Below, one piece after another: positions 1 through 64,000 of a stretch of DNA of 64,000 nucleotides. The DNA comes from Lysinibacillus sp. FSL W8-0992. GTDB lineage: Bacteria > Bacillota > Bacilli > Bacillales_A > Planococcaceae. The notes under the pieces are model-generated. The model was not told the origin of the DNA. It was given only the letters and a program-made list of their open reading frames with translations, and searched no databases. Positions within the stretch are counted from its first letter, which is position 1, and the number at the start of each line of letters is the position of its first letter. The DNA lies in NCBI RefSeq assembly GCF_038008685.1, contig NZ_JBBOZQ010000001.1, positions 868,001 to 932,000 of the forward strand, written 5' to 3'. The position numbers were made by a program, and so were the translations under genes.

Positions 1-846
1 GTCAACAAGAGCATATCCAGAAGGGTGACCCGCGTTTACGTATTCAATCGTTTTTTGTTCAGTATCAATCACTATGTAAATAGCTGTAAAGTAATGAATA
101 TTTTCTTCCTTAGCATTCTGTAAAAGCGTCATATAACGGTTCAATTCCTTTATGACCAACTCGGGTTCCACGAGCTGTTTAACAGCTTCTCTTAGGACGG
201 ACGAGATAAACATACAAACAAGTGCAGCTGAAATACCGTGACCCATCATATCAAGCAAAATGATGGCATAGCGGTTATCGTTTATTTTATACCAATAATA
301 CATGTCGCCTGCTAAATTAGAGGATGGGAGGTAGGAAACCTCGATTTGAATATTATCCTCATGTAAAGGTGCACTTAATAAACTGCGTTGTACATGTGTA
401 GCCAAATCTAATTCATATTTAATTTTTGCTTCTTGTTTTGTATGCCAATCTAATTCCGCCTTCAATCGTAGGGCAACACGAATTCTTGCAAGAAGTTCCG
501 TCTTATTAATGGGTTTTGTAATATAATCGACCCCTCCAATATCAAGTGCTTCTGCGAGTTTGTTTTTATCTTCTAATGCTGTAACGAAAATAATTTGAAT
601 GTCGTTGAATTTTTCATTTTGTTTAATTCGTTTACAAGCTTCAATACCATCTACCTCAGGCATCATAATATCTAATAGTATTAACTCTACGGAACTACCC
701 GCTGGATTTTTAGCATCTAACTGAAGATAGTCAAAAAGCTCATAAGCTGATGAAAGAGATACACAGTTTTCATAACCTGCATTTTTTAAAATTTTTTCAA
801 TTACAAATAGATTGACTTGATTGTCATCTACAAGAAGAATTGTCAT
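1..846 (-). CDS. Response regulator with PP2C-type (SpoIIE/RsbU) phosphatase output, 3' end outside the window
   Basis: The reading frame is open from an ATG at 846 to the window edge (282 codons seen). The N-terminal ~120 residues are a receiver domain: it starts MTILLVDDN, has the phospho-acceptor region LILLDIMMPEVDG, and the TALED and ITKPI motifs. After a short linker comes a PP2C/SpoIIE phosphatase domain with LAGDMYYW, LLDMMGHGISAALV and, at the edge, NAGHPSGYALVD. In this family the phosphorylated receiver activates a serine/threonine phosphatase that usually acts on an anti-sigma-factor antagonist (RsbV/SpoIIAA type). Here the partner is unknown because no anti-sigma genes are in view. 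The ribosome site AAGGGG lies 6 bases before the ATG. Domain calls are firm; the target is inference. Confidence 0.88.
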   Translation of the reverse strand, partial: MTILLVDDNQVNLFVIEKILKNAGYENCVSLSSAYELFDYLQLDAKNPAGSSVELILLDIMMPEVDGIEACKRIKQNEKFNDIQIIFVTALEDKNKLAEALDIGGVDYITKPINKTELLARIRVALRLKAELDWHTKQEAKIKYELDLATHVQRSLLSAPLHEDNIQIEVSYLPSSNLAGDMYYWYKINDNRYAIILLDMMGHGISAALVCMFISSVLREAVKQLVEPELVIKELNRYMTLLQNAKEENIHYFTAIYIVIDTEQKTIEYVNAGHPSGYALVD

Positions 847-1121
847 AGTTTTTACCCCTTATTCTGCTTGGATGTTGATGAAATGCAGATTATAAATTGT
901 ATTAAAAATACTCTTAATATCATTATTATACAAAACATTAGAAAATAACGGTATTTTAATGAAATTAAGGCATATTTTACTAGGTAATAAGTTTGCGTTA
1001 TTATAGAGGGGACTATGTTTTTCATAGGTGAAAGTCGTCGATGAAAAGCGAAATAATAACAACTACATTAATACCCTAAAAAACCGTTTAACTAACCTAT
1101 TTTTTTAATAAAGTTTCAACT

Positions 1122-2141
1122 TTATTTAATTTTAGCCTTCTTAAAGCCGCTATAAATATCAAACGCACTTGCTAGAATGGTAATAGCAATACAAACGAAT
1201 AGTATACGATCTAATGTTACCATAATCTTTGCAGCTGTGGTTTCCATAATAGCTGCCATATATGGAATAGCAGCACTATGAATAAAATCAGGCTGGTTCG
1301 CCATGGCAATAAAAACAATGGTACCAATACAATGAAGAAGTGCACTTGTAATGGCAATTGGCATGGTCCATTGCCGAATCTTCCATTTATATAGAGTTAA
1401 GGCAAAACTTAATATTATCCAACATAAAATAATGGGTTTAAAGGACAAAAGGGTATCTTGATTGAAAATTGGCATGACAAATTTTAAACCAATTCTGTCA
1501 TCAGATGAGTAAATTCCGATAAGATGAGAAGCGTTAAAATAAATGAAAGAAAAAAAGGCTATTCCTAAAAAGCTAAATATAATATCACTTAGTGGTATGT
1601 TGTTGCTTTTAGAGTTTACTATAATTTTGTTTAAATCTTCAGGTGTCCATTCATTGCTCCCCGTGATAAAGGGAATTTGAATTTTAGTGGTACTATAGCG
1701 CTCCGCTATAATAAAGGTAATGGTAACCCAAAAAAGTACGTGGAATACTACGCCAATAACGCTGACAATTGTTGTAGTAAATGCTTTGATTATTGTAGTT
1801 AAAAATATTTCTTGTTCTGGAAATGAAAAAACACTACTAACAAGGTGAACAATCAATGTTATAAGAATTGCCCAGGGAATAATCAATTTAATTGTCTGAA
1901 TGTAAGTATTGTACAATTCAGGACCAATTAAATATTTTGGGCCGTCTTGATAGTTCACAGCAAGCTTTGCAGGGTCCCCTAGCTTCAATAACACTTCTTT
2001 TACCTCTAATTCTGAATAATTGTCGGGTAACATATCCTCAATTGTTGATTTTAGCTCAAGCTCAATAGCATTTCGCTTGTTTTTAGCGATCCTTCTCGTC
2101 ACTTCATAAATATAGGCATCAATCAGATCCAACTTTTTCAT
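1122..2141 (-). CDS. HAAS-domain multi-spanning membrane protein
   Basis: 339 residues. The first ~75 residues (IDAYIYEVTRRIAKNKRN, then ELKSTIEDMLPDNYSE and KLGDPAKLAVNY) are the HAAS helical domain that precedes membrane regions in many Firmicute proteins. About six hydrophobic segments follow, the first near residues 85-110 and the last ending near the C-terminus. HAAS proteins are usually co-transcribed with a PadR-type repressor, but no PadR gene is present immediately upstream here. The start is fixed by GAGGAGG 5-6 bases before the ATG. No enzymatic motif is visible and the function is unknown; a role in membrane-stress signalling would be analogy only. Confidence 0.8.
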   Translation of the reverse strand: MKKLDLIDAYIYEVTRRIAKNKRNAIELELKSTIEDMLPDNYSELEVKEVLLKLGDPAKLAVNYQDGPKYLIGPELYNTYIQTIKLIIPWAILITLIVHLVSSVFSFPEQEIFLTTIIKAFTTTIVSVIGVVFHVLFWVTITFIIAERYSTTKIQIPFITGSNEWTPEDLNKIIVNSKSNNIPLSDIIFSFLGIAFFSFIYFNASHLIGIYSSDDRIGLKFVMPIFNQDTLLSFKPIILCWIILSFALTLYKWKIRQWTMPIAITSALLHCIGTIVFIAMANQPDFIHSAAIPYMAAIMETTAAKIMVTLDRILFVCIAITILASAFDIYSGFKKAKIK

Positions 2142-2737
2142 CCTCCTCAGGTAATGTATATAGCTCTTACAACGTTGTTAGAAGCTGTACAAGAGCTAAC
2201 GTACTGATACATAATCTTTTGGGGCCATCTTTTATACTGTGTTTGCTTTTTCACAGTAGGTTAATTTATAGAGAGTAATCATTGTTGTTTATGGATGCTC
2301 TCGGTTTGAGATGCAAGCTCATCATTTCATGGTGCTTTATTGTTATCATACAGCATTAAAAGTCTTGTGGTAATATATGTTATTAATAGATGCTTGAAAT
2401 AATGTAAAAGCAATTGGCCTAAACCTAAATTATTTTGGACATTAGGAGGGTGTAAATGCGAATTGTAAAGAAATTACTACAGGAAGATGAGATTTTAAAG
2501 TATGTAAATATTGTGATTGGTGCCTATCCAGGGGTAGAACAGAATGATTAATATCTGTTTTTAAGCATAACCTAAGCAATGAACGTTCTATAAATGTTTT
2601 AGGGGATGGATGAAATGGCTCTAATCATTTAATTCCAAGTGCATATCAGGCATTGCACAAACTTTTCTTTGTTTTTGAAAAACCAATGTGTTTGACAGCC
2701 TTTTAAGCGTAAAGAGAAGTACACTGCATATAGTAGA
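2142..2737. other. Gene-poor gap holding a GNAT gene relic
   Basis: Nearly 600 bases with no intact gene. The only coding-like signal is a 31-codon frame at 2456-2551 with a perfect AGGAGG site, described separately. The rest is AT-rich with many stops on both strands. It must also carry the promoter of the leftward HAAS-domain gene. Confidence 0.6.
2456..2551 (+). pseudogene. Remnant of the N-terminus of a GNAT-type acetyltransferase
   Basis: A 31-residue frame with AGGAGG ending 6-7 bases before the ATG. Its peptide begins MRIVKKLLQEDEI and continues YVNIVIGAYPGV. This resembles the opening beta-strand and helix of Eis-like N-acetyltransferases (V(R)KL-x-EEDf-x-x-yv-x-IV-x-AYPG). It stops where the protein should continue for several hundred residues, and no continuation is evident in other frames downstream. 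I read it as a decayed gene start. It could instead be a real small protein; only comparison with intact homologues would settle this. Confidence 0.5.
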
Positions 2738-3187
2738 TTACTCCTTTTTAAAAAGAATCGATGAACGAATAGGTCTTTCTAATGGGGTAATATTAATAAT
2801 AAAATAGCTAATAATTAAAATTAAAATAATAAGGGAATAAATTAAAGTGTTAATAGGATGATCGTGCTCAACGATAATTAATCGAATCATGGCAGTTATG
2901 CCAATATAAATAAAGTATCTTAGTGGGAAATGATAATCCTCTTTAAAGTACTTAATAATCATCGTAATAAATTCAAAATACAAAAAGAAAATTAGAATAT
3001 TCGCGAGGAAAAGTTTATAATCACCAGTACCATCTGCTAATAATATGTGTAGAAATTCAATTAGTTCTTTCATAAGCAGGAAGGCTAATATAAGAGCTAA
3101 CAATACAAGGCATACGTTAAGAAACAGTTGTAAAGTTTTTGGCACAGCTTTCACGAGTTGCGTATATGTATAATGCTTTTGGTTCAT
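2738..3187 (-). CDS. PsiE-family membrane protein
   Basis: 149 residues with four hydrophobic segments (about residues 20-42, 62-80, 90-108, 113-132). The middle carries the PsiE pattern EFITMIIKYFKEDYHFPLR, then YIGITAMIRLIIVEHDHP. PsiE (phosphate-starvation-inducible) proteins are small inner-membrane proteins of unknown biochemical role. The start is supported by GGAGG 6 bases upstream. The gene is monocistronic, with no phosphate genes around it, so the name describes family only. Confidence 0.8.
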   Translation of the reverse strand: MNQKHYTYTQLVKAVPKTLQLFLNVCLVLLALILAFLLMKELIEFLHILLADGTGDYKLFLANILIFFLYFEFITMIIKYFKEDYHFPLRYFIYIGITAMIRLIIVEHDHPINTLIYSLIILILIISYFIINITPLERPIRSSILFKKE

Positions 3188-3451
3188 GTTATTCCTCCAT
3201 TTTCTTATTTAAAAATAATATTTATTTTATAGAATATGAAAAAAACATTATAAAGAGAATGGTGACTGACAGAATAATTGTTACTATTTCGTGTATTTTA
3301 TTAATACTATAGAATATAACATGACAACGTAAACATGGAATGCGTAATACTGTAAATTACTGTATAGTATTGTAAAAGAAAGTTTTTAAAAAAATTAGGC
3401 GGTATGCTAAAATAGATGTGCATGAATATAAAATAAAAGGGGTTTTTTTAA

Positions 3452-3676
3452 ATGGCAAATGCAGCAAAAAATGATGCAAAAATTACACCAGAGCGTTTGG
3501 AAGAAGCGTTAGATGTTCGTGACCGTCTTATTATTGAATTATTAGTAAAGGTACTTGACGAGAAATTAGTCATTGAACGTCCTGTATTACGTGAGCGCTT
3601 AGGTAACCTTGTTGAGCTTGCTAATCATGATGCAGAATTAAAAGAAACTTTACATGCAGTAATCAACAAGCTGTAA
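3452..3676 (+). CDS. Small conserved hypothetical protein (74 aa)
   Basis: A 74-residue charged, helical protein, with residues 15-45 rich in Glu/Leu/Arg (LEEALDVRDRLIIELLVKVL). There is no signal peptide, membrane segment or known motif. AAAAGGGG precedes the ATG and a clear terminator follows 12 bases after the stop, so it is a compact single-gene unit. Codon use matches neighbouring genes, supporting a real protein. I do not recognise a family. The heptad-like leucine spacing suggests a small helical bundle or dimer, which is inference. Confidence 0.72.
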   Translation: MANAAKNDAKITPERLEEALDVRDRLIIELLVKVLDEKLVIERPVLRERLGNLVELANHDAELKETLHAVINKL

Positions 3677-3687
3677 AAATTATTTCT

Positions 3688-3737
3688 GACTATAGACAAA
3701 TTCAAAGCAATTTGAGTTTGCCTATAGTCTTTTTTTA
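3688..3737 (+). terminator. Rho-independent terminator after the 74-aa gene
   Basis: GACTATAG at 3688-3695 pairs with CTATAGTC at 3722-3729, with further pairing inside the loop, followed directly by seven T residues. Confidence 0.85.
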
Positions 3738-3774
3738 TTAGCATAAACGAGAGATAATCGCGTGCTCTACAAAT

Positions 3775-3814
3775 AAAAAAACAAAATATCTCGAAAGTGC
3801 ACGAGATATTTTGT
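3775..3814 (-). terminator. Rho-independent terminator of guaC
   Basis: A perfect 13-bp stem, ACAAAATATCTCG with CGAGATATTTTGT, around an 8-base loop. Read leftward it ends in a run of six T residues. It lies 39 bases beyond the guaC stop. Confidence 0.88.
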
Positions 3815-3852
3815 CTATTTGAGCGACTTTGAAAACAGCCGTTTTTAAAATA

Positions 3853-4836
3853 TTAATATACTTTATCGCCGTTGAAAATTGAATTCTTTACAATTACATA
3901 ATCTACATTTCGAATAGCTTCTAGCTTAGTGCCACCTGCATACGAAATAGATGATTGAAGGTCTTGTTGCATTTCAATTAAAGTATCTTTTAGGCTACCT
4001 TTATGTTCTACAAACATTTTTTTACCTTCAACATTTTTCTTCTCACCTTTTTGGAATTCAGAAGCAGAGCCGAAGTATTCTTTTACTAATTTACCTTCGA
4101 TTTCGATTGTTTCACCTGGTGATTCCTCGTGACCTGCAAATAAAGATCCAATCATAACCATTGAAGCACCGAAACGAACAGATTTAGCAATATCCCCATT
4201 TGTGCGAATACCACCATCAGCAATAATTGGTTTAGTCGCAGCCTTTGCACACCAGCGTAATGCTGCTAGCTGCCAACCGCCTGTGCCGAAGCCTGTTTTA
4301 ATTTTTGTAATACAAACTTTCCCTGGTCCAATCCCAACTTTAGTAGCATCTGCGCCCGCGTTTTCAAGTTCACGCACAGCCTCAGGCGTCCCAACATTAC
4401 CAGCAATAACAAAGCTATTTGGTAAATGTTTTTTAATATGTTGAATCATACGAATGACAGCGTTTGAATGACCATGTGCAATATCAATTGTAATAAATTC
4501 AGGAACTAATCCAGCAGTTGCTAACTCTTCTACAAATGCATATTCCTCTTCTTTTACCCCAACACTAATCGAAGCGATTAAATTGCGATTTTGCATATCT
4601 TTAATGAAATTAATGCGTGTTTCGGGATTGAAGCGGTGCATAATATAAAAGTAACCGTTTTCAGCAAGCTTTGCTGCGATATTTTCATCAATAATAGTCT
4701 GCATGTTTGCAGGCACTACAGGTAATTTAAATTTGTGTCCACCTAAAGTTACAGATGTATCACATTCTGATCGACTTTCTACGATACATTTTGCGGGAAT
4801 TAGTTGAATATCCTCATAGTCAAATACGTTATCCAT
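3853..4836 (-). CDS. guaC: GMP reductase
   Basis: 327 residues, the usual length for the short (Firmicute) GuaC class. It reduces GMP to IMP with NADPH, returning guanine nucleotides to the adenine branch. Visible motifs are the catalytic-cysteine loop [11 protein letters not shown], the glycine-rich phosphate-binding [19 protein letters not shown] and VMIGSLFAG; the CBS insert found in IMP dehydrogenase is absent. A longer frame reaches 4893, but AGGAGTG lies 7-8 bases before the ATG at 4836 and the protein then begins [12 protein letters not shown] as in homologues. The gene stands alone with its own terminator. No purine riboswitch was recognised upstream. Confidence 0.95.
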
Positions 4837-5127
4837 TATATACACTCCTAAAATACGAATATTTTTAAATGTTTGTTTTAAATTGTTCGCCATTTGGTAA
4901 TTTACATGATTTTTAAGTAAAAGTCAAAGATTTTAACAAAATAAATAAAAAATATGTAGGAGGAGACAAGAAAGTGTTTAAAATATAGAAAATCGCAAAC
5001 CTTTTTATAAGTATAATATGTAATTGAAATAGTAAACCTATACAGGATTTCACATGATAAGACTAGCTTATCGTTCGTAATCTAAGTACAATATAGTTGT
5101 TTCAGAAAATTCAGAGGAGTGGTGGAA

Positions 5128-5550
5128 ATGGCGGTAGAGGTGTATTTAATTTTTAATGGGAATTGTCGAGAGGCTGTATCATTTTATGAGCAAGTTTTTA
5201 ATACGGACAAGGCTGAAATTATGACATTTGGCGATTCACCAAGTGATCCAAGCTATCCATTACCAGAAGAAGCAAAAAATCTCGTTATGCATACACGTTT
5301 ATCGATTATGGGAAGCACGGTAATGTTTTCAGATACTTTCCCTGGTTCACCATTTACAATTGGCAACAACGTAACATTAGCTGCTGTGTCTGATGATGAA
5401 GCCCAATTGCGAAAAGCATTTGAGGGACTTAAAGAAGGTGGCAAAGTAACAATGGAGCTACAAGAAACTTTTTGGAGTAAATGTTACGGGTCTCTTACTG
5501 ATAAGTTTGGTATTGAATGGCAGATTAGCCATGAAGAAAAAGCTAAATAA
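5128..5550 (+). CDS. VOC-superfamily protein, PhnB/YjdN type
   Basis: 140 residues. The opening VEVYLIFNGNCREAVSFYEQ, followed by FGDSPSDP and the C-terminal WQISHEE, is typical of the PhnB-like branch of the vicinal-oxygen-chelate (glyoxalase/bleomycin-resistance) fold. Despite the PhnB label, these proteins have no established role in phosphonate use, and the substrate is unknown. The ATG at 5128 is preferred over an upstream GTG because GAGGAG lies 8-9 bases before it. A strong bidirectional terminator separates it from the convergent chemoreceptor. Confidence 0.85.
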   Translation: MAVEVYLIFNGNCREAVSFYEQVFNTDKAEIMTFGDSPSDPSYPLPEEAKNLVMHTRLSIMGSTVMFSDTFPGSPFTIGNNVTLAAVSDDEAQLRKAFEGLKEGGKVTMELQETFWSKCYGSLTDKFGIEWQISHEEKAK

Positions 5551-5562
5551 ATATATAAAGAA

Positions 5563-5605
5563 GCACGATGAGCAGAGAGAAACCTTTGCTCATCGTGCAT
5601 TTTTT
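5563..5605. terminator. Bidirectional terminator between the VOC gene and the chemoreceptor gene
   Basis: A perfect 12-bp stem GCACGATGAGCA/TGCTCATCGTGC with a T-run on the right. It overlaps the 3' end of the leftward chemoreceptor gene by two bases. Confidence 0.9.
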
Positions 5606-7553
5606 AATATTTAAAACGGTTTACATAGCTTTGTAATTCATCTGCCATATCGAGTAAAGCTTTGGCAGATGCAGTCATTTCCTGCATTGAGGATAGTGTT
5701 TGTTCAGTTGAAGCAGCAACTTCCTCTGAAGCCGCTGCATTAAGCTTAGCATGGTCAGTTAACTCAATAGCAGTTGCTGAAACTTCCTCCACTACCGCTG
5801 AAATTTCTTGCGCAGAAGCTGAGATACCCTCCATTTTTGGTGCAATATTACGTAAGCTTTCAGTAATACTAGCAAATTTTTTGCTTGTGTCTTCTGATAA
5901 CAGTATACCTTCTTGTACATCTGAAGATGCTTTCACCATTGTTTCAACAGACTTAGCAGTATCTTGCTGAATACCTGTAATCAGCGAGGAAATTTGCTCT
6001 GCAGATTGATGTGATTGCTCGGCTAGTTTTCTTACTTCATCGGCCACTACGGCAAAACCTTTACCATGTTCACCTGCTCTAGCAGCCTCAATTGCAGCGT
6101 TTAAAGCCAGTAAATTCGTTTGGTCTGAAATAGCACTTATAATTTCTAAAATGGAACCAATTTCTTTTGAACGATCGTAAAGCGACTTAATCATTTTGTC
6201 TGATTGCGCAACCGACTCATTAATTGAATTCATTTGGTTGACAGTCCGTTCAACAGATTGACCTCCTTCTTCTGCTTGCACAATAGCGTTGCTAGAAAGA
6301 TCTGTAACTTGCATGGCGCTATCAGCCACTTCAACGACGCCTTGTGCAATTTCCTCAATAGAGATAGCATTTTGGTCACTACCTGTTGTCTGACTTTCTG
6401 CACTAATTGCTACTTGTTGCATCGCCTGTGCAACTTGCTCTGAAGATGCAATATTTTGTTCTGCATGTGCAGATAATCCGTGTGCAGATGCTTGTACATG
6501 TTGGACGCTTTGATCAACATTGCGAATAAGCTTTTTCAAATTAACTTTCATTGAAACGAAAGCCTCTCCAAGCTGTCCAATTTCATCCTTAGAATGTATT
6601 TCAATAAATTCCGTTAAATCGCCTTCGCTAATTTTAATAGCACTATGCTTTAGTCGATTAATCGGATTCACAATGGATTTGATCATCAGAAGCATAAACA
6701 CAACGCCGACAATAATTGAAATAACAATAATGATTAAGTTGATATTAAAGGTTGAAGCTGCGGCTTTTGTTGCTTCAGCTGAAAACATTGTACCAACAAG
6801 CTTCCAGCCTGTTAGTTCATTGGTGATAAATTGTAGCTGTCGATCCTTTTCAACAATTGTGCCACTGTCTTGCTCATAAATTTTTGAAATGTAGCTTTCA
6901 GTAGCTTCTGAACCACTTTCTTTATCATGTTGGGAAATATACGTTTTGTTGTTATCTAAAAGTGAGGCAAAGCCCGTTTTTCCAATGTGAATATCGTTGG
7001 TAATGTCACTTAGTGTAGATATATTGAGATCTAAACCAATGACACCGGAACCATCTGGTAAAGCTTGTGTAATCGTAATAACCATGGCACTTGAAGCTTG
7101 TGAAATATAAGGTGCTGTAATGGCTATTTGCCCCTTATTACTTAATGCTTGCGTATACCAAGGTCTTGTACGTGGATCAAAGTTACTTTGGTATTGTTGT
7201 ACAGGCTCATCTATAATCTTACCTTCACTAGTGCCGAGATAGACGAGCTCAACTTCTGGGTGCATATTAACATATTCTTGTAATAGCGATCGAAGCTCTG
7301 GAACTTTACTTTCTTGTAAATAAGATTGATTAATTTTCTTGGTAAAATATTGAATGTCCTCAATCTTCGGTTTAATAGTACCTGTAATATTCGTATCAAG
7401 CATGCGAATACTTTCGGTAGCACTTGCTTGCTGTTCCTTAGAAATTTGCTTCTCCGCACTTTGGTATGAAATGATACCAATGATTAATGTTGGGATGAGA
7501 AGTATTGCTAAGAATGAAAAAATGAGCTTTTTTCGTAAACTTAGTTTTGTCAC
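5604..7553 (-). CDS. Methyl-accepting chemotaxis protein with dCache sensor
   Basis: About 649 residues. A TM helix near residues 10-30 is followed by a ~245-residue extracellular double-Cache domain (with [20 protein letters not shown] and VIGLDLNIS motifs). A second TM lies near 270-295, then HAMP ([20 protein letters not shown]) and a long cytoplasmic signalling domain with the conserved hairpin tip [20 protein letters not shown] and [16 protein letters not shown]. dCache receptors bind small ligands such as amino or carboxylic acids; the ligand here cannot be read. GTG at 7553 is chosen because GTGAGG lies 9 bases upstream; the GTG at 7568 lies inside that site. Flagellar genes are not in view. 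Confidence 0.92.
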
Positions 7554-7781
7554 TTGTGTTATCCTCACTATAATATTATTGTTCTATACATTTCCCAAGA
7601 AGGTAAATAATAGATGACTAGCTCATTTTAACAAAAAAAAAATAAAAGTTAAGTCTTTATCAGTTTTTCTTTTATTAAGATAATTAAGAAAATCTCAAAA
7701 TTTCACTAAAAATAATAACTGCTACGGACATATAAAATTATGTTTTGATGTATACTATTGTTCAAAAGGGAGGGCTTTGTC

Positions 7782-8156
7782 ATGATTCAACAAATTGGAC
7801 AAGTAATGTTGTATGTAAATGACCAAGATGCAGCTGTAGCGTTTTGGACAGAAAAAATTGGCTTTGTAGTAGTAGCGGATAATACAGAGGCGGAAATGCG
7901 CTGGATTGAAATTGCCCCTACAAAAGACGCGCAAACATCATTTGTACTACACAACAAAGAAATGATTGCTAAAATGCAGCCCGAATTAAATTTAGAAACA
8001 CCTTCTATTATGTTTTATGCCGATAATATAACGGAGATGTACCAAGATTTCCAAACGAAGGGAATTAAAGTGGGCGACTTAGTAATGATGCCAATGGGTA
8101 GAGTTTTTAATTTCGCGGACCACGAAAATAATTACTTCGCTTTAGTTGAAAAATAA
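7782..8156 (+). CDS. VOC-superfamily protein (glyoxalase/dioxygenase-like)
   Basis: 124 residues with the two beta-alpha-beta-beta-beta modules of the VOC fold: GQVMLYVNDQDAAVAFWTEK opens the first, and the second ends FNFADHENNYFALVE with the DxxxN-x-F signature. It is similar to uncharacterised Bacillus proteins annotated as glyoxalase/bleomycin-resistance family; no substrate can be assigned. GGGAGGG lies 7-8 bases before the ATG at 7782, so the 8-residue upstream extension of the frame is probably not translated. It appears monocistronic. Confidence 0.85.
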   Translation: MIQQIGQVMLYVNDQDAAVAFWTEKIGFVVVADNTEAEMRWIEIAPTKDAQTSFVLHNKEMIAKMQPELNLETPSIMFYADNITEMYQDFQTKGIKVGDLVMMPMGRVFNFADHENNYFALVEK

Positions 8157-8190
8157 CATGTAGGGTCGTTTTTTACGTCCTACAAAATTA

Positions 8191-8290
8191 AAAATCCGCT
8201 TGCTTTCCGTTGAACATTGCGTAGGACAGCCTTATTTTCTCTCAGGGCTTATGTTTTATGCTGTGTTCGCAGGAATGTATGCGGACTTTT
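8191..8290. repeat. Degenerate copy of the GC-rich imperfect-palindrome repeat
   Basis: AAAATCCGC at the left end pairs with GCGGACTTTT at the right. Internal TGCTTTCCG and TGTTCGCAGGA match segments of the fuller copies at 17196 and 37829. It lies between converging genes and may also act as a terminator. Confidence 0.55.
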
Positions 8291-8313
8291 TAGTTTATAT
8301 CGGTATTCTCGCT

Positions 8314-9060
8314 TTATGTTAAATCCTCGCCATATATGGACACGGATTGTCGATCAACTACAAATTCTCGACCATTCCATTTTAAAATGTTTTCAACAAA
8401 TCCTAAACCATCCGCATGATATCTGCCCGCAATTTCCTGATAGGCTAATAGTTGATATGTTCCTTCCCGAGCATAATCAATAGGATATAATCCGCTAATA
8501 GGGTCAACCCAGCCTTCAATCGGTTGCTTCAATGTACCATCTTTATTATAAATTTCTGCTAAATATTCGGCTCCTTTATATTGTAAATCGAGAATATACT
8601 GCTTTTTAGGATTCGTGCTACGAACGGATGCTTTGTAGTTATTTAAATAATTGACCGAGTAAGTGAGTTTATTATTAAATGACTCCGTATCAAATATCGA
8701 AAGCAATTTCCCGTTTATCGAGGAAAAAATCTCACCATTAATAATGCCACCACTGCCACCAGTATCAGAAATAATAAGAATATCTTCTATATGATCCCCT
8801 GTAAAATCGCCTAGAAAAATCGTAGGGTTATAGCCAATGTTTTCTTTCAGCCCAATTTGTTGGAATTGTCTTGTTTGTCCGTAAAAAACAACTAGTGTTA
8901 GATTCTGCCATAGGGGACTTTCCGGCGTTTTAGTACCCATTAAAAAAACTGTATCGAAAAAGCCATCACCGTTTATATCTCCAAATTTCGTTTGAATAAT
9001 TTGAGGAGCTATATGTGTGATGTTTACAGTATTTGGAGATGGACTCGTATTTTTGGTCAT
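8314..9060 (-). CDS. FG-GAP/VCBS-repeat protein
   Basis: 248 residues without an obvious signal peptide. Two beta-propeller-like repeats with acidic calcium-binding loops are visible: FGDINGDGFFDTVFLMG (residues ~26-42) and LGDFTGDHIEDILIIS (~84-99). The second half is less repetitive, with GWVDPISGLYPIDYA. Related proteins occur in many Bacillus genomes with unknown function; a surface or spore-coat location has been suggested by analogy only. AGAGGTG lies 5 bases before the ATG. It is divergent from the acyl-CoA dehydrogenase operon. Confidence 0.75.
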   Translation of the reverse strand: MTKNTSPSPNTVNITHIAPQIIQTKFGDINGDGFFDTVFLMGTKTPESPLWQNLTLVVFYGQTRQFQQIGLKENIGYNPTIFLGDFTGDHIEDILIISDTGGSGGIINGEIFSSINGKLLSIFDTESFNNKLTYSVNYLNNYKASVRSTNPKKQYILDLQYKGAEYLAEIYNKDGTLKQPIEGWVDPISGLYPIDYAREGTYQLLAYQEIAGRYHADGLGFVENILKWNGREFVVDRQSVSIYGEDLT

Positions 9061-9182
9061 TTATACACCTCTTTCTTAGTGTTAGCATATGTTTTAAATA
9101 CAGCTTGGTGCACAAAATAAAGAGCTGAAATAAGGAGAAAACAAAACCCTATAATTCTTACAAAAAAACTTGTGATTAACCA

Positions 9183-9211
9183 TTGACAATTAAACATGTT
9201 GAAAGTATCAT
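9183..9211 (+). promoter_or_regulatory. Strong sigma-A-type promoter of the 9.3-13.7 kb operon
   Basis: TTGACA (9183-9188), a 17-bp spacer, then TATCAT (9206-9211). The expected start of transcription near 9218 is about 120 bases before the first codon, leaving room for a leader that contains the hairpin at 9246. Confidence 0.65.
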
Positions 9212-9245
9212 AATGACAATGAATCTGAAAATTCAGTACTAAAGT

Positions 9246-9278
9246 GATCTCACCACTAATGTAGGTAGAGATTTTTTT
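9246..9278 (+). terminator. Intrinsic terminator in the operon leader (possible attenuator)
   Basis: ATCTCACC (9247-9254) pairs with GGTAGAGAT (9264-9272), with one bulged A, followed by seven T residues. It lies between the promoter at 9183 and the start codon at 9339. No rightward gene precedes it, so it would stop transcripts of this operon unless an antiterminating structure or factor intervenes. A small hairpin CTGAA-AA-TTCAG sits just upstream. Confidence 0.6.
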
Positions 9279-9338
9279 ACAACATTAATTCTTAGTAAAT
9301 ATATATGTTTTATATAATTTAGGAAGAAGGAGATTTTC

Positions 9339-10505
9339 TTGAAAGAGTTATTTATTAAAACTGAGCGCCAGCAATACTGGTTGGAGCAGCTTGCTTCAAT
9401 TGCGGAACCAATTAAATCAGAGGCTGTAGAAGTCGATGAGCAATCGCGTTTCCCATTTGAGGCACATAAGCTATTACTGCAAATCGGCTATCCAAAACTA
9501 ACATTACCAAAACAATATGGCGGAGAGGGACTATCTGTTTACGATATGATCCTCGTTCAAGAAACACTAGCTAGCTACGACGAGAACGCCTCTCTTTCAC
9601 TAGGATGGACTCTAGGCGTTGTTGGTGAGATATATGATAAGAAACTGTGGGCAGACGATATTCTCGAAGAGTTTGCTTTGGAAGTACAAAAAGGTGCCAT
9701 CATAAATCGAGCTGTCAGTGAATTAGCAACTGGTAGTCCGACACGAGGTGGTCGCCCTGGAACAACTGCTGTATCAACAGATAATGGCTGGTTATTAAGT
9801 GGCCGTAAAATATTTACGACTGCATCACCTGTACTAGATTATTTCTTGACATCTTCTTGGATTGAAGAAAAAGGGCAAATAGGCTTCTTTCTCATTCATA
9901 AAGATGTAACAGGGCTATCGATTGTAGAAAACTGGGAAATGTCTGCGATGCGTGGCACAAGCAGTCATGATTTAGTGTTAGAGAATGTCGTTGTCCCTAA
10001 AAACCAATTAGTAGAATTGCCGAATCACCCAAGCGGTGGCAAAATCAATGGCTGGATTTTACATATTCCAGCAACTTACTTAGGGATTGCACAGGCAGCC
10101 CGAGACTATGCGTTGCATTTTGCTAATCATCATCAACCAAATAGTTTAAATGCTCCGATTAGTACATTGCCTAATGTGCAGCAGCTATTAGGTGATATTG
10201 AATTGAAGCTTCATCAGGCACGATTTGTGCTATATGGAGTAGCGGAAGCTTATGATGATCCAGCTAGACGCGATACTTTAACGAATGAAATGGCGGTTGC
10301 AAAGCACACCGTGACAAATATTGCGATAGATATTGTAGATAAGGCGATGCGTGTAGTTGGAGCAAAAAGTTTGCAGCTTACGAATCCATTACAGCGCTAT
10401 TATCGCAATGTCCGTGCAGGTTTACATAACCCGCCAATGGATGATATGACAATTATTAAATTAGCGACAGCTGCTATTGAGCAGCAGAAACTAACGGAAC
10501 ATTAA
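9339..10505 (+). CDS. Acyl-CoA dehydrogenase family flavoprotein (YdbM-like)
   Basis: 388 residues with the three-part acyl-CoA dehydrogenase fold: an N-terminal helical domain with LPKQYGGEGLSVYD, a central beta domain (LSGRKIFTTASPVLDYF, AMRGTSSHDLVLENV) and a C-terminal helical bundle (AIDIVDKAMRVVGAKSL, RYYRNVRAGLHNPPMDD). The usual catalytic glutamate cannot be confirmed by eye. It most resembles YdbM/SfnB/DszC-type proteins, which often oxidise organosulfur compounds; B. subtilis ydbM belongs to the CymR sulfur regulon. The start is TTG with AAGGAG 6 bases upstream. It heads an operon with a polar amino-acid transporter 35 bases downstream, fitting sulfur-compound scavenging. Confidence 0.8.
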   Translation: MKELFIKTERQQYWLEQLASIAEPIKSEAVEVDEQSRFPFEAHKLLLQIGYPKLTLPKQYGGEGLSVYDMILVQETLASYDENASLSLGWTLGVVGEIYDKKLWADDILEEFALEVQKGAIINRAVSELATGSPTRGGRPGTTAVSTDNGWLLSGRKIFTTASPVLDYFLTSSWIEEKGQIGFFLIHKDVTGLSIVENWEMSAMRGTSSHDLVLENVVVPKNQLVELPNHPSGGKINGWILHIPATYLGIAQAARDYALHFANHHQPNSLNAPISTLPNVQQLLGDIELKLHQARFVLYGVAEAYDDPARRDTLTNEMAVAKHTVTNIAIDIVDKAMRVVGAKSLQLTNPLQRYYRNVRAGLHNPPMDDMTIIKLATAAIEQQKLTEH

Positions 10506-10540
10506 TATTAAAATCACTTGAGATTAAGGGGAAATGACAT

Positions 10541-11410
10541 ATGTTTAAACAGAAGAAAAAATTATTACAATTTGCAGCAGTCGGGTTGGCTTCTCTTGCT
10601 ATTTTAGCAGGATGCAGTTCTGGCGAAGCATCTAAAAATGAAACTGAAGATGGGGTTAAAGTTCGTACTGTAAAGGTAGCTTACGATCAAGCTTCTAAGC
10701 CAATTAGCTATATTGATGATAAGGGAAATCCAACTGGTTATGATGTGGAAGTAATGAAGCTAGTAGATGAATTATTACCAGAATATAAGTTTGAATACGT
10801 AGGGACTACAAGCGATGATTTACTAATCGGTGTAGAGCAAGGAAAGTACCAAGTAGGTGTAAAAAATGCATTCTTTACACAGGAGCGTACAGAGAAGTTT
10901 ATTTTCCCTAAAGAGTTTTTAGGGTTAAGTAGTGCAGGTTTAGTGCTACGCAAAGAAGATGAAGGTATAAAAACATTAGCTGACTTTGCGACAAAGGGCT
11001 ACTCGCTAGCGCCAATCGCTGCAAACAATGCACAGTATACAATTATTGATGAGTACAATAAAGCAAATCCAACTAACGAAGTTAAATTACAAGCTGGTGA
11101 TGCATTTACTGTCGATGTGGTGCAATGGGTAAATGAAGGTCGCGTTGATGGTGGTGTCATGATTGAAGGGCCATTCAAACAGCAAGTATTAGCTGATGAT
11201 GGCGCTTATCATAACTTAAAAGATGAAGTTGTTTACAACGAGTTTGCAGTGATTAAAACATGGCCATTGTTCAACAAAAAAGAGCAAGAATTTGCGGATG
11301 CTTACGATAAAGCTATTGCCCAAATTAAGGAGCAAAAGAAAACAAGTGAATTAAGTAAAGAATTTTATGGCCGTGATTTATTTGAAGTGTTAGAAAACGT
11401 AAATCGATAA
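10541..11410 (+). CDS. Amino-acid ABC transporter substrate-binding lipoprotein
   Basis: 289 residues. The signal peptide has a lipobox LAGC (Cys25), so it is a membrane-tethered lipoprotein. The mature part is a family-3 periplasmic-binding fold: VAYDQASKPISYIDDKGNP, GYDVEVMKLVDELLPEYKFE and GVEQGKYQVGVKNAFFTQER match the two-lobed polar amino-acid binders. It delivers ligand to the two permeases and ATPase downstream. Specificity is not readable; the upstream YdbM-like flavoprotein makes a sulfur-containing amino acid or derivative (compare B. subtilis Tcy/Yxe systems) the best guess. GGGG lies 7-8 bases before the ATG. Confidence 0.88.
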   Translation: MFKQKKKLLQFAAVGLASLAILAGCSSGEASKNETEDGVKVRTVKVAYDQASKPISYIDDKGNPTGYDVEVMKLVDELLPEYKFEYVGTTSDDLLIGVEQGKYQVGVKNAFFTQERTEKFIFPKEFLGLSSAGLVLRKEDEGIKTLADFATKGYSLAPIAANNAQYTIIDEYNKANPTNEVKLQAGDAFTVDVVQWVNEGRVDGGVMIEGPFKQQVLADDGAYHNLKDEVVYNEFAVIKTWPLFNKKEQEFADAYDKAIAQIKEQKKTSELSKEFYGRDLFEVLENVNR

Positions 11411-11420
11411 TTTTTTAAAG

Positions 11421-11450
11421 GCTGCCTGAGTCAACATACTCAGCAGTCTT
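11421..11450 (+). terminator. Hairpin after the binding-protein gene
   Basis: GCTGCCTGAGT pairs with ACTCAGCAGTC around a short loop, followed by a T-rich but imperfect tract (TTTCTT). Such hairpins often follow binding-protein genes and raise their transcript level relative to the permease genes by partial termination or mRNA protection. Confidence 0.6.
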
Positions 11451-11525
11451 TCTTAATAAACGGAGAACAAAGGTGTTGTTTCGTAGCAGCCTTTAGTGAA
11501 GACATTTTATAAAGTTGGTGAGGAA

Positions 11526-12233
11526 ATGGAGAAATATTTTGATGCATCGTACATTTGGAACGCTATTCCCTTATTATTGCCGTTTTTAAAAGTAACCTTT
11601 TTAGTTGCAGGTTCTTCCATTGTGTTAGGTACATTTTTCGGCTTGTTATTAGCTGCAGCAAAGTTAAGTTCAAAGAAAGTGTTACAAAAAATAGCGAATT
11701 TGTATACAACGGTTATGCGTTGTACGCCATCTATCGTTCTATTATTCCTTGTATATTACGGGGTACCTGCATTAGCAGAAAACGTTGGTTTAAATCTTCA
11801 TGCGATAGATACAGCGTTCTTTGTTGTCGTAACATTCACATTGCAGTTTGCTGCAATCATGTCAGAAGTGATTAGATCTTCTTATTTAGCTATTAACAAG
11901 GGGCAGTATGAAGCGGCTGTCAGTGTAGGGTTAACACCATTTCAAGCCTATCGTCGTATTATTTTCCCCCAAGCACTTGTTATTGCATTGCCGAACTTCG
12001 GGAATGGCATGATTGCGTTATTACAAGAGGGTGCATTAGCTTACACAATCGGGTTAATCGATATTGTTGGGAAAGCGAATTTAATTATAGCTAGTAATAT
12101 CAATGCGCATGCACTAGAAATTTATATTGCACTTGCGATTGTCTATTGGGTACTATCCATTGTTATTGAAAAATTCTTTGCTATGTTGGAAAAGTTTTTC
12201 GGCAAGGGGAAAAGAACGTTAGAAACGACGTAA
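11526..12233 (+). CDS. Amino-acid ABC transporter permease 1
   Basis: About 235 residues with five to six TM helices and the HisM-type inner-membrane motif EAAVSVGLTPFQAYRRIIFPQ (residues ~129-149) that docks with the ATPase. A possible GTG start lies at 11496 but has no ribosome site; ATG 11526 gives a normal N-terminus (MEKYFDASYIW) but its GGTGAGG is unusually close (2-3 bases), so the exact start is open. It is paired with the next permease as a heterodimer. Confidence 0.88.
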   Translation: MEKYFDASYIWNAIPLLLPFLKVTFLVAGSSIVLGTFFGLLLAAAKLSSKKVLQKIANLYTTVMRCTPSIVLLFLVYYGVPALAENVGLNLHAIDTAFFVVVTFTLQFAAIMSEVIRSSYLAINKGQYEAAVSVGLTPFQAYRRIIFPQALVIALPNFGNGMIALLQEGALAYTIGLIDIVGKANLIIASNINAHALEIYIALAIVYWVLSIVIEKFFAMLEKFFGKGKRTLETT

Positions 12234-12245
12234 GGAGGCGTAATC

Positions 12246-12947
12246 ATGAACTATCAATTTTTAGTTGAAACCTTTTTTGTGGCATTATCCGGCGTACCGA
12301 TTGCACTCCTTGTAACGGTTGTTGCGTTGCTCGTTGCCCTACCACTAGGATTTTTATTAGCACTAACACGCATCAATAAAATTCCAATTATTCATCATCT
12401 AGCAAAAATTTATGTATCCTTTGTTCGAGGTACTCCAATTATTATTCAGATATTCATTATTTATAGTAGCATTCCACTAATTCTAAAAATGATTTTTGAA
12501 AAATATCATATTGCCTACGATATATATAAAATCAATCCGATTTGGTATGCGTTTATTGTCTTTGCTTTTAGTACAACAGCTATTTTAATAGAGGTATTCC
12601 GCTCGGCTTTAAGTACTATTGAGAAGGGCCAGCTTGAGGCAGCACACGCGGTCGGTTTAACGACATTTCAAGCATATCGACGAATCATTATTCCACAAGC
12701 TTTAGTCGTTGCTATGCCGAATATTTGTACAGCAACAGTGAACTTAATAAAAGCGACGTCATTGGGTTATGCAATGTCATTGCCAGAAATTACACTGAAG
12801 GCCAAAGTAGCTGCTAATGTCGGCTACAATTATGTGGAAGCATATCTTGATATTTTCATCGTGTATTTAATTTTGTGTAGTACGGTTGAATACCTGTTTA
12901 AGCGATACGAGAAACATTTGAGCAAATACAAAATGGCAAATGCCTAA
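12246..12947 (+). CDS. Amino-acid ABC transporter permease 2
   Basis: 233 residues, a second HisMQ-type permease with about five TM helices and the docking motif EAAHAVGLTTFQAYRRIIIPQ. It starts 12 bases after permease 1, with AAGGAGG 8-9 bases before the ATG, so translation is likely coupled. Two different permeases plus one ATPase is the standard composition for polar amino-acid importers. Confidence 0.92.
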   Translation: MNYQFLVETFFVALSGVPIALLVTVVALLVALPLGFLLALTRINKIPIIHHLAKIYVSFVRGTPIIIQIFIIYSSIPLILKMIFEKYHIAYDIYKINPIWYAFIVFAFSTTAILIEVFRSALSTIEKGQLEAAHAVGLTTFQAYRRIIIPQALVVAMPNICTATVNLIKATSLGYAMSLPEITLKAKVAANVGYNYVEAYLDIFIVYLILCSTVEYLFKRYEKHLSKYKMANA

Positions 12948-12959
12948 GGGGCGATTATC

Positions 12960-13715
12960 ATGTTAAAAATCAAAAATATTCACAAATCATTTGGCAACAA
13001 TGAAATTTTAAAAGGTGTAGACTTATCAATTGATAAAGGTGATGTAGTTGTTATTTTAGGTCCGAGTGGCTCCGGTAAAACGACATTATTGCGTTGCATT
13101 AACTTTTTAGAAAAGGCTGATCAAGGGCATGCAACGTTTGGGAATATCGATGTAGATTTTCAAAACGTAAAGAAGAAGGATGTTCATGCTATTCGACAAC
13201 GTGTCGCTTTTGTATTCCAAAATTACAACCTCTTTACTAATAAAACAGCTTTAGAAAATGTTACAGAAGGGCTTGTTATTGGTCGGAAAATAGCAAAGGC
13301 TGAGGCTATTGAAATCGGCAAAAAAGCGCTCGACAAAGTAGGTTTATCAGAAAAATATGATGCTTATCCAAGTCAGTTATCAGGTGGTCAACAGCAGCGT
13401 GTTGGTATAGCTCGTGCAGTTGCCTTAAATCCAGATATTATTTTGTTTGATGAACCGACATCTGCGCTTGATCCAGAGTTAGTAGGAGAAGTGTTGACCG
13501 TTATGAAAAACATTGCGAAAGAAGGCACGACAATGCTTGTAGTAACGCATGAGATGGGTTTTGCAAAGGATGTCGCAAACCGCGTTATTTTTATGGACGG
13601 CGGTGTTGTGGTGGAAGAGGGAAGCCCACATGATATATTCGTTAGTCCAAAAGAAGAGCGGACGAAAAAGTTTTTAAAGCGTGTAACACCAGAAGACTAT
13701 ACGTTTTATATTTAG
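12960..13715 (+). CDS. Amino-acid ABC transporter ATP-binding protein
   Basis: 251 residues, the ATPase of the importer. Walker [10 protein letters not shown] (~residues 34-42), Q-loop FVFQNYNLF, signature [14 protein letters not shown], Walker [15 protein letters not shown] and the H-loop VVTHEMGFA are all present and in order. It powers uptake by the two permeases encoded just upstream (12-base gap). It is the last gene of the operon; an imperfect hairpin at 13892 may end the transcript. Confidence 0.95.
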
Positions 13716-13891
13716 CTTTCTTTAACAAATTTTCTCTACTTCTATAGGGGTAGGGGTGAATGTACTTAAAGTTAAATGCTCGGGAATTTTTAAAGGTCCT
13801 TTTAAGCCGGCTCTAAAAATCTGATTGCAAGCCAATGCGTAAAGCCGACAATATAGATGTTCCGCTATTTCTACGTTTCAATATATAGTGA

Positions 13892-13931
13892 AATCTGCTA
13901 GACAATTAATGAATGTCAAGTGGATTTTTAC
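13892..13931 (+). terminator. Imperfect hairpin with T-tract, possible end of the ABC operon
   Basis: AATCTGCTAGACA and TGTCAAGTGGATT pair at 10 of 13 positions, followed by TTTTTACTATTTTTT. It is weak but the only candidate close to the transporter operon. Confidence 0.4.
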
Positions 13932-14064
13932 TATTTTTTACAGATTGAAAATGGGTAGCAAACGAGGAAGATTGTTATTGCATTAGTTGCATAAATATTC
14001 GTTATATACATTTAGTATGCATATAAACTATTAGGATGAATGTTCTATTGTTTGTCTGGAAAGA

Positions 14065-14096
14065 GACTGCTTCGAAAAAAACGGGCAGTCTTTTTT
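14065..14096 (+). terminator. Intrinsic terminator without an adjacent gene
   Basis: GACTGC pairs with GCAGTC around a 14-base loop, followed by TTTTTT. It lies 350 bases after the ABC operon and 440 before the next gene. Confidence 0.6.
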
Positions 14097-14372
14097 CTTT
14101 TTCAAATGATAGATTTTTATTAAAAAAGAGCTTATTTTTGGATAGTTATGTAACGGGAGTTTATTCAAAAGAGGGCTAAAATCGCACACTGACTTTTTAA
14201 ACATACACGTAGAATGATAGTGAAATGAGTTGATAGCGAGCGAAGTAATTACATATTTTTTAATATTAAAATTGAAATGATTTTGCATTGTTCTAATTGA
14301 CTAAAGTAGTAGATTTTCGCTGTATTATGTATAAAATTTTAATACTTTATTAAACAGAATTATCAAAAAATA

Positions 14373-14401
14373 TTGACATTTAAGTTTTAATTTTTTATAT
14401 T
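14373..14401 (+). promoter_or_regulatory. Sigma-A-type promoter of the carrier/amidohydrolase operon
   Basis: TTGACA (14373-14378), a 17-bp spacer and TATATT (14396-14401). The predicted transcription start (about 14408) falls right at the left edge of the twin palindromes at 14415. Confidence 0.7.
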
Positions 14402-14414
14402 TTTACTAATATAT

Positions 14415-14449
14415 TTCCGTTTATCGGAATATATTTCCGTGTAACGGAA
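14415..14449 (+). promoter_or_regulatory. Twin palindromic operators over the transcription start
   Basis: Two copies of a 15-bp palindrome, TTCCGTTTATCGGAA (14415-14429) and TTCCGTGTAACGGAA (14435-14449). They share TTCCG-N5-CGGAA and their centres are exactly 20 bp apart, about two helical turns. Their position just after the -10 box fits repression by a dimeric regulator bound co-operatively on one DNA face. No regulator gene is adjacent, so the cognate protein is unknown. Confidence 0.7.
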
Positions 14450-14535
14450 AAGGGGGTGGAGTAGATTTCTTGTCTAATGTAGCAAGTTTCTACTTTTGAA
14501 AAGGTTTTAAACTACGAATGTAAAGGGGAGAGAGA

Positions 14536-15948
14536 ATGGCAAATCTACAGGAAGAAAATAATTTAGAAGAGCCAAAAACTAAAGGTATTAATGCGTTTGT
14601 TTTAATGTTTATCATTATTTTGGTAATGAGCGCCCTTACTTATATTATTCCAGCAGGTCAGTACGATCGAGTAGAGAGTAATGGTCGAATGGTTGTGAAT
14701 CCTGAATCATTTCAATATATTGATTCGAGCCCAGTTGGTTTTCTTCAAATATTTAATAGTGTCCATTTAGGGTTGCTGGAAGGTGCCTCCATTATTTTAT
14801 TTGTATTTTTATTTGGTGGCGCACTTGGTATCATGCAAAAAACAGGAGCTATTGATTCATTTATTAAAGTAATGGCTTCTAAGTTTGGCAAGAAGGAGTA
14901 TGTATTAATTCCGATTCTTATATTAATCTTTGGTAGTTTAGGCACTTTAATCGGTTCAGCTGAGGATACACTAGTATACATTGCGATTATTATTCCATTA
15001 ACGATGGCTCTTGGAATGGACGCAATTACAGGATTTGCGATAGTAATGCTAGGGACATTAGCTACTGGATTTACATCGGGGATTACGAATCCGTTTAACA
15101 TCGGGGTTGCTCAAACGATAGCTGAATTGCCAATGTATTCAGGTATGTCCTATAGAATTATTGTATTTTTTGTTTTTTATCTTTTAACGGTAATCTATAT
15201 TATTAGACATGCTAAAAAAGTTAAAAAAGATCCGTCTAAAGGGATTTACGGGAAATTTAAGCCAGAAGAAAGTGTTGAAATATCATTAGACTTTAAAATG
15301 AGTGGGCGCCACTTATTAGCATTGCTTGTGTTATTGGCGAATTTTGTCGCATTAATTGTTGGGGTTATTAAGTTTCAATGGTATATCAGTGAAATTGGTG
15401 GCGTGTTCCTATTAAGCAGTATTATTATGTCAATAATTTGTAAAATGAGCCCGAATAAAATGGCTGAAGGCTTTATTTCAGGGGCTAGAGATATGGTAGA
15501 GGGTGCGCTTATCATTGGCTTTGCTCAAACTATTTTAGTTATTACTACATCAGGTGGCTTAATTGATACGATTTTACATTTTGTAGCGAATGCAGTAAGT
15601 GTACTACCTGCTTCCATTAACGCTGTGGGCATGTTCTTACTACAGCTTTGCTTAAATTTCTTAGTGCCATCAGGAAGTGGACAAGCGGCTTTGACAATGC
15701 CAATTATGACACCGTTAGCAGACTTAATTGGTGTATCAAGACAGACAGCGGTATTGGCTTTCCAGTTTGGAGACGGTATTTCAAACATGGTAATCCCTAC
15801 AAGTGGTGTATTGTTAGCAGGTCTAGCAATCGCAGGTATTCCATTCTCTAAATGGTTTAAATGGGTGTTCCCATACTTCGCTATTCAAACAGCTTTAGCT
15901 ATAATTTTACTAATTATCGCTCACGCTATGAATTACGGACCGTTTTAA
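14536..15948 (+). CDS. YfcC-family membrane carrier
   Basis: 470 residues with 11-12 TM helices. The opening block NAFVLMFIIILVMSALTYII then PAGQYDR, the central GSAEDTLVYIAIIIPLTMAL and GFTSGITNPFNIGVAQ, and the late NFLVPSGSGQAALTMPIM and FQFGDGISNMVIPTSG are hallmarks of the YfcC/ArcD-like ion-transporter superfamily (related to C4-dicarboxylate and AbgT carriers). The repeated serine/glycine-rich re-entrant loops are typical. Substrates of YfcC proteins are poorly known; the M20 amidohydrolase 28 bases downstream suggests an N-acylated amino acid or short peptide conjugate. GGGGAG lies 6-7 bases before the ATG. Confidence 0.87.
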   Translation: MANLQEENNLEEPKTKGINAFVLMFIIILVMSALTYIIPAGQYDRVESNGRMVVNPESFQYIDSSPVGFLQIFNSVHLGLLEGASIILFVFLFGGALGIMQKTGAIDSFIKVMASKFGKKEYVLIPILILIFGSLGTLIGSAEDTLVYIAIIIPLTMALGMDAITGFAIVMLGTLATGFTSGITNPFNIGVAQTIAELPMYSGMSYRIIVFFVFYLLTVIYIIRHAKKVKKDPSKGIYGKFKPEESVEISLDFKMSGRHLLALLVLLANFVALIVGVIKFQWYISEIGGVFLLSSIIMSIICKMSPNKMAEGFISGARDMVEGALIIGFAQTILVITTSGGLIDTILHFVANAVSVLPASINAVGMFLLQLCLNFLVPSGSGQAALTMPIMTPLADLIGVSRQTAVLAFQFGDGISNMVIPTSGVLLAGLAIAGIPFSKWFKWVFPYFAIQTALAIILLIIAHAMNYGPF

Positions 15949-15976
15949 CTTGGTAGAATGATAGGAGGATTTGCAA

Positions 15977-17146
15977 ATGATAGAAACAAAAGATTTAAAA
16001 CAACAAGTCATTGCCTGGAGACAGCATTTACATATGCATCCAGAGTTATCACATCAAGAATATGAAACAGCAAATTATATTTATAACCAATTAATAACAT
16101 TCCCACATTTAGAAGTGAAGCGCTTAACTGAAACGAGTGTTTGCGCATTTTTAAAAGGAACGAAAACAGACGGTAATGGTCATACTATTTTATTACGTGC
16201 TGACATCGATGCATTGCCAATTGAGGAAGAGACCGATCTGCCGTTTAAATCAAAAAATCGAGGTGTCATGCATGCTTGTGGGCATGATGCGCACCCAGCC
16301 ATGTTATTGGGGGCTGCAAAAGCATTAGCAGAGCGAGGAACAGATTTCAATGGTGAAATTCGTTTTGTTTTCCAACACGCAGAGGAGGTAACACCAGGGG
16401 GAGCGGCACAACTTGTTTCTCTAGGTATCGCAGAAAATGTAGATTATGCATTTGCATTACATGTAAGTCCTGATTATAAAGTTGGTCAGTTTGCCATGAA
16501 GGATGGGAAATTTACAGCGGCGGCGGATGATTTTGAGATTAAGATTTATGGACGTGGTAGCCATGCCTCTATGCCTGAAGTAGCGATTGATCCGTTGTTA
16601 ATTGGTTCAGAAATGGTTGTTGCACTGCAAACAATCGTGTCGCGTAAAGTACCAAGTATCCATGCTCCTGTCTTAACGGTAGCACAATTCCATTGCGGCA
16701 CAGCATTAAATATTATTGCTGATACTGCTGAGCTAGGTGGTACAATACGTTCACTAGACGCGACAGTACGTGTCGATGCTCGTCATCATTTAGAAAAGAT
16801 TGTAAATGGTATAGCGGCAATGCACGGAGCAACAGTAGAGATTAAATGGGAGCTTGGCTGTCCTTCAGTGACAAACGATAAGGAGCTAACGGCATTATCA
16901 CGTCGCTTAGCGGGCGATATTGTTGGAGCAGAGGGTGTACAAGAATTAGCTGCACCAATGTTCGGCACAGAGGATTTTGCAGATTTTTCTGAGGCTGTCC
17001 CTTCTTCTATGCAGTTTATAGGGGTGCATAACGAGGAGTTTGGTGAAGCATATCCGTTGCACCACCCACGCTTTAAACTAGATGAGGATGCCCTTATTTA
17101 CGGTGTACGCTATTTTGAAAATATCGCACGGACATTATGTCCATAA
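15977..17146 (+). CDS. M20D-family amidohydrolase
   Basis: 389 residues of the M20 (IAA-amino-acid hydrolase/N-acyl-amino-acid amidohydrolase) family. Metal ligands are visible in order: HACGHDAHPAM, HAEEVTPGGA, ALHVSPD and near the C-terminus MFGTEDFADFSE and HHPRFKLDE. It should remove an acyl group from an amino acid or dipeptide in the cytoplasm, working on what the preceding carrier imports. ATG 15977 is chosen over TTG 15971 because AGGAGG sits 8 bases before it. A terminator follows immediately, closing a two-gene operon. Confidence 0.9.
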   Translation: MIETKDLKQQVIAWRQHLHMHPELSHQEYETANYIYNQLITFPHLEVKRLTETSVCAFLKGTKTDGNGHTILLRADIDALPIEEETDLPFKSKNRGVMHACGHDAHPAMLLGAAKALAERGTDFNGEIRFVFQHAEEVTPGGAAQLVSLGIAENVDYAFALHVSPDYKVGQFAMKDGKFTAAADDFEIKIYGRGSHASMPEVAIDPLLIGSEMVVALQTIVSRKVPSIHAPVLTVAQFHCGTALNIIADTAELGGTIRSLDATVRVDARHHLEKIVNGIAAMHGATVEIKWELGCPSVTNDKELTALSRRLAGDIVGAEGVQELAAPMFGTEDFADFSEAVPSSMQFIGVHNEEFGEAYPLHHPRFKLDEDALIYGVRYFENIARTLCP

Positions 17147-17151
17147 AAAAT

Positions 17152-17180
17152 ACCCGCCAGTGTTGGCGGGTGTTTTTTTG
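17152..17180 (+). terminator. Terminator of the carrier/amidohydrolase operon
   Basis: ACCCGCCA pairs with TTGGCGGGT, followed by GTTTTTTT; it starts 6 bases after the stop codon. Confidence 0.93.
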
Positions 17181-17195
17181 TAGAGGTCTTCTGCT

Positions 17196-17325
17196 GTTGA
17201 TTTCCGCTACGGGCGGACGCTTTCCGCGGGCACACCGTAAGCCGTAACCCACGCTAACGCGCGATCTGTTGCGGCTTACGTTTTGTGCTGTTCTCGCAGG
17301 AGTCGCGCCCTCCGCTCCAATCAAC
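17196..17325. repeat. Full copy of a ~130-bp GC-rich imperfect-palindrome repeat
   Basis: It begins GTTGATTTCCGCTACGGGCG and ends CCGCTCCAATCAAC, so the ends are inverted repeats (GTTGATT/AATCAAC). Internal blocks CTTTCCGCGGGCACACCGTA, GCCG(T/C)AACCC and CGCAGG are shared with the copy at 37829. GC content is far above the surroundings. There is no coding capacity that I trust. Confidence 0.85.
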
Positions 17326-17430
17326 TAAACCAGTAGGCAGGGAAATTCTACTTTTGGTCCACGGTATGGATAAAAATAACAAAAGATATAACAGGAGTGA
17401 ATTTCTTGTTGCCTTTTGTCGACATTTTAA

Positions 17431-17461
17431 AACTCCCGCATATGAAGGCGGGAGTTTTTCT
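17431..17461. terminator. Terminator between the repeat and the CofE-like gene
   Basis: AACTCCCGC pairs perfectly with GCGGGAGTT over an 8-base loop, with T-runs in both directions (TTTTTC rightward, TTTTAAAAT leftward). Leftward it ends the gene at 17474. Confidence 0.85.
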
Positions 17462-17473
17462 TGTTAAAGCGTA

Positions 17474-18664
17474 TTATTTTGTATAGTTATCGAAGTAACC
17501 TTGAATATAAATCATTGGTGTTCCTTTGTCGCCTGAGCCTGAAGTTAAGTCAGAAAGAGAACCGATTAAGTCTGTTAATTTACGAGGTGTTGTACCTTGA
17601 GCGGCCATTTGACCAGTTAAATCCTCGTCTTTATTTTGAATATATTCAGAGATAGCTGCTTTTAATTCTTCTCCACGAAGATCAGCAAAGTCATTATCTG
17701 CTAAGTATTTTAATTTTACTTCATTCGGTGTACCATCTAGGCCAGCAGTGAAGGCAGGAGATACAACTGGGTCAGCTAGCTCCCAAATTTTACCCACTGG
17801 ATCTTTAAATGCGCCATCGCCATAAACCATTACTTCTACTGTTTTACCAGTAGCTTCTTTGATTTTTGCTTGGATGCCATCAACGATTGGTTGGCAAGTA
17901 TGTGGGAATAGTTTTACACTTTCTTCAGTCGCTTTGTTTGAACCAAGTAGACCGTATTCAGCATTGAAGCCTGAACCATTTACAGATACAGCTAAAATGT
18001 TATCTAACGAGAATACTTTTTCAGCACCATTTGTTGTTAAAATGCGTTTTGTACGGAAGCGAGTGTGAATATCACATGTTAGTACGCTTTTTGTATAGTC
18101 TAAAATTGTTTTCGGGTTGTTTGAGAAGATTACTTCACAAGCAGCTCCTTCAGCTTCAATTAATTCTTTGTAGTATTCGATATAATCGACACCTGTAAAT
18201 GTGTGTTTTTTATAGCCGAAATGTTCACGGAATTCAGCTTCCGTTAATGTATCTGTCCAAGGGTTAATACCTTTTACATCTAATTCATCGATATCAACTA
18301 AGTGGTTACCAACTTCATCAGATGGGTAGCTTAGCATTAAAACAACTTTTTTTACACCTTTTGCAATACCACGTAAGCAGTTTGCAAAGCGGTTACGGCT
18401 TAAAATTGGGAAAATCACACCAACAGTATCGTCGCCGAATTTAGCAGCTACGTCCGCTGCAATGTCATCGATTGATGCATAGTTACCTTGTGCACGAGCT
18501 ACAACTGATTCTGTTACTGTAACAATATCACGATCTTCAATTGAATAGCCTTCCACTTTAGCGGCATTTAACACTGTATCAACAACGATTTGTTCAATAT
18601 TATCACCTTCGTTAATAATAGGACCACGAAGACCTCTTACAACTGTACCAACTACACGTTCCAA
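17474..18664 (-). CDS. Coenzyme F420-0:L-glutamate ligase-like protein (CofE family, function in this host unknown)
   Basis: 396 residues. The N-terminal part (VVRGLRGPIINEGDNI, RDIVTVTESVVARAQG, FPILSRNRFANCLRGIAKG) and the centre (GSGFNAEYGLLGSNK, VEVMVYGDGAFKDP) match long CofE/FbiB-type ligases annotated in Clostridia and Bacilli. True CofE adds glutamate to F420-0 with GTP, but F420 biosynthesis is not expected in such hosts and no other cof gene is in view, so the real substrate is unknown. The start is TTG with GAGGAGAG 8 bases upstream. A LysR-type gene is divergent 133 bases away and is the likely regulator. Confidence 0.8.
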   Translation of the reverse strand: MERVVGTVVRGLRGPIINEGDNIEQIVVDTVLNAAKVEGYSIEDRDIVTVTESVVARAQGNYASIDDIAADVAAKFGDDTVGVIFPILSRNRFANCLRGIAKGVKKVVLMLSYPSDEVGNHLVDIDELDVKGINPWTDTLTEAEFREHFGYKKHTFTGVDYIEYYKELIEAEGAACEVIFSNNPKTILDYTKSVLTCDIHTRFRTKRILTTNGAEKVFSLDNILAVSVNGSGFNAEYGLLGSNKATEESVKLFPHTCQPIVDGIQAKIKEATGKTVEVMVYGDGAFKDPVGKIWELADPVVSPAFTAGLDGTPNEVKLKYLADNDFADLRGEELKAAISEYIQNKDEDLTGQMAAQGTTPRKLTDLIGSLSDLTSGSGDKGTPMIYIQGYFDNYTK

Positions 18665-18797
18665 AATAATCTCTCCTCATAAAAAGCTATATGTTAATTT
18701 AAATAATATGAATAAAATCAATATGATTTTACTATACGCTCAGTTAATGATATAAGTAAAATTAATAGTTTGTATAATAGCTATAAGGAGTACTTAT

Positions 18798-19718
18798 ATG
18801 ATAGGGAAATTAGATTTATATCGTGTTTTTAGTGTTGTTGCTAAAAGTAGTAGTTTTTCTAGGGCGGCTAAAGATTTATTTATGACGCAGCCGGCAGTTA
18901 GCCAAGCAATGATGCAATTGGAAAAAGAACTTGGTACACGACTCTTCAATCGTACACCGAAAGGCGTAACATTAACGACAGAGGGGAAGCTGCTGTATGA
19001 ATATACAAACTCGGCATTAGGTCTTTTAGATGCTGGAGAGGAAAAGCTTCTGGAATTTAAAAACTTAACGACGGGGCAATTAAAAATAGGTGTAGGAGAT
19101 ACGATTTCACGCTTCTTTTTAATGCCCTATCTCGAGGCTTTTCATACGATGTATCCGAATATTAAGCTACAGATGCTAAATGGTACGACCTCTGAAATAT
19201 GTAACTTTATTAAATCTGGTGAAGTGGATGTAGGGCTTTGCAATTTTCCGATAGAAGATGTGAGTCTACAATTAACAGTGTGTACGGAAATACAGGATAT
19301 TTTCGTATGTGGAGAGAAATATAAAACACTGCAATCAAAAAGCTTACGTTTTGAAGATCTACTTAAGTTTCCACTTATTTTTCTAGAGAAGAAATCCAAC
19401 TCAAGAAATTATGTAGAAAATTATTTACTGTCGAAAGGAATTCAAATTGCACCTGAGTTTGAACTCGGCTCGCATGATTTAGTGCTTGAATTTGCACGTA
19501 GTAATTTAGGGATTGCTTGTGTAACTAAAGAGTTTTCACAGGATTATTTGCAACGAGGACTACTATATGAGCTTCCATTAACAGAAAGCATTCCAAATCG
19601 TAGCATTGGTATGTGTTATTTAAAAAGTGTTCCATTGTCCCGTGCTGCTACAAAATTTATAGAGATTATCGAGCGTAAACAGGCTCGTAAAACGATAAAC
19701 CCTAGAACATTAAAATAA
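18798..19718 (+). CDS. LysR-family transcriptional regulator, divergent from the CofE-like gene
   Basis: 306 residues. The N-terminal winged helix-turn-helix is clear (FSRAAKDLFMTQPAVSQAMM at ~21-40, then LEKELGTRLFNRTPKGVTLT). The effector domain follows from ~residue 90 (GQLKIGVGDTISRFFLMPYL, GEVDVGLCNFPIED). AAGGAG lies 7 bases before the ATG. LysR regulators typically control a divergently transcribed neighbour, here the CofE-like ligase; the inducer is unknown. Gene and terminator overlap slightly at the 3' end. Confidence 0.93.
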   Translation: MIGKLDLYRVFSVVAKSSSFSRAAKDLFMTQPAVSQAMMQLEKELGTRLFNRTPKGVTLTTEGKLLYEYTNSALGLLDAGEEKLLEFKNLTTGQLKIGVGDTISRFFLMPYLEAFHTMYPNIKLQMLNGTTSEICNFIKSGEVDVGLCNFPIEDVSLQLTVCTEIQDIFVCGEKYKTLQSKSLRFEDLLKFPLIFLEKKSNSRNYVENYLLSKGIQIAPEFELGSHDLVLEFARSNLGIACVTKEFSQDYLQRGLLYELPLTESIPNRSIGMCYLKSVPLSRAATKFIEIIERKQARKTINPRTLK

Positions 19719-19756
19719 GCTTAGCGACTAAAATATAGCCAGCTAAGCTTTTTTTA
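19718..19756. terminator. Bidirectional terminator between the two convergent LysR genes
   Basis: AGCTTAGC (19718-19725) pairs with GCTAAGCT (19742-19749) followed by seven T residues. It overlaps the last bases of both flanking genes. Confidence 0.85.
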
Positions 19757-20641
19757 TGTCTCATTTTTCCTCGTAATAAATTCAATAAGTGCTTCAACAT
19801 TCCGTTTATTCTTCATCGTAGGTGAGTGAAGGTAAGAAAAAGTCCGCATAAAACGTTGTTCCGCAAGTGGCAAAATGGCAATATCGCCATTTCGTATATC
19901 ACGCTCAATAACACTGCCAGACAGTAAAGACAGGCCGAGTCCTTCAATGACACTTTCCTTCACGCCTTGATTGCTACTAATTGTTAGAAGTGAATGTACT
20001 TGAAGACCATTTGTGCGAAATAGATGGTCTAAATAATTGCGTGTTCCTGAGCCAACTTCTCGTGCAACCCATTTTTGTCGTTGTAATTGTGAAATAGTAA
20101 TAGAGGGTTGCTCAGCAAGGGAATTGTTACTTGCACTAACTATAAATAATTCATCTTGCATAAATGGCTGAATGACGAGCTCATTGTCATGTGCTTGCCC
20201 CTCTATAAGCCCAATATCTACTTGTAATAGCTTGGTAAATTGAATAATTTCATCTGTATTGCCAATAATAACTTGTAACTCTAATTGAGGAAATTGTTGT
20301 TGAAGTTTTGACAAAATGGATGGCAGAATATTTTCGCCAATCGTAAAGCTTGCTCCAATAATGAGCGTTCCTTGAATAGAGTGATGATATGCTAAAATAT
20401 CTTCCTGTGCAGCCTCCGCAATGGCCATAATTTGCTTTGCACGTTTATATAAAATTTCACCAGTAGGAGTAATTTGCACAGACTTTGGCGAGCGAATAAA
20501 TAATGTCGTGTGAAACTCTTGTTCAAGGTTTTTAATATGTAGACTCACACTAGGTTGGGAAATATGTAAAATTTCTGAGGCTTTCGTAAAATTGTTTACT
20601 TCAACTAATGTAATAAAAGTTTTTAACGCATCGTATTGCAT
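19754..20641 (-). CDS. LysR-family transcriptional regulator (CysL/YwfK-like), divergent from yeiH
   Basis: 295 residues. The helix-turn-helix is at ~18-40 (FTKASEILHISQPSVSLHIK). The effector-binding domain (GTLIIGASFTIGENILPSIL, LLQVDIGLIEGQ, WVAREVGSGTRNYLD) has the GxGTR pattern common to CysL/CbbR-type regulators. ATG 20641 with AAGGGG 7 bases upstream is favoured over the adjacent GTG 20644. The 114-base divergent promoter region to the YeiH-type exporter contains several AT-rich T-N11-A candidates but none stands out. Confidence 0.92.
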   Translation of the reverse strand: MQYDALKTFITLVEVNNFTKASEILHISQPSVSLHIKNLEQEFHTTLFIRSPKSVQITPTGEILYKRAKQIMAIAEAAQEDILAYHHSIQGTLIIGASFTIGENILPSILSKLQQQFPQLELQVIIGNTDEIIQFTKLLQVDIGLIEGQAHDNELVIQPFMQDELFIVSASNNSLAEQPSITISQLQRQKWVAREVGSGTRNYLDHLFRTNGLQVHSLLTISSNQGVKESVIEGLGLSLLSGSVIERDIRNGDIAILPLAEQRFMRTFSYLHSPTMKNKRNVEALIEFITRKNET

Positions 20642-20755
20642 CACATCACCCCTTATAATTAGAAAAATTAATGATAGTAATTATATATATGTATTTTACT
20701 AATGATTACCTTTTTTATAAAGTAATATTCATAAAGAATGAAAGAAGTGGACAGC

Positions 20756-21772
20756 ATGGAACAACAACAAGGGATTAAGAAATTCCTAACGCCACCTTTT
20801 ATAAAGGGCATTATATTGACGTTGGGCCTTGCCTTAGTGGCTAAGTATATTTCTACATTTCCTTTCTTCTCAATTTTAGGGCAGCTTGTGATAGCAATTA
20901 TACTAGGTATGGCTTGGAGAGCAGCGTTTAGTGTGCCAGATGCGTGGCAAACAGGTATATCCTTTTCGAGTAAAAAACTATTGCGTTTCGGTATTATTTT
21001 GCTTGGTATGCGGTTGAACTTAGCTGATATTTATCATGCAGGGGCAGGCGTTTTTCTTATTGCATTCATCAATTTAGTATTTGCACTGTTTGTTGTTTAC
21101 GGCTTAACGAAGATATTTAATGTAGATAAAAAGCTCGGCATTTTAACAGCCTGCGGGACAGCTATTTGTGGGGCTGCGGCTGTAGTTGCAATTGCGCCTC
21201 AAATTAAAGCAAATGAAAAAGAAACAGCAGTAGGTGCAGCGATTGTAGCGTTGCTTGGTACAGTATTTACACTTGTTTATACGCTGTTGTATTCAATATT
21301 TGGTTTAACGCCAACCGAATATGGTATTTTTGCGGGAGGTACATTACATGAAATAGCTCATGTCATTGCAGCAGCGTCTGCAGGTGGTGATGAGGCTGTT
21401 GATATGGCAGTCATAGTAAAATTAACTCGCGTAGCATTACTTGTGCCAGTGGCAATAGTAATCGGTATTATGTATCAAAGAAGGGATAAAGAACAAGGAA
21501 ATAAAGCATTTTCTCTTTCTATTATTCCTTGGTTTATTCTAGGGTTTTTAGTAATGAGCGGGATTAATTCATTAGGAATAGTACCACCAGCAGTTGCGCA
21601 AACTTTTGTGAACTGTGCGTATATTTTAATTGCGATGGCGATGGCAGGATTAGGATTAAATGTAGAGATTAAAACGTTTAAGCAATTGGGCATTAAAGCA
21701 TTTATCGCAGGATTAATCGGTTCTGTTTGTTTATCAGTTGTCGGCTACATTTTAGTAGTCGTGTTTCAATAA
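20756..21772 (+). CDS. yeiH: YeiH-family putative sulfate exporter
   Basis: 338 residues with about ten TM helices and the UPF0324/YeiH signatures LLRFGIILLGMRLNLADI, LTACGTAICGAAAVVAIAP, GIFAGGTLHEIAHVIAAAS and MAGLGLNVEIKTFK. Members are annotated as sulfate/sulfonate exporters on genetic grounds; direct transport data are thin. ATG 20756 is chosen (weak AAGTGG upstream) over ATG 20738, which has no ribosome site. It is divergent from a CysL-like LysR gene, the arrangement seen in E. coli yeiE-yeiH, which supports LysR control. Confidence 0.9.
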   Translation: MEQQQGIKKFLTPPFIKGIILTLGLALVAKYISTFPFFSILGQLVIAIILGMAWRAAFSVPDAWQTGISFSSKKLLRFGIILLGMRLNLADIYHAGAGVFLIAFINLVFALFVVYGLTKIFNVDKKLGILTACGTAICGAAAVVAIAPQIKANEKETAVGAAIVALLGTVFTLVYTLLYSIFGLTPTEYGIFAGGTLHEIAHVIAAASAGGDEAVDMAVIVKLTRVALLVPVAIVIGIMYQRRDKEQGNKAFSLSIIPWFILGFLVMSGINSLGIVPPAVAQTFVNCAYILIAMAMAGLGLNVEIKTFKQLGIKAFIAGLIGSVCLSVVGYILVVVFQ

Positions 21773-21779
21773 TTGTGTG

Positions 21780-21844
21780 AGTGACTGACACTTGTATTCC
21801 ATATTACCTGGGGAATATTCAAAATTGTGTGAGTGCCTGGCACT
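21780..21844. repeat. Two copies of a short dispersed palindromic element
   Basis: AGTGACTGACACT (21780-21792) and AGTGCCTGGCACT (21832-21844) are each preceded by AATTGTGTG. The second is a 13-bp palindrome about a central T. A third copy in opposite orientation is at 29308-29320, with the same TTG(T)xTGAGTGCC context. Confidence 0.7.
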
Positions 21845-21850
21845 TAAATT

Positions 21851-21890
21851 AAAAAACCATGCATATTTCTAGAAATATGCATGGTTTTTT
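21851..21890. terminator. Perfect 40-bp palindromic bidirectional terminator
   Basis: AAAAAACCATGCATATTTCT is followed directly by its exact reverse complement, ending in TTTTTT on both strands. It serves yeiH and the convergent heme-oxygenase gene. Confidence 0.92.
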
Positions 21891-21931
21891 AGATAGAATC
21901 AGAAGATATTTAAAAGGTTTACAATTCGTTA

Positions 21932-22267
21932 TTAGCTTTGTGCTTCGATAGAAGAAGCAAGCTCAGCAATAACAATTTTACTGCCGATAATAGGGCTATT
22001 CTCAGGTTTTGCACCTTCTGAGCCAGGCTCTGGACGGTGATGTGCCGCAGCAAAAGCATCACTATTACGCCAAGCTTGGAAATGTTCCTTAGATTCCCAG
22101 TACATATTGACGCTCATTTCGTCATATGTAGGATCATCTGTCGAGATTAATACCTCTACTTTATGAAAGCCCTCAAACTGTTGTAGAGGACCTGGCTTCG
22201 TAAAGTTTGGTGCCATTTTTGCTGCAAAGCCAGGCTTTACTTGAATACGATTTGTAACAATAATCAT
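21932..22267 (-). CDS. isdG: IsdG-type heme-degrading monooxygenase
   Basis: 111 residues, a dimeric ferredoxin-like (ABM) fold. The IsdG/IsdI catalytic triad is visible: Asn in VTNRIQV, Trp in MYWESKEHFQAW and His in FAAAHHRP. The PENSPIIGSKI segment near the C-terminus also matches IsdG. It opens heme to release iron. Control fits: a Fur box lies about 60 bases upstream, over the promoter region. It stands alone; no isd surface receptor or heme transporter genes are nearby. TAGGGGG lies 6-7 bases before the ATG. Confidence 0.88.
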   Translation of the reverse strand: MIIVTNRIQVKPGFAAKMAPNFTKPGPLQQFEGFHKVEVLISTDDPTYDEMSVNMYWESKEHFQAWRNSDAFAAAHHRPEPGSEGAKPENSPIIGSKIVIAELASSIEAQS

Positions 22268-22321
22268 ACTATTACCCCCTAATCATTTTATTGAAGATAG
22301 TCTAAACTACAATTGAATGAA

Positions 22322-22343
22322 TTATCAATGATTATCATTCGCA
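22322..22343 (-). promoter_or_regulatory. Fur box upstream of the heme oxygenase gene
   Basis: The core AATGATTATCATT (22327-22339) matches the centre of the classic 19-bp GATAATGATTATCATTATC at every base. It overlaps a leftward TTGATA -35 candidate for the gene starting at 22267, so iron-loaded Fur should repress it. Confidence 0.8.
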
Positions 22344-22514
22344 ATCAATGATAAGTGTCCAAAGAAGCCATTGTCAACCGAATTGCAATAATTCAAGAGA
22401 AGAATAATAACTTTTTCTATAAATGCATTAGATGAATAGGTTGTATGGTGGATCGTTATAAGTCTGTTTTCAAATATACAAATATACATATAGAGCATTG
22501 TTCTGTAGAGCTTG

Positions 22515-22548
22515 CTGACATTTAGCTGACATAAACAGATGCTATAAT
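22515..22548 (+). promoter_or_regulatory. Promoter of the two-component genes with tandem CTGACA sites
   Basis: CTGACA at 22515-22520 and 22526-22531 (11-bp period), then TATAAT at 22543-22548. The second repeat begins 17 bases before the -10. The -35 region is otherwise weak, as expected for activation by an OmpR-type regulator. The same arrangement recurs before prsA. Confidence 0.65.
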
Positions 22549-22579
22549 AAAAAATCAACAAGCCGTGGCGGGGTGAAAA

Positions 22580-23269
22580 ATGATGACCAAAATATTAGTG
22601 GTGGAAGACGAATTCGCAATTAGCCAAGTATTGAAGGCTTATTTGCAAAAGGTTGGATATGAAGTTGTACAATGCTTTACGGGTGGTCAGGCAATAGAAG
22701 TGTTTACGGAACATCAGCCTGATTTAGTATTATTAGATATTATGTTACCTGAAAAAAACGGCTGGACGATTTTACGAGAAATTCGCAATGAGAGCGCTTG
22801 TCCAGTTATTATGCTAACTGCGTTAGGGGATGTAAATTACCGTTTAGAAGGTTTCGATCAAGGTGCAGACGATTATATTCCTAAACCGTTTATAGCTGAC
22901 GAAGTTGTCGCGCGAGTAAAGGCTGTATTAAGGCGAGCTGAAAACAATCATGAAACAACTTTAAAGAAGCGATTTGGTCAGTTGGAAATTGATATGCAGG
23001 CGCATCAAGTGCACCTCAATGGTCAAGAAATTGTGTTAACACCGCGGGATTTATCGGTGCTCTTATTTTTAGCAGAACATCCAAATCAAACATTTACAAG
23101 AGATCAGCTCATTGAACAAGTATGGGGCTGGGAATATGACGGCAGTGATCGAGCCGTCGATTTAGCGGTGAAGCGATTACGGAAAGCGCTTATAAACTGG
23201 GATGAAGCAGAAGGAGAGATTAAAACATTACGTGGATTGGGGTATCAGTTAAGTGTTCAAAAAAAATAG
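22580..23269 (+). CDS. OmpR-family response regulator
   Basis: 229 residues. The receiver domain has acidic pair E9/D10, phospho-acceptor Asp53 in LLDIMLPEKNGW, TALGD and Lys in DYIPKPF. The C-terminal winged helix (residues ~130-228) shows LTPRDLSVLLFLAEHPNQTF, QVWGWEYDGSDRAVDLAVKR and LRGLGYQL, standard OmpR/PhoB type. GGCGGGG lies 6-7 bases before the start. It overlaps the sensor kinase gene by 17 bases, so they are co-translated. Tandem CTGACA repeats in its own promoter and in the prsA promoter are likely binding sites. Confidence 0.95.
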   Translation: MMTKILVVEDEFAISQVLKAYLQKVGYEVVQCFTGGQAIEVFTEHQPDLVLLDIMLPEKNGWTILREIRNESACPVIMLTALGDVNYRLEGFDQGADDYIPKPFIADEVVARVKAVLRRAENNHETTLKKRFGQLEIDMQAHQVHLNGQEIVLTPRDLSVLLFLAEHPNQTFTRDQLIEQVWGWEYDGSDRAVDLAVKRLRKALINWDEAEGEIKTLRGLGYQLSVQKK

Positions 23270-24677
23270 GCGAATCTCCTTACTCAACTATTGGACGAGA
23301 CGTTATTTACTTACACTCTTTATAGGGCTAGCCATTATCTCTTTAATTTCCGCTAGCTGGATACGTCACACAGCTTTTGAAAATCGGCTTGATTTAATGA
23401 ATTTTATAGCGGAAGAAACAGTTTATCGGTTGACGGATACGACTGGTTCAAATGCGCCTACAGACGGCATACCAGGCTTTATCGGTAATCGTGAACGATA
23501 TAATATGAGAGAAATTGATCCGATTTTATATGTAGTTGATGTAAAAGGCAATGTTCTGACAAGTAATCGACCGATGCCTCCAGGAAGCACTAATAATGTT
23601 GCTAACTTATTAGATAATGAAGAAGGAACAAAGAAGATACTAGTCGAAGTCGATAGCAAAAAGACAGTTCAATATGTAGTGAAAAAGAAGATTGAAAAGG
23701 ATAATAATGTAGTTGGATGGGTGCTTGTGCTAGAGAAAAAGGAAAATTTGACAAAAGTTCAACAAGAATATGGTCAACTTGCCTTACTAATTGGAGCTCT
23801 TGCTGTCCTAGGCTGGGGAGCGATCTATTTCTTATCAAAGCGCTTAGTACGTCCAATTAAGCAGGTAGCTGAAGCGGCTAAACAAGTACAAGAAGGCAAT
23901 TATACATTTGATTTACCTCAAAATAATAAAGAAGAAGAAATTTTCGAGCTTGTCACATCCTTTAAGGAAATGGCCAATAAGCTAGAACAATTAGAGAGAA
24001 CGCGAACAGAGCTGCTTGCTGGTGTGACGCATGAGCTGAAAACGCCTGTTACGTCCATTAGTGGGCTTTTGCAGGCTGTAAGAGATGGTGTTGTAACTGG
24101 TAAGGACGCTAAAGAATTTATTCAAATGGCTTTGCTCGAAACGACGAAAATGAAAACGATGGTTGGAGATTTACTAGCTTTTAATAGTTTTGCAGTAGAT
24201 GCGATCCCTGTTAAGCTCGTCACAGTGAATGTCAATCATCTTGTGCGAGATGCTGTGGCACAGTGGGAAGTGATGGAGGATGAAGAAAACGTTAAAATAC
24301 AAGTAAATTATCTTCTGGAGTCAGTAAATGTGCAGGCAGATGTCGTACGTATGCAGCAAATATTCACAAACCTTTTAACAAATGCAAAGCAAGCAATGCA
24401 GGAAGGGTTAGTGACGATTACATTAAGGCAAAAACTTGATAGGGTCATTATTGCTGTTAAAGATACAGGGAACGGAATAACTCAAGAAGATCAGGCATTT
24501 ATTTTCGAACGATTTTATAGAGGGGAAAATAAAAAATACGCTGTTCGAGGACTAGGCTTAGGTTTACCATTAAGTAAAATGATGGCTCAATCAATTGGTG
24601 GTGATTTACGTTTAGTTGAAAGTAATCCAACAGGAACATGCTTTGAAATAACCTTATTAAAGGCTACTACGCTGTAA
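23253..24677 (+). CDS. Membrane sensor histidine kinase
   Basis: 474 residues. TM1 is at ~17-37, an extracellular sensor of ~135 residues follows, TM2 lies at ~176-194, then HAMP, the dimerisation/phosphorylation helix GVTHELKTPVTSISGLLQAV (His260), and an HATPase_c domain with N box FTNLLTNAKQAM, G1 DTGNGI, F box FERFYRG and G2 GLGLGLPLSK. GTG start inside the regulator gene. The extracellular position of the sensor fits a signal at the cell surface, in line with the secreted-protein foldase and surface kinase genes that follow. Confidence 0.94.
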   Translation: MFKKNRRISLLNYWTRRYLLTLFIGLAIISLISASWIRHTAFENRLDLMNFIAEETVYRLTDTTGSNAPTDGIPGFIGNRERYNMREIDPILYVVDVKGNVLTSNRPMPPGSTNNVANLLDNEEGTKKILVEVDSKKTVQYVVKKKIEKDNNVVGWVLVLEKKENLTKVQQEYGQLALLIGALAVLGWGAIYFLSKRLVRPIKQVAEAAKQVQEGNYTFDLPQNNKEEEIFELVTSFKEMANKLEQLERTRTELLAGVTHELKTPVTSISGLLQAVRDGVVTGKDAKEFIQMALLETTKMKTMVGDLLAFNSFAVDAIPVKLVTVNVNHLVRDAVAQWEVMEDEENVKIQVNYLLESVNVQADVVRMQQIFTNLLTNAKQAMQEGLVTITLRQKLDRVIIAVKDTGNGITQEDQAFIFERFYRGENKKYAVRGLGLGLPLSKMMAQSIGGDLRLVESNPTGTCFEITLLKATTL

Positions 24678-24698
24678 CGGCGTGGTGGCTTTTTTTGT
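24661..24698 (+). terminator. Terminator after the sensor kinase gene
   Basis: AGGCTACTACGC pairs with GCGTGGTGGCT (including G-U pairs), followed by seven T residues. It overlaps the kinase stop codon and separates the regulatory genes from the prsA promoter. Confidence 0.82.
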
Positions 24699-24782
24699 GC
24701 TGTATGGGAGAGAAGGGGATTTGTGAAGCTAGTATAAAGATTCACAAATGGAAATGTAAAAATTTTTGAAGGAATTGTAAAG

Positions 24783-24816
24783 CTGACATCTGACTGACAC
24801 ATAAGCACTTTATAGT
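24783..24816 (+). promoter_or_regulatory. Promoter of the prsA-VTC-DUF4956-cotH operon with tandem CTGACA sites
   Basis: CTGACA at 24783-24788 and 24794-24799 (11-bp period), then TATAGT at 24811-24816. Distances from repeats to -10 are 28 and 17 bases, identical to those at 22515. Strong candidate operator of the adjacent OmpR-type regulator. Confidence 0.65.
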
Positions 24817-24859
24817 AAGCAATGTAAACGAGAAAATAAACGAAAGGATGTTATAGAGA

Positions 24860-25723
24860 ATGACTATAAATTCAAGGTTTATCAAGATATTTGCTGTTCC
24901 CGTTGCATTAGCAATGCTATTAACTGGATGTGGAGAGAGTACCGATTATGTGGCAACGGTGGACGGTGAGAAGATTCTCCAGACAGAGCTAGATGAGGCA
25001 TTGCGCAGTCAATATGGCACAGACATGTTAAACACACTCATAGACAATAAAATCATCGAACTCGAGGCAAAAAAAGAAGGCATTACTATATCGGATGACG
25101 CCATTAAAGTGGAATATGATGAATTGGTTGAATCGTATGGCGGGGAGGATGCTTTACAAGAAGCACTCGATGCAAATGGTCTAACGAAGGAGAGTGTCAA
25201 TGATAATATTCGAATGTATCTGATGACGAAGGATGTAATTGCAGCAAGCATTGACATTACAGATGAGGAATTAAAGCAATATTTTGAAGAAAATAAGGAT
25301 GACTACGGTCAACCAGAACAAGTTGCAGCTAGTCATATTTTTCTTGAGGATGAAGCAACTGCAAAAGAGGTTGAAGCGAAAATAAAAGCTGGTGAGGACT
25401 TTGCTGAGCTAGCGAAAGCATATTCAACTGATACAGATACAAGTGAAGACGGCGGTGATTTAGGCTATATTAGCCGAGGGCAGATGGATGAGCAGTTTGA
25501 AGAGGCAGCCTTCGCTCTTGAAAAAGATGCCGTTAGCGGGGTAGTACAGTCAGCAGAAGGCTATCACATCATTAAAGTGACTGGTAAAGTGCCAGCAGAA
25601 GAAGCCGTATTTGAAGATGTTAAAGATGAAATTTATGAAACAGTATTGGAAACACGTATCAATGAAGAATATACGACTTGGTTAGCTGAAAAACAAGAGC
25701 AATACAAAATTGAAAAGAAATAG
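24860..25723 (+). CDS. prsA: PrsA-like peptidyl-prolyl isomerase foldase lipoprotein
   Basis: 287 residues. The signal peptide has lipobox LLTGC (Cys24). An N-terminal SurA-like helical region (VATVDGEKILQTELDEAL) precedes a central parvulin domain at ~150-245 (VAASHIFLEDEATAKEVEAK, FAELAKAYSTDTDTSEDGGD, LGYISRGQMDEQFEEAAFAL, GYHIIKV). PrsA proteins fold secreted proteins outside the membrane. Here it heads an operon with VTC, DUF4956 and CotH genes, suggesting it serves that system, possibly the large CotH-type product; it may be one of several PrsA paralogues in the genome. A weak AAAGGATG site precedes the ATG. Confidence 0.92.
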   Translation: MTINSRFIKIFAVPVALAMLLTGCGESTDYVATVDGEKILQTELDEALRSQYGTDMLNTLIDNKIIELEAKKEGITISDDAIKVEYDELVESYGGEDALQEALDANGLTKESVNDNIRMYLMTKDVIAASIDITDEELKQYFEENKDDYGQPEQVAASHIFLEDEATAKEVEAKIKAGEDFAELAKAYSTDTDTSEDGGDLGYISRGQMDEQFEEAAFALEKDAVSGVVQSAEGYHIIKVTGKVPAEEAVFEDVKDEIYETVLETRINEEYTTWLAEKQEQYKIEKK

Positions 25724-25741
25724 TAGGAAGGAGAAAATATC

Positions 25742-26443
25742 ATGCCTAAACTGACATCATTTAATCCAAATGGTCGCAAGGAAATTAAACAGGCAATCTC
25801 ATATCCAGACTACGCACTTTTAAAAAGCAAAATCCAGCATTTGATGCGGCTGGATCACAATGCAGGTCCGGACGGTAAGTATTTAATTCGAAGCACATAC
25901 TTCGATAATTTTGCTAACAAAGTTTTGAATGAAAAAAAAGAAGGGTTTATTAATCGAGATAAATACCGAGTACGTATTTATGGGAAATCCGCTGCTTTGG
26001 TAAATTTAGAGCGTAAAAGTAAGCGTAATAATTTAACGTTTAAAACGAAGTGTGTAATGACACAGACGGAGTACGAAAAAATGCGTACTGGTGAAATTAC
26101 ATGGATGGAAAATGATGATCGTGTTTTAATACGAGAATTATTTCATGAGATGAAATATCACCAAATTAAGCCGACGACGGTTGTCGATTATGAGCGAGAG
26201 GCGTACATTTATCCCTTTGGCAATGTACGTGTAACATTCGATAGTAAGGTGCAGTCAAGCCTTCGCAATACAGATATGTTCAGTAAAAATCTGCCTATGG
26301 TTGATGTGCTAGAACCGAACCTTGTCATTTTAGAAGTGAAATATGATGAGTACTTGCCAGATATTATTAAATATTTACTACAATCAGTGGATACACGTGC
26401 TGAAGCATATTCAAAATACCAGCTTAGCCGTATGCATGTATAA
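25742..26443 (+). CDS. VTC-domain protein (polyphosphate-polymerase-like tunnel enzyme)
   Basis: 233 residues, essentially one VTC/CYTH-type beta-tunnel domain and no membrane segment. Basic and acidic tunnel residues are kept: IRSTYFD, DKYRVRIYGKS, NLERKSKRNNLTFK, VVDYEREAYI, VRVTFDSKVQ and ILEVKYDEYLP. In yeast Vtc4 this fold makes polyphosphate from ATP, and bacterial VTC-domain proteins are thought to act on nucleotide triphosphates, but the product here is unproven. GGAAGGAG precedes the start. It lies 18 bases after prsA and 16 before the DUF4956 gene, so a tightly linked operon. Confidence 0.88.
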   Translation: MPKLTSFNPNGRKEIKQAISYPDYALLKSKIQHLMRLDHNAGPDGKYLIRSTYFDNFANKVLNEKKEGFINRDKYRVRIYGKSAALVNLERKSKRNNLTFKTKCVMTQTEYEKMRTGEITWMENDDRVLIRELFHEMKYHQIKPTTVVDYEREAYIYPFGNVRVTFDSKVQSSLRNTDMFSKNLPMVDVLEPNLVILEVKYDEYLPDIIKYLLQSVDTRAEAYSKYQLSRMHV

Positions 26444-26459
26444 AAAGGAGAAATGAAAA

Positions 26460-27143
26460 ATGGATAATATGAATTTTAGTGATATTTTTAAATCAAATTT
26501 TCTAGAGAAAACAACATCATTTTCATTAACAGATTCAATCATTGGACTAGTTGTTGCTTTCTTTGTTGGGCTATTTATTTACGCAGTATATAAGAAAACC
26601 TTTAATGGTGTGATTTATTCGCACTCCTTTAATATTTCGTTGCTCATTATGACTATGGCAACATCGCTCGTTATTATGGGTATTAGTTCTAACGTCTTGT
26701 TGTCTCTTGGTATGGTAGGTGCATTATCAATTGTTCGTTTCCGTACACCTATTAAGGACCCAATGGATTTAGTGTATATTTTCTGGGCAATAGTGTCAGG
26801 TATTCTTTGTGGAGCAGGATTCATTCCACTTGTTATTATTGGCGCAATATTGATTGGTTTAGTTCTACTAGTATTAGTGAATAAAATTACAATTGAAAAT
26901 CCTTACTTATTAATTGTGAAATTTGAAGAAGATATAGCTTGTGAAGAAGTGGAGCGTATCATTGCTGCACAGTCTAAAAAGTACGCGTTAAAATCAAAAT
27001 CAATCATACAAAATGATGAAATCGAAACAACATATGAAATTCGCGTGAAGCAAAATGATGCAAAGTTTATGGACAATTTAACAAAAGTACCTGGTGTAAA
27101 ATCAGCAATTATGCTTAGCTACGATGGTAACTTCACAGCGTAA
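26460..27143 (+). CDS. DUF4956 membrane protein, partner of the VTC-domain protein
   Basis: 227 residues. Four hydrophobic segments (about residues 24-46, 60-80, 82-90 with the conserved LGMVGALSIVRFRTPIKDP loop, and 105-140) are followed by a soluble C-terminal ~85-residue domain (LIVKFEEDIACEEVERIIAA, YEIRVKQND). This is the DUF4956 architecture, regularly encoded next to VTC-domain and CotH genes. The invariant RFRTPIKDPMDLVY loop is charged and may bind a phosphorylated substrate (inference). It probably anchors or channels the product of the VTC protein at the membrane. AAAAGGAG lies 9 bases before the ATG. Confidence 0.85.
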   Translation: MDNMNFSDIFKSNFLEKTTSFSLTDSIIGLVVAFFVGLFIYAVYKKTFNGVIYSHSFNISLLIMTMATSLVIMGISSNVLLSLGMVGALSIVRFRTPIKDPMDLVYIFWAIVSGILCGAGFIPLVIIGAILIGLVLLVLVNKITIENPYLLIVKFEEDIACEEVERIIAAQSKKYALKSKSIIQNDEIETTYEIRVKQNDAKFMDNLTKVPGVKSAIMLSYDGNFTA

Positions 27144-27191
27144 TGAAAGTGAATGATTGTTTTCTAACTACGAGCAAGAGAGGTGCAGTCA

Positions 27192-29228
27192 ATGATTAAA
27201 AATCGAATTGTCTATACCAGTATGGCGATTCTCCTCCTACTCTTTGGCGTGATGGTTGCTGTACTTCCAAACTTAGGCATTGAAACGAAAAATACGGAAT
27301 ATTCCTATGAGACGCTTGTGTTCAATAAAAGCAAAGTAACAACTGTTGATATTGAAATACCTCAAGAGGACTGGGAGGACATGCTGGAAAACGCTGCTGA
27401 TGAGGAGCTAAAGCAGGCCAATATAACAATAAACGGCAAGACAATAGAAAATGTAGCGATTCGTACAAAAGGTAATTTATCGTTACGTTCTGTTGTCAAT
27501 AGCGACTCCGATCGTTATAGCTTGAAAGTCGATTTTGACTATTATGATGATACGCAAAGCTTATATGGCTTAAAAAAATTAAATTTAAACAATAACTACA
27601 GTGATTCAACTTTAATGCGAGAATATCTTTCATATGAGCTCATGGAAAAAATGGGCTTACCGACACCTGCCCATTCCTATATGTATGTTACGGTTAATGG
27701 TGAAGAACGTGGCTTATATTTAGGGGTAGAAGCGGTCGATGAAACATTTTTAGCGAATAATTACGGAACCAATGACGGGTTTTTATTTAAACCAGATGGT
27801 ACAGGTAGTGATTTAAAATATATTAGTGATAATATTGCCGACTACACGGGAATTGGTTTGAAAACAAATGAAGACAATATTGAGGATTCAAAGTTAACTG
27901 ACATGCTTGATGCCATAAATAATGGCGGAGACATCGAACAATATATTGATGTCGATGAAATGCTACGCTACTTTGCTGTCAATACTGCACTAGTAAATTT
28001 AGATAGTTACCAAGGAAATATGAAGCACAACTACTATTTATATGAGAATAATGGCGTGTTTTCTATAATACCGTGGGACTATAATATGTCATTCGGCGGC
28101 TTTGGTGCTGGCGGTGGTGGAATGGGCGGCGGCAATCCAGATCAAATGCGGGGAAATGCGAATAATGAATTACCTGCAGAAGGACAGACGGAGGAAAACG
28201 CAGACACACCAGCTATGAAGCAACCACAAGAGGGTCAACCAAATGGTGAGCAATCACAAGAAGGTCAGCCAAATGGTGGGCAACCGCAAGAGGGTCAACC
28301 AAATGGTGAGCAAGCGCAAGAAGGACAGCCAAATGGTGGGCAACCACAAGAGGGTCAACCAAATGGTGAGCAAGCGCAAGAAGGACAGCCAAACGGCAAG
28401 CAAGCGCAAGAAGGACAGTCAAACGACGAGCAGACACAAGATGGGCAGCAAAACGCTAATCGCAATAAAGGGAACTTCGACATGGGCGGTGGTATGTCTA
28501 GTAATCTAATGGCAGATAGTGCAATAAACTTTAGCATAACTACACCTGTATCTGGGACAACTCTAGAAGATCGCCCACTTTTAAATGCTTTACTGTCCAA
28601 TGAAACATATCGCGCTAAGTATGAAAGTTATTTAGAACAACTCGCAACAACTTATTTAACAGAAGATTATATTCAGTCGATTACGAACAACTTAGCGATG
28701 CTATTAACAAGCTATGAAGAAGCAGATCCTACAAAGTTTTATACAACAGAGCAGTTTTTAGAAGGTGTGTCAGGGGACAACAGTCTACCTGAATTTGCTA
28801 AACAACGTTCTGCATCAATCTTAAAGCAACTGTCAGGTGAATTAGTTGTAGAAACAAGTGCGACTGCTCAAGGTAATATGGGTATGCCAAATGGCGACAC
28901 AAACAATGAGGCAAATGGAAATCAAATGCAAATGCCTGACGACTTTGATCCGAGTCAATTACCAGAAGACTTTGATCCAAGCCAATTACCAGCAGACTTC
29001 GACCCCTCACAAATGCCTGAGGGTGGCATGGGCAATGAGCAAGGTGGAAAAGCTAATGGTGGTCCAATGCAACGTCCAGATGGAATGGGTTTCCCTAACC
29101 AAGGCAATGGACAGGCAACTCAAGAAACAGGAATTGATAAAAGCACAGTGCTAACAGCTACCGCAACGTTTTCATTTTTAGTGGCTGCACTCCTCTTTGT
29201 TTTTAGATTTAATCGTAGAGGACGTTAA
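27192..29228 (+). CDS. CotH-family kinase, membrane-anchored, with repetitive linkers
   Basis: 678 residues. N-terminal TM (~5-25), then a CotH kinase domain: FDYYDDTQSLYGLKKLNLNN, LGVEAVDETFLANNYG, FLFKPDGTG, NLDSYQGNMKHNYYLYEN and the metal-binding IIPWDYNMSFGGFG. It is interrupted by a ~110-residue Gln/Glu/Gly/Pro/Asn-rich linker with eight 10-residue repeats, resumes at NFSITTPVSGTTLEDRPLLN, and ends with a second low-complexity region (three DFDPSQLPx repeats) and a C-terminal TM plus FNRRGR. CotH proteins are atypical kinases; B. subtilis CotH phosphorylates spore-coat proteins. GAGAGGTG sets the start at ATG 27192. The gap from DUF4956 is 48 bases. Confidence 0.9.
   Translation: MIKNRIVYTSMAILLLLFGVMVAVLPNLGIETKNTEYSYETLVFNKSKVTTVDIEIPQEDWEDMLENAADEELKQANITINGKTIENVAIRTKGNLSLRSVVNSDSDRYSLKVDFDYYDDTQSLYGLKKLNLNNNYSDSTLMREYLSYELMEKMGLPTPAHSYMYVTVNGEERGLYLGVEAVDETFLANNYGTNDGFLFKPDGTGSDLKYISDNIADYTGIGLKTNEDNIEDSKLTDMLDAINNGGDIEQYIDVDEMLRYFAVNTALVNLDSYQGNMKHNYYLYENNGVFSIIPWDYNMSFGGFGAGGGGMGGGNPDQMRGNANNELPAEGQTEENADTPAMKQPQEGQPNGEQSQEGQPNGGQPQEGQPNGEQAQEGQPNGGQPQEGQPNGEQAQEGQPNGKQAQEGQSNDEQTQDGQQNANRNKGNFDMGGGMSSNLMADSAINFSITTPVSGTTLEDRPLLNALLSNETYRAKYESYLEQLATTYLTEDYIQSITNNLAMLLTSYEEADPTKFYTTEQFLEGVSGDNSLPEFAKQRSASILKQLSGELVVETSATAQGNMGMPNGDTNNEANGNQMQMPDDFDPSQLPEDFDPSQLPADFDPSQMPEGGMGNEQGGKANGGPMQRPDGMGFPNQGNGQATQETGIDKSTVLTATATFSFLVAALLFVFRFNRRGR
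28224..28463 (+). repeat. Eight 30-bp tandem repeats inside the CotH-family gene
   Basis: In-frame units encode variants of (P/S/A)QEGQPNG(E/G/K)Q; the last two are diverged (AQEGQSNDEQ, TQDGQQNANR). Units 3-4 and 5-6 form near-identical 60-bp blocks, so recent duplication is likely. Prone to slippage, hence length variation between strains is expected. Confidence 0.92.
28941..29021 (+). repeat. Three 27-bp repeats in the CotH-family gene
   Basis: They encode DFDPSQLPE, DFDPSQLPA and DFDPSQMPE in direct succession, an acidic proline-spaced stalk before the C-terminal membrane helix. Confidence 0.88.
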
Positions 29229-29269
29229 AAATACACCATAGGCAAACATTTTAATATGGTCAGAGTGTC

Positions 29270-29320
29270 AAAAATGGCATCAAGAGGCTCACTCTTGATG
29301 CCATTTTAGTGCCAGGCACT
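29270..29320. terminator. Terminator of the cotH operon fused to a dispersed palindrome
   Basis: AAAATGGCATCAAGA pairs with TCTTGATGCCATTTT over a short loop. AGTGCCAGGCACT (29308-29320), a reverse copy of the element at 21832, follows immediately. Confidence 0.78.
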
Positions 29321-29473
29321 CAAACAATTTGCCGTGCCAGTTTTTACAGTGTGCTGAGGGCAAGTCAACCGTAGTTAAAAGAAAAATGGATTGTAGATAA
29401 TCTTTTGGATATGGTGTTTGCTTTTTTTCATGCTAAAATAAAGCATTCTTTTTTTCGAGGAGTATCTAAATAA

Positions 29474-30076
29474 ATGAATGAACAACAGTTTGATAAACTT
29501 TTGCACATTAATACAATTGGAGAACAATATGGATTTCCTAAACTAGCTCATTACCATCGTTATGAGCCAACTCCCTATGCTGGATTGGAACAATTATTTA
29601 CACAATATGATTTGCCGGAAAATCCAGTATTTATTGATATGGGCTGTGGAAAAGGAAGGGTCCCTATTTATATTCATCATAAATTTCACACTCCGGCAAT
29701 TGGAATAGAAATGGACGCAGGCTTTTATGCAGAGGCAGAGCATAATAAGGAGAGCTATTGTCGAAAAAATGGCTCACAAGGTGCCATTTCTTTTGTTCAT
29801 ACTATTGCAGAAAACTACAAAATAAAGCCGTGTGATAATGTTTTTTTCTTTTTTAATCCGTTCTCCATCAATATTTTCCGAACTGTCATTCATAATATAT
29901 GGGAGTCTTATGAGCAAAATATGCGTGATATTCACATTATTTTATACTACCCACCATATGATTATTTGCAGTTTTTACATCATGGTACACCTTTTGAATT
30001 AATACATGAAGTACATCTAGAAAATGAAACAAATATTAATGAACGTCTTTGCGTTTTTGCATTAAAAAAGGCGTAA
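29474..30076 (+). CDS. SAM-dependent methyltransferase (class I)
   Basis: 200 residues. Motif I FIDMGCGKGRVPIYIH (~54-69) and acidic motif II IGIEMDAGFY define a Rossmann methyltransferase. A later block DNVFFFFNPFSINIF carries an NPF in place of the usual motif IV, as in N- or O-methyltransferase-like proteins of unknown substrate. GAGGAG lies 11-12 bases before the ATG, a little far. It is monocistronic, with a strong terminator shared with the convergent photolyase gene. I do not recognise the substrate. Confidence 0.82.
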   Translation: MNEQQFDKLLHINTIGEQYGFPKLAHYHRYEPTPYAGLEQLFTQYDLPENPVFIDMGCGKGRVPIYIHHKFHTPAIGIEMDAGFYAEAEHNKESYCRKNGSQGAISFVHTIAENYKIKPCDNVFFFFNPFSINIFRTVIHNIWESYEQNMRDIHIILYYPPYDYLQFLHHGTPFELIHEVHLENETNINERLCVFALKKA

Positions 30077-30142
30077 TTTCCATAGTGGGTTGATTTCCGA
30101 TCGGTGGAAAGCACCACCGCGACGAACATCGATGTTTACAGC

Positions 30143-30180
30143 AAAAAAGTGTTAGATTGCTTTCAATCTAACACTTTTTT
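30143..30180. terminator. Bidirectional terminator between methyltransferase and photolyase genes
   Basis: A perfect 17-bp stem AAAAAAGTGTTAGATTG/CAATCTAACACTTTTTT with a 4-base loop. It overlaps the last codons and stop of the photolyase gene, which uses the stem as coding sequence. Confidence 0.92.
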
Positions 30181-31620
30181 ATCTTCTGTCCCAGTAGCTT
30201 TTTTTATGGCGTTGTACCGTTTCAATGCACGGGCTCTTGCCGTTTTATGGTCAACGATGGGCAGCGGATAGGTGTCACCTAATGTGATATGAGCCTGCTC
30301 TAAGATAGCAGCTGGAGCTGTATGGGGTGCGTTTATATATTTTGATGGTAGGTTTGCTAATTCTGGTACCCATTTTTTTATATATGTACCATCTAAATCA
30401 AACTTCTCACCTTGTAAGGAAGGATTGAAGATACGGAAATAAGGTGCGGAATCGATACCCGTGCCGCTTACCCACTGCCAGCCCATCGCATTATTTGCTG
30501 CATTAAAGTCCAGTAGCGTATGCTCAAACCATGAATAGCCTTCCTGCCAAGGCTGTAGTAAATGTTTTACTAGAAATGACGCAACAACCATTCTTACTCG
30601 ATTATGCATATAGCCAGTTTCCCAAAGTTCACGCATACCAGCATCAACTAACGGGTAGCCTGTTTGCCCTTTTTTCCAAGCAACCAGATGAAGAGAATTA
30701 GGCTCCCATTCAAAATGCTGAAAATTACTGCGTAAAGAGATGGTAGAAAATGAAGGATAGGACAACAGCTGATAAATTGAAAACTCTCGCCATATTAGTT
30801 GTCTTAAAAAACTTTCGACTTGTTGACCGAACGCTGCGTTATCCTCAACTTCTATTAACTCCTGACAAGTAGTCCAAAGAAAACGAATACTAATATTACC
30901 CGCTGCAATAAATGGAGACATTTTTGAAATTGTTTCCTTGGTTAGGTAATCTCGCTTGTCCTTGTAGTCATATAAACCTCCCTCTATAAAAAGCTCCCAT
31001 TGGTCTAATGCGCCATCCATCCCAGGGCGCCAATAATTATGAAACTTGTTATACCAGTTACCATTAAGTAGCTGCAATTGTTCTAATGCTAGAGATGACA
31101 CGTTCATAGGAAAAGCTTGCATGTTAGCAGGACGTCCAAGTGGCTTACGTGCTAGCTCCTGTAAACAGCGTTTATAAAAGGATGTGAAGATAGCATAAGG
31201 CTTGTTTTGCTGATTTCGAATGGAAGTCACGTCAAATAACGTATCACCATAAAACGCTTTTACTTCAATATCATTTGCACGTAATATATTGGCTAAATGT
31301 TCATCTTCGGAACGCTCAGTTTCACTAAAACGTTCGTTAAAATAAACAGCATCTGCCTGCGTATCTAATGCCAACTGAAGTACTTGTGAAATGACGTCGC
31401 CCTTTTGTAAAATAAGCTGCATGTCGTAGTTACTAAATGTAATTTGGAGATTTTGAAGCGAATAGTACGTCCAAAAATGTTGAGCTGAGTCTTGCTCTGG
31501 CAATTGGTCATTTTGAATATAAAGGGGTAAGATGGCACCTGTATTGGCTGCATGCCATAGAGCGGGGTGATCATCTAGACGTAAATCATTGCGGAATAGC
31601 ACAATTATTTTTTTATTCAT
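30163..31620 (-). CDS. phr: Deoxyribodipyrimidine photolyase
   Basis: 485 residues, class I CPD photolyase. An N-terminal antenna-binding Rossmann domain (IVLFRNDLRLDDHPALWHAA) is followed by the helical FAD domain with IRFLWTTCQEL, WREFSIYQLLSYPSFS, GQTGYPLVDAGMRELWETGY, MHNRVRMVVASFLVKHLLQP and NNAMGWQWVSGTGIDSAPYF. The WQW and GTGxDxAPYFRxFNP blocks bind the flavin and the thymine dimer. It uses blue light to split pyrimidine dimers. AAAGGATG lies 7 bases before the ATG. Divergent from a small membrane-protein gene. Confidence 0.95.
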   Translation of the reverse strand: MNKKIIVLFRNDLRLDDHPALWHAANTGAILPLYIQNDQLPEQDSAQHFWTYYSLQNLQITFSNYDMQLILQKGDVISQVLQLALDTQADAVYFNERFSETERSEDEHLANILRANDIEVKAFYGDTLFDVTSIRNQQNKPYAIFTSFYKRCLQELARKPLGRPANMQAFPMNVSSLALEQLQLLNGNWYNKFHNYWRPGMDGALDQWELFIEGGLYDYKDKRDYLTKETISKMSPFIAAGNISIRFLWTTCQELIEVEDNAAFGQQVESFLRQLIWREFSIYQLLSYPSFSTISLRSNFQHFEWEPNSLHLVAWKKGQTGYPLVDAGMRELWETGYMHNRVRMVVASFLVKHLLQPWQEGYSWFEHTLLDFNAANNAMGWQWVSGTGIDSAPYFRIFNPSLQGEKFDLDGTYIKKWVPELANLPSKYINAPHTAPAAILEQAHITLGDTYPLPIVDHKTARARALKRYNAIKKATGTEDKKVLD

Positions 31621-31670
31621 ATTGAATCATCCTTTTATGGATTTATTTAGATTGAAGCAAGGAGGAGCAC

Positions 31671-32105
31671 ATGAAAATACTCATCAATCGTCAAGTAATA
31701 ATAGCGTCCTTTGTTGCAGGTTGTATATTTGGGGCTTTCTTCAAAGTTGTTGAAAATCTAACAGGCAGCCGTGTATATACATTACTATTAAACGTCGATT
31801 ATATACCGATTATAAAGAACTTTCGATTTCCTGAAGTAATAGAATTCATTTTTCATCTCATTATATCGTGGTTAATAACAGCCGTATTATGCGCGATTCG
31901 CAATAAGTATAAGTGGAATAATTCTAAGTTAATGAGAAATAGTGTATTAATACAAATTTTTATAGGCTGTATGTTGTTCCCTACAACAATTTTCTCAAAA
32001 CGGACACCGATTATTACTGATTATTTCGCTTTGAGTTGGTGGCTTATTGGTCATGTTGTGTACGGGGCATTGATAGGTATACTCTTAAAAAGAAAAAATA
32101 GCTAA
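31671..32105 (+). CDS. Hypothetical four-TM membrane protein
   Basis: 144 residues with four hydrophobic segments (about 8-27, 56-79, 91-110, 120-138) and a short basic C-terminus. AGGAGG sits 5-7 bases before the ATG. I do not recognise a family. It is divergent from the photolyase gene with only 50 bases between them, so they share a control region; no other link is visible. Confidence 0.75.
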   Translation: MKILINRQVIIASFVAGCIFGAFFKVVENLTGSRVYTLLLNVDYIPIIKNFRFPEVIEFIFHLIISWLITAVLCAIRNKYKWNNSKLMRNSVLIQIFIGCMLFPTTIFSKRTPIITDYFALSWWLIGHVVYGALIGILLKRKNS

Positions 32106-32411
32106 GAATTAAAAAGAAAGCAATTTTCGCAAAATGGATGTTAGTTTTATAGTGACAAAAAATTTGCTTAATAGCTTTCTATTAATTTAGTCCTAATTAA
32201 TAGATAATTCACAAATAACTAATTATACTGAAAAATCACTCTAGACTAAATATAAAGAATGTTTTACAATGTAAAAGGCTTAATTGAATATTATTTTGTT
32301 TCAAAAATAGATAGTTATAAATAATTATTTTTGCTATTGAGCATTAGCGAAAGATTGTTTATAATTATCAGAAATATCTAACATTTGAGAATTTTCAGGG
32401 GGAATTTAATT
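32106..32411. other. Intergenic region with the Liv operon promoter
   Basis: About 300 AT-rich bases. The right end holds the promoter described at 32337-32365. Nothing else coding or structured stands out. Confidence 0.6.
32337..32365 (+). promoter_or_regulatory. Probable sigma-A promoter of the Liv operon
   Basis: TTGAGC (32337-32342), 17-bp spacer, TATAAT (32360-32365), about 40 bases before the start codon at 32412. Confidence 0.6.
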
Positions 32412-33635
32412 ATGAGAGAGTACAATAAGCTTAAAAAGTTCGGTTCACTTCTAGTAGCTTCTTCACTACTTGCAGGCGTACTTGCAGGTTGCGGCGCTGG
32501 AGACAGTAATACAAGTTCAGGTGGTGGCTCATCATCAGGTGGTGGCTCAAAAGATGGAGATACGATTAAAATCGGTGCAAACTTAGAGCTTTCAGGTAAC
32601 GTAGCTTCATACGGTTCATCAATTGGCTTAGGTGCAGAATTAGCTGTTAAAGAAATCAATGATGCAGGCGGTATTGATGGCAAGAAGATTGAACTTATTA
32701 AAGTAGATAACAAATCAGAAAACTCAGAGGCAACTGCGGCAGCTATTAAACTAGCAACGCAAGATAAAGTAGTAGCGATGCTAGCTCCTGCAACTTCTGG
32801 TAATACTGTTGCAACAGTTCAAATCGCAAATGATAACAAAATTCCGATTGTTACTGGTTCAGGTACAGCTCCAAACATTACAGTAAATGACGATGGCAGC
32901 ATTAATGAATATGCTTTCCGTACTTGTTTCATTGATCCATTCCAAGGGATTGTGGCTGCAAACTTTGCATCAGGTGAACTAGGTGCGAAAAACGTAGCTA
33001 TCTTTGGAGATAATGCATCTGATTATGCAAAAGGTTTAGCAAAATCATTTAAAGATACAATCTCTAAAAGCGGTGGGAAAGTTGTAAAAGAGGAAGCTTA
33101 TGTAGCGAAGGATACAGACTTCCGTACACAATTAACGAATATTAAATCAGCGAATCCAGACTTCATCTTTATTCCTGGATACTATGAAGAAGTTGGTCTG
33201 ATTGTAAAACAGGCGCGTGAAATGGGTATTACAGTTCCACTTATGGGAGCAGACGGTTGGGATTCTCCAACTTTAATTGATTTAGCTGGAGCAGATGCAC
33301 TGAATAATACGTTCATTACAAACCACTACTCTGCAGAAGACCCAGATCAAAAAATTCAAGACTTTGTAAAATCATTTAAAGCAGCGAATGGCGATAAAGC
33401 ACCGGATGCATTTAACGCACTTGGCTATGATTCAATTTACTACATTGCAGATGCTATCAAACGTGCAGGCTCTACTGACGGCGAAGCAATTAAAAATGCA
33501 TTAGCTGAAACAAAAGATCTTTCTTTAGTAACAGGTACTTTCTCAGTTGACGAAAACCATAACCCAATTAAAACAGCAACGGTTCTTGAATTTAAAGACG
33601 GTAAACAAGTGTTCAACTCTAAAGTAAATCCTTAA
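32412..33635 (+). CDS. Branched-chain amino-acid ABC transporter substrate-binding lipoprotein
   Basis: 407 residues. Signal peptide with lipobox VLAGC (Cys27), a Ser/Gly-rich spacer, then a type-I periplasmic binding fold: IKIGANLELSGNVASYGSSI, AVKEINDAGGIDGKKIELI, GSGTAPNITVND, GYYEEVGLIVKQAREMGI and FNALGYDSIYYIADAI. This is the LivJ/LivK class, binding leucine, isoleucine, valine or related amides. AGGGGG lies 9 bases before the ATG at 32412; an upstream TTG extension is not supported. A terminator-like hairpin and a 210-base gap separate it from the permease genes, probably to keep its level high. Confidence 0.93.
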   Translation: MREYNKLKKFGSLLVASSLLAGVLAGCGAGDSNTSSGGGSSSGGGSKDGDTIKIGANLELSGNVASYGSSIGLGAELAVKEINDAGGIDGKKIELIKVDNKSENSEATAAAIKLATQDKVVAMLAPATSGNTVATVQIANDNKIPIVTGSGTAPNITVNDDGSINEYAFRTCFIDPFQGIVAANFASGELGAKNVAIFGDNASDYAKGLAKSFKDTISKSGGKVVKEEAYVAKDTDFRTQLTNIKSANPDFIFIPGYYEEVGLIVKQAREMGITVPLMGADGWDSPTLIDLAGADALNNTFITNHYSAEDPDQKIQDFVKSFKAANGDKAPDAFNALGYDSIYYIADAIKRAGSTDGEAIKNALAETKDLSLVTGTFSVDENHNPIKTATVLEFKDGKQVFNSKVNP

Positions 33636-33655
33636 TTTTTTTTAAAAAAGCAAGG

Positions 33656-33690
33656 GGGAGGCGGGCAACCTGCCTTCTCTTTTATTTTTT
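33656..33690 (+). terminator. Partial terminator after the Liv binding-protein gene
   Basis: GGGAGGCGGG pairs with CCTGCCTTCT (with G-U pairs) over CAA, then CTCTTTTATTTTTT. It likely allows partial read-through to livH. Confidence 0.65.
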
Positions 33691-33848
33691 AACAGACAAC
33701 TAGACTAATAAAAAAAAGCATAGATTCTAGCATAAGGAATCGGAAATAACTTTTTATGAGGGACACGAGTTTTTCTGCATTCAATTCAACTATGTAGAAA
33801 TAGGTCCCGTTTTTGCATTCCTCAAAAAAAACAAAGGAGTGAACGCTC

Positions 33849-34724
33849 ATGGAATGGATACAGCAACTTGTGAATGGTGTTTCACTAGGTAGTATCTACG
33901 CGTTAATAGCGTTAGGGTATACGATGGTATACGGTATTATTAAGCTTATTAACTTTGCCCACGGTGATGTTTTCATGATTGGGGCATTTATTGGCTTTTA
34001 CGCAATTGCTAAATGGGAGCTGGGCTTCTTACCAGCATTATTATTAGCAATGGCAGTTTGTGCAATCTTCGGTGTGTTAATCGAACGAATTGCATATAAG
34101 CGATTACGAAATGCAACGCGTATTGCGGCTTTAATTACAGCAATCGGTGTGTCGCTATTAATCGAATATACGACAATTTTCTTCAGAGGAGCTCAGCCAG
34201 CAGCATACCCTGAAGTTATTAAAAATAGAACATTCGATGTGTTCGGTGTTCAAATAAGCAGTACGTCTATTTTAATTTTATCTGTCGCTATCGTACTGAT
34301 GATTCTATTACAATTCATCGTACATAAAACTAAAATTGGGAAGGCGATGCGTGCAGTTTCACATGATGCAGATGCAGCACGCCTAATGGGCATTAACGTA
34401 GATAATACAATTTCAGCAACATTTGCAATAGGTTCTGCTTTAGCCGGTGCTGCGGGTGTTATCTTCGGTGTGTATTATACGAAAATTGACCCGTTAATGG
34501 GTGTTATTCCAGGGGTTAAAGCGTTCATCGCTGCGGTTCTTGGTGGTATTGGTATTATTCCAGGTGCAATGGTTGGCGGTATGCTACTAGGTGTCGTGGA
34601 ATCAATGGTAAGTGCACTCGGATTCTCTTTATGGCGCGATGCAGCGGCATTTGTCATTTTAATTTTAATTTTGATTTTCAGACCATCGGGTATCTTTGGT
34701 AAAAACGCCCGCGAGAAAGTGTAG
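33849..34724 (+). CDS. livH: Branched-chain amino-acid ABC transporter permease LivH
   Basis: 291 residues, 8 or so TM helices, with LivH hallmarks GVSLGSIYALIALGYTMVYG, IKLINFAHGDVFMIGAFIGF, AVSHDADAARLMGINVD and KAFIAAVLGGIGIIPGAMVGG. It forms the membrane channel with LivM. AAAGGAGTG lies 8 bases before the ATG. The C-terminus runs into livM with a 10-base gap. Confidence 0.95.
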   Translation: MEWIQQLVNGVSLGSIYALIALGYTMVYGIIKLINFAHGDVFMIGAFIGFYAIAKWELGFLPALLLAMAVCAIFGVLIERIAYKRLRNATRIAALITAIGVSLLIEYTTIFFRGAQPAAYPEVIKNRTFDVFGVQISSTSILILSVAIVLMILLQFIVHKTKIGKAMRAVSHDADAARLMGINVDNTISATFAIGSALAGAAGVIFGVYYTKIDPLMGVIPGVKAFIAAVLGGIGIIPGAMVGGMLLGVVESMVSALGFSLWRDAAAFVILILILIFRPSGIFGKNAREKV

Positions 34725-34734
34725 GTGAGCGGTA

Positions 34735-35673
34735 ATGATGAAGAAGTCTAAAGTTTTCTGGGGCTACGCCGTATTAGCGCTAGTCATCTATGTAGTTATT
34801 CAGGCACTTATTACAACAGAAATAATTGACTTGTATTACAAAAATATGTTAATCACAATGTGTATTAACATCATGCTAGCTGTCAGCTTGCACATCGTTA
34901 TCGGGGTTACTGGCCAATTCTCTATTGGGCATGCTGGTTTCCTTGCAGTTGGTGCTTATATTTCAGCTATTATTACAACAAAACTAATGCTTCCGTTCCC
35001 GTTAGCCATTTTATTAGGAGCGCTTGCAGCAGCAGTAGCTGGTTTGATCGTAGGTATTCCAACGCTACGATTAAAAGGGGATTATTTAGCCATTGCAACA
35101 CTTGGTTTTGCTGAGATTATTCGTATTGTCTTTTTAAATACGGATTATGTTGGTGGGGCAGCAGGGATGCAGGTTAAATATTTATCGAACTGGACATATG
35201 CATTCATTGGTGTTGTATTAACTATTTTAGTGATTTCTAACTTTACAAATTCTCGTCATGGACGTGCTTGTATTTCCATTCGAGAAGATGAAATTGCTGC
35301 GGATGCGATGGGTATTAATACAACTTACTATAAAGTTGTAGCATTCGCGATTGGATCTTTCTTTGCTGGTCTTGCAGGGGCCATTTTTGCACATAACTTC
35401 TACATTATTCAGCCAACAACATTTGGTTTCTTAAAATCATTTGATATTTTAATATACGTCGTTCTTGGTGGGCTAGGAAGTCTTTCAGGTTCTGTTATCG
35501 CCGCAGTATTTTTAACGTTGATATCAACATACCTAGCGAACTTCCCAGAAACACGAATGATTATTTACAGCTTAGTATTAATCATTGTAATGCTATATCG
35601 TCCGACTGGTTTAATGGGTACAAAAGAAATTACGCACTTATTTAAGTTTGGTAAAAAAGGAGGTACAAAATAA
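34735..35673 (+). CDS. livM: Branched-chain amino-acid ABC transporter permease LivM
   Basis: 312 residues with about eight TM helices; VTGQFSIGHAGFLAVGAYIS, GIPTLRLKGDYLAIATLGFA, REDEIAADAMGINTTYYKVV and GLGSLSGSVIAAVFLTLIS are conserved in LivM. A small Lys-rich tail follows the last helix. Its stop codon overlaps the livG start (TAATG), so translation is coupled. Confidence 0.95.
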   Translation: MMKKSKVFWGYAVLALVIYVVIQALITTEIIDLYYKNMLITMCINIMLAVSLHIVIGVTGQFSIGHAGFLAVGAYISAIITTKLMLPFPLAILLGALAAAVAGLIVGIPTLRLKGDYLAIATLGFAEIIRIVFLNTDYVGGAAGMQVKYLSNWTYAFIGVVLTILVISNFTNSRHGRACISIREDEIAADAMGINTTYYKVVAFAIGSFFAGLAGAIFAHNFYIIQPTTFGFLKSFDILIYVVLGGLGSLSGSVIAAVFLTLISTYLANFPETRMIIYSLVLIIVMLYRPTGLMGTKEITHLFKFGKKGGTK

Positions 35674-36452
35674 TGACTGGAAACCTTCTAATCAAAGTAG
35701 AAAATATGGGCATTCAATTCGGTGGTTTAAAGGCGGTACAGGGCGTTAATATGTACCTAAATCAAGGTGAATTAGTCGGTCTAATCGGACCAAATGGTGC
35801 AGGTAAAACAACAAGCTTTAACATGCTAACTGGGGTGTATACACCGACTGAAGGAACAATTACTTTTGACGGTTTAAAGATCAATGGCCTTGCACCATAT
35901 CAAGTAACGCAAAAAGGCATTAGCCGTACGTTCCAAAATATCCGTCTATTTAAAGAATTATCTGTTTTGGATAATGTAAAAGTAGCGAACCATTCACTCG
36001 CTAAACATTCAATGTGGTCATCCATTTTCCGTTTACCTAGTCACTTTAAAGGTGAAGAAGCAATGGAACAGCAATCAACAGAATTTTTAAAAATATTCGG
36101 CTTAGATATTTATAAGAACGAACTTGCAAAAAATTTACCTTACGGAATGCAACGCCGTCTGGAAATAGCGCGTGCATTAGCTGCCAATCCAAAGCTCTTA
36201 TTACTGGATGAGCCAGCAGCAGGGATGAACCCACAAGAAACACATGACTTAATGGAGTTAATAGCGTTTATTCGTAAAGAGTTTGGTTTAACGATTCTGC
36301 TAATTGAGCACGATATGAGCTTAGTAATGGGAATTTGTGAACGTATTTACGTACTGGATCACGGGCAATTAATCGCTGATGGGACACCAGAGGAAATTCG
36401 CAACAATCCAAAGGTAATTGAAGCTTACCTTGGTGAGGAGGTTATCAGCTAA
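35673..36452 (+). CDS. livG: Branched-chain amino-acid ABC transporter ATPase LivG
   Basis: 259 residues. Walker A GPNGAGKTT, the LivG insert and Q-loop ISRTFQNIRLFKELSVLDNV, signature LPYGMQRRLEIARALA (a variant LPYG in place of LSGG, normal in LivG), Walker B LLLLDEPAAGMNPQE and H-loop LIEHDMSLVMG are all present. AAGGAGGT is provided by the end of livM. It pairs with LivF as an ATPase heterodimer. Confidence 0.95.
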   Translation: MTGNLLIKVENMGIQFGGLKAVQGVNMYLNQGELVGLIGPNGAGKTTSFNMLTGVYTPTEGTITFDGLKINGLAPYQVTQKGISRTFQNIRLFKELSVLDNVKVANHSLAKHSMWSSIFRLPSHFKGEEAMEQQSTEFLKIFGLDIYKNELAKNLPYGMQRRLEIARALAANPKLLLLDEPAAGMNPQETHDLMELIAFIRKEFGLTILLIEHDMSLVMGICERIYVLDHGQLIADGTPEEIRNNPKVIEAYLGEEVIS

Positions 36453-37159
36453 TGCTAAAAGTACAAAATATTGATGTATTCTATGGGAATATTCAAGCAT
36501 TAAAAGGCGTCTCTTTAGAAGTAAACGAGGGAGAAATTGTTACATTAATCGGTGCAAATGGTGCTGGTAAAAGTACATTATTAAAAACCTTGTCAGGCTT
36601 GCAAAAACCTAAAGGGGGCATTATCGAATATGAAGGCTTCTCGATTGCAGGTAAGGCTGCGCAAACAATCGTAAAATCAGGTATTTCACATGTTCCTGAA
36701 GGTCGCCGTGTATTCGCTAATATGTCAGTAGAGGAAAACCTAGAGCTCGGAGCATATCTTCGTAATGATAAGGCGGGCATAAAGAAAGATATGGATCATG
36801 TCTTTGAGTTATTCCCTCGTCTACTGGAGCGTCGTAAACAACAGTCTGGAACATTATCTGGTGGTGAGCAGCAAATGCTTGCAATGGGGCGTGCATTAAT
36901 GGCAAAACCAAAGCTATTATTAATGGATGAACCATCAATGGGGCTTGCACCACTTATGGTAAAAAATATCTTCAATATTATTGAAAAGGTCAATAAAGAA
37001 GGTACAACCGTATTGCTAGTAGAGCAAAATGCCAATATGGCATTATCAGTAGCCGACCGCGCATATGTACTTGAAACAGGACGTATTGTGTTATCGGGAA
37101 CTGCAAAAGAACTGCAAGAGAGTGAACAAGTAAAAGCAGCTTATTTAGGCGGCTTGTAA
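36452..37159 (+). CDS. livF: Branched-chain amino-acid ABC transporter ATPase LivF
   Basis: 235 residues, with Walker A GANGAGKST, Q-loop ISHVPEGRRVFANMSVEENL, signature LSGGEQQMLAMGRAL, Walker B LLLMDEPSMGLAPLM and VEQNANMALSVADRAYVLE. It overlaps livG by one base (TAATG) and ends the operon at a clear terminator. Confidence 0.95.
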   Translation: MLKVQNIDVFYGNIQALKGVSLEVNEGEIVTLIGANGAGKSTLLKTLSGLQKPKGGIIEYEGFSIAGKAAQTIVKSGISHVPEGRRVFANMSVEENLELGAYLRNDKAGIKKDMDHVFELFPRLLERRKQQSGTLSGGEQQMLAMGRALMAKPKLLLMDEPSMGLAPLMVKNIFNIIEKVNKEGTTVLLVEQNANMALSVADRAYVLETGRIVLSGTAKELQESEQVKAAYLGGL

Positions 37160-37164
37160 TAAAG

Positions 37165-37199
37165 GGGGTGTCTCGGATTTATTCGGGATACCTCTTTTT
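37165..37199 (+). terminator. Terminator of the Liv operon
   Basis: GGGGTGTCTCG pairs with CGGGATACCTC (one G-U), followed by TTTTT; starts 5 bases after the livF stop. Confidence 0.88.
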
Positions 37200-37272
37200 A
37201 TGATGGGATGGTAGATGGAAGTAGCGTTTGACCTTTACTTTTTGGTAAGGTGGAAAAAAGGAGTGAAGTTAG

Positions 37273-37770
37273 ATGCAATATTCTGCACAATATTTTATTG
37301 AAAAATTAGCGTTAGATCAACATCCCGAGGGAGGATACTATATTTCTTCGTTTCGATCAACAGAGGAGATAGCTGTAAGAGATGTAACAAGACCAATTTA
37401 TACAAGCATTTATTTTTTATTACAATCTCAGGATATTTCCCATTTGCATCGTTTAAAATCAGATGAACTTTGGTATTATCATGCTGGTAGCCCATTAACT
37501 GTGCATATGATTTACCCTGATGGTACATATGAGGGGAAAAAGTTAGGGTTAAATTTAGAAGCGGGTGAGGTTCCTCAAGTGGCAGTGCCAAAAGGTACGA
37601 TTTTTGGATCTTCCGTTGATGATGTAAATACATTTAGTTTAGTAGGCTGTATGGTAGCACCAGGGTTTGATTTTGAGGACTTTGAGCTATTTACACAAGG
37701 TGAACTTTTAGCTGATTATCCGCAACATGAGACAGTTATTCGTAAAATGGCATACGAAACGATTGAATAG
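37273..37770 (+). CDS. Cupin-fold protein of the DUF985 (Cupin_5) family
   Basis: 165 residues. FIEKLALDQHPEGGYYISSF, TSIYFLLQSQDISHLHRLKS, DELWYYHAGSPLTVHMI and VPKGTIFGSSV, GCMVAPGFDFEDFEL are the family's conserved blocks. The HLHR and WYYHAG motifs sit where cupins bind metal or a sugar-like ligand. The biochemical role is unknown. AAAGGAGTG lies 8 bases before the ATG. Monocistronic, with its own terminator. Confidence 0.88.
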   Translation: MQYSAQYFIEKLALDQHPEGGYYISSFRSTEEIAVRDVTRPIYTSIYFLLQSQDISHLHRLKSDELWYYHAGSPLTVHMIYPDGTYEGKKLGLNLEAGEVPQVAVPKGTIFGSSVDDVNTFSLVGCMVAPGFDFEDFELFTQGELLADYPQHETVIRKMAYETIE

Positions 37771-37776
37771 CAATAG

Positions 37777-37818
37777 CAGAAGTGGCAGATTGCATGCAAT
37801 TAATCTACCACTTTTTTG
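37777..37818 (+). terminator. Terminator after the cupin gene
   Basis: AGAAGTGGCAGATT pairs with AATCTACCACTT over a loop containing GCATGCAATT, followed by TTTTTT. Confidence 0.85.
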
Positions 37819-37828
37819 CTATGCCATT

Positions 37829-37953
37829 GTTGTCCGCTACGGCGGTTGCTTTCCGCGGGCACACCGTAAGCCGCAACCCTCGCTTGCGCGCGGATTGTTG
37901 CGTCTTACGCTGCGTGCGTTCCCGCAGGGGTCACCGCCTCCGCTACCAACAAC
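37829..37953. repeat. Second full copy of the GC-rich imperfect-palindrome repeat
   Basis: Starts GTTGTCCGCTACGGCGG and ends GCTACCAACAAC (inverted ends). Shares CTTTCCGCGGGCACACCGTA and the GCCGCAACCC and CGCAGGxGTC blocks with the copy at 17196. Sits between convergent genes. Confidence 0.85.
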
Positions 37954-38010
37954 TCGTATATGTTTAGTATCTGGCACCTACCCACCGTTAAAATGAAGAA
38001 ATAGTAGCAT

Positions 38011-38730
38011 CTACCATAAAATTTTTTCAGGGTAGTTTGCGTTGATTGGGATTTCGTGTAGTGCTTTTTTTGTCGTACTGGCGACTTCGATTAGCTTGGA
38101 TTTTAGAGCGGTGTATTCCTCATCCTCGAGCATTAAGCGAAGAGCAAAGGACGCTAATTGCGCTTTACGTGCTTGCGTATGCAATTGTATGTATTCCAAA
38201 TTTAGTACGTCTACATATTGCGTGGCATAACGGAAAGTTAATGGACTCTTTGTATGAAGCATCCTTAAAAATACTAAGTATTGCTCTTCAGTAAGCTCCT
38301 GCTCTAAGCAGTCAGCAACCGCTGCTTGGAATTTGCGAATTGTGGCAACTTGACCATTCCAAGCAGAAGAATCGATTAGCTCCTGATGTAAGCGAATAAA
38401 ATCATTTAAAGCAATTGCAGTGAAAAGAAGCTCCGGCCATAAAACCTCCGCCCCGTAATAGACATTTTTATTTGGAAAAATAATTTCATGTCGAGAAAGT
38501 ATACTTTTGTTAAGCCCATTACTCACAAATTCTAGCTGATGCTCACCCTGCATTGCTTGACGGAGATTATGACAAAGACCGAGGATGCGAAGACGTGCAC
38601 CTTGGTAATCATAATATTTGTTTTCATCTCCAGTTACTTTATAAATGGCGTGAATGAGTGCATCTAAATCCCAAAAATCACCGCTTATCCGTACACCTGT
38701 AAGCTGTTCAGTACTTTGAATGGAAAGCAT
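38011..38730 (-). CDS. Conserved hypothetical protein (possible DUF6904)
   Basis: 239 residues, soluble, mostly helical. The opening SIQSTEQLTGVRISGDFWDL then DALIHAIYKVTGDE is distinctive and resembles Bacillus proteins that I recall as DUF6904, but I am not certain of the number. No catalytic motif is seen. GGAGGGG lies 7-8 bases before the ATG. It lies 22 bases after the leftward pseudouridine-synthase gene and may be co-transcribed with it. Confidence 0.75.
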   Translation of the reverse strand: MLSIQSTEQLTGVRISGDFWDLDALIHAIYKVTGDENKYYDYQGARLRILGLCHNLRQAMQGEHQLEFVSNGLNKSILSRHEIIFPNKNVYYGAEVLWPELLFTAIALNDFIRLHQELIDSSAWNGQVATIRKFQAAVADCLEQELTEEQYLVFLRMLHTKSPLTFRYATQYVDVLNLEYIQLHTQARKAQLASFALRLMLEDEEYTALKSKLIEVASTTKKALHEIPINANYPEKILW

Positions 38731-38752
38731 CTCTCTATCCCCTCCAATTGCT

Positions 38753-39454
38753 TTATTTTGCTGTGTAATTAAGTAATTTGAATAATTCTGTTCGCTCCTT
38801 ATCAGTTAAATCGCGCCATTGTCCAACCTTTAAATTTCCAAGCTTAATGTTCATAATACGTATGCGTTGTAATCGTTTAACGGAATAGTCTAATGCTGAA
38901 CACATACGGCGAATTTGTCGATTTAAGCCTTGTTCTAAAATAATTTTAAACACTTTATCTGAGATTTTTTCAACACGGCAAGGCAATGTCGTCGTATCTA
39001 AAATATCAACTCCAGCGCCCATTTGTTTTATGAATTGATCTGTAATAGGCTTATCTACTTGTACAATATATTCTTTTTCATGATGGTTTTCAGCACGTAA
39101 AATTTTGTTAACAATATCGCCATCATTTGTTAGTAATAATAATCCCTCTGATTCTTTATCCAGTCGTCCGATATGGAAAATGCGCAAAGGATGATTAATA
39201 AAATCCACGACATTTCCTTTGATATGGCTCTCTGTCGTACTTGTAATACCAACTGGTTTGTTTAAGACAATATAAACGAGTTGTTCTTCTTTTTTTACCT
39301 CTTTTCCTTCCACACAAACAATATCGCCAGTCTCTACTTGGCTGCCGACAGTAGCAAGAACACCATTAATGGTTACTTTACCTTCTTCGACCCATTTATC
39401 AGCACCGCGACGAGATACGATGCCTGTTTCACTTAAGTATTTGTTAATTCTCAT
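38753..39454 (-). CDS. rluF: 23S rRNA pseudouridine synthase, RluF type
   Basis: 233 residues. An N-terminal S4 RNA-binding domain (INKYLSETGIVSRRGADKWV) is followed by the RsuA/RluF catalytic domain: YIVLNKPVGITSTTES, GRLDKESEGLLLLTNDGD with the catalytic Asp in GRLD, and EQGLNRQIRRMCSALDYSV. The last block is characteristic of RluF, which modifies U2604 of 23S rRNA in E. coli; B. subtilis YjbO/YtzG branches differ. Site specificity is by family only. TAGGAGAAC lies before the ATG. Confidence 0.88.
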   Translation of the reverse strand: MRINKYLSETGIVSRRGADKWVEEGKVTINGVLATVGSQVETGDIVCVEGKEVKKEEQLVYIVLNKPVGITSTTESHIKGNVVDFINHPLRIFHIGRLDKESEGLLLLTNDGDIVNKILRAENHHEKEYIVQVDKPITDQFIKQMGAGVDILDTTTLPCRVEKISDKVFKIILEQGLNRQIRRMCSALDYSVKRLQRIRIMNIKLGNLKVGQWRDLTDKERTELFKLLNYTAK

Positions 39455-39697
39455 ATTGTTCTCCTATACATTTCATATTAGCTTAAGTATACCCTATCGT
39501 TGTAAATACCGTGAATTCTAGAAGCTTTTCTATTAAAAATAAATATTATAAAAATTTATTTTAAAAAGTTGAAATAAACATTAATTTCTGACAATATAGT
39601 GGGTAAGAGAGTCTCTATGAAAATATCGTTATTTCGATATAAAATTACGATTTTTCTAGATATTTTCTCATTATTTTGTGTAAAGGGGAGAAGTAAA

Positions 39698-41218
39698 ATG
39701 GTTTATGCATTTCCAAACACTGAAGGATCGGTAGTTCAATTCAAAGAGAAATATGATAATTACATTGGTGGAGAATGGACACCCCCAGTGAAAGGTCAAT
39801 ACTTCGATAATGTTACTCCTGTTACTGGACAAGTTTTTACACAAGCAGCACGTTCCTCTGCTGAGGATATCGAACTTGCACTTGATGCAGCACATGCAGC
39901 AAAAGATGCATGGGGACAAACATCCGCTACAGAGCGTGCTAACATTTTACTTAAAATTGCGGACCGTATTGAACAAAACTTAGAAAAGTTAGCCGTTGCC
40001 GAAACATGGGATAATGGTAAAGCGGTTCGTGAAACATTAAATGCAGATATTCCTCTAGCAATTGATCATTTCCGTTATTTTGCAGGTGCTTTACGTGCAC
40101 AAGAAGGCGCCCTAAGTCAAATTGATAATGATACAGTTGCTTATCATTTCCATGAGCCAATTGGGGTAGTCGGTCAAATTATTCCTTGGAACTTCCCAAT
40201 ATTAATGGCTGTTTGGAAACTAGCTCCTGCTCTTGCTGCTGGTAACTGTGTTGTATTAAAACCAGCTGAGCAAACACCAGTTTCGATTATGGTGCTAGTG
40301 GAGTTAATTGGTGATTTATTGCCACCAGGCGTACTAAATGTTGTGAACGGTTTCGGCTTAGAAGCTGGAAAACCGCTTGCATCTAACCCACGTATCGGCA
40401 AAATTGCCTTTACTGGTGAAACTACAACTGGCCGTTTAATTATGCAATATGCGTCACAAAACCTTATTCCAGTTACATTAGAATTGGGCGGAAAGTCTCC
40501 GAATATTTTCTTCGAAGATATTATGGATGAAGATGATGCCTTTTTAGATAAAGCAGTAGAAGGCTTTGTATTATTCGCCCTTAACCAAGGTGAGGTATGT
40601 ACATGCCCTTCACGAGCGTTAATTCAAGAATCCATTTATGATAAGTTCATGGAACGCGTTATACAACGTGTCGAAGCTATTCAAGTTGGAAATCCACTTG
40701 ATCCTAACACGATGATGGGCGCACAAGCTTCAAGTGAGCAGATGGAGAAAATTCTGTCTTATTTAGATATTGGTAAGCAAGAAGGCGCAGAATGTTTAAT
40801 TGGTGGCGAGAAAAATAATGTAGGTGAAGGCTTTGAAAATGGCTACTACGTTAAACCAACTGTCTTTAAAGGACATAATAAAATGCGTATATTCCAAGAA
40901 GAAATTTTTGGTCCAGTTGTTGCAGTAACAACATTTAAAACAAAAGAAGAGGCATTAGAAATTGCTAACGATACATTATATGGACTAGGCTCTGGTATTT
41001 GGACACGTGATATGAATACAGCATATCGCTTCGGTCGTGGTATTCAGGCGGGGCGTGTTTGGACAAACTGCTACCATGCATATCCAGCACATGCAGCGTT
41101 CGGCGGCTATAAAATGTCAGGTATTGGCCGTGAGACGCACAAAATGATGTTATCGCATTACCAACAAACGAAAAACTTATTGGTGAGCTATAACGAAAAT
41201 AAACTTGGTTTCTTCTAA
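39698..41218 (+). CDS. NAD-dependent aldehyde dehydrogenase (AcoD/ExaC type)
   Basis: 506 residues. [32 protein letters not shown] with the general-base Glu, and the catalytic cysteine loop [16 protein letters not shown] are intact. The double cysteine VCTC and N-terminus [10 protein letters not shown] are typical of the acetaldehyde dehydrogenases AcoD/ExaC/AldA that are paired with DUF779 proteins, as here (gap 21 bases). Likely oxidises acetaldehyde or another short aldehyde to the acid. AAAGGGGAG lies 8 bases before ATG 39698; a 33-residue upstream extension is not credible. Confidence 0.93.
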
Positions 41219-41239
41219 ACAGTGAGGAGGTGCTAAAGC

Positions 41240-41602
41240 GTGGTTGAACGTGTTTTAGCAACGGAAGAAGCGCTGGCACTAATTGAATTGTTGAAGGAAA
41301 AGCATGGACCGGTTATGTTTCATCAATCAGGTGGATGCTGCGATGGCTCGTCTCCGATGTGTTATCCTGATGGGGACTTACTATTAGGTGATCAGGATGT
41401 ATGCTTAGGGAAGATTGGGGACACACCATTTTATATGCACAAAAACCAGTATGATTATTGGAAACATACGCAAATTATTTTAGACGTAGTTGATGGGAGA
41501 GGCGGTATGTTCTCTCTTGAAGGCGTAGAAGGTAAACGTTTTTTAACAAGGTCTAGAGCATTTTCTACAGAGGAACTAAAAGAGTTAGGTTTAATTAAAT
41601 AG
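41240..41602 (+). CDS. DUF779 protein, partner of aldehyde dehydrogenase
   Basis: 120 residues with the family's conserved GPVMFHQSGGCCDGSSPMCY block near residues 28-47 and the later YWKHTQIILDVVDGRGG. The clustered cysteines and histidine suggest metal binding. DUF779 genes usually follow AcoD-type aldehyde dehydrogenase genes, but the biochemical job is unknown. Start GTG, with AGGAGG 9 bases before it. A terminator follows 8 bases after the stop, so this is a two-gene operon. Confidence 0.9.
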   Translation: MVERVLATEEALALIELLKEKHGPVMFHQSGGCCDGSSPMCYPDGDLLLGDQDVCLGKIGDTPFYMHKNQYDYWKHTQIILDVVDGRGGMFSLEGVEGKRFLTRSRAFSTEELKELGLIK

Positions 41603-41609
41603 TTTAATG

Positions 41610-41644
41610 ACAGCGGCAAAAGCTTTTTTGTCGCTGTTTTTTTA
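41610..41644 (+). terminator. Terminator of the aldehyde dehydrogenase operon
   Basis: ACAGCGGCA pairs with TGTCGCTGT (one mismatch/G-U) followed by seven T residues. Confidence 0.85.
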
Positions 41645-41907
41645 TGCTAATTTTTCTGGAAAAGTAGTTGTAGGTTTACGTTATTTGGGGAGTTTCGCAA
41701 TAATAAATAACGTTGTAATCGTTCTTGTAGGGTCTGGGTTAATAGTAATTTTCTGATTGTCCGTTCAATCATAATATAGCCCCCGTTCATCTTTGTTTAT
41801 ATTAATTAAACCATATAATACCTATTTACAAACATTAAATTATGTTTACTTTTTATGTTAATTATTACAAAATGATTGAATCTTTTCGACAGAATGTTAC
41901 GTAAATA

Positions 41908-42345
41908 GTGAAAAAGAGTGTGTTGAAGATGGATATTGTTATAATTGAAAACCAATTTTCACAAACTGTGGAGGCAGTTTCGAAAGTTGCAGGCTGGACA
42001 GTGGATCGGAAAATTATATTAGCTATTGCCAGCACATATGTTGCCTCGGATAAAGTGTTTGATTCGGAAAAATATAAAGATGTTGTAGAAGAAATGAAAA
42101 AACAAACTTCGTGGATGTCGCCATTGCGAACATCGATAGGGTAGCAAATATGATGGAGCAAGATGGTACGGAGCAAGCAGTAAATACGCTATTGAAAAAC
42201 GAAAAGATATAATGGAGGAATGCCAACTTATCCAGATTGTTATCACATTATTGAAGAAATGAAGGATCGTCATCCAATTACGTGTCTTACATGATAACTC
42301 TTTAATTGGGTACCTAATGAACAGATTATAACCCAATTTAGTCAT
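41908..42345 (+). pseudogene. Decayed 5' part of a DUF4003-family gene
   Basis: A frame at 41908-42144 encodes NQFSQTVEAVSKVAGWTVDR, IILAIASTYVASDKVFDSEK and MKKQTSWMSPLRTSIG, which matches the N-terminal quarter of DUF4003 proteins (~330 residues). It ends in a stop. Shifted frames then give AVNTLLKN, KDIMEEC and IIEEMKDRHP, consistent with the next part after frameshifts and deletions. The matching C-terminus lies at 42855-43142, beyond an intact DUF3969 gene. Upstream, 41645-41907 has no feature that I can name. Confidence 0.6.
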
Positions 42346-42424
42346 GAAAAATAAGTGAAGTAAAAGTAGTTAGAACTAACCTGATGTTAAAGCTAAGCAA
42401 GGTTGGAGTGTGAAATAATTAAAT

Positions 42425-42769
42425 ATGAATAAATTATTATTGAATACTACAAATAACGAAGAATTAGAAAAACTACTACTCATAAATGTAATAGGTTTAA
42501 TTGAGGCTTTAAAAAAAGATTTATTAACAATCGAAGAAACTGAAAAAGTTTTATTTAACCCATATACTATGGATTTATTACAGTCTAAAGGAATTTCAAA
42601 AGAAATATTAGAAATTATTCACTTAGGCACTGAATTAGAAGATATAGTGAGTCTAATGTCTGAAAAATTATTTGAAAGTTTAAGCGAAATTGAATATGAA
42701 AGTATTGCTCAATTAGAACAAAGAAAAGCATATAAATTTCGAAATAAAGTTATTGAATCAATAAATTGA
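42425..42769 (+). CDS. DUF3969-family small protein
   Basis: 114 residues, acidic and helical: NNEELEKLLLINVIGLIEAL, LTIEETEKVLFNPYTMDLL and LGTELEDIVSLMSEKLFESL are the family blocks. Function unknown; such proteins appear in Bacillales, often near polymorphic-toxin immunity-like genes, though no toxin gene is here. It is more AT-rich than its neighbours. A ribosome site (GGAGTG) lies rather far (14-15 bases) from the ATG. It sits between two fragments of a DUF4003 gene with its own terminator, so it looks like inserted cargo. Confidence 0.72.
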   Translation: MNKLLLNTTNNEELEKLLLINVIGLIEALKKDLLTIEETEKVLFNPYTMDLLQSKGISKEILEIIHLGTELEDIVSLMSEKLFESLSEIEYESIAQLEQRKAYKFRNKVIESIN

Positions 42770-42820
42770 TTCATTTGATTTTAAGTAGTAGTAGAAAGAG
42801 GACAATTGGTACTTCTCTAG

Positions 42821-42858
42821 AGCAGCTCGTTTTATCATGCTAAACGAGCTGCTTTTTC
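42821..42858 (+). terminator. Terminator of the DUF3969 gene
   Basis: Perfect 12-bp stem AGCAGCTCGTTT/AAACGAGCTGCT with a 9-base loop, followed by TTTTT. Confidence 0.92.
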
Positions 42859-43142
42859 TATACTGTGTTATACAAAGATTAATTTTTCAAATGATTAAAG
42901 GTCAACTTCAGAAAATTGTTGATTTATATCATGAATTAAAGGGAATGAAATTGTTGAAGTGGCATCGGGAATTTGTATTGTTTATGGCTGTACAAATCGC
43001 TATTTATGATATGGCAAAAGTACAACAATCACTGTCAATGGCTATTATGTCTTCTATTGAATTACTAATCCAAGCACAGCAGGCAGTGATGATATCCGCA
43101 GTTACAGCAGCCGCAGTAGCGTCAAATTCGAGCACTTCATGA
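42855..43142 (+). pseudogene. 3' fragment of the DUF4003-family gene
   Basis: The frame (its apparent ATG at 42837 lies inside the terminator loop and is not a real start) encodes LKWHREFVLFMAVQIAIYDM and ELLIQAQQAVMISAVTAAAV, the characteristic C-terminal ~80 residues of DUF4003 proteins. There is no promoter or ribosome site. Together with 41908-42345 it represents one gene that lost its middle. Confidence 0.62.
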
Positions 43143-43183
43143 TAAACTAAAGAAGAACAGATTATTTGGAGGTGTATTTGAAG

Positions 43184-44611
43184 ATGAACGAAACAAAGCT
43201 TTGGATAAATGGACAGTGGCAAGATGCTAAGGAAACTTATGAATTAACGTCACCTTATAACGGTGAGGTAATTGCAAAGGTTGCAAAGGCATCTGTTTCA
43301 GATGTTGAACAAGCCATAGAAGGTGCCCAAGATGCATTTCTTTCATTTAAAAAAACAACCGCCTACGAACGTGCCGAAATATTATATAAAGTAGTCGACA
43401 TTATGCGACGTCGAAAAGACGAATTGGCGGAAATTTTAGCGCAAGAAGCGGGCAAACCTATATCAGCAGGTTTACCTGAAATTGAACGTACAATAGCGAC
43501 GTATCAGTTTGCAGCCGAAGGAGCTAAGCAGGTGAAAGGTGAAACGGTACCGATGGATGCCGCGCCAGGAGCTGGTGATCGAATTGGCTGGACAAAGCGT
43601 GAGCCATTAGGCGTTATTTCTGCAATTACTCCGTTTAATTTTCCTTTTAATTTAGTCGCACATAAATTGGGACCTGCCTTTGCAGTTGGAAATACAGTCG
43701 TGTTAAAGCCGGCAACACAAACACCACTTAGTGCAATTGTGATGGCGGAAATATTTAAGGAAGCTGGACTACCAGATGGTGCATTACAAATCGTTACAGG
43801 TAGTGGTGGCGAACTAAGTGATACACTCGTAACGCATCCATTCGTGAAAAAGGTGACCTTTACCGGAAGTGGTAAGGTTGGTTTAGGTATTAAAGAAAAA
43901 GTAGGTTTGCGGAAAGTAACATTAGAGCTAGGCTCAAATGCAGCAGTTATAGTTGAGCCATCGACACCTATTGATAAAATTATTGCGCGTTGTGTTAGCG
44001 GAGCATTTAGCTTTGCTGGACAAGTATGTATTTCTTTACAACGTATTTATGTACATTCCTCAATTATAGATGCGTTTACAAAGGAATTTGTAGCGCAAAC
44101 AGAAAAACTTGTTGTTGGTGATCCGCTAGACAAAAATACAGATGTCAGTGCAATGATCAACCCAAATGAGGTTAGCCGAATTCGTGAATGGATTGAAGAG
44201 GCAAAAACTCAAGGTGCTGTAGTTGCGACGGGTGGAACGTTTACAGAACGTACATTAACGCCAACAGTTATGACAAATGTAACTGCTGATATGAAGGTTG
44301 TTTGTCAGGAAACATTCGCACCAATCGTCTCAATTGTTTCATATGAAACATTAGACGACGCAATTCGACTAGTGAATGAGTCGGAACTTGGCTTAAATGC
44401 AGGAATTTTTACGAATGTATTACCAGATGCATTGTATGCTGCTGATGAATTGCAAGCAGGTGCTGTTATTATAAATGATATTCCAACATTCCGAGTTGAT
44501 AATATGCCTTATGGCGGCATAAAAATGAGTGGCTATGGTCGAGAAGGTATTAAATGGGCGATTGAAGAAATGACCGATATGAAGTTTATTACGATGAAAA
44601 AATCCTTCTAA
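43184..44611 (+). CDS. NAD(P)-dependent aldehyde dehydrogenase
   Basis: 475 residues. ITPFNFPFNLVAHKLGPAFA, VTFTGSGKVGLGIK, VTLELGSNAAVIV (base Glu) and the nucleophile loop FSFAGQVCISLQRIYV are intact. The LGSNA motif instead of LGGK and CISLQR place it with lactaldehyde/glyceraldehyde-3-phosphate-like dehydrogenases rather than the AcoD type encoded 2 kb upstream. GGAGG lies 11 bases before ATG 43184; TTG 43178 is an alternative. A thioesterase gene follows at 70 bases, possibly co-transcribed. Confidence 0.9.
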   Translation: MNETKLWINGQWQDAKETYELTSPYNGEVIAKVAKASVSDVEQAIEGAQDAFLSFKKTTAYERAEILYKVVDIMRRRKDELAEILAQEAGKPISAGLPEIERTIATYQFAAEGAKQVKGETVPMDAAPGAGDRIGWTKREPLGVISAITPFNFPFNLVAHKLGPAFAVGNTVVLKPATQTPLSAIVMAEIFKEAGLPDGALQIVTGSGGELSDTLVTHPFVKKVTFTGSGKVGLGIKEKVGLRKVTLELGSNAAVIVEPSTPIDKIIARCVSGAFSFAGQVCISLQRIYVHSSIIDAFTKEFVAQTEKLVVGDPLDKNTDVSAMINPNEVSRIREWIEEAKTQGAVVATGGTFTERTLTPTVMTNVTADMKVVCQETFAPIVSIVSYETLDDAIRLVNESELGLNAGIFTNVLPDALYAADELQAGAVIINDIPTFRVDNMPYGGIKMSGYGREGIKWAIEEMTDMKFITMKKSF

Positions 44612-44680
44612 ATTTGCATCAATTCTTTTTCTACGATACGATGACGAAAGAATAATACATGAAGGGAAGTTACAAGAACT

Positions 44681-45160
44681 ATGACAACCAATGCTGTACC
44701 AATGAGCCAATCGCGTACACTTCAGACGCGTCTTGTGTTACCACCGGATACTAATAATCATAATTCCATTTTTGGTGGAAGAGTGTTAGCTTATATTGAT
44801 GAAATTGCTGCAATTACAGCGATGAAGCATGCAAAAGGACATGTTGTAACAGCCTCCATTGATTCTGTTGATTTTTTATCAGCAGCACATGTAGGTGATA
44901 TTCTTGAAATTGAAAGTATTGTTTCATCCACAGGGCATTCATCTATGGAAGTCTATGTCCGCGTTATTTCTCGTAATATTGAAACAGGCGAAGAAAAGTT
45001 AACAACCGAATCATTTGTAACGATGGTTGCAGTGGATGATAGTGGGAAACCAAAGGCCATTCCTGCAATTTTCCCAGAAACGGATGCGGAAAAACGACTG
45101 TTTGAAACAGGCCCTGCTCGACGAGAGCATCGCAAGCAAAAACGTGCGTTGGCACATTAA
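44681..45160 (+). CDS. Acyl-CoA thioesterase (hotdog fold, YkhA-like)
   Basis: 159 residues. RLVLPPDTNNHNSIFGGRVL then AYIDEIAAITAMKHA is the conserved start of the YciA/BFIT/YkhA thioesterases, where the Asn and Asp of NxxxxxFGG-x10-D act on acyl-CoA. ASIDSVDFLSAAHVGDIL and the basic tail also fit. It hydrolyses acyl-CoA to free acid and CoA; chain-length preference is not readable. A weak AAGGGAAG lies further upstream of the ATG. Ends at a strong terminator. Confidence 0.9.
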   Translation: MTTNAVPMSQSRTLQTRLVLPPDTNNHNSIFGGRVLAYIDEIAAITAMKHAKGHVVTASIDSVDFLSAAHVGDILEIESIVSSTGHSSMEVYVRVISRNIETGEEKLTTESFVTMVAVDDSGKPKAIPAIFPETDAEKRLFETGPARREHRKQKRALAH

Positions 45161-45166
45161 ATAAAC

Positions 45167-45205
45167 AAAAAGGAAATTGACACGATGCAGTCAATTTCCT
45201 TTTTT
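45167..45205. terminator. Bidirectional terminator between thioesterase and HemAT genes
   Basis: AAAAAGGAAATTGAC pairs with GTCAATTTCCTTTTT over an 8-base loop, with T-runs both ways. Confidence 0.92.
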
Positions 45206-45212
45206 ATTTGTG

Positions 45213-46523
45213 TTAAATATTTAATTCATTTACAACATTAATTAATGAGTCTGACGAAGAGGAAACGAGTGTAGCTCCCTGTGATAGCTCTGTAATTAAA
45301 GTAGAAATTGCTGAAATATCCCTTGCTGTGTTTACATATTGCTGTTGAATGCCTGATACAGCATCCGCAATATCATTGAATGATTCAGATAAACTTGTTT
45401 GTGTATCAACGCTATGTTGGATTTTCTGGTCAACATTGACGACAGAACTTGCCATTGTTGAAATATTACTTTCTGTTTCTTTAATAAGGTGTGACACATT
45501 TTGTACCGCATTTTTTGTTTCTTCTGCAAGCTTGCGGACTTCCTCTGCTACGACAGCAAAGCCTTTACCATGTTCCCCAGCACGAGCAGCTTCAATTGAA
45601 GCATTGAGTGCTAATAAATTAGTTTGGTCAGCGATGCCTGTGACAAGCCCGACAATTTCAGAGATTTTTTGCGAAGATGTACGTAACTGGTTCATCGTCA
45701 CTTCAAGGCCATTAACACTTTGCAAAATAACGTGGATTAATTCATTTTGCTCTTGTAATTGCTGCTGCCCCCGTTTAGATTTGTCCTGCGTATCTGCAAC
45801 GAAGTTTAAACCTTGTTTAGTTGCTACTGCAATATCATCCGTTTGCGAAGATATAACTAAAAGGGAAGCGGCTGTTTCCTCACTTATCGCATTTAACTCC
45901 TCAGCGGTACTTTGAATCGTAGTTACAAGTGCATGCTTTGTTTGATCTGCCACACTACGAATACGTTCTTCTTCTTTTTCGTATGCTTCGATAACGAGCT
46001 GCTGTTCGAAGTTAATGATTTTGCAGAAAGCATTGATGGCACGTATAGCATCATGCTTTGAAATATCTAAATCATTCGCAAAGCTTGTAAAAGTCGAAGT
46101 TAATGATTGGAATGAAGCGATATACCATTTTGATTGGAGTCCAATTCGAACATGTGTCTCAGCGATTGCTTTTCTTTCTTTAATGTACTCGTCATTAATG
46201 TGACTCTCGAAAATATCGCTTAAATGCTTATGTAAAGTCACCTTTAAACGTTCAATTTGTGATGTTCTGTTAATAATATCTAATAAGTTTTGACTTAAGC
46301 TAATCGCTGCATAAAATTGATCGACCATTTCAGGAATGACATTTTTCACTAAAGGTTGTAATTGTTTAATAATAGCTAAATCTTCAGTTGTTAAGTCTAA
46401 TAACTGTAATTGTTTTTGTAGTTTAGGATAGTTTGAAACATCTAATTGTACGTGTTGCTTAAACTCCTCGGGTGTTAATGTAATTGAATAACCATAATTG
46501 TTCTTCTTTGTAAACCAACTCAT
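45213..46523 (-). CDS. hemAT: HemAT-type globin-coupled aerotaxis transducer
   Basis: 436 residues, cytoplasmic, no TM helix. Residues ~15-180 form a sensor globin: [20 protein letters not shown], and the proximal heme histidine in [20 protein letters not shown]. The rest is a methyl-accepting signalling domain with the tip [20 protein letters not shown] and [18 protein letters not shown]. It senses oxygen through heme and signals to CheA. GGAGCAG lies 6 bases before the ATG. Monocistronic. Confidence 0.95.
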
Positions 46524-46857
46524 TGTGTCTGCTCCATTCTTTATAAATCCATATTAATGATAATAATTGAAGACTCATTGTATATATATTGTTAGGTTTG
46601 TAAATTTGGTGAATATATGGTATTAAATCTATTCTACTATTTTTTGTAGTATATTTGGTTAAAAATTTCCGATATTTCTATATTTTTTTATTATTTTTTT
46701 ATTTATAAGGCTGACGTTTGTCGGATTACCTGCTACATACTAATTTTTTGTAGAAATAGCGCAATTTGAATTTCATTTAGGAAACATGTAAAATACGAAC
46801 TGTTTGGATTTACAAATAAATGCATGTGAGAGAAAAATAGTATTGAGGAGGTATTAC
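46524..46857. other. AT-rich divergent promoter region
   Basis: It separates hemAT from a small membrane-protein gene. Leftward, TTTACA-16-TACAAT is a possible hemAT promoter. Rightward, TCCGATAT at 46668-46675 resembles a sigma-D -10, but its -35 is poor. No gene seen. Confidence 0.45.
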
Positions 46858-47067
46858 ATGGAGAAGAAACGTTTTAAGTTTGTAATTCCTGTGATGGTAA
46901 TTGTAGCAATTGGATCTGTTTATATGTTAACCAAATATTATGCAGATGTACCTGACCTAAACCAACTATTGATAACAATTTGTGCAACGATAGTATCGGG
47001 CGTGCTAGCATACTTTTTATTCCCGCAACAAGGTGAAAATAAAGTGGATGATCGAGGTCCATATTAA
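46858..47067 (+). CDS. Small two-TM membrane protein, hypothetical
   Basis: 69 residues. A basic start MEKKRFKF, then two hydrophobic segments (~8-25 and ~36-55) and a polar acidic tail. GAGGAGG lies 7 bases before ATG 46858, so the longer frame from 46804 is not the real start. Family not recognised. Its downstream hairpin (47109-47219) may end transcription. Confidence 0.7.
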   Translation: MEKKRFKFVIPVMVIVAIGSVYMLTKYYADVPDLNQLLITICATIVSGVLAYFLFPQQGENKVDDRGPY

Positions 47068-47108
47068 ATAATTTTGGAGACATCTATGTCCCTAATTTTT
47101 TATAAGTT

Positions 47109-47219
47109 AAAAATCCGCGACTGCCTTCTGTGGGCAAAGTATGAGTAGGGCTTTTTGCCAATGCATTTAGCTAATACTCATGCCCTATTTCTCCTCAGAA
47201 GTGTGCGCGGATTTTTTTG
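47109..47219. repeat. Diverged relative of the GC-rich palindromic repeat
   Basis: AAAATCCGCG at the left pairs with CGCGGATTTT at the right; inside, GAGTAGGGC pairs with GCCCTATT. It resembles the 8191 copy in its ends and CTGTGGGC/CTCAGAAG blocks. The long hairpin followed by a T-run could terminate transcripts from both sides. Confidence 0.55.
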
Positions 47220-47248
47220 TAAGTGAGTTTTAGGACGGTTCAACACAC

Positions 47249-48211
47249 TTATGGTTTAAATAGTTTGAACCAGCCTTTAGATTTAAAAAATGCTAGCATA
47301 GATAGTGCAAGCAAGAGCATGATGCCAAGCACGATAAAGTAGCTGTACCGTCCATGAAGTTCGGGCATATTATCGAAGTTCATGCCGTAAACACCCGCAA
47401 TAAACGTTAAGGGTATAAAAATGGTGGAGACAATCGTCAACATCATCATAATGCCGTTCATACGGCTAGAGCTCATGGCCATATAGCTATCGCGCATATC
47501 TGCTGTAAGCTCACGATTAGATTCGACCATTTCTGTAAGCTTTGCTAAATGATCGTGAATATCACCGAAGTAGGCTCTTTCCGATTTTTTAAGGGCAAAG
47601 CGATAGGAACTAAGTATTCGGTACAGTAGGTCACGCATTGGTAAAATTGTACGCCGTAAATGGAGCAAATCACTACGGAATTCAAAAACAATTTGCATTG
47701 CATTCACATTACTTTGATAGGTCAGCTCATCTTCAAGTGCATTTAAATGATCCTCAATTTTATAAACAAGTGGGAAATAACTATCGACTATTTTATCGAT
47801 TGTTTGATAGGTCAGAAAAACAGTGCCTCGTTCCCAATATTTCGGTTGCTCTTCTAAAAGCTTCTGTACCTTTTCAATTTCGGCCGCTTCATTTTTGTGG
47901 AATGTAACAATAAAATGATCGGAAACAAAAATATTTAATTCCTCAGCAATTAATGTTACTTCATTCAATTTATGAATAACGAAGAAATGATAATCATCAT
48001 AAAAATCGAGTTTTGGTCGCTGTAAACGCATTAAGCAGTCTTCGATTGCAAGTGGATGGAAATGAAAAAATGTATCGAGCAAAAGCTCCTCTTCTGCAGT
48101 TGGGCAATTAAAATCTACCCAATACCACTCATAATCGTTTTGCTTTATGTCTTCAAGTGGGAAGTCCTTTATTAATTGTTGATCTTTCGTCATAGCCATC
48201 GTGCGAATCAT
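47249..48211 (-). CDS. corA: CorA-family magnesium/divalent cation transporter
   Basis: 320 residues. The long N-terminal cytoplasmic domain contains FHPLAIEDCLMRLQRPKLDF and FVIHKL. Two C-terminal TM helices follow, with the selectivity motif YGMNFDNMPE between them and a short basic tail FKSKGWFKLFKP. This is the CorA pentamer channel topology. GAGGTG lies 8-9 bases before ATG 48211; GTG 48220 is part of the ribosome site. No magnesium riboswitch was recognised upstream. Confidence 0.92.
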   Translation of the reverse strand: MIRTMAMTKDQQLIKDFPLEDIKQNDYEWYWVDFNCPTAEEELLLDTFFHFHPLAIEDCLMRLQRPKLDFYDDYHFFVIHKLNEVTLIAEELNIFVSDHFIVTFHKNEAAEIEKVQKLLEEQPKYWERGTVFLTYQTIDKIVDSYFPLVYKIEDHLNALEDELTYQSNVNAMQIVFEFRSDLLHLRRTILPMRDLLYRILSSYRFALKKSERAYFGDIHDHLAKLTEMVESNRELTADMRDSYMAMSSSRMNGIMMMLTIVSTIFIPLTFIAGVYGMNFDNMPELHGRYSYFIVLGIMLLLALSMLAFFKSKGWFKLFKP

Positions 48212-48352
48212 GGCATTCACCTCAAATCTGTTTATCTCGTATTAAGTAAGCACGAAGTCTCGCTCCTAAAGCAGAGAAGGAAGAGGAGACAATCAACGGA
48301 AGATCATTACCTCATGAACTTATAGTACACTACTATATTATACGGATAAAAG

Positions 48353-49030
48353 TTACTCTTTATAGCATATCCAACCGCCGAATAGTGTCGTTGCAAAAAA
48401 CCTCGAAGGCTGTGAAAAACCTGCCTGTTGTAAGAGTGTCACTATCGCCTCCTCACGCATAAATGAAAGCGAGCGGATGGATTGCTCCATACTAGCTAAT
48501 TCCGATGCTGAAAGTTTTGTATGCTGTTGCCAATACGCGCGCCATAGTTCAAATTGCAGCTCTGTTTCAGTTGAGTTCAGTTGACCGTATTTAGAAACAA
48601 GGACGAATGGTGCACCTGATTTTAAGCGTTGTGCAATTCCTTTTAATGTAGCAAGTTTCTCCTCATATGATTCAATAAAATGGAGTACTAGTATACAGCT
48701 AGCCGCATCAAAGCTCGTAGCAGGCACCGCAGCAGTTAGTATTGTACCTTGTAGTAAAGAAATATCATTTGATAATGATTGAAGACGGTTTTCTGCAATT
48801 TCCAACATCGCTTCAGAAGGATCTATTCCGACAAATGACCAATCGGGTCTTTGCTCAGCTAACTGTATAATTTCATTGCCACTACCAGAGCCAACAACTA
48901 AAAAACTAGCTTTTTCTTGTAGTGCGGATTGATAAAAAGCTTTCGTTAAACGCAGCATGGCATCGTAACTTGGTAATGTACGTCGGATGCCTTTTTCATA
49001 TTCGTTAGCAAGTGTGCTATTAAATTCCAT
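48353..49030 (-). CDS. SAM-dependent methyltransferase (Methyltransf_25-like)
   Basis: 225 residues. Motif I SFLVVGSGSGNEIIQLAE (~43-60), acidic motif SFVGIDPSEAMLEIAENRL and post-motif DAASCILVLHFI are plain. The substrate is unknown; similar proteins are annotated as ubiquinone/menaquinone-type methyltransferases without evidence. AAAGG lies about 11 bases before the ATG. Monocistronic, in a leftward block with corA. Confidence 0.85.
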   Translation of the reverse strand: MEFNSTLANEYEKGIRRTLPSYDAMLRLTKAFYQSALQEKASFLVVGSGSGNEIIQLAEQRPDWSFVGIDPSEAMLEIAENRLQSLSNDISLLQGTILTAAVPATSFDAASCILVLHFIESYEEKLATLKGIAQRLKSGAPFVLVSKYGQLNSTETELQFELWRAYWQQHTKLSASELASMEQSIRSLSFMREEAIVTLLQQAGFSQPSRFFATTLFGGWICYKE

Positions 49031-49154
49031 CTAGTATCACATACCTTTCAAAAAAAATTTAAAAATTTACGCAGCATTTGAAACTATTTAGCGTATAGTT
49101 CCGTAAATAGGAGTATTAATAATAATGACATACCATAAAGGAAGGTTGATATAT

Positions 49155-49460
49155 ATGGAAACAAAATGGTCTAAGGTAATCATACATGCCAGCGCGTTTT
49201 TTGCGCCATTTTTAGTGCCGATTTTATTTTTCCTAATTAGTTCAGATGAAGAAGTGAAAAGTGTTTCGGTGCAAGCTTTATTGTTCCAAATCGTGATGGG
49301 CATATTGATTGTAATTGCTAGTATCCTATCTTTTGTATTAATCGGTTTACCGTTCTTACTAATTTTCATCGCTATGGTTTACATCGTACCTATTATCGGA
49401 ATCGTAAAGGCATTTTCAGAGGAACCTTGGCGTTACCCGATAGTTGGACGCTGGGTATAA
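49155..49460 (+). CDS. DUF4870-family small membrane protein
   Basis: 101 residues. Three hydrophobic segments (~8-28, ~40-62, ~66-88). FAPFLVPILFFLI, VSVQALLFQIVMGILI and the late IVPIIGIVKAF, WRYPIVGRWV fit DUF4870. Function unknown. GGAAGG lies 8-9 bases before ATG 49155; the ten residues upstream in the frame are not needed. Strong terminator follows. Confidence 0.82.
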   Translation: METKWSKVIIHASAFFAPFLVPILFFLISSDEEVKSVSVQALLFQIVMGILIVIASILSFVLIGLPFLLIFIAMVYIVPIIGIVKAFSEEPWRYPIVGRWV

Positions 49461-49469
49461 TTTTTAATG

Positions 49470-49508
49470 ACGCAAGTATATGCTATATGCATATGCTTGC
49501 GTTTTTTC
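49470..49508 (+). terminator. Terminator after the DUF4870 gene
   Basis: Perfect 14-bp stem ACGCAAGTATATGC/GCATATGCTTGCGT with loop TATAT and a run of six T residues. Confidence 0.92.
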
Positions 49509-49702
49509 TATAAGCAAAAAGGGTACATTATAGGCAAAATCAATTTTAATTATTAGGGACAAGCTTTTTTTAAAATCGCCAACTCCCTTTTTTACACAGA
49601 TATAAAAGTACATCATGATTAAGTTAATATGTCCCTGCCGTCTGTTTTTTTGAAGACAATCTGTTAAACAATGCGCTTTACACAAATCATTGTGCGAAAT
49701 AA

Positions 49703-49761
49703 TTGCAATTATTTTCAAGCGTTTTGTATAATATACTCAAAGATAGTCAAAGATAGTCAAA
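49703..49761 (+). promoter_or_regulatory. Promoter and triple CtsR operator of the clpC operon
   Basis: TTGCAA (49703-49708), 18-bp spacer, TATAAT (49727-49732). Directly after it come three heptads: ACTCAAA (49735-49741), AGTCAAA (49745-49751) and AGTCAAA (49755-49761), each separated by GAT. They match the CtsR consensus (A/G)GTCAAA-N3-(A/G)GTCAAA, with one extra unit. Autorepression with heat induction is expected. Confidence 0.9.
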
Positions 49762-49792
49762 GTCAGTGAGGTAAGCGAGGTGTATTCCTAAA

Positions 49793-50263
49793 GTGCGTAA
49801 TATTTCAGACATCATAGAAGGCTACTTAAAGCAAGTACTTGAATTAGGTGGAGAAGGGCATATTGAAATTAAACGTAGTGAAATTGCTGATAAATTTCAA
49901 TGTGTGCCCTCACAAATAAATTATGTGATCAATACAAGATTTACAGCTGAGCGGGGTTACCTTGTTGAAAGTAAACGGGGTGGCGGTGGATACATTCGTA
50001 TTTTGCGTGTCCGTGCAAACTCACAAATTGATTTGATAGATGATGTGCTCTTGCAAATTGAAGGGGGAGCCTCGCAAACGGTTGCGGAGGGTGTTGTGTA
50101 TCGTTTGATTGATGAGCAGGTAATTTCGAAGCGAGAAGCGAAATTAATGTTAGCAGCGGTTGATCGTTCGACTTTAGATTTACAACTACCTTTACGGGAT
50201 AGCATTCGTGCAAAAATTTTGCGAGCGATGTTAACAACCATTAAATATGAAAAGCAAAAATAA
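49793..50263 (+). CDS. ctsR: Class III heat-shock repressor CtsR
   Basis: 156 residues. Winged helix-turn-helix (IKRSEIADKFQCVPSQINYV) with the glycine-rich beta-wing SKRGGGGYIRILRV that senses heat and binds the heptads upstream. The C-terminal dimerisation domain ends AKILRAMLTTIKYEKQK. Start GTG with GAGGTG about 12 bases upstream. First gene of ctsR-mcsA-mcsB-clpC; McsB arginine-phosphorylates it under stress. Confidence 0.95.
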   Translation: MRNISDIIEGYLKQVLELGGEGHIEIKRSEIADKFQCVPSQINYVINTRFTAERGYLVESKRGGGGYIRILRVRANSQIDLIDDVLLQIEGGASQTVAEGVVYRLIDEQVISKREAKLMLAAVDRSTLDLQLPLRDSIRAKILRAMLTTIKYEKQK

Positions 50264-50276
50264 AGAGGTGATGGAA

Positions 50277-50819
50277 ATGATTTGCGAACATTGCAAGCAG
50301 CGCAATGCGACAGTAACTGTGACACAAGTACAAAATGGGCAGAAGGTGGAACACCATTATTGCGATGTCTGTGCATCACAGTTCCATCCGTTCCATGCAG
50401 AGTTTAAACAAGAGCCTGTATCGATTCAACAATTATTATCCAACTGGTTTGGCTCACCTACATGGCAAAAAGTCGGTGAAAAACAGCAAGCGCCACCTCA
50501 GCAACAAACATGTCCACAATGTGGATTTACGTATAAGCGATTTTTAAAAGAGGGTAAATTTGGTTGCCCTAGTTGTTATGACACGTTTAGCGAGCATTTG
50601 CCAAAGCTGTTTAATCGTATTCAAGCAGGACCACAGCATATAGGTAAAATGCCTGGTGCTCAAAACAATGTTTTTGTCATTAAAAAGCAAATTGAAGATA
50701 TTCGAAAACGCATGAAGGCTGCAGTGGACGAGGAGCAATTTGAGGAAGCGGCGAAGCTTCGTGACGAGGCAAAAAATCTTGAGCAACAGCTACAATTCGA
50801 AGGTGGTGATGTGTCATGA
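50277..50819 (+). CDS. mcsA: McsB activator McsA
   Basis: 180 residues. Zinc-binding pairs CEHC (~3-6), CDVC (~31-34), CPQC and CPSC, then a C-terminal UVR domain (IRKRMKAAVDEEQFEEAAKL) as in ClpC-binding adaptors. It activates the McsB kinase. GAGGTG lies 6 bases before ATG 50277; the frame extends upstream to 50247 and overlaps ctsR, but that start lacks a site. Overlaps mcsB by 4 bases. Confidence 0.95.
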   Translation: MICEHCKQRNATVTVTQVQNGQKVEHHYCDVCASQFHPFHAEFKQEPVSIQQLLSNWFGSPTWQKVGEKQQAPPQQQTCPQCGFTYKRFLKEGKFGCPSCYDTFSEHLPKLFNRIQAGPQHIGKMPGAQNNVFVIKKQIEDIRKRMKAAVDEEQFEEAAKLRDEAKNLEQQLQFEGGDVS

Positions 50820-51925
50820 TGATTGAATCGTTTTTAGAGCGTGCTACACCTGCCTGGATGGATATGGAGGATGATTATTCAGATATCGTCATTAGTACAC
50901 GCATCCGCCTTGCGAGGAACTTAGATGGTTTTCGTTTCCCTTTAGTTTTCTCGGAAAACGAAGCATTACAGGTAGAGCAGGCTGTCACCCACGCAATACA
51001 GGACAGTTCCAAGCTTCAAGAAAGATATTCTTATTTTTCTATAAAAGATTTAACATCGTTACAACGACAAATTTTAGTTGAAAAGCATTTAATCAGTCCA
51101 CAGCTTGCAAAAAAAGAGCAAGTCGGCGCTATGTTGTTGTCTGAGGATGAATCAATTTGCATTATGGTGAACGAAGAAGACCATTTACGCATTCAATGTA
51201 TGACGGCGAGTTTTCAACTTCAGAAGGCCTACGAGCAAGCAAATAAGATTGATCGAGCCTTAGAAGGAGCCTTGCCATATGCGTTTCGTGATACTTTTGG
51301 ATATTTAACAAGTTGTCCAACCAATATTGGTACTGGGTTACGTGCTTCTGTTATGATGCACCTTCCCGCGCTTACACTGACAGGTCAGATGAATCAAATC
51401 ATCAATGCAATGACTCGTTTAGGGATGACCGTTAGGGGTATATACGGTGAAGGTAGTGAAAATTTAGGGAATATTTATCAAGTATCAAATCAAATTACAC
51501 TAGGAAAAACAGAAGAAGACATTTTAGCAGACATCCAAAGTGTTGCAGAAAAAATAATTCAAAAAGAACGACAAGCAAGGAGTAAGCTAATGGAAAAAGC
51601 GGAACTTGCTTTAGAAGATCGTGTATACAGAGCTTTAGGGACATTAACACATGCTCGAATTTTAACGAGTGAAGAAGCTGCTACTTGCATATCAAATGTA
51701 CGTTTAGGAGTGGATTTGCAGTTGATTGATAATATTAAAGCAACATCTTTAAACGAATGCGTTGTCAGCATGCAACCAGGATTTTTACAGCACTATGCAG
51801 GAGAGGTTTTACCGCCTGCTGAGCGAGACAGAGCACGAGCAAAAATGTTGCGAGAGGCATTATTTCTAGAAACTAAGAGTAAGCCTATTATAGGGGGAAA
51901 AGGAGAGGATTCATATGATGTTTAA
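50816..51925 (+). CDS. mcsB: Protein-arginine kinase McsB
   Basis: 369 residues of the phosphagen-kinase fold. [17 protein letters not shown] binds nucleotide, the reactive cysteine is in [20 protein letters not shown], and the [15 protein letters not shown]-like loop follows. It phosphorylates arginines to mark proteins for ClpCP. The conserved RDxxRA-type pArg pocket DRARAK near the C-terminus is present. ATGATG start overlaps the mcsA stop; it overlaps clpC by 11 bases, so the whole operon is translationally coupled. Confidence 0.95.
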
Positions 51926-54359
51926 TCGTTTTACACAACGCGCACAAAAAGTATTACAGCTTGCACAGGAAGAGGCAATTCGTTGGAAGCACGAATCAAT
52001 AGGAACAGAGCATATTCTTTTAGGGCTTATTCGTGAAGGCGGTGGTATAGCTGCGAAAGCATTAGAAGCCATTGATATTAGCCCTCAAATGATTGAAGCA
52101 GGTATTGAAGAGCTAGTCGGTAAAGGAACAGAGGATGTTGGACCAATCGTGCACTACACGCCTCGTGCGAAAAAAGTAATTGAATTATCGGTTGATGAGT
52201 CGCGTAAATTAGGCCATTCCTATATTGGCACAGAACATTTACTATTAGCGCTTATTCGTGAAGGCGAAGGGGTAGCTGCTCGTGTATTAAACAATGCTGG
52301 TGTGGGCTTAAATAAAGCTCGTCAGCAAGTATTATTGTTATTAGGTAATAACGACAATGCACAATCTGGACAACAAGCGACACAGGCTGCAAATACGCCT
52401 ACATTAGATAGCTTAGCGCGCGATTTAACACAAATTGCCCGTGAAGGTTCGTTAGACCCTGTTATTGGACGTAGTAAAGAAATTACACGTGTTATTGAAG
52501 TGCTATCACGTCGTACGAAAAATAACCCTGTGCTTATTGGTGAACCAGGGGTAGGTAAAACAGCGATTGCTGAAGGCTTAGCGCAACAAATCATTAACAA
52601 TGAAGTGCCAGAAATTTTGCGCGATAAACGTGTAATGACGCTTGATATGGGAACGGTTGTTGCCGGCACTAAATACCGCGGTGAATTTGAAGATCGTTTG
52701 AAAAAGGTAATGGATGAAATTCGTCAAGCGGGCAATGTCATCTTATTCATTGATGAATTGCACACGCTAATCGGTGCAGGTGGGGCAGAAGGTGCAATTG
52801 ATGCTTCAAACATTTTAAAACCATCATTGGCACGTGGTGAATTACAATGTATTGGTGCTACAACATTAGATGAGTACCGCAAATACATTGAAAAAGATGC
52901 AGCTTTAGAGCGTCGTTTCCAACCGATTCAAGTCGATGAGCCAACTGTTGAAGAAGCTATTCAAATTATTCACGGCTTGCGTGATCGTTATGAGGCGCAT
53001 CACCGTGTGAAAATTACAGATGAGGCGATTGAGGCAGCGGCAAAAATGGGTGATCGTTATATTTCAGACCGCTTCTTGCCTGATAAAGCAATCGACTTAA
53101 TCGATGAAGCTGGTTCAAAAGTACGCTTACGTTCATTTGCAGTGCCACCAAATTTAAAGGCACTGGAAGATAAACTTGAAAATGTTCGCTCTGAGAAAAA
53201 TGCGGCTGTATCTGGTCAAGAATTTGAAAAGGCAGCGTCTTTAAGAGATACAGAGCAAAAGCTAAAAGACGAAATTGAAACAACGCGTAAAACATGGAAA
53301 GAAGAACAAGGTAAAGCCGAATCGAAAGTAACGGTAGACGATGTGGCAGCTGTAGTTTCTATGTGGACTGGAATCCCTGTAGCAAAAATTGCACATGAAG
53401 AATCATCTAAACTATTACAACTTGAGGAAGAATTGCATAAACGAGTTGTTGGGCAAGGTGAGGCTGTTGAGGCAATTTCTCGTGCGATTCGACGTGCAAG
53501 AGCTGGTTTAAAAGATCCGAAACGTCCAATTGGTTCATTTATTTTCCTTGGTCCTACAGGGGTCGGGAAGACAGAACTTGCAAGAGCACTTGCAGAAGTA
53601 ATGTTCGGTGATGAAGATGCGATGATTCGCGTTGACATGTCAGAATATATGGAGAAACATTCGACTTCACGTTTAGTGGGCTCGCCTCCGGGATATGTAG
53701 GCTTTGATGATGGTGGTCAGCTTACAGAAAAAGTGCGACGCAAACCGTATTCCGTAGTGCTACTTGATGAAATTGAAAAAGCTCACCCAGATGTTTTCAA
53801 TATTTTACTTCAAGTACTTGAAGATGGTCGTTTAACTGATTCTAAAGGACGTGTCGTTGATTTCCGCAATACGGTTGTCATTATGACTTCTAACGTTGGC
53901 GCGGACGCGTTAAAGTATCAAAAAAATCTTGGCTTCAGCTTAGGAAGCTCGGAGTCGAAGCATAAAGATATGAAGGGTACAATGCTAGAAGAATTGAAAA
54001 AAGCATTCCGTCCAGAATTTTTAAACCGTATCGATGAAATGATTGTGTTCCACTCACTAGAAAAAGAACACTTAAAAGAAATCGTTTCAATGATGGCTAA
54101 TTCCTTAACAAAACGTCTACAGGAGCAGGATATTACGTTAGAGTTAACCGATGCTGTACTAAATAAAATTGCAGAGGAAGGCTATGATCCTCAATATGGT
54201 GCTCGTCCACTCCGTCGTGCATTGCAAAAACAAGTGGAAGACCGTTTATCGGAAGAACTGCTTAAAGGCAATGTAGAAAAAGGAAACCAAGTTGTAATCG
54301 ATTATGTAAATGAAGAATTTGTCGTTAAGAAAAAAGAGGGCGTTTCAATTTCTAAATAA
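51915..54359 (+). CDS. clpC: Clp protease ATPase subunit ClpC
   Basis: 814 residues. Two Clp_N repeats (1-140, e.g. [20 protein letters not shown]), AAA1 with Walker A GEPGVGKT and Walker [15 protein letters not shown], a UVR/middle domain (~420-455), AAA2 with [16 protein letters not shown] and [15 protein letters not shown], sensor SNVGAD, and the ClpP-docking VGF-type loop. It unfolds proteins for ClpP, including arginine-phosphorylated ones. AAAAGGAGAG lies 8-9 bases before the start. Followed by a terminator, so radA has its own transcription as well or by read-through. Confidence 0.96.
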
Positions 54360-54392
54360 GCAGATTGTTTATTGTTAACGTGTTGATTTGAG

Positions 54393-54430
54393 AAGACAGC
54401 GAGGCCAAGAGTGCCAAGCTGTCTTTTTTT
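54393..54430 (+). terminator. Terminator after clpC
   Basis: AAGACAGC (54393-54400) pairs with GCTGTCTT (54418-54425) followed by more T residues; internal GGCC and TGGCACTC-like pairing extends the stem (GGCCAAGAGTGCC). Confidence 0.8.
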
Positions 54431-54470
54431 ATGTAAAATGAATATAAGAACAAATATTCGAGGTGGTACT

Positions 54471-55847
54471 ATGGCGAAGAAAAAAACTAAATTTGTCTGT
54501 ACAGGTTGTGGATATGAATCTGCAAAGTGGATGGGTCGTTGTCCAGGGTGTGGAGAATGGAATAAAATGGTTGAAGAAGTAGAGGTCGTTGCGAAAGGTC
54601 CTCGAGGAGCATTCCAACATTCAGCTACAGTAACACAAAAGGCTATACCTATTATACAAGTGGAAGCAGCTGAGGAATCTCGGGTAGCTACTGAAATGGG
54701 AGAGCTCAATCGAGTTTTAGGCGGTGGTATCGTGCCAGGATCCCTTGTATTAATCGGTGGTGACCCTGGGATTGGGAAATCAACGCTTTTATTACAAGTA
54801 TCAGCGTTGCTATCAAATAAAGGGCACCGTGTGCTGTATATTTCTGGGGAGGAATCTATTCGACAAACGAAATTGCGTGCAGAGCGTTTAGGAGTAATAT
54901 CTCAAGAACTTTATATTTATTCGGAGACGAATTTAGAGTTGTTAAACCAAACGATTGATGATGTTCAGCCGAAGTTTGTGATCGTCGATTCCATACAAAC
55001 TGTTTTCCATCCAGAGGTGACAAGTGCACCTGGTAGTGTGTCGCAAGTGCGTGAATGTACAGCAGAGCTAATGCGAATTGCAAAAACGAAAGGCATTGCC
55101 ATTTTCTTAGTAGGGCATGTAACGAAAGAAGGGCAAATTGCTGGACCACGTATTTTAGAGCATATGGTGGACACCGTGTTGTATTTCGAAGGAGAGCGCC
55201 ATCACAACCACCGTATTTTACGGAGTCAGAAAAACCGCTTTGGCTCTACAAATGAAATTGCTATTTTTGAAATGCTTCAGGGGGGCTTAAAGGAAGTGTT
55301 GAATCCGTCTGAGTTGTTTTTACAAGAACGCTCACAAGGGGCGGCAGGCTCAACCATTGTGGCATCAATGGAGGGGACAAGACCAATTTTAGTAGAAATT
55401 CAATCACTTGTGACGCCGACGAGCTTCAATTATCCAAAACGTATGGCAACAGGGGTGGACCAAAACCGCGTGCAATTGCTTATGGCGGTGCTTGAAAAGC
55501 GGATGGGCCTCATGCTGCAAGCGCAGGATGCATATATTAAAGTTGCTGGCGGTGTGAAGCTTGATGAGCCTGCAATTGACCTAGCGGTGTTGACGAGTAT
55601 TGTTTCTAGTTTTAAAGATCAGGCGGTGCGTGGTACAGATTGCTTTATTGGTGAAGTGGGCTTAACAGGAGAGGTTCGTCGTGTAACACGTATTGAACAA
55701 CGTGTTATTGAGGCGGCAAAACTAGGCTTTAAGCGAGCGTTTATACCTGCCTCTAATATTGGTGGTTGGGACTTCCCACAAGGTATCGAAATTGTTGGTG
55801 TAGAGACAATTAAGGACGCATTGAATGCCTGCTTTAGAGAGTTATAA
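54471..55847 (+). CDS. radA: DNA repair protein RadA (Sms)
   Basis: 458 residues. N-terminal C4 zinc finger [20 protein letters not shown], RecA-like domain with Walker [11 protein letters not shown], Walker B VIVDSIQ, the RadA-specific KNRFGST motif and a C-terminal Lon-like domain ([20 protein letters not shown]). It helps branch migration in recombination. ATG 54471 (GAGGTGG upstream) is chosen over the 20-residue extension. In B. subtilis disA follows; here it does not. Confidence 0.95.
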
Positions 55848-56212
55848 ATAAATTATTAGGTCAATTTTATAAATAGTTCCTAAAAGAATTCCAACATTGA
55901 AGTGGAGCAAAGGGTTAACGGATAGCGTTCTACCTGTAGTGTAACGTTACAAAATGATAGAAGTGAATTATGAAATTGATTGACTAAATAAGGTGCATGC
56001 TGGGGGATATCCTAGCATGCACTTTTCCACCATTTATAGCGGTCATAAAAATTTTATGAAATTGGATAATAATTATTGCAAAAATAATGCATCTCTTCAG
56101 GCTTCTGTAACGTCCCATAAACAGCAGTAAAAATAATAATGTTTTGATGGGCTCAAAAAAGATTTTCTGCTGAAAAATATGTATAATCATTATAAGAATT
56201 GGAGGTGACAGT
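55848..56212. other. Gap where disA would be expected
   Basis: 365 bases with no coding frame. A hairpin GTGCATGCT/AGCATGCAC (55993-56022) with only four T residues may end radA transcripts. A GTAACGTTAC palindrome is at about 55941. I found no recognisable disA fragment. Confidence 0.6.
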
Positions 56213-57298
56213 ATGAAAAAATTTATTCAGATTGCTTTTTTACTGATTGGGGGAGCTTTAGGCCTTGTTTTCTTACCGCCATTATACGAATTGCTTCATT
56301 TATCATCTAATCCTTGGCTTGATAATCCTTATGTATCAGTTGCTTTAGGGGCACTTTTACTATTTACATTATCGTTTGCATTTTCCGACTATTTTGTTCG
56401 GCTTATTAGCTGGATGGAAGAGGTGCTATTTAAAGTACCAGTTGGAGATTTATTATTTGGTACGCTTGGCCTTATTGTAGGACTTATCGTTGCATATTTC
56501 CTAGGCTTTGCGATTAATAGCGTTCAGATTCGCGGTATTACAGAAGTGATTCCAATCATCCTGTCGTTTGTGTTTGGATATTTGGGCTTCCGTGTCGGCT
56601 TTAAAAAGCGAGATGAGTTACTACAGTTATTTACATTACGTGGGAGTAATTCGAAGAAAAAAGCAGCTGAAGGTATTGATGCTCCAGAAATTCGTGGTAG
56701 TTATAAATTGCTAGATACGAGCGTTATTATAGACGGACGTATAGCGGATATATCTGAAACAGGCTTTATCGAAGGTGCCCTAGTGGTGCCGCAGTTTGTG
56801 CTAACGGAGCTTCAGCATATTGCAGATTCCTCAGATACTTTAAAACGTACAAGAGGTCGCCGTGGTTTGGATATATTAAAAAAACTGCAAGATGAACGTA
56901 TGACAAAAGTAGAGATTACTGAAGAAGATTTTGAAGATGTGCAGGAAGTCGATTTAAAACTTGTACGTCTTGCAAAGAAAATGGGCAATGATACACAAAT
57001 TGTTACGAATGATTTCAACTTGAACAAAGTATGTGAGCTACACCAAGTGCAAGTGCTGAACATCAATGATTTGGCAAATGCAGTGAAGCCAGTAGTTATT
57101 CCTGGTGAGGATATGCAAGTTGTCGTTATTAAAGATGGGAAAGAGCATAACCAAGGTGTCGCTTATTTGGATGATGGCACGATGATAGTTGTAGAAGGTG
57201 GTCGAAGTTATATAGGACAGGCAATTACAGTAACTGTAACGAGCGTTCTACAAACATCAGCAGGTCGTATGATTTTTGCCAAGCCAAAGGATGATTAG
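56213..57298 (+). CDS. yacL: PIN/TRAM-domain membrane protein YacL
   Basis: 361 residues. Four TM helices in the first ~140 residues (IQIAFLLIGGALGLVFLPPL; GLIVGLIVAYFLGFAI), then a PIN nuclease-like domain (LLDTSVIIDGRIADISETGF, GNDTQIVTNDFNLNKV with conserved acidic residues) and a C-terminal TRAM domain (ILQT-type RNA-binding beta barrel, GVAYLDDGTMIVVEGG). Annotated as a putative membrane RNase; role unproven. GGAGGTGA lies 5-6 bases before the ATG. Confidence 0.93.
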   Translation: MKKFIQIAFLLIGGALGLVFLPPLYELLHLSSNPWLDNPYVSVALGALLLFTLSFAFSDYFVRLISWMEEVLFKVPVGDLLFGTLGLIVGLIVAYFLGFAINSVQIRGITEVIPIILSFVFGYLGFRVGFKKRDELLQLFTLRGSNSKKKAAEGIDAPEIRGSYKLLDTSVIIDGRIADISETGFIEGALVVPQFVLTELQHIADSSDTLKRTRGRRGLDILKKLQDERMTKVEITEEDFEDVQEVDLKLVRLAKKMGNDTQIVTNDFNLNKVCELHQVQVLNINDLANAVKPVVIPGEDMQVVVIKDGKEHNQGVAYLDDGTMIVVEGGRSYIGQAITVTVTSVLQTSAGRMIFAKPKDD

Positions 57299-57310
57299 GA
57301 AGTGGGAAAT

Positions 57311-58003
57311 GTGCAGTATGAAGTAGTACTTCCGGCGGCAGGTAGCGGGAAGCGAATGGGAGCAGGACTAAATAAATTATTTTTAGAGCTTTTAGGGAAA
57401 CCGATTTTAATACACACATTAGAAGTATTTGAGCAAGATAGAAACTGCACAGGAATTTGGCTTGCGGTGAAGCCGGAGGAGCGAGCGTTTATTCAAGAAT
57501 TGCTCGTGAATTATGGCATCTCTAAGGTCAAGGGCTTGCCCGATGGTGGTGCAGAGCGCCAACATTCGGTTCATTCCTGCATGAAGGAAATGGAGCAAGT
57601 TGATATCGTTTTAGTGCATGATGCAGCACGTCCATTTATTACGCACGCAATTATTGCAAACCTTGTGCAAAGTGCTCATGATTTTGGCGCTGCTATCGCT
57701 GGCGTTCGTGCAAAGGATACGATGAAAAAAGTACGTGATGGCATCATTGAAGAAACAGTAGATCGTGAAAGCCTGTGGATGATTCAAACACCGCAAGCTT
57801 TTCGCTTTGATTTGATTGTAGAGGCCGAAGATGTTGCCGAGAAAGTAGGCTTCCTAGGTACAGACGAGGCAATGCTAGTTGAACGTCTTGGTCATGCTGT
57901 TCATATTGTAGAGAGTACCTACGAAAATGTGAAGATGACAACTAAAGAAGATTTACTATTTGGTGAAGCAATTTTACGTCGCCGAGTGTCGGAAACTTAT
58001 TAA
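57311..58003 (+). CDS. ispD: 2-C-methyl-D-erythritol 4-phosphate cytidylyltransferase
   Basis: 230 residues. The CTP-binding loop PAAGSGKRMGAG, GGAERQHSVHSCM, VHDAARPFI and the DTMKKV, QTPQAFRF motifs define IspD, third step of the MEP isoprenoid pathway. Start taken as GTG 57311, which has AGGAAG 8 bases upstream; GTG 57302 lies inside that site. The gap to yacL is 12 bases. A terminator follows. Confidence 0.93.
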   Translation: MQYEVVLPAAGSGKRMGAGLNKLFLELLGKPILIHTLEVFEQDRNCTGIWLAVKPEERAFIQELLVNYGISKVKGLPDGGAERQHSVHSCMKEMEQVDIVLVHDAARPFITHAIIANLVQSAHDFGAAIAGVRAKDTMKKVRDGIIEETVDRESLWMIQTPQAFRFDLIVEAEDVAEKVGFLGTDEAMLVERLGHAVHIVESTYENVKMTTKEDLLFGEAILRRRVSETY

Positions 58004-58013
58004 AAATAACTTT

Positions 58014-58057
58014 TAAATCTCATCAACTTTAAATGTAGCTGATGGGATTTTTTTTAT
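58014..58057 (+). terminator. Terminator after ispD
   Basis: AAATCTCATCAACT pairs with AGCTGATGGGATTT (G-U pairs), followed by seven T residues. It means ispF must have its own promoter in the next 200 bases. Confidence 0.85.
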
Positions 58058-58203
58058 TCATCTTGAACAAACTATAAAAAACTTTAAGTATGTTGTTTAT
58101 CTCTATCTTAAGTAAGATATGTATGGAAAGAGTTTTGAAGATGATGTGGAGAGCTCAATTTCCTAGGAAATATGGTAAACTGTCTATAAATAGAAAATCA
58201 TAA

Positions 58204-58252
58204 AGGCAGGTGAATGCTGTTACAATTATCTCTGTTGTAACGGCAGTATTGT
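58204..58252 (+). promoter_or_regulatory. Hairpin between ribosome site and ispF start codon, with an in-frame mini-ORF
   Basis: A ribosome site GGCAGGTG (58205-58212) is followed by an 11-bp hairpin TGCTGTTACAA/TTGTAACGGCA (58215-58225 with 58235-58245), then GTATTGT and the ispF ATG at 58253. Folding would bring the ribosome site to a normal distance from the ATG. An 8-codon frame (ATG 58214 to TAA 58240) uses the same site and is in frame with ispF. Confidence 0.6.
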
Positions 58253-58729
58253 ATGTTTCGAGTAGGACAAGGTTTTGACGTACATGCATTTGAAGAAGGG
58301 CGTCCACTAATTATTGGCGGTATTACAATTCCGCATGAAAAAGGCTTAGTAGGGCATTCGGATGCAGATGTATTATTACACACAGTAACAGATGCAGCAC
58401 TTGGGGCAATAGGTGAAGGCGATATTGGTCGTCATTTTCCAGATACAGATCCTGAATGGAAGGATGCTGATTCAGCAAAGTTACTAGAGTATATTTGGAA
58501 AATCGTTGAAGACAAAGGCTATGTGCTTGGCAATGTAGATTGCACCATTATGGCACAACGTCCAAAAATGGCGCCTTACATTGAGCAAATGAGAAACCGC
58601 ATTGCAACGCTATTAAACGCAGACGCATCACAAGTGAATGTCAAAGCGACAACTACTGAAAGACTGGGCTTTACAGGTCGAGAAGAAGGCATCGCTTCAA
58701 TGGCAACGATTCTATTGATAAAAAAATAA
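58253..58729 (+). CDS. ispF: 2-C-methyl-D-erythritol 2,4-cyclodiphosphate synthase
   Basis: 158 residues. Metal ligands in GFDVHAF and [10 protein letters not shown], plus [26 protein letters not shown] and the C-terminal [16 protein letters not shown] are the IspF signatures; it forms the cyclodiphosphate in the MEP pathway. The start [12 protein letters not shown] aligns with family starts, but no ribosome site lies directly before it; see the structured leader. Separated from ispD by a terminator. Confidence 0.95.
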
Positions 58730-58734
58730 AAAAT

Positions 58735-58768
58735 GGCGCGTGTCCAATTCCTAAGCACGCGCTACTTT
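58735..58768 (+). terminator. Terminator after ispF
   Basis: GGCGCGTG pairs with CACGCGCT over a 13-base loop, followed by ACTTTTATTT. Confidence 0.75.
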
Positions 58769-58850
58769 TATTTCCTATACTACAGTGGTAAAATGAACAA
58801 TTAAAAAGGTCGGAATTATTTTCAGACGAACATTTAGGAGGCATTTAATT

Positions 58851-60311
58851 ATGACGAAAGAAGTTCGCGTTCGTTACGCGCCATCACCAACTGGATTTTT
58901 ACATATTGGCGGTGCTCGTACAGCGTTATTCAACTATTTATATGCAAAACATCATAACGGTAAATTCATCGTGCGTATTGAAGATACGGATATTGAGCGT
59001 AATGTAGAAGGTGGAGAAGCGTCTCAGTTAGATAACTTAAAATGGTTAGGTATCGAATATGACGAGTCAATCGATATTGGTGGTCCTTATGCGCCTTATC
59101 GTCAAATGGAACGCCTAGATATTTATAAAGAGCATGCTGAAAAGTTATTACAAGAAGGTAAAGCTTATAAATGTTTCTGTTCATCAGAAAAATTAGAGGC
59201 ATCTCGTGAAGAGCAAAAAGCTCGTGGCGTTGCAGCACCAACATATGATGGTACTTGCCGTCATTTATCTGCTGAAGAAGTAGCGGCTAAAGAAGCGGCT
59301 GGCGAGCAATATACAATTCGTATGCGTGTACCTGAAAATGTAACATATGAATTTGAAGATTTAGTGCGTGGACAAGTATCGTTCGAATCAAAAGATGTTG
59401 GTGACTGGGTACTTGTGAAAGCAAATGGTATTCCAACATACAACTATGCGGTAGTGTTAGATGATCACTTTATGGAAATTTCACACGTATTCCGTGGTGA
59501 AGAACATTTATCAAACACACCAAAACAAATGATGATTTTTGATGCATTTGGCTGGGAATATCCTCGCTTTGGGCATATGACATTAATCATTAACGAGAAC
59601 CGCAAAAAATTATCAAAACGTGACGAGTCAATTATTCAATTCGTAACGCAATATAAAGACCTTGGTTATTTACCAGAAGCTATGTTCAATTTCTTCGCTT
59701 TACTAGGTTGGTCTCCTGAAGGTGAAGAAGAGATTTTCACAAAAGAAGAATTTATTAAAATGTTTGATGAGAAACGTTTATCAAAATCGCCATCTATGTT
59801 TGATAAGCAAAAGCTTACTTGGATGAATAATCAGTACATCAAAAAATTATCTTTAGAAGAAGTAGTGGCTTTATCTTTACCACACTTACAAAAAGCTGGC
59901 GTATTACCAGAAGAGCTAACAGCTGAAGAGCGTGCTTGGGCGACAGATTTAATCGCGCTTTACCATGAGCAAATGAGCTTTGGTGCTGAAATCGTAGAGC
60001 TATCTCGCCTATTCTTTAACGATCATATTGAATATGATGAGGAAGCAAAAGCAGTTTTAGCTGGCGAGCAGGTACCAGAGGTAATGGCTGCGTTTAAAGT
60101 GCAACTTGAAAATTTAGAAGAATTTACACCTGAAACTGTCAAAGCAGCTATTAAAGCTGTGCAAAAAGAAACAGGGCATAAAGGTAAAAATTTATTTATG
60201 CCAATCCGTGTTGTGACGACAGGTGAAACGCACGGTCCTGAGCTTCCGAATGCTATTTGTTTAATCGGTAAAGAGAAAACAATTGACCGTGTAGAAAAAT
60301 ACGCGAAATAA
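58851..60311 (+). CDS. gltX: Glutamyl-tRNA synthetase
   Basis: 486 residues, class I synthetase. HIGH motif in [17 protein letters not shown], the zinc/CP1 region [24 protein letters not shown] and the KMSKS loop KLSKRDESI are intact; the C-terminal anticodon-binding helices follow. Bacilli use it for both tRNA-Glu and tRNA-Gln, the latter then amidated. AGGAGG lies 9 bases before the ATG. Confidence 0.96.
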
Positions 60312-60321
60312 TAGAAATTTA

Positions 60322-60611
60322 TTGACAAACTGTTTCTTCGATGTAAAATGAATGTACATTGAGAAAGCGTTGATAAGGAGAAGTACGTGGCGCAAGCTCT
60401 AAAGAGAGGACCATCACCGGCTGAAAGTGGTCTGAGCCAAGGCAAAACCGAAATGCACCTTTGAGCATAAAGCTGAACAATAGTAGGCTTTATCGGGTCG
60501 TTCCCGTTATAGGACGTCCAAAGTGGAAGGCTTATGCCTTCAATCAGAGTGGAACCGCGCAAATTCAGCGTCTCTGTCATTCCTTTTTAGGAATGATAGG
60601 GGCGCTTTTTA
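60322..60611 (+). promoter_or_regulatory. Cysteine T-box riboswitch with its promoter
   Basis: Promoter TTGACA (60322-60327), 16-bp spacer, TAAAAT (60344-60349). The T-box sequence AGAGTGGAACCGCG is at 60546-60559, followed by the terminator GCGTCTCTGTCATTCC/GGAATGATAGGGGCGC (60568-60605) with a T-run. A TGC triplet at 60454-60456 (CGAAATGCACC) is the probable specifier, matching cysE/cysS downstream. Uncharged tRNA-Cys should turn the operon on. Confidence 0.92.
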
Positions 60612-60766
60612 TTATTTTTTTATGATTTTCGGGTGTTAGATGAAACAGGGAAATCATTACTAATAACAATAGGTTTTAAAGTAATTTTGCATAGGGTTAT
60701 TGTAAGGATTGGAAATAACGTGGTCGAGATCACAAACACACATTGAATCGAAAAGGGGGAGTTTTG

Positions 60767-61417
60767 ATGTTTAAAAGAATAAAGGAAGATGTAGAGACTA
60801 TTTTCGAAAATGATCCAGCGGCGCGCAGTGTACTTGAAGTTGTGTTAACATATTCAGGGCTGCATGCTACATGGGCGCATCGTGTTGCACACTGGTTTTT
60901 TAAAAGACGTTTTTATTTTATCGCACGCGTAATTTCACAAATAAGTCGCTTCTTTACAGGAATTGAAATACACCCTGGTGCTAAAATTGGTCGTCGCTTC
61001 TTTATTGACCACGGCATGGGTGTTGTTATAGGGGAAACATGTGAGATAGGTGATAATGTTACACTTTATCAAGGTGTTACACTAGGCGGTACAGGGAAAG
61101 AAAAAGGCAAGCGCCACCCGACATTAGAAGATAATGTGTTAGTTGCCACTGGTGCAAAAGTATTAGGTTCTATTACAATTGGTGAGAATAGTAAAATTGG
61201 TGCGGGTTCAGTAGTATTAAAAGAAGTACCACCAAATTCTACGGTAGTCGGTATCCCTGGTAAAGTAGTGATGAGAGATGGTGTTCGTTTGGAGAAAAAA
61301 CTAGACCATCAAAATATTCCTGACCCTGTAGAGGAACGTTGTCAAGGTTTCGAAAAGCAAATAGCAGCATTGCAAGAAGAAATCGGACGCTTACAAAAGG
61401 AGAGAGAAACACAATGA
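60767..61417 (+). CDS. cysE: Serine O-acetyltransferase
   Basis: 216 residues. N-terminal helices, then left-handed beta-helix hexapeptide repeats ([60 protein letters not shown]). First step of cysteine synthesis from serine and acetyl-CoA. The C-terminus is an extended coiled coil ([20 protein letters not shown]). GGGGGAG lies 5-6 bases before ATG 60767; the longer frame is not used. Controlled by the cysteine T-box; overlaps cysS by 4 bases. Confidence 0.95.
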
Positions 61418-62814
61418 GTATTCAAATTTTTAACTCATTAACAAGACAAAAAGAAACTTTCGTACCGCTAGAAGAAGGCAAAGTTAAAATGTATGTTTGC
61501 GGTCCGACTGTTTATAACTATATTCATATTGGGAATTCACGTCCTGTAATTGTGTACGATACGGTACGACGATATTTTCAATATAAAGGCTACGATGTGA
61601 AATTTGTATCAAATTTCACGGATGTGGACGATAAAATTATTAAAGCAGCAAACGAGCTTGGTGAAGAAGTTCATGAGCTTACTGACCGTTTTATTGCTGC
61701 ATATTTTGAAGATGTTACGGCACTAGGATGCAAAAAGGCCGACGTACATCCTCGTGTAACGGATCACATGGATGACATTATTGAATTTATTAAAGTGTTA
61801 ATCGAAAAAGGTTACGCATATGAATCGGCTGGCGATGTGTATTACCGAACTCGAAAATTTAACGGCTACGGTAAGCTTTCACATCAATCGGTGGATGATT
61901 TGAAAATCGGTGCACGTATCGAAGCAGGCGAGAAAAAAGACGATGCATTAGACTTTGCATTATGGAAAGCAGCAAAACCTGGTGAGATTTATTGGGAAAG
62001 TCCTTGGGGCAACGGACGTCCAGGATGGCATATTGAATGCTCGGTCATGGCACGTGAGCATTTAGGTGATACAATTGATATACATGCAGGTGGTCAAGAT
62101 TTAACATTCCCGCATCATGAAAATGAAATTGCGCAATCCGAAGCACATAACGATACAACATTTGCGCGTTACTGGATGCATAATGGATATATTAATATTG
62201 ATAATGAAAAAATGTCTAAATCCCTTGGTAATTTTGTGCTCGTGAACGATATACGTAAACAAATCGATCCGCAAATTTTACGTTTCTTTATGTTATCTGT
62301 ACATTACCGTCACCCAATTAACTTTGCTAAAGATTTAGTAGATGCGGCAGCTACTGGTTTAGAGCGTATTCGCACTTCTTATAACAACGTTAAGTACCGC
62401 TTATCCGCTACTGCAAGTCTCGGTGAACACTCGGACGAATGGCTCCAACAAATCGCTACACAAAAAGCACAATTTGAAGAAGCGATGGATGATGATTTCA
62501 ATACAGCAAATGCTATTTCAGTATTATTTGAATTAGCTCGTATTGCTAATATTTACTTGAATGAGACAAATACTGATGAAAAAGTATTATTAACTTTTGT
62601 TGAAACTTTTGAGGTATTAGGTGACGTCTTAGGTATTGAATTTGCAAAAGAGGCTGAACTGCTAGACGAAGAGGTTGAAGCACTTTTGCAGGAACGCGTA
62701 GAAGCACGAAAAAATCGTGACTTTGCTCGTTCAGATGAAATCCGCGACCATTTACAGGCGCAAGGTATCATTTTAGAGGATACACGCCAAGGGACAAGAT
62801 GGAAACGAGGGTAA
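61414..62814 (+). CDS. cysS: Cysteinyl-tRNA synthetase
   Basis: 466 residues, class I. Zinc ligands in [25 protein letters not shown] and [17 protein letters not shown] as [14 protein letters not shown] intact in [12 protein letters not shown]. Attaches cysteine to tRNA-Cys. AGGAGAGAG lies 9-10 bases before ATG 61414, which overlaps the cysE stop (ATGA). Confidence 0.96.
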
Positions 62815-62819
62815 GTAAC

Positions 62820-63239
62820 TTGGATAAACTCCGAAATGAAGATGTTAAGCAATTAAATGCATTAGCGCTCGCATATATGGGAGATGCGGTTTTAGAACAA
62901 AAGGTCCGCGAGTATTTACTGCGTAGTGGCCGTGTAAAGCCGAATACACTCCATAGAGAAGCAACACATTATGTATCAGCAAAGGCACAGTCAACGATTG
63001 TACATCGCATGATAGATGAGAACTTTTTAACAGAGCAGGAATTGGCAGTGTTCCGACGAGGACGCAACGCCAAGTCCGGTTCTGTTCCCAAAAATACAGA
63101 TGTCCAAACTTACCGGAATAGCTCCGGCTTTGAGGCGGTACTCGGAAGCTTGTATTTACTAGGTGAATTAGAACGCGTTTATGACATCATTGCATACGCT
63201 ATTCAAATAATCGAGGAATTAAAAGGAGTGTCAAAATAA
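62820..63239 (+). CDS. mrnC: Mini-ribonuclease III
   Basis: 139 residues, an RNase III catalytic domain without dsRBD: LALAYMGDAVLEQKVREYL with the catalytic Asp, then NAKSGSVPKNTDVQTYRNSS and GFEAVLGSLYLLGE. It matures 23S rRNA ends. I favour TTG 62820 (AGGGT upstream, MDKLRNEDVKQ), which gives a family-like N-terminus. ATG 62799, inside cysS, is the alternative. The stop codon overlaps the rlmB start. Confidence 0.92.
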   Translation: MDKLRNEDVKQLNALALAYMGDAVLEQKVREYLLRSGRVKPNTLHREATHYVSAKAQSTIVHRMIDENFLTEQELAVFRRGRNAKSGSVPKNTDVQTYRNSSGFEAVLGSLYLLGELERVYDIIAYAIQIIEELKGVSK

Positions 63240-63991
63240 TGGCAGAACAAAATGGTGAAATTATTGCCGGTAAAAACCCAGTGTTAGAAGCACTTCGTTC
63301 AGGCCGCGATATGAATAAAGTATGGATTGCAGAAGGTGTTAAAAAGTCAGGGGTCAATGAACTGCTTGATTTAGCGCGTGAACGTGGCATCATTGTTCAA
63401 TTTGTTCCGAAAAAAAAGGTCGATCAATTATCGGATGCTAATCATCAAGGAATTGTTGCCTCTGTTGCAGCGTATAGCTATGCAGAGTTAGATGATTTAT
63501 TTGCAGCGGCACAAAAAAAACAAGAAGATCCGTTTTTCTTAATATTAGATGAGTTAGAAGATCCACATAATTTAGGCTCTATTATGCGAACAGCAGATGC
63601 AATTGGCGTTCATGGTATAATTATTCCAAAGCGTCGCTCAGTGAGTTTGACGGCGGTTGTGGCGAAAGCTTCTACAGGAGCGATTGAACATGTACCAGTT
63701 GTGCGTGTTAATAACCTAGCACAAACAGTAGATGAGTTAAAAGAGCGCGGCGTATGGATTGCTGGTACAGATGCAAAAGGTTCTGCGGATTATCGAAAAA
63801 TGGATGCAACCTTACCACTTGCAATTATTATTGGTAGCGAGGGCAAAGGGATGGGTCGCCTGTTAAAAGAGAAATGTGACTTTTTATATCATCTGCCTAT
63901 GGTTGGGCATGTCACATCATTAAATGCTTCTGTTGCTGCCGCACTATTAATGTACGAAGTGTATCGTAAACGTCAAGAAGCGAATGAGTAA
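63239..63991 (+). CDS. rlmB: 23S rRNA (guanosine-2'-O)-methyltransferase RlmB
   Basis: 250 residues. N-terminal substrate-binding domain (EIIAGKNPVLEALRSGRDMN), then SpoU knot domain with DELEDPHNLGSIMRTADAIG (motif 1), IIGSEGKGMGRLL (motif 2) and HVTSLNASVAAALLMYEV (motif 3). It methylates G2251 (E. coli numbering) of 23S rRNA. AAGGAGTG from the end of mrnC serves as ribosome site. Confidence 0.95.
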   Translation: MAEQNGEIIAGKNPVLEALRSGRDMNKVWIAEGVKKSGVNELLDLARERGIIVQFVPKKKVDQLSDANHQGIVASVAAYSYAELDDLFAAAQKKQEDPFFLILDELEDPHNLGSIMRTADAIGVHGIIIPKRRSVSLTAVVAKASTGAIEHVPVVRVNNLAQTVDELKERGVWIAGTDAKGSADYRKMDATLPLAIIIGSEGKGMGRLLKEKCDFLYHLPMVGHVTSLNASVAAALLMYEVYRKRQEANE

Positions 63992-64000
63992 CGATGAAAA

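Follow-up and report, generated by a model that had tools for sequence, protein, structure and literature searches.

A two-component-linked VTC, DUF4956 and CotH locus in Lysinibacillus as a possible bacterial counterpart of the yeast VTC complex

What could a triphosphate-tunnel enzyme, a membrane protein of the DUF4956 family and a CotH-type kinase do together at the bacterial surface? This question is raised by Lysinibacillus sp. FSL W8-0992, in a window (the whole stretch analyzed) of 64,000 nt (NZ_JBBOZQ010000001.1, positions 868,001 to 932,000). The initial annotation had described six adjacent same-strand genes; we found all six on the + strand, and each of the proposed families was borne out by Pfam domains. 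Our best explanation, to which we give about an even chance, is that this two-component-linked VTC-DUF4956-CotH locus serves bacteria as an equivalent of the VTC complex of yeast. In such a device, the cytosolic VTC enzyme would polymerise phosphate from ATP, the adjacent MgtC-like DUF4956 protein would pass the polyphosphate chain outward through the membrane, and a partner on the outer face, which is CotH in this window and a Cthe_2159 protein near other copies, would use or hold the chain at the surface.

Gene order and predicted regulation

The locus opens with an OmpR/PhoB-family response regulator of 229 aa (22580..23269, +; Response_reg and Trans_reg_C) and a sensor histidine kinase (23253..24677, +; HAMP, HisKA and HATPase_c). 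In a hydropathy scan, the transmembrane segments of the kinase sit at residues 19-37 and 176-194 and thus place about 138 residues outside, close to the outer domain of ~135 residues that had been proposed. After a gap of 182 nt come a PrsA-type peptidyl-prolyl isomerase lipoprotein (24860..25723, +; PpiC rotamase with a SurA-like N-terminus), the VTC protein (25742..26443, +), the DUF4956 protein (26460..27143, +) and the CotH protein (27192..29228, +), an arrangement suggestive of two transcription units. A terminator-like hairpin (24659..24693, +) overlaps the 3' end of the kinase gene; such hairpins were no commoner than in shuffled sequence (5, with an average of 4.9 in the shuffles).

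A predicted regulator box lies upstream of each unit. Box 1, upstream of the regulator gene, is a direct repeat, GCTGACAT (22514..22532, +), with a start-to-start distance of 11 bp, and box 2, GCTGACATCTGACTGACA (24782..24799, +), stands upstream of prsA. The -10 hexamer TATAAT (22543..22548, +) begins 11 nt 3' of the 18-nt box pattern of box 1, and the -10-like hexamer TATAGT (24811..24816, +) has the identical spacing of 11 nt from box 2, ties for the best hexamer being broken in favour of offset 11. The two boxes are the only exact matches in the 4.69-Mb genome to a pattern that was derived from the window's own sites. A third near-match (C1:1642794, 1 mismatch), which by eye lies antisense within an ORF near phage-like genes, was put down to chance. 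The relatives that bear the box are mostly close Lysinibacillus, with 32 on-site boxes, 3 of them placed by hand (L020 and L026, with mis-called VTC starts, and L029, where it heads a longer operon). Before VTC in the related loci L027, L028 and L031, no such box was found (6-7 mismatches). These paired sites suggest that the linked response regulator would bind both boxes and activate both units. The linkage of two-component genes to the locus, already proposed, holds well beyond Lysinibacillus in related and survey loci, with no regulator or kinase within two genes in 27 of the 53 survey loci.

A soluble tunnel protein and its membrane partner

The VTC protein scored 129.9 bits against a Pfam cut-off of 23, and no transmembrane segment was seen in its 233 aa by the hydropathy scan, in agreement with the soluble protein described earlier. 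The SPX and fused transmembrane domains of the yeast proteins were not found by Pfam or hydropathy, so the window protein does not carry the marks of a eukaryotic VTC complex (SPX, Vtc1-type membrane domain). A PDB search with the single sequence gave no match, and the family profile matched Vtc4. The equivalents of Vtc4 K200, R264, R266, K281, K294, R361 and R373 were all aligned and are invariant in 83/83 VTC proteins. At the tunnel exit, where the residue-by-residue mapping covered only the R196 and T198 positions, R12 aligns with Vtc4 R196 and is basic in 82/83 proteins, and E14, Glu in 82/83, stands where Vtc4 has T198. K200 is basic in 83/83. The predicted model folds as a tunnel and comes nearest to the tunnel domains of VTC proteins: the best VTC chains reached Z 18.8 and the first cyclase- or triphosphatase-type tunnel protein 15.9, about 3 Z units lower, though one Vtc4 entry, 3g3t, fell below the latter at 15.4. 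Structure alone leaves Vtc4 and Vtc2/Vtc3 unseparated for this model. An inactive tunnel, named beforehand as the finding that would speak against the idea, is thus not what the invariant residues and VTC-like fold indicate, and the protein likely polymerises phosphate from ATP, judging from sequence and model.

Before these counts, 1/84 VTC proteins (<200 aa) and 1/85 DUF4956 proteins (<180 aa) were left out, and the resulting sets of 83, 84 and 63 (CotH) include near-identical relatives and one duplicate, L033 and L104 being apparently the same stretch drawn from two collections. Set A1 held 21/30 related loci and the window, set A2 18/30 related loci, 9 of 120 listed homologues and the window, and set A3 31/53 survey VTC proteins and the window. 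Gene calls in the loci were mechanical, and labels were assigned with profiles made from the proteins of the window.

The DUF4956 domain scored 42.6 bits (cut-off 30.6). A structure model, weak in the membrane part (mean pLDDT 68), places helices at 23-47, 55-75, 79-94, 101-119 and 122-142, compatible with the four membrane helices first described plus a short one. The C-terminal domain is ACT-like, and the structural matches listed cover this domain, leaving the membrane part barely tested. Membrane helices followed by an ACT-like domain resemble the MgtC/SapB family; in contrast to that family, the protein is paired with VTC and scored far below the curated cut-offs (PF02308, 15.0 of 31.4 bits; NF007431, 20.2 of 214 bits). 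NF007431 was matched by 21/22 DUF4956 members at E up to 0.1 (best 1.8e-8). In the PDB, the single sequence had no match and the profile nothing convincing (best E 0.09). The protein is a predicted translocator on which VTC would dock, and it likely passes the chain outward.

As described in PMC9911596, the yeast complex (Vtc4 with Vtc1/Vtc3) is likewise built on a triphosphate-tunnel polymerase that lies in the cytosol and shares these tunnel residues, and on a membrane partner whose basic residues are required; in yeast, synthesis is coupled to translocation. The window differs from that account in having a separate, soluble polymerase without SPX and an MgtC-like partner; its control is predicted to be transcriptional, and delivery would be outward.

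Outer partners and neighbourhoods

The CotH domain scored 220 bits against a cut-off of 23.8. The probable start is the ATG at 27192, preceded by a ribosome-site-like stretch; an in-frame GTG at 27183 would give the longest frame. Helices at 9-27 and 656-674 in the hydropathy scan and the retained kinase residues agree with the initial annotation, and the kinase part is predicted to lie outside the cell. D274 and E183 were found in 63/63 CotH proteins and D299 in 62/63, as in 5/5 spore-type proteins; we take these residues to be catalytic. The Asn of WDYN is present in 55/63, and 4/5 spore-type proteins have WDYD. Spore-coat CotH (PDB 5jd9/5jda) matched residues 125-306 at E 1e-17, with the conserved Asp and the WDY motif kept. 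Unlike it, the window protein is membrane-anchored, predicted outside, and carries after WDYN a long low-complexity insert rich in Gln, Glu, Gly, Pro and Asn, encoded by a 30-bp tandem repeat of 7.8 copies (28219..28453, +). The length of this insert was measured in 35/63 proteins (both motifs required), and an LPxTG-like anchor was seen in 1/63.

The families do not associate at random, as their neighbours in the survey go far beyond chance. The co-occurrence proposed for all three stood for VTC and DUF4956, a near-obligate pair found in 48/299 sampled genomes of the phylum, and did not for CotH, which is not obligatory. Only 4/58 VTC matches were without an adjoining DUF4956 (G247 C23, two pieces in G281 C2, and G058 C52), and the B. 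subtilis control genome had no VTC or DUF4956 match. CotH alternates with Cthe_2159, a carbohydrate-binding family (PMC8746771, PMC9210967), which lay near 13/21 CotH-less DUF4956 copies; both were missing nearby for 8/55 copies (36/60 match rows used, the other 24 being extra pieces of the same frames). A machine for protein phosphorylation only, as envisaged at first, is too narrow a reading because these 13 copies adjoin Cthe_2159. PrsA, earlier cast as a general part, occurs in 8/30 related loci and 0/54 survey loci, which rules it out as a core component; it is, from these gene contents, a lineage-specific addition that, confined to some Lysinibacillus relatives, likely helps the extracellular parts to fold.

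Gene fusions were also considered as evidence of partnership. A joined VTC and DUF4956 query matched 309 proteins, and among the best 120 several single frames bore VTC with DUF4956, DUF4956 with CotH, or all three; other listed matches joined DUF4956 to unrelated families. These frames were rejected as assembly or deletion artefacts since the six sequences inspected had lost domain parts (VTC C-terminus, DUF4956 N-terminus, CotH N-lobe) or shifted frame; no credible fusion was found among them.

That the joint occurrence of these families was undescribed proved partly out of date. VTC-, DUF4956- and CotH-type genes are reported together in Pel loci (PMC7112168), and PMC12345266 describes S. 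intermedius, where SIR_1592-1594 place the same families side by side. Deletion of SIR_1592 (DUF4956-like) or SIR_1594 (CotH-like) alters Pel level and aggregation, and no such change is reported there for SIR_1593 (VTC), a point against the preferred reading; MgtC and ACT features are noted for these genes. Compared with these loci, the window is without PelG and has its own two-component system, regulator boxes and PrsA. The same study states that the three-family synteny was not found outside Pel; contrary to this statement, we found it in genomes without PelG. In C. perfringens NELoc-2 (CP4_0460-0465), VTC-domain and CotH genes share one cluster, with two VTC copies and a resolvase; a two-component pair or Pel is not named in the description of PMC2879425. 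Its membrane proteins of 222-226 aa, labelled tubulin/FtsZ, likely belong to DUF4956, to judge from their length and position.

Alternative readings and significance

The Pel connection suggests another reading, in which VTC-DUF4956 tunes an exopolysaccharide or adhesin system by sensing or buffering phosphate or ATP, the outer proteins act on surface glycan by modifying or binding it, and polyphosphate is not exported. The Pel-linked relatives, the two S. intermedius deletions and the carbohydrate binding of Cthe_2159 all favour it, as does one genome (G099) in which PelG adjoins two CotH genes and a VTC-DUF4956 pair. However, PelG was found in 11/299 genomes and in only 2/48 with the pair, once on another contig, and no PelG match was found in the window's genome, so Pel was set aside as the general context; the full conservation of polymerase-type residues also argues for catalysis. 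We consider this reading unlikely. Somewhat less likely still, the VTC protein might be a tripolyphosphatase or other TTM hydrolase signalling to the MgtC-like protein, in keeping with the tie between MgtC and phosphate metabolism (PMC12345266). According to PMC4641920, the exit of the polymerase tunnel has four basic residues and that of hydrolytic TTMs four Glu, an acidic patch being tied to hydrolysis; phosphatase activity is possible because E14 is acidic. Adenylate-cyclase- and triphosphatase-type proteins are also the next structural matches. The higher Z of the best VTC chains and the basic R12 and K200 positions stand against hydrolysis.

Within the export reading, a fuller version, which we hold to be very doubtful, would have bacteria carry out chemistry without ATP on their outer face. 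It would make VTC-DUF4956 a transmembrane polyphosphate synthase-exporter, switched on by the two-component pair, whose chain is the phosphate donor for anchored CotH and, elsewhere, a calcium- or glycan-linked scaffold used by Cthe_2159. The idea that CotH takes phosphate from exported polyphosphate and not from ATP, giving an extracellular protein-phosphorylation system, is the most improbable of all. ATP is scarce outside the cell, where the kinase part is predicted to lie, and CotH adjoins a polyphosphate-type polymerase; spore CotH, however, is an ATP-dependent kinase, and Cthe_2159, which lies near 13/21 CotH-less copies, is no kinase family.

The preferred reading, a counterpart of the yeast VTC complex, would add a second, export-coupled polyphosphate route alongside PPK, described as the main bacterial polyphosphate enzyme (PMC10657179), in roughly one in six of the genomes sampled from the phylum. 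Surface polyphosphate would gain a source and non-spore CotH proteins a job, and the origin of the eukaryotic complex would become testable in bacteria. The common regulator boxes of both units would give direct access to the inducing signal.

Cluster layout and surroundings

The families of the six genes on the + strand (22580-29228), namely a response regulator (RR), a sensor histidine kinase (HK), prsA, VTC, DUF4956 and CotH, match those described in the initial annotation. Judged from sequence, they look like two units, RR-HK followed by prsA-VTC-DUF4956-CotH, and the gap of 182 nt between them holds a terminator-like hairpin. Directly before the two-component genes lies a divergent IsdG-type heme oxygenase gene (21932-22267; NF009840, 160 bits, cut-off 119); several relatives carry a minus-strand ORF of 110-132 aa at this position, judged on size and place alone. 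The cluster is followed by a 200-aa methyltransferase-like protein (29474-30076; weak DOT1 and Methyltransf_25 matches, below cut-offs), and several Lysinibacillus loci have a similar-sized ORF there, judged in the same way. A YeiH-family putative sulfate exporter (18798-21772) stands beside two ORFs that by eye resemble LysR regulators. The nearest named relatives of the DUF4956 protein come from Lysinibacillus (98% and 97% identical), as do the first ten related loci among those listed, a list from which the window's closest records may be missing; by these likenesses the host genome is Lysinibacillus-like. It also carries a PPK1-type gene elsewhere, outside the cluster.

VTC and DUF4956 as the core pair

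We analyzed the association of three Pfam families (DUF4956, VTC and CotH) in a single set of 299 genomes drawn from the host's phylum. DUF4956 and VTC were each detected in 48/299, the same 48 genomes, and the pair was present in 37 of 210 genera. A same-strand VTC gene lay within 3 kb of 54/55 DUF4956 copies; the start of the remaining copy is at contig base 307, and that genome has its VTC on another contig. This VTC, one match in genome G247 and two pieces in genome G281 were the only VTC matches apart from any DUF4956 (4/58). CotH was found within 4 kb on the same strand for 34/55 copies, and 39 of the 44 genomes with CotH were among the 48. With genomes taken as independent, the association p-values were 1e-56 and 1e-34. 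The association of the three families proposed in the initial annotation is thus real, and because of the shared genomes, the near-constant adjacency and the fewer copies with CotH, we consider the VTC-DUF4956 pair to be the core of the cluster. A control set of 14 genomes was consistent with this: VTC and DUF4956 were both detected in Bacteroides ihuae, Corynebacterium glutamicum and Methanosarcina acetivorans. The last two of these also had CotH, as did Bacillus subtilis, whose genome gave no VTC match. In seven loci of distant genomes (L073, L087, L088, L096-L098, L102), DUF4956 is upstream of VTC, mostly without nearby CotH, and some have 425-436-aa genes just upstream; L098 ends after DUF4956. 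A joined VTC+DUF4956 query for gene fusions listed P0248, a Caryophanon tenue protein that bears the name response regulator and in which a receiver domain is joined to DUF4956 without its first helix; this is probably a deletion or an assembly join, but of two families neighbouring in the window cluster.

Within DUF4956, G87, R93, R95 and G114 were invariant (84/84). Of 22 aligned members, 21 hit NF007431 (MgtC/SapB) with an E-value of 0.1 or lower (best 1.8e-8) and 15 hit PF02308; the score of the window protein falls well short of either cut-off. The C-terminal domain resembles ACT domains, and its matches, which include many ferredoxin-like folds, contain MgtC of M. tuberculosis. The membrane part was poorly modelled. 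Since basic TM1 residues along the channel are needed in the yeast VTC complex, according to the available text of PMC9911596, the invariant arginines are, by analogy, a candidate polyP path.

Two-component genes and putative regulator boxes

The initial annotation had raised the linkage of VTC, CotH, PrsA and two-component genes to DUF4956. VTC and CotH were linked and two-component genes stood beside part of the loci, whereas PrsA was found in 8/30 related loci and in none of the 54 survey loci fetched (53 complete). RR and HK were both within two genes of the core in 22 survey loci, RR only in 3, HK only in 1 and neither in 27; RR made up 25/203 genes at offsets 1-2 vs 6/461 farther out (Fisher p 5e-9). 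RR was present in 22/30 related loci, which extend to Desulforamulus (RR there 64% identical), and the order RR-HK(-PrsA)-VTC was observed in 19/30, one with a 76-aa ORF called in between. The linked pairs are not all the same one, since RR identity in the related loci L028 and L031 is just 34% and 29%.

A direct repeat with an 11-bp period occurs upstream of RR and of prsA. The pattern defined from these two sites, GCTGACATNNNRCTGACA, had two exact matches in the 4.69-Mb genome, both at this cluster, one site with one mismatch and 19 with two; the reversed pattern gave 9 sites at a limit of two mismatches. The one-mismatch site was put down to chance, being antisense within an unrelated ORF. 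A scan of both strands of 25 related loci (407 kb, up to 2 mismatches) gave 35 box sites, those of close species not being independent: 29 of them fall no more than 200 nt upstream of RR or the first structural gene, three further sites fit after correction for mis-called starts and one operon head, and three do not. Where Lysinibacillus loci lack prsA, VTC is directly preceded by the box. The best -10-like hexamer lies exactly 11 nt past the box at 30/32 sites (ties broken towards 11), and TATAAT is matched at 5/6 positions or more, at offset 10-12, at 26/32 sites vs 4% of random upstream positions. Such box-to--10 geometry at these putative sites is expected for an OmpR/PhoB-type activator replacing the -35 element. 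No box was found before VTC in L027, L028 and L031, the latter two having the different RR. L030 keeps the box, with Cthe_2159 instead of CotH and no RR within the fetched stretch. The box before VTC in L025 (7432-7460) has three repeat units, again with no RR within the fetched stretch.

Outer proteins and reading of the module

Of three CotH residues that we take to be catalytic, D274 and E183 are present in 63/63 locus-linked CotH and D299 in 62/63; all three also occur in 5/5 CotH taken as spore-type by length and place. An N-terminal TM was detected in 62/63 and a C-terminal TM in 44/63. The kinase part of the window CotH is predicted to be outside the cell, because it lies between two TM segments and the ends expected inside carry basic residues. 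Past WDYN there is a Gly/Gln/Asn/Glu/Pro-rich insert, with a 30-bp tandem repeat in the window strain; a second low-complexity stretch near the C-terminus is a 27-bp repeat coding FDPSQLP units (28941-28999).

We scanned ten proteins from the neighbourhood of the pair: eight belonged to survey copies lacking CotH, one to the related locus L030, also CotH-less, and one lay beside CotH in L070. Nine were Cthe_2159 (PF14262), a polysaccharide-binding, lyase-like beta-helix family in the available text of PMC8746771 and PMC9210967; the L070 protein was a leucine-rich repeat protein. Across the 299 genomes, Cthe_2159 was within 6 kb of 13/21 CotH-less DUF4956 copies vs 1/34 copies with CotH, and neither was near 8 copies. 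It occurred in 31 survey genomes, 26 of them among the 48 with VTC-DUF4956, and alongside VTC and DUF4956 in the control Bacteroides ihuae. Two unlike outer proteins with one inner pair therefore favour delivery of the pair's product across the membrane over a single fixed kinase reaction.

Earlier work places the gene trio next to Pel genes in streptococci, clostridia and bifidobacteria (extract of PMC7112168). In S. intermedius, according to the available part of PMC12345266, deleting either the DUF4956-like or the CotH-like gene more than halved aggregation in artificial sputum and altered Pel; that part reports no such change for the VTC gene deletion and states that the trio's synteny is not found outside Pel. 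In contrast to this statement, the trio here also occurs in genomes without a PelG match: VTC, DUF4956 and CotH are together in 34 copies, yet PelG matched in just 2/48 genomes, and the window's own genome gave no PelG match. One Pel-linked copy, L095 (G099:C5:150500-169500), has two tandem CotH genes, then VTC-DUF4956, with PelG just upstream; besides this, the genome holds a second copy with CotH on another contig and a third with Cthe_2159 ~20 kb away. VTC and CotH genes are also together in C. perfringens, Pel not being named in the relevant text (extract of PMC2879425). There, CP4_0461 and CP4_0464 (226 and 222 aa) adjoin VTC genes and carry the label tubulin/FtsZ GTPase; going solely by length and position, they are likely DUF4956 proteins.

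In the open-access papers searched, neither a two-component link to VTC-DUF4956 nor the CotH/Cthe_2159 alternation was found reported. Most likely, the two-component pair activates a putative polyP synthase-exporter feeding an outer-face protein: the pair would turn on this predicted machine, which would then supply its partner outside. Overall, the module is real, widespread and apparently regulated, and it is a novel version of the VTC kind, with predicted export and outer use.
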